A stretch of 25,988 nucleotides of DNA, from positions 1 through 25,988 of IMG/VR virus record IMGVR_UViG_3300031841_000059. The stretch is one strand, 5' to 3'. The notes under the pieces were generated by a model that had not been told where the DNA came from, made no database searches, and worked only from the letters and a program-made list of their open reading frames with translations. Shown in pieces: positions 1-25,988 of the stretch. The position numbers and the translations under genes are program-made. Positions within the stretch are counted from its first letter, which is position 1. Each line of letters starts with the position of its first letter. The stretch is from a virus.

Positions 1-1583
1 TTTTGTCTCCACTGTGCGTTAGCTTGTGCTATAACCAAACTGTTCTTTGCGTTAAACTGTTGTCTTTGGTTTTTCATATCAGCATTAAACTGCTTAGAAG
101 CGTTCTGTGCATTCACACTAAGTTGTTCCATTGCGTTCTTTTGTGATGCATTGAACTGTGATGTTTGTGACTCAAGACCAGCAAAGTATTGATTGACTTG
201 GTTTTCACTAGTAGCATTAAACTGTTTTGCAGCATTGTCTGCAGCTTGGTCAGTAAATAGTGCAGCAATCTTTTGTTGTGTTTTAAACGTATCCATCTGC
301 TGAATACGATCCATGTTTCTAAAGTCTGTCTCAAGAAATGCTTGAGCATTTTTAACAGCAGCTTGTTGTCTGTTGCTAAGATTAGCCATATCCATCTGTG
401 CAAGTGCAGCTGCTTCTGACATAACAAGAGCTTGTCTGTTATTTAAGTTAGCCAAGTTCATTGTGTTTGCTGCACGAGAGTTTTCAAGAGCTACTTGTTG
501 TTCAGCAGTAAAGTTTTGGTTGGCGACATCAGCAATCTTAGAAGCGTTAATTACACGAGATTGAAACGCTTGGTCAAACTCTTGGCCAATAAACTGAGCA
601 CGTTGTTCTGCTGCAAGCATAGCACGTTGTTGACGGTTTGACAAGTTCTGAGATTCAAATCTTGCTTGTGTCGCTGCGTCAGCTTGTGCAATTGGTAATG
701 CTGATTCCATTGCAGCCTGTACGACAGCTTGTCCAGCTAGTGATGAAGCCCCTAGTCCACGTGCAGCCATTTGTCCCATTGCAGCTCGTATAGCACCAGC
801 AGCCCACGCAGGTGTCTTACCACCTTCGAAGTCCTGCATAAGATCTCCAAGTTGACCTTGTACTGTAGCTTGTTGAGAGGGAGAGGCTGTAGCTGCTTGT
901 ACCTGTTCAGCAAAGGCAGCAGCTTTGGCTGCATCAGCAGCACCAGAGATAAGCTCACCCTGTTGTATCTGCCGTTGAACAGGGTTGTTCATCATAGTTG
1001 CAGCACCTTGAGCTGCTTGCATACCGCTTACAGATGATTGGTTCATTTGTGCAGCAGTAACCATAGATTGAGGATCTACAGTTGTTTGGTATTTTCCACT
1101 GTCTACATCATCAACTACTTGGCCTACTGCAGGAGCAGCTCCTGTGGCTGTGTATGTTGCTGCACCTGGTTGAGTTGGTGCTGTAGCTGTAGCAGTAGTT
1201 CCTGGTGTTGTTGCTGTATAACCAGATGGTCCTGTAACTTGACCTGTACCAGCACCAATTATTTGACCAGATGTTTCTGTTATTTTAGCAACTTCAGGAT
1301 CTTTTGGGTCCATTGTCTTTTTAACAGCTTCACCAAAAGCAGGAACAACATCATCTTCGTAGCTAAATACATCTGTGCCATCACTAGCATAGATAACGCC
1401 ACCTTTAGACATACCCTTCATAGCTTGTTGGTATTGACCCATCTTTGCGGCAATAGCAGGACTAGAATTAGCAAACTGAAGCATGGCTTTACGAGTTTTT
1501 GGGCCTTCGTAATTCATGAACTTGCTTGCCATAGTATACATGGCATCTAATTCTATATCTCTTGTTGTTTTATTTTGTTCCAT
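1..1583 (-). CDS. Ala/Gln-rich putative internal virion (ejection) protein, 3' part missing
   Basis: The reading frame opens at ATG 1583 behind an AGGA Shine-Dalgarno 7 nt upstream and stays open for 527 codons to the left edge, so the C-terminus is missing. The N-terminus carries a SKGGVIYASDG stretch followed by a low-complexity Thr/Ala/Gly linker. The rest is a long Ala/Gln/Asn-rich helical region. It contains three NL(S/N)NRQ repeats (near 622-647, 424-460 and 362-387) and then at least four QFNA repeats (near 230-40), which suggests a coiled or fibrous rod. Proteins with NLNNRQ and QFNA repeats are common next to structural genes in marine phages, where they are generally called structural. 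Its place after the tail and membrane genes and its helical composition make an internal core or ejection protein likely, but that is inference. No lytic transglycosylase motif is visible in the part present. Confidence 0.8.
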   Translation of the reverse strand, partial: MEQNKTTRDIELDAMYTMASKFMNYEGPKTRKAMLQFANSSPAIAAKMGQYQQAMKGMSKGGVIYASDGTDVFSYEDDVVPAFGEAVKKTMDPKDPEVAKITETSGQIIGAGTGQVTGPSGYTATTPGTTATATAPTQPGAATYTATGAAPAVGQVVDDVDSGKYQTTVDPQSMVTAAQMNQSSVSGMQAAQGAATMMNNPVQRQIQQGELISGAADAAKAAAFAEQVQAATASPSQQATVQGQLGDLMQDFEGGKTPAWAAGAIRAAMGQMAARGLGASSLAGQAVVQAAMESALPIAQADAATQARFESQNLSNRQQRAMLAAEQRAQFIGQEFDQAFQSRVINASKIADVANQNFTAEQQVALENSRAANTMNLANLNNRQALVMSEAAALAQMDMANLSNRQQAAVKNAQAFLETDFRNMDRIQQMDTFKTQQKIAALFTDQAADNAAKQFNATSENQVNQYFAGLESQTSQFNASQKNAMEQLSVNAQNASKQFNADMKNQRQQFNAKNSLVIAQANAQWRQ

Positions 1584-1595
1584 GCTTATTTCCTA

Positions 1596-2072
1596 TTACC
1601 AATTTCCTCGATGCTTCCCGATAAAATAAATTATTGCACCAAATAAAACAAATCCTGTTAATACTATAAGTATTCCGACAGTCCAATTTATTAAATTATC
1701 TATCTTCTCTTGCCTACGATATACAGCTTCTTTTTGCATTCTGCGTTGCTCTGCTTCGATTTGAACAATGCTTTCCCAAGCAGATGGCCCATAGTATAGC
1801 GAGATGTATGATCTTAACTCTTCTCGCATCTCTTTGGCTTTTTGTTGTGCAGCCCAAATTTCTACAGCTGAAGTATCAAATTTAGGATTAATTTTTTTCC
1901 ACAGAGGTGGGTCTTTAGCTTTTTTACCTAAGTAGTCTAAGTCAGATACAGCTTTACCAAAAGCTGAAATATCTTTACCTAGTTCGCTGATTTCCCTACC
2001 AGCACTAACGGCTTTTTTAATTCCACTAAAAGCGGTAGTAGCTAATGCAATAGCTGTAGCTGGATCTATCAT
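1596..2072 (-). CDS. Small membrane-anchored phage protein, function unknown
   Basis: This 158-aa protein starts two bases after the preceding stop. The N-terminus (MIDPATAIALATTAFSGIKK) is a mildly hydrophobic or amphipathic helix. The middle is basic and helical with coiled-coil potential, and a clear transmembrane segment lies near residues 130-152, followed by a short basic tail (GKHRGNW). Similar MIDPxTA-starting proteins occur in marine phages without assigned function. Together with the two upstream membrane genes it forms a run of three small membrane proteins between tail fibre and ejection-protein genes. A role in lysis (holin or spanin) or in a membrane channel for DNA entry fits that position, but nothing in the sequence decides between them. 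Confidence 0.8.
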   Translation of the reverse strand: MIDPATAIALATTAFSGIKKAVSAGREISELGKDISAFGKAVSDLDYLGKKAKDPPLWKKINPKFDTSAVEIWAAQQKAKEMREELRSYISLYYGPSAWESIVQIEAEQRRMQKEAVYRRQEKIDNLINWTVGILIVLTGFVLFGAIIYFIGKHRGNW

Positions 2073-2074
2073 TA

Positions 2075-2437
2075 TTAAATACCATCTTTGTCCATCATCA
2101 TATTATTATGGTCACGATTAACGTACTTTAGTTCATTCTCTAATATTGCCAATCGTTGTTTTAGTTCATTGATAGAGTTTATTGAATTAGCTAGGGCAGC
2201 TATTTCTTCCCATATTTCATCACTGTCATCCCAGACATCTATCAAGTCCAAGGTGTTGTCTTGAACATCACGTCTAAGATTTACATTGTCTTCTATAGCC
2301 ATGCGGCTACCCAGTTGACTAACTGTTTCTTCTAATGAGGTTATTGTAGCAGCTTGTTGGGAAACCCACCAAACTCCACCTGCAAGTTGGACAGCCATTG
2401 CAGCTACTAATGCTATTGGGAGTTTGATGTTTTCCAT
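2075..2437 (-). CDS. Single-TM coiled-coil protein, inner-spanin-like
   Basis: The 120-aa protein has one N-terminal transmembrane helix (about residues 6-27, without a lipobox or an obvious cleavage site). A long hydrophilic helical region follows with heptad-like hydrophobic spacing, ending in an Asp/Met-rich tail. A membrane anchor plus periplasmic coiled coil is the architecture of inner-membrane spanins (Rz-like proteins), which act in the last step of lysis of Gram-negative hosts. I see no Rz1-type outer lipoprotein embedded in it or beside it, so spanin is only a structural resemblance. It is packed tightly between two other membrane protein genes and is probably translated from the same message. 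Confidence 0.75.
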   Translation of the reverse strand: MENIKLPIALVAAMAVQLAGGVWWVSQQAATITSLEETVSQLGSRMAIEDNVNLRRDVQDNTLDLIDVWDDSDEIWEEIAALANSINSINELKQRLAILENELKYVNRDHNNMMMDKDGI

Positions 2438-2438
2438 G

Positions 2439-2624
2439 TTAATTGTTCTCTGCTACTCTGTTCTGGCGAACTAAAAAGTCTTGCCACATTGGTTTAATCA
2501 TCTTATAGTTTTCGTCAACTTTATACGAAACTACTGCCATGTTAGCATTCATCTGATAAAGCTGAAGTGCTCCCCAACTTAAGATGCCAATTGCGACAAC
2601 ACCAATTAGTTGCTCAAACTTCAT
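2439..2624 (-). CDS. 61-aa single-TM protein, holin candidate
   Basis: This very short protein has one N-terminal hydrophobic helix (about residues 5-22) and a charged C-terminal domain (DENYKMIKPMWQDFLVRQNR). The start is supported by a GAGG Shine-Dalgarno 8 nt upstream, inside the end of the preceding gene, whose stop abuts this ATG. One-TM proteins of this size next to spanin-like genes are often holins or antiholins, but the sequence matches no holin class I can name. It could equally be a minor virion membrane protein. Confidence 0.7.
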   Translation of the reverse strand: MKFEQLIGVVAIGILSWGALQLYQMNANMAVVSYKVDENYKMIKPMWQDFLVRQNRVAENN

Positions 2625-2852
2625 TTATGCCGCCTCTTCTTTTGTTTCTGCAGGTTGCTCTAAAGACTGTGTAAGCATCTTCATAAATGCATCACGGCCT
2701 ACAGTTAACTGATCAAGGTTAAATCGTACTGATCCAATCTTACGTTCTAGGTCAGCTAGATGATTGACCATTACTTTTTGTTGATCAGTAAGTTGATCTT
2801 CAGTGTATTCTTTGTCGTTGATGACAATGGTTTTTGGTTGTTTCTCTGCCAT
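2625..2852 (-). CDS. Small charged phage protein (DUF6447-like)
   Basis: The 75-aa protein begins with a short beta-hairpin-like stretch (KTIVINDKEYTEDQLTDQQK) and continues as an amphipathic helix with regularly spaced hydrophobic residues. The pattern resembles DUF6447, a family of small proteins common in marine phages and of unknown function. This assignment is from memory of the pattern and is moderate. A strong AAAGGAG ribosome binding site lies 7 nt upstream of the ATG. No membrane segment is present. Its stop directly precedes the start of the 61-aa membrane protein. Confidence 0.75.
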   Translation of the reverse strand: MAEKQPKTIVINDKEYTEDQLTDQQKVMVNHLADLERKIGSVRFNLDQLTVGRDAFMKMLTQSLEQPAETKEEAA

Positions 2853-2881
2853 TGTTTTTCTCCTTTATTATTATTTACTGA

Positions 2882-3223
2882 TTACCAAGGCATTCCAGAT
2901 GCTTCGGCTGTTTTACGAGCAACTTGTGCTGTAACCTTTCCTTGACGATTAGCTTCAATACGAGCCTTTGCTTCGTCTGCTGTTTCGTCACCTTCAATTA
3001 GACTGTTATATACCCAACCCAAAACTGTTGCTTCAGTTAGGTCAGCGTATGCAATAAAGTCTGCCGCATCAGGATCAGGATCAAGGCGTAGTTTACCGCC
3101 CTCTACTGCCTGACATCCATGAGTATCGTCTTCTACACGACATTCCCAATAGACAGTATCAACTGCACCAGTATCGGTTGCACGTTTCATGTCTAATATT
3201 TTCCAAGTAGTTGTTTGTGCCAT
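2882..3223 (-). CDS. Conserved small phage protein (DUF7936-like)
   Basis: The 113-aa acidic protein starts MAQTTTWKILDMKRATDTGA and continues with a beta-rich domain (VDTVYWECRVEDD) followed by a helical C-terminal half ending GMPW. The TTTWxIxxMxRxT...GxVxxVxW pattern is one I associate with a widespread marine phage family (DUF7936-like) of unknown role, often found near tail fibre genes. AAAAGGAG precedes the ATG. It lies 32 nt after the fibre stop and may be a fibre-associated or minor virion protein, which is inference from position. Confidence 0.75.
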   Translation of the reverse strand: MAQTTTWKILDMKRATDTGAVDTVYWECRVEDDTHGCQAVEGGKLRLDPDPDAADFIAYADLTEATVLGWVYNSLIEGDETADEAKARIEANRQGKVTAQVARKTAEASGMPW

Positions 3224-3255
3224 TGTTTGTTTCTCCTTTTATGGCTGGTGGGGGG

Positions 3256-6200
3256 TTATCCTGACATTAACATTGTAGCAATACAATTACCCCCAGATGC
3301 GTTTGCCATCGTTAAAGTATTGCTGCCGCTTTTTGAAAAAGTTATAAAGTTAGTACCTGAAATGTGTGACACCGCAGGGGTATGATTTCCATCGTGATAA
3401 AAGTTAATCAAATATAAAGCTGAAGCAGTTGCCGTTCCGTTTGAAGTGTTACGAGATGCAAGTACAAGCATACCCATACCTGTACTTCCAGCATTTACAC
3501 TTATGCCTGTATCAGTAGCCGAACTACTAACGCCCATACTTCTTATGCCAAAACTACTAACTTGAAGAGGTGCACCTGTAAATTTCCCCAAGACGCCTGA
3601 TGTACCAATCAAAACTCTGTCTTCGCCAGCATCGACTTTAAAAATATTGGCGTTATTGTTACTTTCAATGCGGAAATCAGCATCATCGCTATCCTCATTA
3701 AAGATAACACTATTACCAAGCACCAATATGTTGTTACCACCACGTCCAAGCAAAAGATTTCCGTTTTCGTTATCTATATATGCTTGTGCTCCTGAGTTAG
3801 AAGCATAAATGGACAAGTCACCTTGACCAGCGGTAGAGGATTGAATGCGTACTTCAGGAACGGTACAACCTGTAATGTGTAATACAGATTGACTACCACC
3901 AAAACCGCTTCCCCTTTGAGGAGAACTTGTACCAATACCAACTGCGCCTTGACCGCTGTCGAACCCTGCATCCACAAAGAATAGGTTGCTGTTAGCGTCA
4001 CTTTCAATACGGAAGTTAGTATCTTCAGAATCTTGGTTAAACACTGCCTCAGATTGAGACAACTCTAAACGGCTAATGTTTGAACTGCCGTGCTTTCTGG
4101 CCTTTAAAACAAGTTTACCATCATAATTATTTGTTGTGCCGTTTACTTTTTCAGCTTCTATTCCTGCAAAAGATGTGTATGTACCGTCAGTTTTGTATTG
4201 CCCATTAAGAGTAATACCACCCCCAACACCTTGCGCCATAGCGGTTGTGTCAGTTACACCTAACCCACCTTGAGGAATACCTGCTGAAATAGATTTTCCA
4301 CCCGATACCCCTAATTTTGCATTTTCGACATTAGAATTAGTACCAACATAAACTCTATCTTGAGATGCATCTACATAAAATAAGTTGTTGTCACCGTCAC
4401 CCTCAATACGGAAGTCTATGTCATAACCGTCATCGTTAAAGTTTGTTTCTGTGTTGGTCAACATCAAGCGTTCACGACCAGCACCTGCAACTCTTGTTTG
4501 AATTACAAATTTTGCGTCCTCTGTGCCACTTGTAACATCAAGCATTTGAGTCCGTATTTTTGCATATTCTATGTTGCTATCGGCATCATTTTCACCAAAA
4601 AATGTAATTGCACCGATAAGATCATTATCTGCTGGGCTTCCAGAGTTTCTGTAAAGCTCTAAAACAGGGCCTACATTTGCGTCTGCGTCAGTACACACAA
4701 ACTTAGCCAATGTACCGTCAGATGAGCTTTGAACGTTTAAAATTGGATGGGTAGACCCACTTACGTTAAAGACGCCACCAAGATCGGTAGACGTTCCAAT
4801 ATTTACATGATTGTTACCAGCATCAACGTATATCATATGTTGATTTCCGCTACTTTCAACACGAAAATCTAAATCATTACCACCTTCATTAAAGATAGTT
4901 TCAGTTGCATTAGTACGCATTCTTTCAACTTGCGAACCATTTTGAAAAGTGTTTATAGCAAAGAAACCATCTTCTGTTCCATCTGTAACATCTAGTATTT
5001 TACTATATAGTTTAGCGTAAGTAACTTTATTACCACCATCGTCTTGACCTGCAAAGTCAATTGCACCTATTAGATCATTGTCAGCAGGACTTGCAGAGTT
5101 TCTGTGTAATTCAAATACTGGACCTTCTGTAGCACCTGCATCTGTAGATGTTAGGTTAATTTCACTTGGTACAAAACCACCAGCAATATTAACTTTACCT
5201 GTACCATTAGGTGTAATATTAATGTCACCGTTAGTATCAGTAGAAGTAATGCTGTTACCGTTAATGTTAATGTTGTCTACATCAAGGTCTGTGTTGATTA
5301 CAACTGTACCAGTACCATTTGGAGACAGGTTAATGTCACCATTAGTATCTGTGCTTGAAATAGTGTTTGTGATAATGTTTAGGTTGCCTACACTAATATC
5401 ACCAGTTACGTCAACACCTTCGTCTGTGGTTGCAATTCTATTACCACCATTATATGTAAGTGTTACTGCCCCGTCATCATTTGCAGAAATCATATTTGCA
5501 GTTTGAGAAGAGTTTTGTAAACGAAAATCATCAGCGGCAATAACTAAATTACCAGTTCCAGCATCTTTTATTACACTATTTAAAGAATCGTGATAAATTT
5601 CTAAATCAGAACCAGTGCCTAAAATAATTTTAGCATTATCTACAAAAGTTAGTGCATCTGCACTATGATCCCAAGTCATAGTATAGTTAGCACCTTGAGT
5701 TACAATGTCACCATCAGACTTAATACGCATACGCTCTGTGGCTGCTGCTGATGTATTAGTTTTAAATACAAGAGCAGTAGAGTTGTCTGTAGAACTAAAG
5801 GTAGCTTCTGCTGCAGCTTCAATCTCAGCACCAACTAATATAGCATCTGTACCACCAGCTTCGTCTGGAGCATTAAAGCTGATCTTACCAACTGTATTGC
5901 CAGACTCAACTGTTGTATCGCCTGTTTGTAGTTTGAGAACAAAACCACTAGCAGCTTTAGCATCTAGTCCTGTATCAGCAACGTGGGTTACAGTCACGTC
6001 ATTATCAGCACCAAATGTAAGAATAGCAGCATCACTCTGTAATCTAAAGTCATCAGTAACAATAACTTCAGGTGAGGTAATTTTAGCTGTTGTATCTGCT
6101 GCAATGTCTAACTGACCATCAGCACTAGAGTTAATAGAAAGTTGGGCATCACGGAATTGTAAAGCGTTGGTTGTGTCTACAAGAAGATTTCCACCAAGTC

Positions 6201-6498
6201 CATCAATGTAAGCAGTACCATCAAGATATAGGTCTTTAAACTTAAGTGCTGATGTACCCAAGTCAAGTCCAGCATTTGTGCTTGGTTTAACTTCTGAAGA
6301 GCTTGCTACAAACTCTTGGCTTGGGCCAAGAACTGTAATAGGCGCACCTTCAGCAGATGTACCATCGTGAGTGTGACCCGTAGACGAGTTAAATGCGGCT
6401 TCGATGGCATCATATTCACCGTCAAAGTCCGCAGCGTTAATAACGTTACCGTCAGCAATGTTATTTGCTGTATCGTTTCTAGTGTAACCTGTTCCCAT
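3256..6498 (-). CDS. Tail fibre / receptor-binding protein, repeat-built
   Basis: This 1080-aa, Asn/Asp/Gly/Thr-rich protein has almost no Cys and no predicted membrane segment. Residues 1-100 form a conserved tail-attachment-type N-terminus (GHTHDGT and LDLGTSALKFKDLYLDG motifs) known from many phage fibres. The shaft is made of repeats: two STDTNGDIN(L/I) units at 381-402 and 418-438, two long homologous blocks at about 451-570 and 601-721, and four copies of an FNE...DFRIES...VDA...IGT module at 532-570, 683-721, 816-858 and 929-967. Such beta-repeats fit a trimeric fibre. The last 100 residues lack the repeats and are the likely receptor-binding tip. No intramolecular chaperone domain is recognisable. 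The start is supported by AAGAAGG 8 nt upstream. It follows the nozzle-like gene by 5 nt. Confidence 0.9.
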   Translation of the reverse strand: MGTGYTRNDTANNIADGNVINAADFDGEYDAIEAAFNSSTGHTHDGTSAEGAPITVLGPSQEFVASSSEVKPSTNAGLDLGTSALKFKDLYLDGTAYIDGLGGNLLVDTTNALQFRDAQLSINSSADGQLDIAADTTAKITSPEVIVTDDFRLQSDAAILTFGADNDVTVTHVADTGLDAKAASGFVLKLQTGDTTVESGNTVGKISFNAPDEAGGTDAILVGAEIEAAAEATFSSTDNSTALVFKTNTSAAATERMRIKSDGDIVTQGANYTMTWDHSADALTFVDNAKIILGTGSDLEIYHDSLNSVIKDAGTGNLVIAADDFRLQNSSQTANMISANDDGAVTLTYNGGNRIATTDEGVDVTGDISVGNLNIITNTISSTDTNGDINLSPNGTGTVVINTDLDVDNININGNSITSTDTNGDINITPNGTGKVNIAGGFVPSEINLTSTDAGATEGPVFELHRNSASPADNDLIGAIDFAGQDDGGNKVTYAKLYSKILDVTDGTEDGFFAINTFQNGSQVERMRTNATETIFNEGGNDLDFRVESSGNQHMIYVDAGNNHVNIGTSTDLGGVFNVSGSTHPILNVQSSSDGTLAKFVCTDADANVGPVLELYRNSGSPADNDLIGAITFFGENDADSNIEYAKIRTQMLDVTSGTEDAKFVIQTRVAGAGRERLMLTNTETNFNDDGYDIDFRIEGDGDNNLFYVDASQDRVYVGTNSNVENAKLGVSGGKSISAGIPQGGLGVTDTTAMAQGVGGGITLNGQYKTDGTYTSFAGIEAEKVNGTTNNYDGKLVLKARKHGSSNISRLELSQSEAVFNQDSEDTNFRIESDANSNLFFVDAGFDSGQGAVGIGTSSPQRGSGFGGSQSVLHITGCTVPEVRIQSSTAGQGDLSIYASNSGAQAYIDNENGNLLLGRGGNNILVLGNSVIFNEDSDDADFRIESNNNANIFKVDAGEDRVLIGTSGVLGKFTGAPLQVSSFGIRSMGVSSSATDTGISVNAGSTGMGMLVLASRNTSNGTATASALYLINFYHDGNHTPAVSHISGTNFITFSKSGSNTLTMANASGGNCIATMLMSG
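3598..4053 (-). repeat. Third and fourth copies of the FNE-DFRIES-VDA-IGT fibre module
   Basis: Codons 816-858 (4053-3925) and 929-967 (3714-3598) repeat the short module seen at codons 532-570 and 683-721 without the rest of the 120-residue block. The third copy has a four-residue insertion (DSGQ) before GAVGIGTS. The spacing between successive modules is uneven (roughly 150, 133 and 113 residues), so the shaft grew by modules of different size. Confidence 0.8.
4336..5148 (-). repeat. Long internal duplication in the tail fibre gene
   Basis: Codons 451-570 (5148-4789) and 601-721 (4698-4336) encode clearly homologous blocks of about 120 residues. Both contain GPV(F/L)EL(H/Y)RNS(A/G)SPADNDLIGAI, then LDVT(D/S)GTED, ER(M/L) and the FNE...DFR(V/I)E module. 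The copies have diverged at the nucleotide level, so this is an old duplication and not a recent slippage event. Confidence 0.85.
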
Positions 6499-6503
6499 GA
6501 TTT

Positions 6504-8915
6504 TTACCTTCTTGTATTAGTGCTGTATTCCAACGTAATAGCGTCTAATGAAAATGGGGGATCTGTGCTATCTGATGTATACTGCAAAGATACGACAAAG
6601 CCCGTTCCTATGATTTGTGTTTCAAACAATGTTTTTAGTTTAGTACTATATACCGCTGTTGATCCAAATGTAGCTTGACCCATAAACGCAACAGTTCCTG
6701 TAGAGTTATTAAAGTCAATCTTTGTAGGTTGTACACTGTCCTTTTGGTCAAAGTCTAATTTTAAACTTACATCAAAGGACACACTACCTTGTGGGTCTGT
6801 GTACAAAAACATTTTGTAAAATGTCTTGCGTACCCTTGGATCATTAATTGGCATAAATGGTGTAGCAAAAGTAGTTTGTATGTTTGATCCATCAAAGCTG
6901 TTGCCTTCTTCCATCTGATAAATGTAACCATCATCATTTGCAAAGACAATTGTTTCTGCGTTTTGATAAAACCTACTGTCTGCTACGTATGCTCTTATAC
7001 CTCTTAATTCTGCCCATGCCATACCTTCCCCACCTTGACCTGCAAACTGTGTGCCTAGTATACCTTGAGCGTTTTCTTGAGTAATATTGTTGTTGTAACC
7101 TAACAACCTATACTGTGATTTGTTACGAATAACTACACTTGTAAATGATGTATTAGCTGTAAGAAAGTCTGTAACCTGTTCCTGTATGGCTTTAGATACA
7201 ACCCCTAAACCAAAGTCTCCTATTCTATCTGTAGCACTAAGAAGTCTTAGACCGTCTGGCCCAAGAAACATAATATCACCACCGACTTCTTGAATAGTGT
7301 CTTTGTCAACACAACCTATATCAATTGTAATTGGTTGTAGCTGAAAGTCAGAGATAGTATTACCAACAACTTGGAATATAGACGATTCTGTAAATACGAT
7401 AAGTTGTTGTCTAAATACTACAAGACCTGTAATATTTGCTCCTACAGATATTGTACCAGACCCAGCAGCTGCTGTAAAGTCATTATCTGTAAAAGGTGCA
7501 GTAAAAGTTAATAAATTATCTTTACCAAAGAATAGTTGGTTTTTAAAGTTTGTTACAAACTCTGCTGCATTTACATCTGAGGGTGCATCATTAAGTGCTG
7601 TAAAGGTAGTTCCATCATATAGTGCAGGAACATTTGTACCATCTACTATAGCTATCTTTTCTGTACCAGTATAGTTATACCTAGAAAATCTAGTTTTACC
7701 AGCATTTTCTCTTGACGTACTTAAAAAAGTTAAGGCAGCATTATCTGCTGGAGAACTATCTAGTGCAGGGTCAATTGCTATTGTAGCTCCACCTGACGTA
7801 ACTGTTGGTGTTGCTGTAACAGTATAGATTAAGTCTACACCTGCAATTTTAAACACATCACCTAACTGTGGCGTAGCATCTAGTCCATCTACAATTAAAC
7901 TGCTACCAGTTTGAGATGCACCGTTTACTAATACTGTTCCGTAGTTTGGTACGTTAGCATGAGTATATCCAGTATTGGTAGCTTTAAATATACTTTCGTT
8001 TCTAGCTACTATTACGGTATCTAAGAAAACACCAAGACCTACTGTAAGATAATTACTGTTTGTGCTGCTAAACTCTACAGCATCACCGTTTGCAGGAGAT
8101 GCAGTTAAACTATCTGTTAGCGTTAGTGTAGCTCTGTTGTCGTCATCATCAAACGTAACACCACCAGATGCAATAGTATATTCTGTTTTAAATTCTAGTG
8201 CTGTGTCATCTGTAAGTGTAAGTGCAACACCAGAAGAAGATGTACCAAGCGTAATATTAGGTGAGCTATACGCAGCTACCGTTGTACCTACTGGAATACC
8301 AGTACCAACTATCTCCATTCCAGCTTGAATAGTTCCTGATGTATTGTCGATTGGAACTGTAGTTGTTTTGTATGTAAACTGTAAGGCTGTATCGTCTGCT
8401 AAAGTTAATTCAGAAGAAACTGTTACATTATTACCTACGACAGCAGTTACCGTAACAACTCCAGAAATACCTGCACCTGTAACAGCTTGTCCTACTGCAA
8501 TAGTACCTGAAGCAATGTTATCAACTAGTATTTGTTTACTTGATGTAATTGCACCGTTTACATCTGCGGTAGGTCCGTTGACAGTATTAATAGTTGTTGA
8601 GCCATTAATATCTGCTGTACCATGAACTAGTTTAAACTTATCTGCTGCTTCTGGTGTCTGCCGTATATTAGCTATAATTAAAGTTGTACCAGTTTGACTT
8701 GCACCATGTACAACAGGAGCACCATATGGTGGTACAATACTAGTGTTATATTTAGTGTAACCGTCTATTCGCCTGTAACCACCTTCAACAGATGGCTCAA
8801 AGTTTCTAAGTACTCTTGCAGAACCTGGCATGTCTATACCTTGCTGCAAAGGACTCATGTTAGTTACAAGTCCACCACCAAACTTAATGGGGTATGTCTG
8901 ACGATTTGTAGGCAT
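6504..8915 (-). CDS. Tail nozzle-like protein (T7 gp12 / tail tubular protein B-like)
   Basis: At 803 aa this is close to the usual length of T7-type gp12 tail nozzle proteins. After an N-terminal stretch reading out the whole genome-delivery tube (KFGGGLVTNMSPLQQG, then LRNFEPSVEGGYRRIDGY) the central and C-terminal region has beta-propeller-like strands (GLVVFRQQLIVFTESSIFQV, GDIMFLGPDGLRLLSATDR). These resemble the platform and propeller of nozzle and P22 gp10-type proteins. Residues 65-95 and 325-356 repeat a (V/L)xGASQTG(T/S)SLI motif, and two homologous modules of about 60 residues lie at 127-182 and 185-243. It directly follows the gp11-like adaptor gene, the usual order. Only a weak AAGG lies about 11 nt before the ATG, so translational coupling to the upstream gene is likely. 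Confidence 0.8.
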   Translation of the reverse strand: MPTNRQTYPIKFGGGLVTNMSPLQQGIDMPGSARVLRNFEPSVEGGYRRIDGYTKYNTSIVPPYGAPVVHGASQTGTTLIIANIRQTPEAADKFKLVHGTADINGSTTINTVNGPTADVNGAITSSKQILVDNIASGTIAVGQAVTGAGISGVVTVTAVVGNNVTVSSELTLADDTALQFTYKTTTVPIDNTSGTIQAGMEIVGTGIPVGTTVAAYSSPNITLGTSSSGVALTLTDDTALEFKTEYTIASGGVTFDDDDNRATLTLTDSLTASPANGDAVEFSSTNSNYLTVGLGVFLDTVIVARNESIFKATNTGYTHANVPNYGTVLVNGASQTGSSLIVDGLDATPQLGDVFKIAGVDLIYTVTATPTVTSGGATIAIDPALDSSPADNAALTFLSTSRENAGKTRFSRYNYTGTEKIAIVDGTNVPALYDGTTFTALNDAPSDVNAAEFVTNFKNQLFFGKDNLLTFTAPFTDNDFTAAAGSGTISVGANITGLVVFRQQLIVFTESSIFQVVGNTISDFQLQPITIDIGCVDKDTIQEVGGDIMFLGPDGLRLLSATDRIGDFGLGVVSKAIQEQVTDFLTANTSFTSVVIRNKSQYRLLGYNNNITQENAQGILGTQFAGQGGEGMAWAELRGIRAYVADSRFYQNAETIVFANDDGYIYQMEEGNSFDGSNIQTTFATPFMPINDPRVRKTFYKMFLYTDPQGSVSFDVSLKLDFDQKDSVQPTKIDFNNSTGTVAFMGQATFGSTAVYSTKLKTLFETQIIGTGFVVSLQYTSDSTDPPFSLDAITLEYSTNTRR
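8187..8537 (-). repeat. Tandem ~60-residue modules in the nozzle-like gene
   Basis: Codons 127-182 and 185-243 encode two adjacent copies of a module with the pattern SGTI-x-G-x-VTGxGI, followed by a V/T-rich strand and ending LADDTALQF or LTDDTALEF. The same (V/I)xGxGI and TALxF signature is common in marine phage virion proteins. The modules look like an insertion that lengthens the N-terminal half of the protein. Confidence 0.75.
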
Positions 8916-8918
8916 TTA

Positions 8919-9656
8919 TTAAGAAACCTTGATAGTGTTGTAAGAAACGTTACCTCTGTTTACAACAGTAGATCTAGCGTAGTCGTAACGGTTAATATAC
9001 AGGCTCCTCATCTGTTTAATTTCTTGTTCAAACTTTTGTTGCATAAGCATAGCTTCTTGCGTTTCACCCCTAAACATATAGGCAAAGTGCATAGCACCAT
9101 TTACAATAACATGTCTAAATTGTTCTGGTACTGTAGGAACATCGGTATCGTTTACCAAGTCTACAGGCAATCTAAAGTATTCGTACACTACTTCATAAGC
9201 TTTATCTGCTGGAGCTACGATACCATAACCCTCATCTGGTGTTCTAAATACAAACTCAGGTAAAGCTCTTATTCCAGTAGAAGTGTTGTATTCATAATCA
9301 GAATATTTTTCTAAGTATTCTTCATAAGACAGTAGCCTTAGTTTTTTAGTCTCATTACCTAGTGTATCATTTCGCTTGATACGAAAACTGTCGAAGTCAA
9401 TTACCTTACAGTCTGCTGGAGAAGCGTAACGAACAAGACCTGGGGTAAGTGTTTCAGTTTCCTCAACGTGATTAAAAGGCCACTCATATTCGTGTTGATT
9501 AATAAAACGTATTGCAGAATTAACTGCATCTTTAATCATCGAGTATTCACCTTTGGCAGTAAGAAAGTTTGCATTACTTCCTGTACCACCAGTTAACTCA
9601 ACTTCATTAAGTCTACGATTTATATCATTAACAATCCCAATATAATCATATGCCAT
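8919..9656 (-). CDS. Head-to-tail adaptor (T7 gp11 / tail tubular protein A-like)
   Basis: The 245-aa protein begins with helical segments (YIGIVNDINRRLNEVEL; KDAVNSAIRFINQHEYEWPF). It then has the TETLTPGLVRYASPADCKVI beta segment and the LSYEEYLEKY-like motif, and ends in a long helix rich in Met/Gln. This layout is typical of tail tubular A / gp11-type adaptors that dock under the portal. The segment PEQFRHVIVNGAMHFAYMFR matches the C-terminal helix of that family. It lies immediately upstream of the nozzle-like gene, the conserved gp11-gp12 order. The assignment is from fold-level pattern and synteny, so it is good but not certain. Confidence 0.8.
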   Translation of the reverse strand: MAYDYIGIVNDINRRLNEVELTGGTGSNANFLTAKGEYSMIKDAVNSAIRFINQHEYEWPFNHVEETETLTPGLVRYASPADCKVIDFDSFRIKRNDTLGNETKKLRLLSYEEYLEKYSDYEYNTSTGIRALPEFVFRTPDEGYGIVAPADKAYEVVYEYFRLPVDLVNDTDVPTVPEQFRHVIVNGAMHFAYMFRGETQEAMLMQQKFEQEIKQMRSLYINRYDYARSTVVNRGNVSYNTIKVS

Positions 9657-9657
9657 A

Positions 9658-10005
9658 TTAACGTTCTTTCATTCGTAGCTTAATTGTACGTTCTGCTGTG
9701 CTTCCTGTATCATCTGTCATCTGACAAGAAAACGTATACTCTACATTGTTTTGACCACCAGCAATATTAATTGTAGCAACAGTGTTTGTATTTGTTTGAG
9801 ATACGTTTTGAACACTGTCGGTAGTTGCATTACTAGAAGCGGTAGTTAATGTTTGACCAGCTTGCAGTTCTGTTTTTGTATTATATAAGTTAGATTGTAC
9901 GAACCATTTAACGCTGTCTATTACAGCGCTTTCAAGAAATCGTGACCAGTCTACACTGTAATCTAACGTTTCATCTGGGTCTTTACTTGGCCAACGAAAA
10001 CTCAT
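9658..10005 (-). CDS. Phage fibre-tail adaptor-like protein
   Basis: This 115-aa protein starts MSFRWPSKDPDETLDYSVDW. The WPxKDPDExLDYxVDWSxFL signature is characteristic of a small phage family annotated as fibre-tail adaptor proteins. The second half is a beta-rich domain (NTVATINIAGGQNNVEYTF) ending in basic residues (TIKLRMKER). A GAGG site lies 7 nt upstream of the ATG, inside the end of the 37-aa gene. Its position next to the gp11-like adaptor gene fits a role in joining fibre and tail. Confidence 0.8.
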   Translation of the reverse strand: MSFRWPSKDPDETLDYSVDWSRFLESAVIDSVKWFVQSNLYNTKTELQAGQTLTTASSNATTDSVQNVSQTNTNTVATINIAGGQNNVEYTFSCQMTDDTGSTAERTIKLRMKER

Positions 10006-10007
10006 GT

Positions 10008-10121
10008 TTAATCCTCATTTGCGTATACAGTTCTATCCGCCGATGTTGTTTTTCTTAGTACATATACTATTCTGTTTTGTGAACGAACTAACACTGTTCT
10101 TTCTGCTGATGTTGTAGGCAT
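10008..10121 (-). CDS. 37-aa basic mini-protein with two similar halves
   Basis: A complete short gene of 37 codons plus stop fills the otherwise empty gap between its neighbours. Its ATG overlaps the upstream stop by one base (TAATG) and a GAGG site lies 8 nt ahead of it. The protein is two similar parts, TTSAERTVLV and TTSADRTVYA, separated by RSQNRIVYVLRK, so it appears to be a short beta repeat. Perfect packing, a good ribosome binding site and the internal symmetry argue that it is real. Its role is unknown. The neighbours suggest a minor virion part, perhaps related to the following adaptor-like protein, which also has an AERTIKLR ending. Confidence 0.7.
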   Translation of the reverse strand: MPTTSAERTVLVRSQNRIVYVLRKTTSADRTVYANED

Positions 10122-10867
10122 TATGCTACCCTCGGCAATATAACTGTTCGTCTACGACTGTATCTTGTTTTTACTGCTTCAAAATTAAACTGTACTGCAA
10201 TTACATTTGAGTTTGCAAAACCTATTGATCCTGTTGCAGATGTAGACAGTAGGTTTTCTTTAGTATTAACTTTTACAGTGTTTACTAGGGCTGTACCACT
10301 TACACTTGTAACAGCGTTTGCACCTAGTTCTTCTTTTACATTTGGACTTATAGTTCCAATAGAACCAGTAAGACCAAAACTTGGAAGTATCTCAGTAAAA
10401 CTAAATACAGGTTGAACTGTTGTAACAGCACCTGTAGCAGATACACCAGTTACTTTTTCAGTAATGTCTATTTCAAAACCGTCTACTGAAACAGACTCTA
10501 CTGCAGTTGTACCAGCTACCCCTGTTAGTCCAACAGTGTTGCTGATAGCTAGTGTACCAATACTTCCTGTTGCAGATACACTTGCAAGACTGTGAGAAGT
10601 GCTAAATGTAAGTGTGCCTATAGCACCTGTTGCTGATACACCTGATATATCTTCTTGTATATTAGGAGATATAGTTCCAATAGAACCAGTAGCAGATACG
10701 CTACCTAATCTTTCAGATATATCAATTTCAAAGCCACCAGCAGCTACTGGTTCAATCGCCCCTGTTCCTGCTACTCCTGTTAAAGCAAAGGAAACATTGC
10801 GAGTACCAAATACAGAACCACTATATACACCTGTTCCGTATAATGCTGAAGACTTAATAACAGCCAT
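10121..10867 (-). CDS. SATGSIG-repeat virion protein
   Basis: The 248-aa protein is built from irregular repeats of the motif SATG(S/A)IG or a variant (VAGTGAIE, SATGAVTT, LTGSIG, VSGTALV), about ten copies at 15-30 residue spacing, alternating with short strands. Two longer units share (V/G)GFEIDI(S/T)E. The C-terminus turns basic (KTRYSRRRTVILPR), which may contact nucleic acid or an acidic partner. This composition fits a beta-repeat virion protein, such as a head fibre or tail component. Similar repeats occur in marine phages, but I cannot name a characterised homologue. It sits 10 nt after the preceding stop and ends overlapping the 37-aa gene. Confidence 0.75.
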   Translation of the reverse strand: MAVIKSSALYGTGVYSGSVFGTRNVSFALTGVAGTGAIEPVAAGGFEIDISERLGSVSATGSIGTISPNIQEDISGVSATGAIGTLTFSTSHSLASVSATGSIGTLAISNTVGLTGVAGTTAVESVSVDGFEIDITEKVTGVSATGAVTTVQPVFSFTEILPSFGLTGSIGTISPNVKEELGANAVTSVSGTALVNTVKVNTKENLLSTSATGSIGFANSNVIAVQFNFEAVKTRYSRRRTVILPRVA

Positions 10868-10877
10868 AGCTTACCTC

Positions 10878-11315
10878 TTAGGCAATACGTATTACTGCGT
10901 TAGATGCATCTGCTGTTGGAAATTCAATAGTTAAGTCACCTGCTGTAGCACTAACTGTGCCACCAAAATCAATTACACAAATAGCTTTGTTTGATTGTGA
11001 AGAGTTATAAATAATACAACCATCTGCTGATGTAGTTACGTTTGAAAATACTTCGTCAGTAAAGTCAACAATGGCAGTAGTACCGTCTGCAGAAATAGCT
11101 GCACCGTCTAGCTCTTGTCCACCTGCTGAATATCCTGTTCCAGATGCTTCATCAGAGTTACCTGTTACATCTGAATAGTTAGTTGTTGCTGCACCATACG
11201 TACCTGATGGTGAGTCTTTAATAAGTGCTAGTTTAATAGTGTCGGTATCCAAATCATGAGTACCGCCAAGAAGCTCTTGTTTAAAACTTGTGCACATTGC
11301 TGTTGTAATAGCCAT
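10878..11315 (-). CDS. Conserved phage virion protein, function unknown
   Basis: The 145-aa protein starts MAITTAMCTSFKQELLGGTH, continues with DTIKLALIKDSPSGTYGAAT, and ends in a beta-rich domain (ATAGDLTIEFPTADASNAVI). The opening pattern, TxxCxSFKxELLxGxHxF followed by DTxKxALY, occurs in many phages of different morphology in the tail/head-completion region. It is usually left as a hypothetical structural protein. AGAGGAAA lies 8 nt before the ATG. It may be a head-completion or tail-surface protein, but the sequence does not decide. Confidence 0.75.
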   Translation of the reverse strand: MAITTAMCTSFKQELLGGTHDLDTDTIKLALIKDSPSGTYGAATTNYSDVTGNSDEASGTGYSAGGQELDGAAISADGTTAIVDFTDEVFSNVTTSADGCIIYNSSQSNKAICVIDFGGTVSATAGDLTIEFPTADASNAVIRIA

Positions 11316-11330
11316 GTTTGGATTTCCTCT

Positions 11331-11723
11331 TTAAAAGTCTACACAGTATTCCATTCTAGTTGTTTCTAGAACTGTGTCTTTATCTTGCCAAGTTGGAACA
11401 TAAACACATTCTATTTGTGTATATCCATTTTCTTTAGCGTAGTTAAATCTATTATTTCCTATAGCACAACGATACTTTAAATTTGTGTCTACAAGTTTGT
11501 TAGGGTCTTGTCTGTGTGGTTGCTCTTGGCAATAAACTAAAAAAGTTTCTTGTGTCCAAACTATAGGAGGCCAAAGCATTCCATTGTCATCTAGTGATTT
11601 CTTTATAGCAGCTAAAAAGTTTCTATCTAATAAAGCAGCTTCATCCATTTGTGAATATACTTCACTTATGTTGAATACCCTAACGTCCCAATTAGATAAT
11701 TTATTTTTAGCCTTGAGTATCAT
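11331..11723 (-). CDS. ParB/sulfiredoxin-like fold protein in the virion module
   Basis: This 130-aa protein has an N-terminal segment AIKKSLDDNGMLWPPIVWTQ (residues 39-58) and later AIGNNRFNYAKENGY (87-101). The first matches the ParB N-domain pattern of a helix followed by G-x-x-x-P-P-I-x-V. The second matches the (D/I)GxxRxxAAxxxG pattern, with GNNRF in place of the usual GxHR. I infer a ParB/Srx-like domain. Such domains can bind nucleotide or DNA, but there is no HTH and no partner ParA. No Shine-Dalgarno is visible before the ATG, and it comes just after a terminator-like hairpin, so expression may be low. The role is unknown. Confidence 0.65.
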   Translation of the reverse strand: MILKAKNKLSNWDVRVFNISEVYSQMDEAALLDRNFLAAIKKSLDDNGMLWPPIVWTQETFLVYCQEQPHRQDPNKLVDTNLKYRCAIGNNRFNYAKENGYTQIECVYVPTWQDKDTVLETTRMEYCVDF

Positions 11724-11736
11724 TTAGATGTGCTAA

Positions 11737-11761
11737 AGGGGCCACTCAAAAAGCAGCCCCT
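11737..11761 (-). terminator. Terminator-like hairpin after the decoration gene
   Basis: On the minus strand an AGGGGCTGC arm (11761-11753) and a GTGGCCCCT arm (11745-11737) can pair with two G-U wobbles around a seven-base loop. A short U-run (UUU) follows. The hairpin begins about 10 nt after the decoration gene stop and is GC-rich in an AT-rich genome. The U-run is weak, so it may only reduce read-through into the downstream genes. Confidence 0.5.
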
Positions 11762-11770
11762 AAAGTTTAT

Positions 11771-12256
11771 TTATACTTGGTCACGTGCAACTTCGTTTGC
11801 AGTACCATCGTTACCCATGTCTGTACAATCCATTAGGACAGCCCAGATACGGAATTTACCTGTAGTAACAGCACCACCAGACAATGAAGCAATTGTCATG
11901 TCGATGTTGTCATCAGCTACAGCCATTACTGGCTGATATGCTGCAGGGTTTTGTGCAACTACTGCTGCTGCAGATGTACCGTCAAAACCATCAACGAATA
12001 CGTCAGCGTCTACACCAGTTCCAAGGTCTACAGTAAATGTAGAACCATCAGATGCTGTGTCAACCTCAATACCTGCATTCAAGATCAAGTGACCTTTAGG
12101 TACTGCGATTACAGGAACAACGTCTGCTGCTGCAAGAGCTGATCCTTTATCTGACAAAGCAGTTGCTAGGTTCAATACAGTTTGAACCATGTAAGGGTTA
12201 CGTCCACGTTGTGAGTTACCACGTGCCGCTTGGAGTGTGTTATCACCTAATGCCAT
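11771..12256 (-). CDS. Probable capsid decoration / head protein
   Basis: The 161-aa protein directly follows the major capsid gene by 14 nt. It has a short N-terminal arm (LGDNTLQAARGNSQRGRNPY), then a compact beta-rich domain with hydrophobic strands (VVPVIAVPKGHLILNAGIEV, FTVDLGTGVDADVFVDGF). It ends in a strand (KFRIWAVLMD) and an acidic tail. Size, composition and position match capsid decoration or head-fibre proteins that stabilise the mature shell. That assignment is inference from context and I recognise no named family. A GGGGGG run about 8 nt upstream of the ATG can serve as ribosome binding site. The terminator-like hairpin after its stop closes the capsid transcription unit. Confidence 0.7.
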   Translation of the reverse strand: MALGDNTLQAARGNSQRGRNPYMVQTVLNLATALSDKGSALAAADVVPVIAVPKGHLILNAGIEVDTASDGSTFTVDLGTGVDADVFVDGFDGTSAAAVVAQNPAAYQPVMAVADDNIDMTIASLSGGAVTTGKFRIWAVLMDCTDMGNDGTANEVARDQV

Positions 12257-12270
12257 AATTCAATCCCCCC

Positions 12271-13344
12271 TTACGCTGCGTTATACTTGGCAGTAACGAT
12301 GCCTTCTGGACGAAGGATCTTACGACCGTATAGGTGCATACCACGAACGATGTCAGCAAAGCTGTCTGGATCACGGTAAGTTTCAGTCTTATTGATTTGC
12401 TCCGCAGTTGCGACAGCAGAATCATGACCTGCAACAATAGCACCATAGTTAGAGTTTTGGTTTGCAGTACCAGTTGTACCTGGTCCTGTACCAACTGACG
12501 GTAGGTTGCTTGAAGTGTATACACGGAAGCCGTGGAAGTTGTTCAAGACAAGACCGTTACGTAGTCCACCTGATTCACCGAAGTCTGCGTTGAATAGACG
12601 TGAGTCTTCATCACGTAGAATCTCCATGAATACTGGGTCAACTACAAGCCACCGTCCGTCTTTATCAACTTGTTGTTGATCAAGCAGACGAGCCATACGA
12701 GCTACAACCATTGCTGGTGAAGCTGTGGCTGTTGGCAGAGCTGTTGCACCTGGCAAACGAGCTGCTACTGGAATCGAGTGATCACCAGCAGAAGTTGTTG
12801 TAATGTTGCCGAAGTCACCTTTGTTCAACTTCATGCTTGAAAGCAATTCGTCTGAACCTGCGGTTGAAACAGCTTTTGTACCGTTTACTTGGTCGTTTAC
12901 AGTGTCAGCTGCAGAATGTAGTGCAGACTGTTTGTATCCTGACAAGTAACCTAATACTTCTTGGTCGTACTGATCCGCTAGGCGATATGCTGCACGGTTA
13001 GTAGCCAAGTCCATGAAGTTCACATGTGAGTGAGCTTCTTCAATGTCGTCGATTTTAAACGCAAAGTAGTTTGCTTTATCTACGACAAGAGAGAAATCTT
13101 CATCATCAAGATCTTGTGCAGTGATTTGTGTACCACGTGCATAAGAGCTAACTGAGATTTCAGGTTCTTTGATAATTTTAACGGTATCACCTTGAGCAGC
13201 GATCTCGCCAAAATAATCTGAGTTGGTGATGTCACCTGCAACCGTAGACTTACGGAATGCAAGCTGCACCTTTTTGGAATAGATTACGGATGAAAAGTTA
13301 CCGTTTGGTAAGTTGCCGTAACCCCCTGCTGTTGTAAAAGCCAT
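12271..13344 (-). CDS. Major capsid protein
   Basis: I chose ATG 13344 (MAFTTAGGYG, 357 aa) because GGAGG lies 8 nt upstream. The earlier in-frame ATG at 13359 would use no such site and would place the ribosome binding site inside the coding sequence. The protein follows the scaffold gene, has its own promoter and long leader, and has the look of an HK97-fold coat protein of podoviruses and their relatives. Features include an N-terminal arm, E-loop-like segments (YARGTQITAQDLDDEDFSLV), a helical spine (LADQYDQEVLGYLSGYKQ) and a P-domain-like end (MHLYGRKILRPEGIVTAKYN). Segments such as RWLVVDPVFMEILRDEDSRL resemble P22/N4-type coat proteins. No protease cleavage domain is fused to it. Confidence 0.85.
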   Translation of the reverse strand: MAFTTAGGYGNLPNGNFSSVIYSKKVQLAFRKSTVAGDITNSDYFGEIAAQGDTVKIIKEPEISVSSYARGTQITAQDLDDEDFSLVVDKANYFAFKIDDIEEAHSHVNFMDLATNRAAYRLADQYDQEVLGYLSGYKQSALHSAADTVNDQVNGTKAVSTAGSDELLSSMKLNKGDFGNITTTSAGDHSIPVAARLPGATALPTATASPAMVVARMARLLDQQQVDKDGRWLVVDPVFMEILRDEDSRLFNADFGESGGLRNGLVLNNFHGFRVYTSSNLPSVGTGPGTTGTANQNSNYGAIVAGHDSAVATAEQINKTETYRDPDSFADIVRGMHLYGRKILRPEGIVTAKYNAA

Positions 13345-13352
13345 GATTAAAT

Positions 13353-13357
13353 CCTCC
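13353..13357 (-). promoter_or_regulatory. Shine-Dalgarno of the major capsid gene (sets the start)
   Basis: On the minus strand a perfect GGAGG lies 8 nt upstream of ATG 13344. It is the strongest ribosome binding site in this part of the window and rules in favour of the second in-frame ATG over the first (13359). Confidence 0.85.
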
Positions 13358-13383
13358 ATGATATTTGGCTTCGGGTTACAAAG

Positions 13384-13518
13384 CTAAACACCGACAAGAG
13401 GCTGTTCGTTTTCTAGGGTGCGTATTGTATCTAGTTGGCCTACCAGATATTCAACGGGCCTATACTTAAACAGGTCGTTCTTATTAGTTTTAGACTTTTG
13501 GAAATTGAGTTGAGACAA
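13384..13518 (-). pseudogene. Possible mini-gene remnant or frameshifted ORF in the capsid leader
   Basis: The minus-strand frame ending at TAG 13384 is open back to 13545 and encodes a protein-like sequence (NDLFKYRPVEYLVGQLDTIR, ENEQPLVGV at its end). In that frame the only start codon I see near the beginning is TTG 13518, without a Shine-Dalgarno. An ATG at 13555 lies one frame away. Removing one A from the four-A run in the ACAAAAGCC context would join ATG 13555 (MSIET) to this frame and give a 57-aa protein. It may be a decayed gene, a sequencing error in a homopolymer, a programmed shift, or chance, since open frames of about 50 codons do occur by chance. Confidence 0.3.
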
Positions 13519-13546
13519 AAGGTAGTCATTAAGAGGCTTTTGTCTC
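13512..13546 (-). promoter_or_regulatory. 10-bp perfect inverted repeat at the 5' end of the capsid leader
   Basis: GAGACAAAAG (13546-13537) and CTTTTGTCTC (13521-13512) on the minus strand are perfectly complementary around a 15-nt loop. The repeat starts about 10 nt after the -10 box of the preceding promoter, so the transcript would begin with this stem-loop. No U-run of terminator type follows it. A role in protecting the 5' end of the message, or as an RNase III site, is inference. Confidence 0.6.
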
Positions 13547-13556
13547 TATGCTCATA

Positions 13557-13584
13557 GTTATACTGCTGATTTCTTTATTGTCAA
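13557..13584 (-). promoter_or_regulatory. Sigma70-type promoter of the capsid unit
   Basis: On the minus strand a perfect -35 box TTGACA (13584-13579) is separated by 16 bp from a -10 box TATAAC (13562-13557). It lies just after the scaffold stop and about 210 nt upstream of the capsid start. Host RNA polymerase could use it. The -10 box is the same as in the promoter at 24894-24922. Confidence 0.65.
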
Positions 13585-13588
13585 CAGT

Positions 13589-14533
13589 TTATCTGGCTTT
13601 GCCAGAAACATCGTATATAAATTTGCCAGAACGAATAGCTTTATTAATTTCATCTGCTCGTTCTTCAAATTCTTTATCAGACATTCTTGAAACCTCTGAT
13701 TCACGAATTGCGTCATTAGCATCATTTACGTCCACTTGCGTTTTGCTACGCTTAGTTACAGGACTAGCTGCTGCTTTTGTTTTTTCTTTCTTTGCTGCAG
13801 AAGTTAAACCTTTGTCTGACTTATACAAATCAATAACTCGTATTACAGACTTAGGATCATCTGAGTTTTCGTACAGTGCATCCTGTACCCACTTAGGCTG
13901 TTCATCAGCCCAATCATGAAACTCATCTGATGCACGTAACGTATCAAAGTCTTTGTGTGACTTACGAATTACGTTTTCTGCTTTTACACGAGTGGCTTCT
14001 GCATGGGCATCATCCAGTTCTTTAAGCCGACCTTCAGCTTTAGAAAACATTTCTTGTGCTTTCTTTGCAGCAATTGTTTCCACAATACCAGCTACATCAG
14101 GATACTTTTTAGCCCACTGTTCAATATCTTCACTAGACTTTGGTGGAACAATGTTCTCGCCCTTCATACGCTCTTCCAACGCAGATAGACGTTCTTTCCA
14201 CTCTTTTTCTTTTTCGTTCATATGGCGACGAAGATCACCATAACGTTTCTTAAACGACTTTTCTTCACGGCTCAGGTTTGAGTCGTCTTCCGATGCTTCG
14301 GGTTCCGCTTTGGCTTCTTCTTGTTCGGTATCACTTGCATCCGATACTTCGGCTGTCTCAGATCCTTCGCCATCGGATTCTTCTTCCTCGACCTTTTCAC
14401 CACGAGCCTCTGCTTCTAGTTTAGCAATCTCTGCTTCTTCTTCCTCAAGACGTTTACGTTTACGTTCATAGTTATAACCACGGTCAACAAAACCCGCAGT
14501 CTTAGTTGGTTCAACTTCTGCTAGTTCAGGCAT
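13589..14533 (-). CDS. Capsid scaffolding protein
   Basis: This 314-aa, highly charged, helical protein sits directly upstream of the major capsid gene, the usual scaffold position. Residues 20-50 are Arg/Lys/Glu-rich coiled coil, residues 50-93 are a strongly acidic Glu/Asp/Ser linker, and residues 95-130 are again coiled coil. The C-terminal third has two more helical regions separated by Lys-rich segments (KKEKTKAAASPVTKRSK). Extreme charge, coiled coils and few hydrophobic residues are typical of phage scaffolds, which guide coat assembly and then leave the shell. The start is supported by AAGGAG 6 nt upstream of the ATG. There is no visible protease domain. Confidence 0.8.
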   Translation of the reverse strand: MPELAEVEPTKTAGFVDRGYNYERKRKRLEEEEAEIAKLEAEARGEKVEEEESDGEGSETAEVSDASDTEQEEAKAEPEASEDDSNLSREEKSFKKRYGDLRRHMNEKEKEWKERLSALEERMKGENIVPPKSSEDIEQWAKKYPDVAGIVETIAAKKAQEMFSKAEGRLKELDDAHAEATRVKAENVIRKSHKDFDTLRASDEFHDWADEQPKWVQDALYENSDDPKSVIRVIDLYKSDKGLTSAAKKEKTKAAASPVTKRSKTQVDVNDANDAIRESEVSRMSDKEFEERADEINKAIRSGKFIYDVSGKAR

Positions 14534-14580
14534 TTATTTCTCCTTATGTTGGGGCCAGCTGCGCTGGGTAGCCTTATTGC

Positions 14581-14784
14581 CTATCTTGATCCTAAGCCAC
14601 CACGCTTGGGATTAATCTTTGTTGGTTGTCCTACCGTAATTGCTTTACCTAATTCTGGTCCAACAAGTTTTGTTAGAACATTTCCTACTGGTGTACCTAT
14701 CATACGTCTTACAGTTTCTTTCTCTTCTTCAGAAAGATCACCATGACGTTTTGCTATAGTGTTCTTATATTCGTCTAGTTCCAT
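14581..14784 (-). CDS. 67-aa phage protein, function unknown
   Basis: The gene overlaps the end of the methyltransferase gene by 10 nt and has a good GAGGG site 6 nt upstream of its ATG. The protein has a charged helical first half (LDEYKNTIAKRHGDLSEEEK), a central hydrophobic helix-like part (GNVLTKLVGPELGKAI) and a basic Gly-rich tail (KINPKRGGLGSR). I do not recognise the family. It is probably co-translated with the methyltransferase and precedes the scaffold gene by 47 nt, so it could be a minor head or core component. Confidence 0.7.
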   Translation of the reverse strand: MELDEYKNTIAKRHGDLSEEEKETVRRMIGTPVGNVLTKLVGPELGKAITVGQPTKINPKRGGLGSR

Positions 14785-15470
14785 AGTTTACCCTCTAATA
14801 CTAACAGCTCTTTTCCAGCAAACGTAGGATAGTCTACTATTTTGTAACGTTTAAACTGTGAACCAAAAAGCCCTATGATAAGGTTTTTGTGAGGGGATAT
14901 ACAATGGTATTTATCACCTGTACTTGGTTCTACATAAGACCATTGCAACGCATCGAAGCTAAACTGACCACCCATAGGTTCTGGTGTACTCATAGGTATC
15001 TTATCAAACAACTTCCAGTTATTGTGGTAAGACAGTATTATAGATCCATGCTTTGCAGTGAGGTCTATCATTTTCTGAAAAAAGTCTAGTACCTTTTCCA
15101 AAGATGGTTGGTGTGAATAACCAAACCAAAAGTTTGTTACTAAGTCAAATTTCTTTTTGGTTCTCCAACTTAGTATGTTTGCAACAGAATAATCTACATC
15201 ATACTCTGTATCTTCTTTATGTTGATCCATCATCAACTTAGATTTATCAACACCTAACCTTTTAAAGTTACCAGAAGCTTTTCGCAAATGATAACCAGTA
15301 CCACAGGCAACATCGCACCAAGATTCGTGGTCGTAGTAATCCATCACCTTTTCTATAACTGTTATTTCAAAATTAACATCAGCTTTTTGATTTGGGTGAT
15401 GGATGTATCTTTCTTCGTATATTTCTACTAGGTTAGGGTTGTCATATGGTTCTTTAGACAACTTCTCCAT
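14775..15470 (-). CDS. Class I SAM-dependent methyltransferase
   Basis: The 231-aa protein has a class I methyltransferase core. Motif I is WCDVACGTGYHL (residues 51-62, SAM-binding glycine loop), then an acidic residue at the end of strand 2 (GVDKS, D75), VANILSW (96-102), a motif IV-like FDLVTNFWF (108-116), and SIILSYHN in strand 5. There is no target recognition domain and no DPPY-type motif of DNA amino-methyltransferases, so the substrate is open: small molecule, protein, sugar or nucleic acid. It overlaps the preceding gene by 17 nt and the next by 10 nt, so it is coupled to the virion operon. Its place between portal and scaffold is unusual and suggests modification of a virion component or a product delivered with it. 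Confidence 0.8.
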   Translation of the reverse strand: MEKLSKEPYDNPNLVEIYEERYIHHPNQKADVNFEITVIEKVMDYYDHESWCDVACGTGYHLRKASGNFKRLGVDKSKLMMDQHKEDTEYDVDYSVANILSWRTKKKFDLVTNFWFGYSHQPSLEKVLDFFQKMIDLTAKHGSIILSYHNNWKLFDKIPMSTPEPMGGQFSFDALQWSYVEPSTGDKYHCISPHKNLIIGLFGSQFKRYKIVDYPTFAGKELLVLEGKLWN

Positions 15471-17913
15471 TTTCCCTTATAAACTTGGTGTCACCACCTA
15501 CTACGTCAAAAACTTTCATCCAGAAGTTCTTTAACGGAGAGTATATCACACCATGTTTGTTTTGTCCATAGTAATATTTACCATAAGACACAAGAGGATC
15601 TGCAAAAGTTTTTGTGATAATCCACTTAAATGTTTTTGACTTACGCATTAGTGGTACAAGTACTTCAGCCATACGATAGTATCCACGACGATTGCGATCA
15701 GTCATATATTCATCACGGTATCTACGTACTACTTCATCCATAGTACCGTTACCATAGCGAGCTTCTAGCATGATGAAGCAGCATCCACCGCCTCCACCAC
15801 CAGAGGAGCCTCCACCAGAGGAACCACCGCCTCCTCCTCCTCCGCCACCGCCAGAGGAACCACCACCTTCATTAGAACGAGCACTGTCACGTTCTGATAC
15901 AAGATCGTTTAGTTCTGATGTCCATGCACCACCAGAGTCTTGAAGTGCTTGGTTAATGTCTGCTTGAATTTGTGACTCTGTTCTACCAGAAGATGCAGTG
16001 TTAGTAGTTGTACTTGAAGATCCGCCACCAGAACTTCCACCACCTGAGCTGCCGCCTCCTGATGTACCTGATTCAAATTCATCCCAGAAGTCATCATCAG
16101 ATAAGTCAGATTGAATTAGTGCTGTTTCTGCAGCCTGACTTCCACCATAAGCTTGAGTGCCTGTAGCTACTGTTGGTATGCTGTAATCATCATCGTCATC
16201 TCTACTTGAACCTGAATAAACAGGTGTATCTACAGAATCGCCTGGGTCTTCGTAGGTATATGTTGTAGTTTCTTCTGGTGAAGTTAGGTCAACTGTTTCC
16301 GTAATTGTTGGGTCGTCTGTACCCGTACCACCAAGAGGTTGCTCAAAGATAGCTTGAGTAGCTGCTAAGTCATCTTGAATATCTTTAGCAAGATTAGGAT
16401 CAGCAGAAGCTTCGCTTGATGTGGGAACATTTTGAGTTGGATCAACGGTAGTAGGCCCACCTTCGTCAACCTGTGCAACATTAGTGTCTTCAATAACACC
16501 TGTAGTAGGGCCATCTGGTCTGCTTGGTGGACGTATTGTATCTTCACCTGGTTTAAATACTTTTACTCCATCATCTGTAACTTCAAGTAATTCACCCCCT
16601 AAAGTAGTTCCTACGTCATTTTCGTAATCATATACAATAACCCCTGTTTCAGGAGCAGTTGTTTGTTCTCCTGTTATAGAATCAGTGTATGTTTCTCCAG
16701 GTCGAATATATGTCGCAGTAGTACCACTATCTTCATCAGATGCTACTTCTTCTATTTGTTTATAAAAATCTTCATCTGATTTAAAGATTGGATTACCGTT
16801 TACGTCTTTAGAGTCTCTACCCAAAGACCAGTCTACTTGAGTAGAATTAATTTGTTTTGCTAACTGATCACCATTAATAAATTCTTTTGGTAAAAGATCT
16901 AGGTTATTTGTCTTAACATAGTTATTCCAAAGTGATCGTAATCTTTCTACTTCAGCAAATTCTTCTGGGGTTTGTGCATTTGCTTCTAGTATAGCAATGT
17001 TTGCAGCTACTTGTGCTGCTGTAGTTGCTTGTTGAAGTTTACCAATAGCACCACCTGACAAAAGTTTTTCAATAAAGTTTCTGTTATCTGGATCTAGTGC
17101 AGCTTCAGTTCCTGCAACAATATCTTCAAAATTTTCTGTACCATCACCCTTATACCCAAAGTCGTCCATCCAAGCTGCACGTTGCTCATCAGTAACTTCA
17201 GGAACTTCTGGACCACCTTCTCCAGAACTTGGAAGAATGCTTTGATCAATACCACAACCTTCTGTAATAAGTTGATCATACATATCTTGGTCAGCAGGTA
17301 GTTGTAAAGTGTTTACACGACCATCAGGACAGTACAGTGTTACTGGTGTTTGATCTCCACCTGTATCTCCATTGCCATCACCTGTACCATCACCTGTTGG
17401 TTCTGGGTCTGGTGTTTCCCAACTAAATGCACCGCTATAACGTGTAGGAGTTGTAGCAAAAGATCTACTACCAAAACCACCGCCATCATAACCTTGACGT
17501 TGTTGATACATATTAGCTTGTTGTGCATAGGGATCAGCTGGCGGCATCTGTTGAGTCATCATTCCACCCATAGCTGCACCTACCATGCTTTGCATAGCTT
17601 GTGTTTCTTCTGGTGAAAATCCAGTTGCCTGTGGTCCACCTGGAGGTACAGGATCACCACCGATACGACCATTAGCAGCCATATCTTTTAAACCACCTTT
17701 ACCTTGGTTACGCAGATCTTCAAAAAACTTTACGCCATAATAACGAACAATATCAGCAGGAACAACGTATTCACCATCAGACAATTGCGCTGGGATGTCG
17801 TCACGTACTTCGTTTGCGTTAGAGCCTACAGGAACCTTATTGCCCGATACAGGATCTACTTGTTGTCCATCTGTCTTAAGACCACCTTGTGGTGGCATCA
17901 TATTGTTCCGCAT
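15454..17913 (-). CDS. Low-complexity virion-associated protein with CFI-box-like C-terminus
   Basis: This 819-aa protein has three parts. Residues about 36-86 carry a motif I know from many marine phages, VRDDIPAQLSDGEYVVPADI, then VRYYGVKFFEDLR and NGRIGG. The middle is acidic and Thr/Asp/Gly-rich with little predicted fold. Two Gly/Ser linkers follow, the second at about 681-710 being almost pure Gly/Ser. The last 109 residues (711-819) start CCFIMLEARYGNG and contain VVRRYRDEYM and YYRMAEVLVPLM. This matches the CFI-box C-terminal domain pattern (CFIxTAxYG...VxxLRxFRDxxL). The function of that domain is not established. GGGAG lies 8 nt before the ATG. It follows the ART-like gene by one base and overlaps the methyltransferase gene by 17 nt. 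A virion or ejected role is inferred from context. Confidence 0.75.
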   Translation of the reverse strand: MRNNMMPPQGGLKTDGQQVDPVSGNKVPVGSNANEVRDDIPAQLSDGEYVVPADIVRYYGVKFFEDLRNQGKGGLKDMAANGRIGGDPVPPGGPQATGFSPEETQAMQSMVGAAMGGMMTQQMPPADPYAQQANMYQQRQGYDGGGFGSRSFATTPTRYSGAFSWETPDPEPTGDGTGDGNGDTGGDQTPVTLYCPDGRVNTLQLPADQDMYDQLITEGCGIDQSILPSSGEGGPEVPEVTDEQRAAWMDDFGYKGDGTENFEDIVAGTEAALDPDNRNFIEKLLSGGAIGKLQQATTAAQVAANIAILEANAQTPEEFAEVERLRSLWNNYVKTNNLDLLPKEFINGDQLAKQINSTQVDWSLGRDSKDVNGNPIFKSDEDFYKQIEEVASDEDSGTTATYIRPGETYTDSITGEQTTAPETGVIVYDYENDVGTTLGGELLEVTDDGVKVFKPGEDTIRPPSRPDGPTTGVIEDTNVAQVDEGGPTTVDPTQNVPTSSEASADPNLAKDIQDDLAATQAIFEQPLGGTGTDDPTITETVDLTSPEETTTYTYEDPGDSVDTPVYSGSSRDDDDDYSIPTVATGTQAYGGSQAAETALIQSDLSDDDFWDEFESGTSGGGSSGGGSSGGGSSSTTTNTASSGRTESQIQADINQALQDSGGAWTSELNDLVSERDSARSNEGGGSSGGGGGGGGGGSSGGGSSGGGGGGCCFIMLEARYGNGTMDEVVRRYRDEYMTDRNRRGYYRMAEVLVPLMRKSKTFKWIITKTFADPLVSYGKYYYGQNKHGVIYSPLKNFWMKVFDVVGGDTKFIRENGEVV
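15784..15873 (-). repeat. Gly/Ser simple-sequence tract
   Basis: This stretch encodes about thirty residues of almost only Gly and Ser, including a run of ten Gly, from repeated GGN/TCN-type codons. It acts as a flexible tether directly before the CFI-box-like domain. On the DNA level it is a GC-rich island in an AT-rich gene and a likely site of replication slippage. Confidence 0.85.
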
Positions 17914-17914
17914 G

Positions 17915-20161
17915 TTATTTACTCCCTGCGAATAGTTCGTTCATTTGTTTATCTATCACGCCACCTTTGGCTAACCTTAAATCAGGGTTGGTTATTTTCT
18001 TAGGATCAAATCCAGCTCTTATATCTCGTAACACTGCATTAGAACCTTTTGGTCTATCTGTTAACATAATATAACTTATGCTTTCTACATCCTCTACATC
18101 GTTGACATAAGGTATGTGGGTATAGCCTTGTTTAGCTAATTCACGTCTTATAAACTGGACAGCTTTTAACCTATCTTTTTGTTTAAACCTACCACCCTTT
18201 TCAACACCAGATATTTTTTCTGCCTGTCTATTTATAATTTTATCAAAGTCTGACTCTGCTAGATTATAAGCACCTGCAAGTTCATTTCTATCTATACCAA
18301 CTAGGTTGGCTAATACTTTTGCTGTGGCTGGTTTATCTAACCTAGCCCTAAGCTCCATCGTAAAGCCACTTTGAGCTATGCCAGAACTTCTTTCTGCAGC
18401 TGCTCTTGCTGTACCTACATGAGTTCCTAACAAATCTTGAGCAGGTCCGCCATAAATATCACCTGATTTTAGTAAAGAACCTAATCTGTCAGCTTCTTTA
18501 AACTCAGTAAACTCTTCTGAAAAAGGTCTGGTCTTTCTGGACTGTGCTCTTGATGTATGATATACAACATCTTTAAATCCAAGATCAACTGCTCTGTCTA
18601 TTCTTTCTTGTTCTTGTTTGGTTCTAGGTGGCATTGTCTTTTCGTTGACAAAATAACCAGAAGCTTTTCTAGAATATTTATCTCCGTCTATTGCCCTTGG
18701 AAGTTCTCTTTCTGTAATAGGATTGTTTCTATAACCAAGAGTTAATGCAGTATCTTGAACCAGTCTAATAGTTTGATCAGCATCTAAGTTTGAGCCTTTT
18801 GCTTCGTTTCTAATACTTTCTAAATACCTACTGTACTTGTCGTTTTGAGCTTGCTGACCTTCTTTAAATAAAGTTTTAGTAGTAAAATCTGGAGACGGAG
18901 GTAAGTTTTTAGCAAACTGTATAATTATTTCTGGGCCAAGTTCTTCAAGTATCTTGTTTGTATTTGATGCATTATCGTGTAAAAAACTTCCAGGCTTGTA
19001 TAACTTAATATTTTTTTTGTTTAAATGATAAAGTTGTTCTAAATATTCATCGTCTTTTAAAACACCTGCAGAAACACCTGCCATTATTTCATCTATAGTA
19101 GGAAAACTATTTTTCTTTTTCATCTTTTCTAGTGCAGATATATCACTAGCCAAGCTGTCTATAGGATCATAATCATCTGATCCTGAAATGACAGGACTAT
19201 ACCCTTGTTCTTTTTTCTTTACTACTCTGGGTAAAGTCTTTGCAGATTGTACTGCAGTATCTACTGCATCATCTAATTGACTTAAACTCTTAGCACCAGC
19301 TGCACCAAGAAAAGCATCTGGCATAGAATAAATATCACGTTCAAATCTTCTTTGTGACGAATCACTTTTAGTTATAAGTTCACCTGCAGTGCCTATAACT
19401 GCTTTTGCCGCAGCATCTACAAGCTCTATTCCGCCAAGACCCATATCTTTAAAATAGTCTACAGCACGTACATAACCTTTGTACAACTCAGGAGAGTTAG
19501 CATCAACCTTTGTTACACCTGCATCTGCAAAACGGTCTTTAGCTGATTGCCAAGAGTCTGCTGCAAAACGTAATGGGTTCCAAGTATCTTTAGGTTTAGT
19601 AGGAGTAGTGTCGTTATCTGCAGAAGGTAACATTGACAAACCACCCTCATTAAAAACACCATGTTCACTAGGGTTCTTAAGGTAGTTCAGAAAACCTTTA
19701 CCTTTTTCAATGTAAGGCTCTACTCTTCTTTTTATCGGTCCTTTGGGTTCTGGTTCCTCTTGCATAGGAAACTCTTCTGAAAAACCTTTCTTTGAAGCTT
19801 CTGCATCAAACATTGTACGAGAACGCCACTTTGCATACTCAACTGCTTTCTCTTGACTACTAAATACAGGAAGCTCTTCACCAGTAATAAAGTCAACAGG
19901 ACCACCCTTACTAAGTTTGTTCCTAGCCTCTACTACCTTTTTAAATACTTCTTCATCAGATAATCTTTTACCTTGACCATCTATTGTAGGTAAAGTTGCC
20001 CAACCAGTACCCCAAGGAACTGTAGTTGTAACCTCAGAATAACTACCACCTTTTTTACCAGTAATCTCACCAGTGTGATCTATCCAGACAGGCCTACCCC
20101 TTACAGTACGTTTTTCTGTTCTAGATCTAGGTCGTGTCTTTGGTCTAGGACTCTGATCCAT
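17915..20161 (-). CDS. Large protein with ADP-ribosyltransferase-like C-terminal domain
   Basis: The 748-aa protein has a basic N-terminus (RPKTRPRSRTEKR). A domain at about residues 45-118 (WATLPTIDGQGKRLSDEE, then LPVFSSQEKAVEYAKWRSR) follows, of a type recurrent in phage polyvalent and virion proteins. A long charged middle comes next. The C-terminal domain at about 519-722 has VVYHTS with H535, LLGTHVGTARAAAER (577-591), IPYVNDVEDVESISYIML (683-700) and AGFDPKK (716-722). This order matches the ART-PolyVal-like ADP-ribosyltransferase domains of phage polyvalent proteins: a yHxT strand, a GxHxGT-xxAAxxR helix, then SYIxxxxxxI and FDP. I infer that it may be ejected and modify a host protein. 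The catalytic glutamate cannot be fixed by eye, so activity is uncertain. It follows the 71-aa gene with a 17-nt overlap. Confidence 0.7.
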   Translation of the reverse strand: MDQSPRPKTRPRSRTEKRTVRGRPVWIDHTGEITGKKGGSYSEVTTTVPWGTGWATLPTIDGQGKRLSDEEVFKKVVEARNKLSKGGPVDFITGEELPVFSSQEKAVEYAKWRSRTMFDAEASKKGFSEEFPMQEEPEPKGPIKRRVEPYIEKGKGFLNYLKNPSEHGVFNEGGLSMLPSADNDTTPTKPKDTWNPLRFAADSWQSAKDRFADAGVTKVDANSPELYKGYVRAVDYFKDMGLGGIELVDAAAKAVIGTAGELITKSDSSQRRFERDIYSMPDAFLGAAGAKSLSQLDDAVDTAVQSAKTLPRVVKKKEQGYSPVISGSDDYDPIDSLASDISALEKMKKKNSFPTIDEIMAGVSAGVLKDDEYLEQLYHLNKKNIKLYKPGSFLHDNASNTNKILEELGPEIIIQFAKNLPPSPDFTTKTLFKEGQQAQNDKYSRYLESIRNEAKGSNLDADQTIRLVQDTALTLGYRNNPITERELPRAIDGDKYSRKASGYFVNEKTMPPRTKQEQERIDRAVDLGFKDVVYHTSRAQSRKTRPFSEEFTEFKEADRLGSLLKSGDIYGGPAQDLLGTHVGTARAAAERSSGIAQSGFTMELRARLDKPATAKVLANLVGIDRNELAGAYNLAESDFDKIINRQAEKISGVEKGGRFKQKDRLKAVQFIRRELAKQGYTHIPYVNDVEDVESISYIMLTDRPKGSNAVLRDIRAGFDPKKITNPDLRLAKGGVIDKQMNELFAGSK

Positions 20162-20360
20162 TTATTTTTTCTCGCAATTTTAAAAGGCTACGAAGAGCAC
20201 GTATTTCACCTTGGAGTCGATAGACTTCATCAAGTTCTCTAGATTGTTCAAGAGCTACATGAGTAAAAGCAATCCTTGATGCTATCTCTTCTATATAAGG
20301 TGTGTAAAACTCTGGATTATTTACAAAAGGTTTTAATGTATTGTTCACGACTAGCTTCAT
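20145..20360 (-). CDS. 71-aa helical phage protein, function unknown
   Basis: The start overlaps the portal stop (ATGA) and the end overlaps the next gene by 17 nt, so the gene is translationally coupled at both ends. The protein is predicted to be all helix with a heptad-like C-terminal half (LDEVYRLQGEIRALRSLLKL). Its position right after the portal is where some phages encode small head-assembly or accessory proteins. I recognise no family. Confidence 0.7.
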   Translation of the reverse strand: MKLVVNNTLKPFVNNPEFYTPYIEEIASRIAFTHVALEQSRELDEVYRLQGEIRALRSLLKLREKINGSES

Positions 20361-22495
20361 TGCATTGTAGGTTCATCACCAGTATTGCCTGAGAAGCCCT
20401 GTTCTCCTGGCTGAGGTGCTGTTCCAGTTCCTATAGTACCACCCCCTGCGCCACTAGTATCCTGTACTTGTGCGCCAGCAGGAGCACCCTGTGCACCTTC
20501 TTGAGGTGGAGCACCCTCTGGACCAGGAACTCCTGGTTGTGGTTCAGGTGGATTTGCTGCTTGGAATTGTTTTAGTATTTCAGCTTGTATAGCTGCCTCT
20601 GACATATTGTTGCCAACCTTGTCTGGATCAAGATCCATAGACTTAGCGATTTCACGAACAATATAATCCATACGTGCAAATGGCGCAAGCGCTGGGTTAG
20701 ATACGACCTGCATAAATTGCATCAAGCGTTGGCTACGTACTTCGTTAGCCATCAAGCTTTCTGTACCACGAGCTTTAACTTCAAGATCACCTTTGGTTTC
20801 TTTGTCATAGTTAAACTGCATGTTAAAGTTAAAAAAGGCTTTACCTAGTGGTGCTAGTAGATAGTCGTCAATGTTTTTAACTACGTTTCTAATAGAACCA
20901 TTAGCAGCAGACATAAGCATAGAAATACCTGAAGCAGTCCGACCAACGCCGCTGACTCCAGTTTGCCCATGAGCGAACGAAGGAAAACCTGTGCTTTCAT
21001 CTGCTAGTACTCTTGCCTTATCAAACATCTGCATGTTTTCGTTTGATACGTTGGGGAACTTAGTGCCAAAGATGGCTTGACCAGGTGCCCCTCCTTGTCT
21101 CCGAAACACTTTGCCTGGATACACGGAGAGGTCTTGCCCTGGGACGAGATTAGTCTCGTCTATCTCAATAAGCAAGTTGCCAGATAAGGCAGCGTTATCA
21201 ACTGCCATACGCATAAAACCATTCATAAGTGTTTGGGTATCGTCCATGTTTTCTGCAATACCAACACCAAAGATACTGTAAGGATTCATTTCATAAGGTG
21301 CAGCAAAGTACGGTATATACGCTGGAGTAAATGGATTCATTACAAGACGTAATACTTGTCCATTACATACCCATGTATTTACACTAACTTGTTCAGAGTC
21401 TTCCAACTCTTCTGGTATTTCTACACCTTGATTCTTAATAATCTCTGTATCAACAAAACCCCAGAACTCTAGAACTTCAAAACGATCTGCATGGTCTTGT
21501 TCGGTGTTGTCTTCCATGACATGCTCCCACCACTCTTTGTTATAGCTTTCGCCAAGAGATAGTGCATTGTCAATCGCATTCTCACGGAAGTACGGACGGT
21601 TTTTCAAAGAACGTAGTTGTGAGCGTGACATCTTGTGTCGTTCAACTACATACTCTGCTTCTTCCATTGTAGCTGCATCTGGGTCTGGATAGAAGTTCCA
21701 GATAGATACAGATGATGTTTGTGGAATTGTTTTGAATACTGGTGAGTATTCCCCTTCGTCATTCCAATTAGGGTATTCTTTATCTATTGCAAACGGACCC
21801 TTCATGATACCTGTACCAAACAGGGCAGCTTCAAAAGCTGCAGCACGTAGGTGTTTCTTTGCGTGAGATTCTTCTAGTTGATCATGGATTTTCTTTTCCA
21901 TTTTCTTGGCAGCTATTTCTGCAGGATAAATCTGTACAGAGGTTGGGCTACCATTGGTTCCAGGTTTTACATCGTCCATGATTGGAGCAAGTTTTGCTTT
22001 CATGGCACCAAGACGTTCTTGATACTCTTGATATGTTTCGCCTGGAAGTAGTTCTTCCATTGTGTCTGGTTGTTCAGCTACAGCTTTACGAATCTCTGGA
22101 TTCGTTTCAAAGTTTACTACTTCTTCAATACCTTCAGGAAGTTTAGTAGGATCAATAGTAATTGGAAACTTATTACCACCAAACAACACATCAGCAATCT
22201 GTCCGTAAGCTGCTAATACTTTCGTCTTAGTAACTTTGACAAAAACTTGCGAACGTTCTGTAGAAGTAAATTGTACATCTGGTCCATAAATACCACGATA
22301 GTTACGGTAAGCCTGAATCCAACGTTCTTCATCAAGTTGCCTTGCTGTTTCAGCTTTGTTATACTTTTCTTTAACAAACTGAACAATCTCACCAGCTTGT
22401 GGATCATGATACAAATCCTTTTCAACATCCTCAATTGACGAAGATGTTTCATCATCCATGATCATTTCGTTTTCAAAGGTTTCATCTTCTTCCAT
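20357..22495 (-). CDS. Portal protein (P22-like)
   Basis: At 712 aa this is the size of P22-type portals rather than of the shorter T7 gp8-type portals. It follows the large terminase gene by 9 nt. Visible parts are an acidic N-terminal arm, a helical region (ARQLDEERWIQAYRNYRGIY), strand/turn segments (YAEYVVERHKM-like motif at EAEYVVERHKMSRSQLRSLK), WNFYPDPDA, and a conserved central IPYFAAPYEMNPYSIFGVGI. The crown/barrel part near the C-terminus ends in a Pro/Gly/Gln-rich low-complexity tail. IWNFYPDPDATxxEEAEYV and the GxGxAENMxDTQTLxN region are hallmarks of phage portals of this type. AAGGA lies upstream of the ATG. The portal forms the dodecameric DNA gate that the terminase and the gp11-like adaptor bind. 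Confidence 0.9.
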   Translation of the reverse strand: MEEDETFENEMIMDDETSSSIEDVEKDLYHDPQAGEIVQFVKEKYNKAETARQLDEERWIQAYRNYRGIYGPDVQFTSTERSQVFVKVTKTKVLAAYGQIADVLFGGNKFPITIDPTKLPEGIEEVVNFETNPEIRKAVAEQPDTMEELLPGETYQEYQERLGAMKAKLAPIMDDVKPGTNGSPTSVQIYPAEIAAKKMEKKIHDQLEESHAKKHLRAAAFEAALFGTGIMKGPFAIDKEYPNWNDEGEYSPVFKTIPQTSSVSIWNFYPDPDAATMEEAEYVVERHKMSRSQLRSLKNRPYFRENAIDNALSLGESYNKEWWEHVMEDNTEQDHADRFEVLEFWGFVDTEIIKNQGVEIPEELEDSEQVSVNTWVCNGQVLRLVMNPFTPAYIPYFAAPYEMNPYSIFGVGIAENMDDTQTLMNGFMRMAVDNAALSGNLLIEIDETNLVPGQDLSVYPGKVFRRQGGAPGQAIFGTKFPNVSNENMQMFDKARVLADESTGFPSFAHGQTGVSGVGRTASGISMLMSAANGSIRNVVKNIDDYLLAPLGKAFFNFNMQFNYDKETKGDLEVKARGTESLMANEVRSQRLMQFMQVVSNPALAPFARMDYIVREIAKSMDLDPDKVGNNMSEAAIQAEILKQFQAANPPEPQPGVPGPEGAPPQEGAQGAPAGAQVQDTSGAGGGTIGTGTAPQPGEQGFSGNTGDEPTMQ

Positions 22496-22504
22496 GCTAG
22501 TTCC

Positions 22505-24064
22505 TTAATAACCAAACGTTGAGTCTGACATTTGAAATCCAGATCTTTGTGTACTGGCATCAAAGTCAAATATGCTGCTACGTGGTCGAGTCATTATACC
22601 ATAACGTAAAGCATCATACAAGTGATCTTCTGCTTTTGTGTCTACATCTTCTGGATTATTTTTATCCAGAGGTATGGCTGGTAGTTGCGAAATAATATTA
22701 TTGCAGTTGTTAAAAAATACTAGTCTGGGTTCTTCAGTAAACTCATCAATCTGCAATCTTCTATGTAGTTCGTTTTTACCAGATACACGAGAACCTTTAG
22801 ATCTGTCAGAAGGTCTCCAACGACATCCCTTCATAATCATTTGTTCAGCCAATGACGGGCCAGTATCACCACGGTTGTGCCACAAACTAGAGTCGAGGAC
22901 ACCATACCGTATCTTTTCATCACCCTCTATTTCTAGTATCATGTCAGCTAAATCTGTAGCTGTAACCTTTGATACGTAAAGTTCTCTGTAGACAACCAAC
23001 TGTTCTGCTGGAGTGACAGTAAACCATACAACACCAGTGTGAGAACCATAACCGTAGTCGCAAGCTCTAAACCTAACCCAGCTTTTTGGTATATCATAAG
23101 GCTCTACCACATGTACGTTACGGTTAAACTCAGGGAATGCTGCTCCCTCGTTAATATCCCAGTCACCTTCTAGTAACTGTCTTCGTTGGTGTTCTGGAAG
23201 CGAAAGCAAGTTTGCTTCATACATTCCATCATCAGCTAGATAAGGATTATCGAATAGGGTAGCAGGTATGAACCTACGTTTAAATAATGGCTCACCCTCT
23301 CTCGAATGTCCTTTCGGCCAAGAAATAATTTCACCGCTGTCTGTGTCTGTCGCCCAAAAAGCATTGTTTGGTGTCTCTGGATCTATAAAGGTTTTCTTTA
23401 CCCACTGGTGGCCAGGACCACCTGGGTTACTTGTTGCCCTCATATACAAGGGTAGCCCACTAGCTTTGGTTGTACGAAGACGTGACCTCATATAGTTCCA
23501 AGGATAGGGTGTAGGCCATTGCGTTAATTCGTCAAAACCAATCCAGTTAAATGCTTGTCCTTGATAGCGCATGACATCATCATCACGATCAAGGTAAGAC
23601 ATCCAGAGTGTAGCTCCACTAGGGGCTACCCAAGTTTTATCTCGTTCCATAAACTTGATACCAGGAATTGCTTTGGGATATAACTGTTTAGAAACAGAGA
23701 TAAGTTCTCTAAGCTCTTCAGTGCTTCTACGTACAAGCAACATTCGAGCATTTGGATTGTTCAGGTATCTAACGGGATCGGCAATCATTGCGTATGACTT
23801 ACCGCCACCTGCAGATCCTCCGTATAAGACCTCCTGTTCTGTTGATGCTAGGAAATCTGTCTGTGGACCAGGGTTAGGTTCAAAGATTATTTCTCTTTGT
23901 ACCTGCTCTACTTCAACTGGCTCGTGCTTCGGGGTTGCTGGTGTCAACTCTACTTCTTGCACCGAGTCTTTGGGCTTCGAGCTTTTCCGCCTTTTCTGCT
24001 GCCTCTTTGTACCTTTCGGCATAGAAACGTTGGACTGAAGCTTCTTTCTTACGCTTGTGCTCAA
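22505..24064 (-). CDS. terL: Terminase large subunit (DNA-packaging ATPase/nuclease)
   Basis: The 519-aa protein has a P-loop ATPase with Walker A GGSAGGGKS (residues 82-90), Walker B FNWIGFDE (172-179) and a TSNPGG coupling motif (211-216). The RNase H-like nuclease domain shows three acidic motifs, ACDYG (D336), GVLDSS (D391) and AEDHLYDALRY (D480, D484). It cuts and pumps phage DNA through the portal. The start is open. TTG 24064 has AAGAGAG 6 nt upstream. ATG 24022 (MPKGTKRQQK) has no ribosome binding site. Either choice overlaps the HTH gene out of frame by more than 100 nt, which is unusually long for this window. The ATPase core is unaffected. Confidence 0.93.
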   Translation of the reverse strand: MSTSVRKKLQSNVSMPKGTKRQQKRRKSSKPKDSVQEVELTPATPKHEPVEVEQVQREIIFEPNPGPQTDFLASTEQEVLYGGSAGGGKSYAMIADPVRYLNNPNARMLLVRRSTEELRELISVSKQLYPKAIPGIKFMERDKTWVAPSGATLWMSYLDRDDDVMRYQGQAFNWIGFDELTQWPTPYPWNYMRSRLRTTKASGLPLYMRATSNPGGPGHQWVKKTFIDPETPNNAFWATDTDSGEIISWPKGHSREGEPLFKRRFIPATLFDNPYLADDGMYEANLLSLPEHQRRQLLEGDWDINEGAAFPEFNRNVHVVEPYDIPKSWVRFRACDYGYGSHTGVVWFTVTPAEQLVVYRELYVSKVTATDLADMILEIEGDEKIRYGVLDSSLWHNRGDTGPSLAEQMIMKGCRWRPSDRSKGSRVSGKNELHRRLQIDEFTEEPRLVFFNNCNNIISQLPAIPLDKNNPEDVDTKAEDHLYDALRYGIMTRPRSSIFDFDASTQRSGFQMSDSTFGY

Positions 24065-24338
24065 GTTTAACTCTCTTATATAAACCTACGTGGGAAAGGT
24101 ATCTACCAGAAGTTTCACTTAACCAAGCAGCTACTTCTCTATAGCTATACTGCTTTAAATGTTTTTTAGCCTGTTCAAAAAGCTCTAGCTCTTCTGGAAT
24201 TGGTTGTAGTATATCACAATCATCGGGGTCTTGTCTATAACCAAATGGCACAAACCTTCCGATTCTTACTATCGGTTCCCACTCCCATTCACCATCTTCT
24301 TTTTGAGGTTTAGGTAATTTCCAAGTTTTAGTTTTCAT
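23913..24338 (-). CDS. HTH DNA-binding protein beside the terminase
   Basis: The 141-aa protein has FVPFGYRQDPDD and ILQPIPEELELFEQAKKHLK segments, then a helix-turn-helix-like region YSYREVAAWLSETSGRYLS (64-82) followed by SHVGLYKRV and a long basic/acidic helix. This arrangement is seen in marine phages directly before the large terminase. The HTH suggests recognition of a packaging site or an accessory terminase function, which is inference. Its ATG overlaps the preceding gene's stop by 11 nt. Its 3' end overlaps the terminase gene by up to 152 nt in another frame, so its C-terminal helix and the basic N-terminus of the terminase are encoded by the same DNA. Confidence 0.75.
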   Translation of the reverse strand: MKTKTWKLPKPQKEDGEWEWEPIVRIGRFVPFGYRQDPDDCDILQPIPEELELFEQAKKHLKQYSYREVAAWLSETSGRYLSHVGLYKRVKLEHKRKKEASVQRFYAERYKEAAEKAEKLEAQRLGARSRVDTSNPEARAS

Positions 24339-24693
24339 CTGCTTTCGGAGGCAAAATAAACAAAGGACTGTCTGCTTTAACTTCGACTTTTTCTGTTTTT
24401 ACAAAGCCAGCTCTATCAAGGAAGTCCTTAGCTGCTGCCATCTTCTCTTTATTGCCCAAGTCGGTAGGGGATCTCATTACTTGCATCATAGACCAAACAG
24501 CTTGAGGCCCACGAGTTGATATAAAATCACGAGTGCGTTCAGCTATCTCTTCTTTTAGAGGAGCCATAACAACAGTCGTAGACGTACCGTCAGCATACCC
24601 TGCCATCTTTAATGCAGCGACAGGGTTGCCTTCGGCTTCGTTAAACAATGCATCTAGAAATGCTTGTTGTTTTTCAGTGAGGTTTCTCGCCAT
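24328..24693 (-). CDS. terS: Terminase small subunit candidate
   Basis: The 121-aa protein starts with MARNLTEKQQAFLDALFNEA and EGNPVAALKMAGYADGTST. This is the typical N-terminal helix-turn-helix opening of phage small terminases (LTEKQxxFL...GNxxxAAxxAGYS). A central helical oligomerisation region follows (AVWSMMQVMRSP, KMAAAKDFLDRAGFVKTEKV) and then a short C-terminal tail that could contact the large subunit. It would recognise phage DNA and load the large subunit. Its ATG lies inside the end of the DUF1127-like gene (20-nt overlap) without a strong ribosome binding site, so it is probably translated by coupling. Confidence 0.8.
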   Translation of the reverse strand: MARNLTEKQQAFLDALFNEAEGNPVAALKMAGYADGTSTTVVMAPLKEEIAERTRDFISTRGPQAVWSMMQVMRSPTDLGNKEKMAAAKDFLDRAGFVKTEKVEVKADSPLFILPPKADEN

Positions 24694-24838
24694 AAATTCG
24701 TTCTTTTATTTGTGACCTGCCTATGCCAAGATCTTGTAACTCTCGATCAGACAGGTTCATTAAGATGTAATAGTCTGCTCGTCTTTGCTGAGACTCTTGG
24801 ATAGCTTGTAGTATACGGTTGCAATATGCTTTAAACAT
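24674..24838 (-). CDS. DUF1127-like mini-protein
   Basis: This 54-aa protein opens the packaging operon. Its ATG 24838 has a perfect AAGGAG 7 nt upstream. Residues 19-46 read RRADYYILMNLSDRELQDLG followed by IGRSQI, the DUF1127/YjiS-like pattern (R-x-x-x-x-L-x-x-L-S-D-R-x-L-x-D-I-G-x-x-R-x-x-I). DUF1127 proteins are small basic proteins abundant in alphaproteobacteria. Some are reported to act in RNA- or phosphate-related regulation. A phage copy in front of the terminase genes, under its own promoter, is unusual and may come from a host. It overlaps the small terminase gene by 20 nt. Confidence 0.75.
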   Translation of the reverse strand: MFKAYCNRILQAIQESQQRRADYYILMNLSDRELQDLGIGRSQIKERIYGEKPH

Positions 24839-24842
24839 TTTT

Positions 24843-24880
24843 CTACTCCTTGTGTGTTAGCCCTAACTAGGCAGGAGTAG
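24843..24880 (-). promoter_or_regulatory. 8-bp hairpin that can sequester the DUF1127 ribosome binding site
   Basis: On the minus strand CTACTCCT (24880-24873) is perfectly complementary to AGGAGTAG (24850-24843) around a 22-nt loop that can form a smaller GTTA/TAAC hairpin. The second arm is the Shine-Dalgarno of the DUF1127-like gene. The stem starts 13 nt after the -10 box, so it would form right at the transcript's 5' end. It has no U-run and is therefore not a terminator. Control of translation by hiding the site, or protection of the 5' end, is inference. Confidence 0.6.
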
Positions 24881-24893
24881 TTATATACATTTA

Positions 24894-24922
24894 GTTATAA
24901 CATACTATTGTTAATATTGCAA
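24894..24922 (-). promoter_or_regulatory. Sigma70-type promoter of the packaging operon
   Basis: On the minus strand TTGCAA (24922-24917) and TATAAC (24899-24894) are separated by 17 bp, an ideal spacing. It lies directly after the stop of the upstream gene and before the DUF1127-like gene, in one of the few non-coding gaps of the window. The -10 box is identical to that of the capsid promoter. Confidence 0.6.
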
Positions 24923-24927
24923 CCCCG

Positions 24928-25293
24928 TTATGTCCTATTTGGATTATAGAACTCTTTTCCTGATAGTGCTACACCTAAAGTACCACCACCATTATATACT
25001 ACAATCTTATCACCTGAATGCATATAGAACACATTGCTTCCTTGTAGTACATCGTAAACGTTATTACCAGCTATAGACTTAGCATTTACAATAGTATGAT
25101 AAGTGGTATCTTCTGCATGATACCATTGTATATACACATTATCTGTAGATGCTGCACCGTTGGTAATATGAAGAAAGTCTATTTCTGCATCAAAATTTGC
25201 AGGACATGTGTATAAAACATCAGCACTAGCACCACCTGAAGTTGCGGTAATGCTGAGTGCTTTTGTTACTGTGTTATAGTTTCTTGCTACCAA
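24928..25293 (-). CDS. Small beta-rich phage protein, probable virion component
   Basis: The 121-aa protein has almost only beta-strand-like segments (ALSITATSGGASADVLYTC, AEIDFLHITNGAASTDNVYI, HSGDKIVVYNGGGTLGVALS), with no signal peptide and no membrane helix. The fold pattern suggests a beta-sandwich as found in head-decoration or tail-surface proteins. It starts immediately after the stop of the 78-aa gene. Two of its neighbours are also small and unnamed. The assignment to the virion is by context only, and the last gene before the packaging promoter could also be something else. Confidence 0.7.
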   Translation of the reverse strand: MVARNYNTVTKALSITATSGGASADVLYTCPANFDAEIDFLHITNGAASTDNVYIQWYHAEDTTYHTIVNAKSIAGNNVYDVLQGSNVFYMHSGDKIVVYNGGGTLGVALSGKEFYNPNRT

Positions 25294-25530
25294 TTACTTT
25301 TCGCCTTTTTCTGTAACAAACTCGTACAGTTTTTCTGCCTGAGCTTTTACTTCATCTGGTGTATACATCTTTGGCACATAACGTTGCCAAGCTTCTAACG
25401 CCTGTTCTGCATTATCTTTATACTGTTCCATAACGCTGTAGGCTAGTTGCATTTGTGTATCATAACTTTTATCCATCATTTCTTTTGCCATAGATAAAAT
25501 GTCAGTACGGATTTGATATGGATTACTCAT
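25294..25530 (-). CDS. 78-aa conserved helical phage protein
   Basis: The protein starts MSNPYQIRTDILSMAKEMMD and is helical throughout, with a Trp-containing second helix (NAEQALEAWQRYV) and a charged end. The NPYxIRTxILxMAK opening is common to a family of small proteins in marine T4-like and other phages. Its role is unknown. GGAG lies 8 nt before the ATG. It follows the partial gene by 21 nt. Confidence 0.75.
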   Translation of the reverse strand: MSNPYQIRTDILSMAKEMMDKSYDTQMQLAYSVMEQYKDNAEQALEAWQRYVPKMYTPDEVKAQAEKLYEFVTEKGEK

Positions 25531-25551
25531 GTGTGTGTCTCCTGTGTATTG

Positions 25552-25988
25552 TTACTTTTTATAAAGTTGTGTTTGGGAAAAGTCTTTAATTGCTTGCCCC
25601 ATATTAAAGCCACCATTTTTTCTTTCATACTTGCTTTGATTGTTTTTAAACCAAGCATTAAATCTAGATGACTGACTTTTATTTTTAGGTGCTACTTTAG
25701 CTGGAGCTGCGTCGATGGCTTTTTTAACCATTCTGTTCAGCTCTGTAGTACTCATAGGTTTTTTGTTTGCTCTATCTACTTCTATCTTTTCGTCAAGTGT
25801 CATTACACCACGACGAGTTGGACCTTGAGCTTTGCCAGGTGTTTTCTTTGGGCGAGCTTTTGGTCTAGGTGAAGTAGCTGGTGCTTTCTTAAGATCTTCT
25901 GCATAAACAGCTGCCATTACTTTACCATCTTTATTGGTATAATAAAGTGACCCAGCTTTTTTAGCTGCAGCAATGCTTTTATATTTAC
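25552..25988 (-). CDS. Basic phage protein, 5' part cut by the window edge
   Basis: The frame ending at 25552 stays open to the right edge. The 23 codons before the internal ATG 25917 read KYKSIAAAKKAGSLYYTNKD and then GKV, a stretch that I associate with the N-terminal region of related phage proteins (YKSIAAAKKAGSLYYT followed by MAAVYAEDL). No good ribosome binding site precedes ATG 25917. I therefore treat the gene as continuing beyond the window. The visible 144 residues are rich in Lys/Arg, with a Pro-rich basic linker (PRPKARPKKTPGKAQ), a central acidic-basic part and a helical end (RFNAWFKNNQSKY). A DNA-associated or virion role is possible, but the function is unknown. Confidence 0.7.
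   Translation of the reverse strand, partial: KYKSIAAAKKAGSLYYTNKDGKVMAAVYAEDLKKAPATSPRPKARPKKTPGKAQGPTRRGVMTLDEKIEVDRANKKPMSTTELNRMVKKAIDAAPAKVAPKNKSQSSRFNAWFKNNQSKYERKNGGFNMGQAIKDFSQTQLYKK

Follow-up and report, generated by a model that had tools for sequence, protein, structure and literature searches.

Among marine viruses, the HMO-2011-type phages form one of the dominant groups. The cultured members (Puniceispirillum phage HMO-2011, Roseobacter phages CRP-1 to CRP-738 and Sinorhizobium phage phiM6) share with the locus described here the portal, coat and scaffold-like genes in the same order, and between portal and scaffold, in what we call the slot, they also share a small helical gene and a large protein. 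The ejection-protein genes of T7 and P22 lie downstream of the tail genes, and the block studied here lies between the portal and scaffold genes. The ejection proteins of T7 (gp14-16), P22 (gp7/gp16/gp20) and SU10 resemble the slot protein in the packaged and ejected role that we infer for it, some of them also cutting peptidoglycan (PMC8954989, PMC9509320), but they are encoded at another position and have no detectable sequence match to it. Polyvalent proteins (Iyer et al. 2017, PMC5512222) are encoded near virion genes and carry ART, metallopeptidase, PF07486 hydrolase and LPD-type domains, as is seen in the slot. What differs here is that domain exchange takes place in a single defined slot, with constant ends on the N- and C-terminal sides, and that no more than one enzyme-like domain is recognised in the protein encoded in the window. 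The idea of a packaged and injected ADP-ribosyltransferase is familiar from T4 Alt and other injected phage ARTs (PMC5512222), to which the ART-like domain of the window showed no sequence or fold match.

Judging from its genes and their order, the window, i.e., the whole stretch of 25,988 nucleotides that was analysed, is a fragment of a marine HMO-2011-type podovirus. Its portal, coat and TerL are homologous to those of the HMO-2011 group and occur in the same order, with the portal being 65-73% identical to those of Roseobacter phages CRP-9, CRP-13 and CRP-2 and of HMO-2011. The hallmark of the type is a DNA polymerase with an inserted partial DnaJ domain (PMC9038755); the replication module lies beyond the 26-kb fragment. 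The slot is flanked upstream by the portal gene (20357..22495, minus strand; SU10_portal family, PF23899 at 100.2 bits) and downstream by a scaffold-like gene (13589..14533, minus strand), which is identified by its position and by a match to PHROG 13678 (E 1.6e-52), a family annotated as unknown function, and which precedes the coat gene in all relatives. The coat gene follows at 12271..13359 on the minus strand (PF25209 at 37.6 bits, PF11651 at 25.3 bits, and PHROG 267, major head protein, at E 2.9e-63).

Within the slot are five ORFs, all on the minus strand and at the coordinates given in the preliminary description: a 71-aa helical protein directly after the portal (20145..20360), a 748-aa protein (17915..20161), an 819-aa protein (15454..17913), a 231-aa class I SAM methyltransferase (14775..15470) and a 67-aa helical protein (14581..14784). 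Because homologous, co-oriented ORFs exist in relatives, we take all five to be genes rather than chance ORFs. The tight junctions that had been reported are also correct: in transcription order they measure -4 nt (portal/71), -17 nt (71/748), +1 nt (748/819), -17 nt (819/methyltransferase) and -10 nt (methyltransferase/67), and the single exception, as described, is the +47 nt before the scaffold-like gene. A promoter and terminator scan found 17 promoter-like sites against 28 in shuffled sequence, and since such sites were thus rarer than in the shuffles, we make no claim about promoters.

The preliminary description regarded the five genes as an unusual insertion and as one set of proteins packaged with, or modifying, the particle. 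The late virion-gene context is supported, and relatives have enzyme-like, frequently exchanged payload domains in the exact slot, but neither the insertion nor the set is supported. All HMO-2011-type relatives carry a large protein between portal and scaffold, the slot being present in the cultured relatives and in about 70 metagenomic loci, and its parts come and go by different rules. Single genes of the block are indeed lost one at a time, but not at random, the losses being nested and rule-bound. The parts that are nearly constant are the small helical gene and the N-terminal segment of the 819-aa protein, while the payload of the 748-aa gene is swapped or lost. A homologue of the 71-aa protein (31-97% identity) follows the portal in almost every locus for which this region is sequenced, and Vibrio phage CHOED has a 76-aa ORF in that place with the large protein absent.

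The constant segment comprises residues 20-100 of the 819-aa protein (17614..17856, minus strand) and contains RDDIPAQLSDGEYVVPADI (alignment A5). Nearly all members have it in the slot, payload-less ones included, and its pattern, DPVSGNxVPxGSxxxEVRDDIPAxLSxGEYVVPADV, occurs in at least 586 viral contigs. In the metagenomic loci it is preceded by a payload of 7-1633 aa or by a separate upstream ORF, and in most relatives payload and constant segment form one polypeptide. About 16 loci have no payload within the constant-segment ORF, and the payload is therefore dispensable. By comparison with the relatives, then, the region between portal and scaffold is shown to encode a near-constant, predicted small helical protein followed by a large protein with the constant segment, to the N-terminal side of which lies an exchangeable, often enzyme-like predicted payload, either in the same ORF or in the ORF just upstream.

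In the window, this large protein is shown by the same comparison to be split into a 748-aa (payload) and an 819-aa (constant) gene, since in loci L139 and L140 the ART-like domain of the window is fused to the constant segment. The two-gene arrangement and the ART-like payload both set the window apart from the cultured relatives. The 748-aa gene itself consists of a constant N-terminal domain, a variable payload and a constant C-terminal tag, GGVIDKQMNELFAGSK (17918..17965, minus strand), which equals the payload/constant junction of the fused relatives. Across 61 payloads the tag consensus is GGxxMxxQMxMxF, with GG the sole near-invariant pair. Swapping is seen in the relative L003, whose portal, scaffold and coat are 97%, 93% and 97% identical to those of the window, yet whose 748-aa counterpart is similar only at residues 20-176 (88%) and 728-748 (62%), the unrelated middle being ART-like in the window and metallopeptidase-like in L003. 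In L031 (portal 93% identical), the counterpart is reduced to the ends, at 196 aa, and the payload is absent.

The 748-aa protein has no Pfam or NCBIfam match, including none to Pfam LPD domains. The "ART-like end" of the preliminary description does correspond to a conserved domain, residues 520-745 (17927..18604, minus strand), for which six sequences share the invariant motifs VYH, LGxHVG, YxNxVED and SxIML (alignment A4) and the invariant residues H16, H62, E171 and D172. The assignment to ART fared less well: Pfam ART profiles gave no match at E values up to 10, a PDB sequence search gave none either, and a PDB fold search with an AF2 model built from the six sequences found nothing significant, although a model of such low confidence (pLDDT 52) makes this weak evidence. 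Given that model and the empty fold search, we use ART as a motif-level label only. No relatives of the domain were found in cultured phages or plasmids.

Of 61 payloads in the slot of relatives, 9 carry LPD23 (best E 7e-10) and 7 carry TIGR02594; Hydrolase_2 (also in the slot of CRP-2, CRP-3 and phiM6), NlpC/P60 and SprT-like domains occur as well, and L021 has a LysM domain. Hydrolase_2, TIGR02594 and NlpC/P60 are peptidoglycan hydrolases. HExxH is present in 16 of 65 payloads, against 0.055 expected by shuffling. Exchanged enzyme-like payloads beside late genes are typical of proteins that enter the particle and are delivered together with the DNA, and the survey of polyvalent proteins (PMC5512222) predicts that such domains, when encoded close to late genes, are packaged in the virion and injected. 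We therefore consider it probable that the slot is a polyvalent or ejection-type virion cargo locus of an HMO-2011-type podovirus. While the head is assembled, the constant parts would place the large protein in the virion close to the portal, and at infection it would leave together with the DNA. The payload of some relatives may then cut peptidoglycan and so aid entry, and ART-like (in the window) or HExxH peptidase payloads (elsewhere) could act on the envelope or the proteins of the host. Exchange among close relatives would proceed by recombination between the constant ends. Counting against the cargo reading, no virion proteomics was found in the HMO-2011-group genome papers. The ejection proteins of T7 and P22 also occupy other positions in the gene order, and the dispensability of the payload and the motif-level standing of the ART label weigh on the same side.

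The peptidoglycan-hydrolase domains and the LysM domain in the slot would also suit plain entry machinery, in which the large protein is an internal core or tape-measure-like protein that can carry a domain for cutting peptidoglycan, and no payload acts in the host cytoplasm. To this may be added the match of residues 37-321 of the 819-aa protein to tape-measure PHROG 3547 (E 2.3e-10), in which 285 residues align to 220 of 1767 profile positions. That match may stem from a low-complexity motif. The LPD23, ART-like, HExxH and methyltransferase-like payloads have no obvious peptidoglycan role, however, and fit the effector repertoire of polyvalent proteins, so that we judge plain entry machinery unlikely. 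It is decidedly improbable that the payloads are accessory late products which stay unpackaged and act late in the cell (anti-defence or superinfection exclusion), with the operon merely tolerating cargo. Their dispensability, their swapping among close relatives and the occurrence of methyltransferase relatives elsewhere in other phages would agree with such a role, but the payload is mostly one polypeptide with a constant segment that is itself near-universal in the slot. That the constant segment and the 67-aa and 71-aa proteins aid portal and scaffold assembly and exit before maturation is very improbable despite their location, the small helical proteins and the persistence of the 71-aa counterpart in CHOED, which lacks the large protein, as enzyme payloads and peptidoglycan hydrolases make no sense in an assembly factor.

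Beyond the constant segment and a variable low-complexity middle, the 819-aa protein ends, after a Gly/Ser linker, in a domain of 109 aa (15457..15783, minus strand; CCFIMLEARYG...FIRENGEVV). With CFI-box-CTERM (NF041770) it shares the C-terminal position after a Gly-rich stretch and the Cys-Phe-Ile start, and the CFI-box-like end of the preliminary description is thus real but weak, at 16.8 bits (E 0.0043) against a cut-off of 40; 27 of 34 domain members match NF041770 weakly. The domain occurs in 169 viral contigs, among isolates only in CRP-13 and CRP-345, and is the C-terminal end in 78 of 78 non-identical carriers, beginning with C-C-F-I in every carrier whose sequence includes that part. 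An alignment of 34 members is gap-free with 51 invariant columns. It is 73-99% identical across unrelated phages, in almost all comparisons more strongly conserved than the portal or the scaffold, and common to at least nine N-terminal carrier groups in our clustering. For most pairs we rejected recent horizontal transfer as an explanation of this conservation, given an identity of 42-60% at third codon positions and of 95-99% at second positions. A few pairs (L014, L015) look recently exchanged. The phage form was found in 0 of 84,980 bacterial and archaeal genomes, the contigs tested being those that matched two short peptide patterns; a bacterial origin was dropped as a candidate, as this two-pattern scan yielded no genome carrier. 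The AF2 model has five helices (pLDDT 81) and no match in a PDB fold search; among predicted viral structures only the CRP-13 homologue was significant, and a 433-aa protein reached TM 0.72 at E 0.05. The alternative C-terminal domains of HMO-2011, CRP-1 and ctYwJ313 reach hhalign probabilities of 5-47% against the CFI type.

This predicted globular end is shown by co-occurrence to be tied to the 67-aa gene; in half of the cases the methyltransferase is linked to it as well. The SAM methyltransferase claimed earlier was confirmed (Methyltransf_25, 34.3 bits, cut-off 27), and its start codon lies inside the coding sequence of the C-terminal domain, in the 17-nt overlap. It is adjacent in 31 of 59 CFI loci versus 0 of 64 non-CFI loci, being found in the slot only behind a CFI-type domain; relatives of it also occur in other phages and other contexts. 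Obligatory pairing is ruled out by the 28 of 59 CFI loci that have no methyltransferase. Of 57 CFI loci, 48 have the 67-aa gene, which also accompanies other globular C-domain types and is absent where the tail is basic. The 67-aa protein is a candidate partner that may bind or modify the C-terminal domain; the methyltransferase may do so too, though with less certainty. Tentatively, and with more doubt than confidence, the domain could be a phage-wide handle (an anchor, docking or delivery signal) on unrelated virion proteins, with the 67-aa protein as partner and often its own methyltransferase, which together with the swappable slot would amount to modular cargo loading in marine phages. 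Such an arrangement would resemble polymorphic toxins, with their fixed trafficking parts and exchangeable warheads.

On these sequence comparisons, the slot may be a place where phages exchange the cargo that they might carry into the host. Such a defined slot, bounded by constant ends, offers a direct route to cataloguing and testing phage cargo, and isolates with differing slots are available on one host, FZCC0023: CRP-2 with a hydrolase, CRP-9 with TIGR02594, and CRP-13 with the CFI-type domain and methyltransferase. The 109-aa domain is likewise a clear target, with a partner gene that can be named from co-occurrence.

The 25,988-base virus record belongs with the HMO-2011-type podoviruses, as its genes for portal, terminase, coat and a scaffold-like protein indicate; the portal is 72.9% identical to that of Roseobacter phage CRP-9, 71.7% to that of CRP-13 and 65% to that of HMO-2011. 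The five genes that the preliminary description had placed between portal and scaffold (14581-20360) were found at the positions proposed, all on the minus strand, with successive junctions of -4, -17, +1, -17, -10 and +47 nt, and the contig IMGVR_UViG_3300032086_000016 (L002) is near-identical across this slot. The description of the block as an insertion, however, did not hold, as cultured relatives always have a large protein between portal and scaffold, usually preceded by a small ORF. The slot encodes 63 + 1208 aa in CRP-13, 62 + 1395 aa in CRP-9, 65 + 647 aa in CRP-2, 58 + 762 aa in HMO-2011, 71 + 812 aa in phiM6 and 1246 aa in CRP-345. The layout of small ORF and large protein recurs in CRP-1 (small ORF without annotation), CRP-3, CRP-207, CRP-212, CRP-235, CRP-603, ctYwJ313 and RHph_N3_13, while HTVC104P and HTVC033P have the large protein with no small ORF annotated. 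The more distant Vibrio phage CHOED has only a small ORF (76 aa) between the portal gene and the gene in the scaffold position. Because cultured relatives carry a large protein there, with differing contents, the slot is a feature of the group whose contents vary.

One segment of the 819-aa protein, its residues 20-100 (DPVSGN.VP.GS...EVRDDIPA.LS.GEYVVPAD), is constant and is present in at least 586 viral contigs. The payload, meaning whatever precedes this segment in the same ORF, is 7 to 1633 aa long across some 70 non-identical loci; about 16 of these loci have a payload-less large ORF, and in L180, L185, L197, L199-L201 and L204 a separate upstream ORF ending in GG takes the place of the fused part. 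The only nearly invariant columns in 61 payload sequences are the GG of the motif GGxxMxxQMxMxF, which is exactly the C-terminal end of the 748-aa protein (GGVIDKQMNELFAGSK), and in loci L139 and L140 the same ART-like domain as at the 748-aa end is joined directly to the constant segment. Therefore, the large protein of the window is a split form of a polypeptide that is single elsewhere.

The payload is exchanged between close relatives. Contig L003 matches the window in TerL (97%), portal (97%), the 71-aa protein (97%), scaffold (93%) and coat (97%), yet in its counterpart of the 748-aa gene the similarity is confined to residues 20-176 (88%) and 728-748 (62%), the middle carrying FFHELQHAAQ and a weak LPD23 match. 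In L031 (portal 93%), a 196-aa protein consists of the two ends of the 748-aa protein and nothing else. The locus nearest to the window by constant segment (L145, 84%) has a HEIQHA-type payload ending in GGAVDKQMDELFAGSI. HExxH-type motifs occur in 16 of 65 non-redundant payloads (0.055 expected from shuffling) and E[IVL]QSD in 12 of the same 65. Pfam and NCBIfam searches of 61 payloads retrieved LPD23 (9), TIGR02594 (7), Phage_L5_gp82 (6), SprT-like (2), Hydrolase_2 (1), NLPC_P60 (1) and DUF6782 (1). In isolates, Hydrolase_2 was found in CRP-2 (E 1e-11), CRP-3 (E 6e-16) and, more weakly, phiM6 and RHph_N3_13, TIGR02594 in the CRP-9 slot protein (1e-6), DUF7178 in CRP-738, CRP-3 and CRP-212, and a methyltransferase-like stretch in the CRP-738 and CRP-3 slot proteins. 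As for the ART-like domain, six aligned sequences share invariant VYH, LGxHVG, YxNxVED and SxIML motifs; it matched neither Pfam ART models (E up to 10) nor PDB sequences, and its low-confidence structure model (pLDDT 52) supported nothing. It may be described as a conserved payload domain with a possible ART identity.

The 819-aa protein ends in a 109-aa domain, here called CFI-type, found in 169 viral contigs. It lies at the extreme C terminus in 78/78 non-identical carriers, starts with CCFI wherever the start is covered, and usually follows a Gly/Ser/Asp-rich linker. With the domain excluded, carriers of sufficient length fall into nine groups (53 HMO-2011-type, 6, 5 and six smaller, two of these six perhaps belonging to larger groups as divergent members), the five-member group adjoining or lying within PHROG 358/877 proteins. 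Across 34 representatives the alignment is gap-free with 51 invariant columns. Recent transfer would account poorly for this conservation: in most pairs second codon positions are 95-99% identical and third positions 42-60%, and thus selection at the protein level maintains the domain. In HMO-2011-type loci it is conserved above portal in 18/19, scaffold in 22/23 and coat in 17/21 comparisons. NCBIfam CFI_box_CTERM scored 16.8 bits, below the cut-off of 40; the domain was not found in bacterial or archaeal genome contigs at the sensitivity used, and no PDB relative was retrieved by sequence or fold. Its structure is modelled as five helices (pLDDT 81).

The domain also occurs in phages without HMO-2011 core genes (L065-L068, L088), adjoining or within PHROG 358/877 proteins; in L068 it ends a 1366-aa protein itself matching PHROG 358. 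In another phage group (L106, L107, L109, L111, L113-L116) it sits, at 73-74% identity, on 311-420-aa proteins, that of L106 adjoining a PHROG 3287 virion structural protein. Different Cys-started domains follow the linker in the same slot of HMO-2011 (ICTELY), CRP-1 (CYVATA), ctYwJ313 (CFLTTA) and L145 (CVIATHA), and in other relatives the large protein ends in a basic GGLMKKKK tail. Comparison of the CFI-type domain with those of HMO-2011, CRP-1 and ctYwJ313 did not demonstrate common ancestry.

Two genes accompany this domain. The slot methyltransferase directly follows it in 31/59 CFI-bearing HMO-type loci versus 0/64 others (Fisher 2e-14, kinship among loci ignored), its ATG lying within the domain's last codons with a 17-nt overlap (3 nt off in one locus), and its alleles diverge down to 29% identity. 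Relatives at 40-55% identity occur in viral contigs without the domain (L242, L244, L246-L254). CRP-9 lacks the slot methyltransferase; a different, shorter one is annotated after its coat gene (17499-18032). The 67-aa gene has homologues in 48/57 CFI loci with enough flank, and beyond them in L145, CRP-1 (E 3e-22), HMO-2011 (GU557055.1; an unannotated ORF at 14538-14735 between large slot protein and scaffold genes, E 1.8e-6) and, judging by sequence similarity, perhaps HTVC033P (E 0.003). Every locus with a homologue has a globular C-terminal domain on its large protein; in 52 loci with other tails the gene is absent, only 40-111 nt separating large ORF and scaffold. The exception is ctYwJ313, where the C-terminal domain is present and no 67-aa partner was detected.

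Elsewhere in the window, the 519-aa TerL ORF (22505-24064, TTG start) overlaps a 141-aa ORF (23913-24338) by 152 nt; since TerL of relatives is annotated as shorter, its true start is probably further downstream. Between coat and tail genes, 11331-11723 encodes a 130-aa protein (RCAIGNNRFNYAKENGY) reminiscent of ParB/sulfiredoxin. Positions 1-1595 hold no convincing complete minus-strand gene, probably reflecting a gene running off the fragment end.

The genomic pattern of the slot is plain from these comparisons, and the preliminary observation of the five-gene block stands; its reading as proteins packaged with or modifying the particle is supported in part. We consider it fairly probable that the large protein becomes part of the particle by means of its constant parts and is then delivered together with the DNA, the payload being its exchangeable business end. 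The payload would cut the wall in some phages and modify host targets in others; packaging, ejection and activity are what we infer here. A survey of polyvalent proteins described these kinds of domain, PF07486 included, in the neighbourhood of late genes and predicted them to be packaged (PMC5512222). The available portions of the group's genome papers yielded no virion proteomics (PMC9038755, PMC6918029, PMC6256558). The slot proteins are best read as being of a known kind, polyvalent or ejection proteins; what is new is a defined slot with constant ends, together with an unusually conserved, uncharacterised C-terminal domain that co-occurs with a small partner and a methyltransferase.
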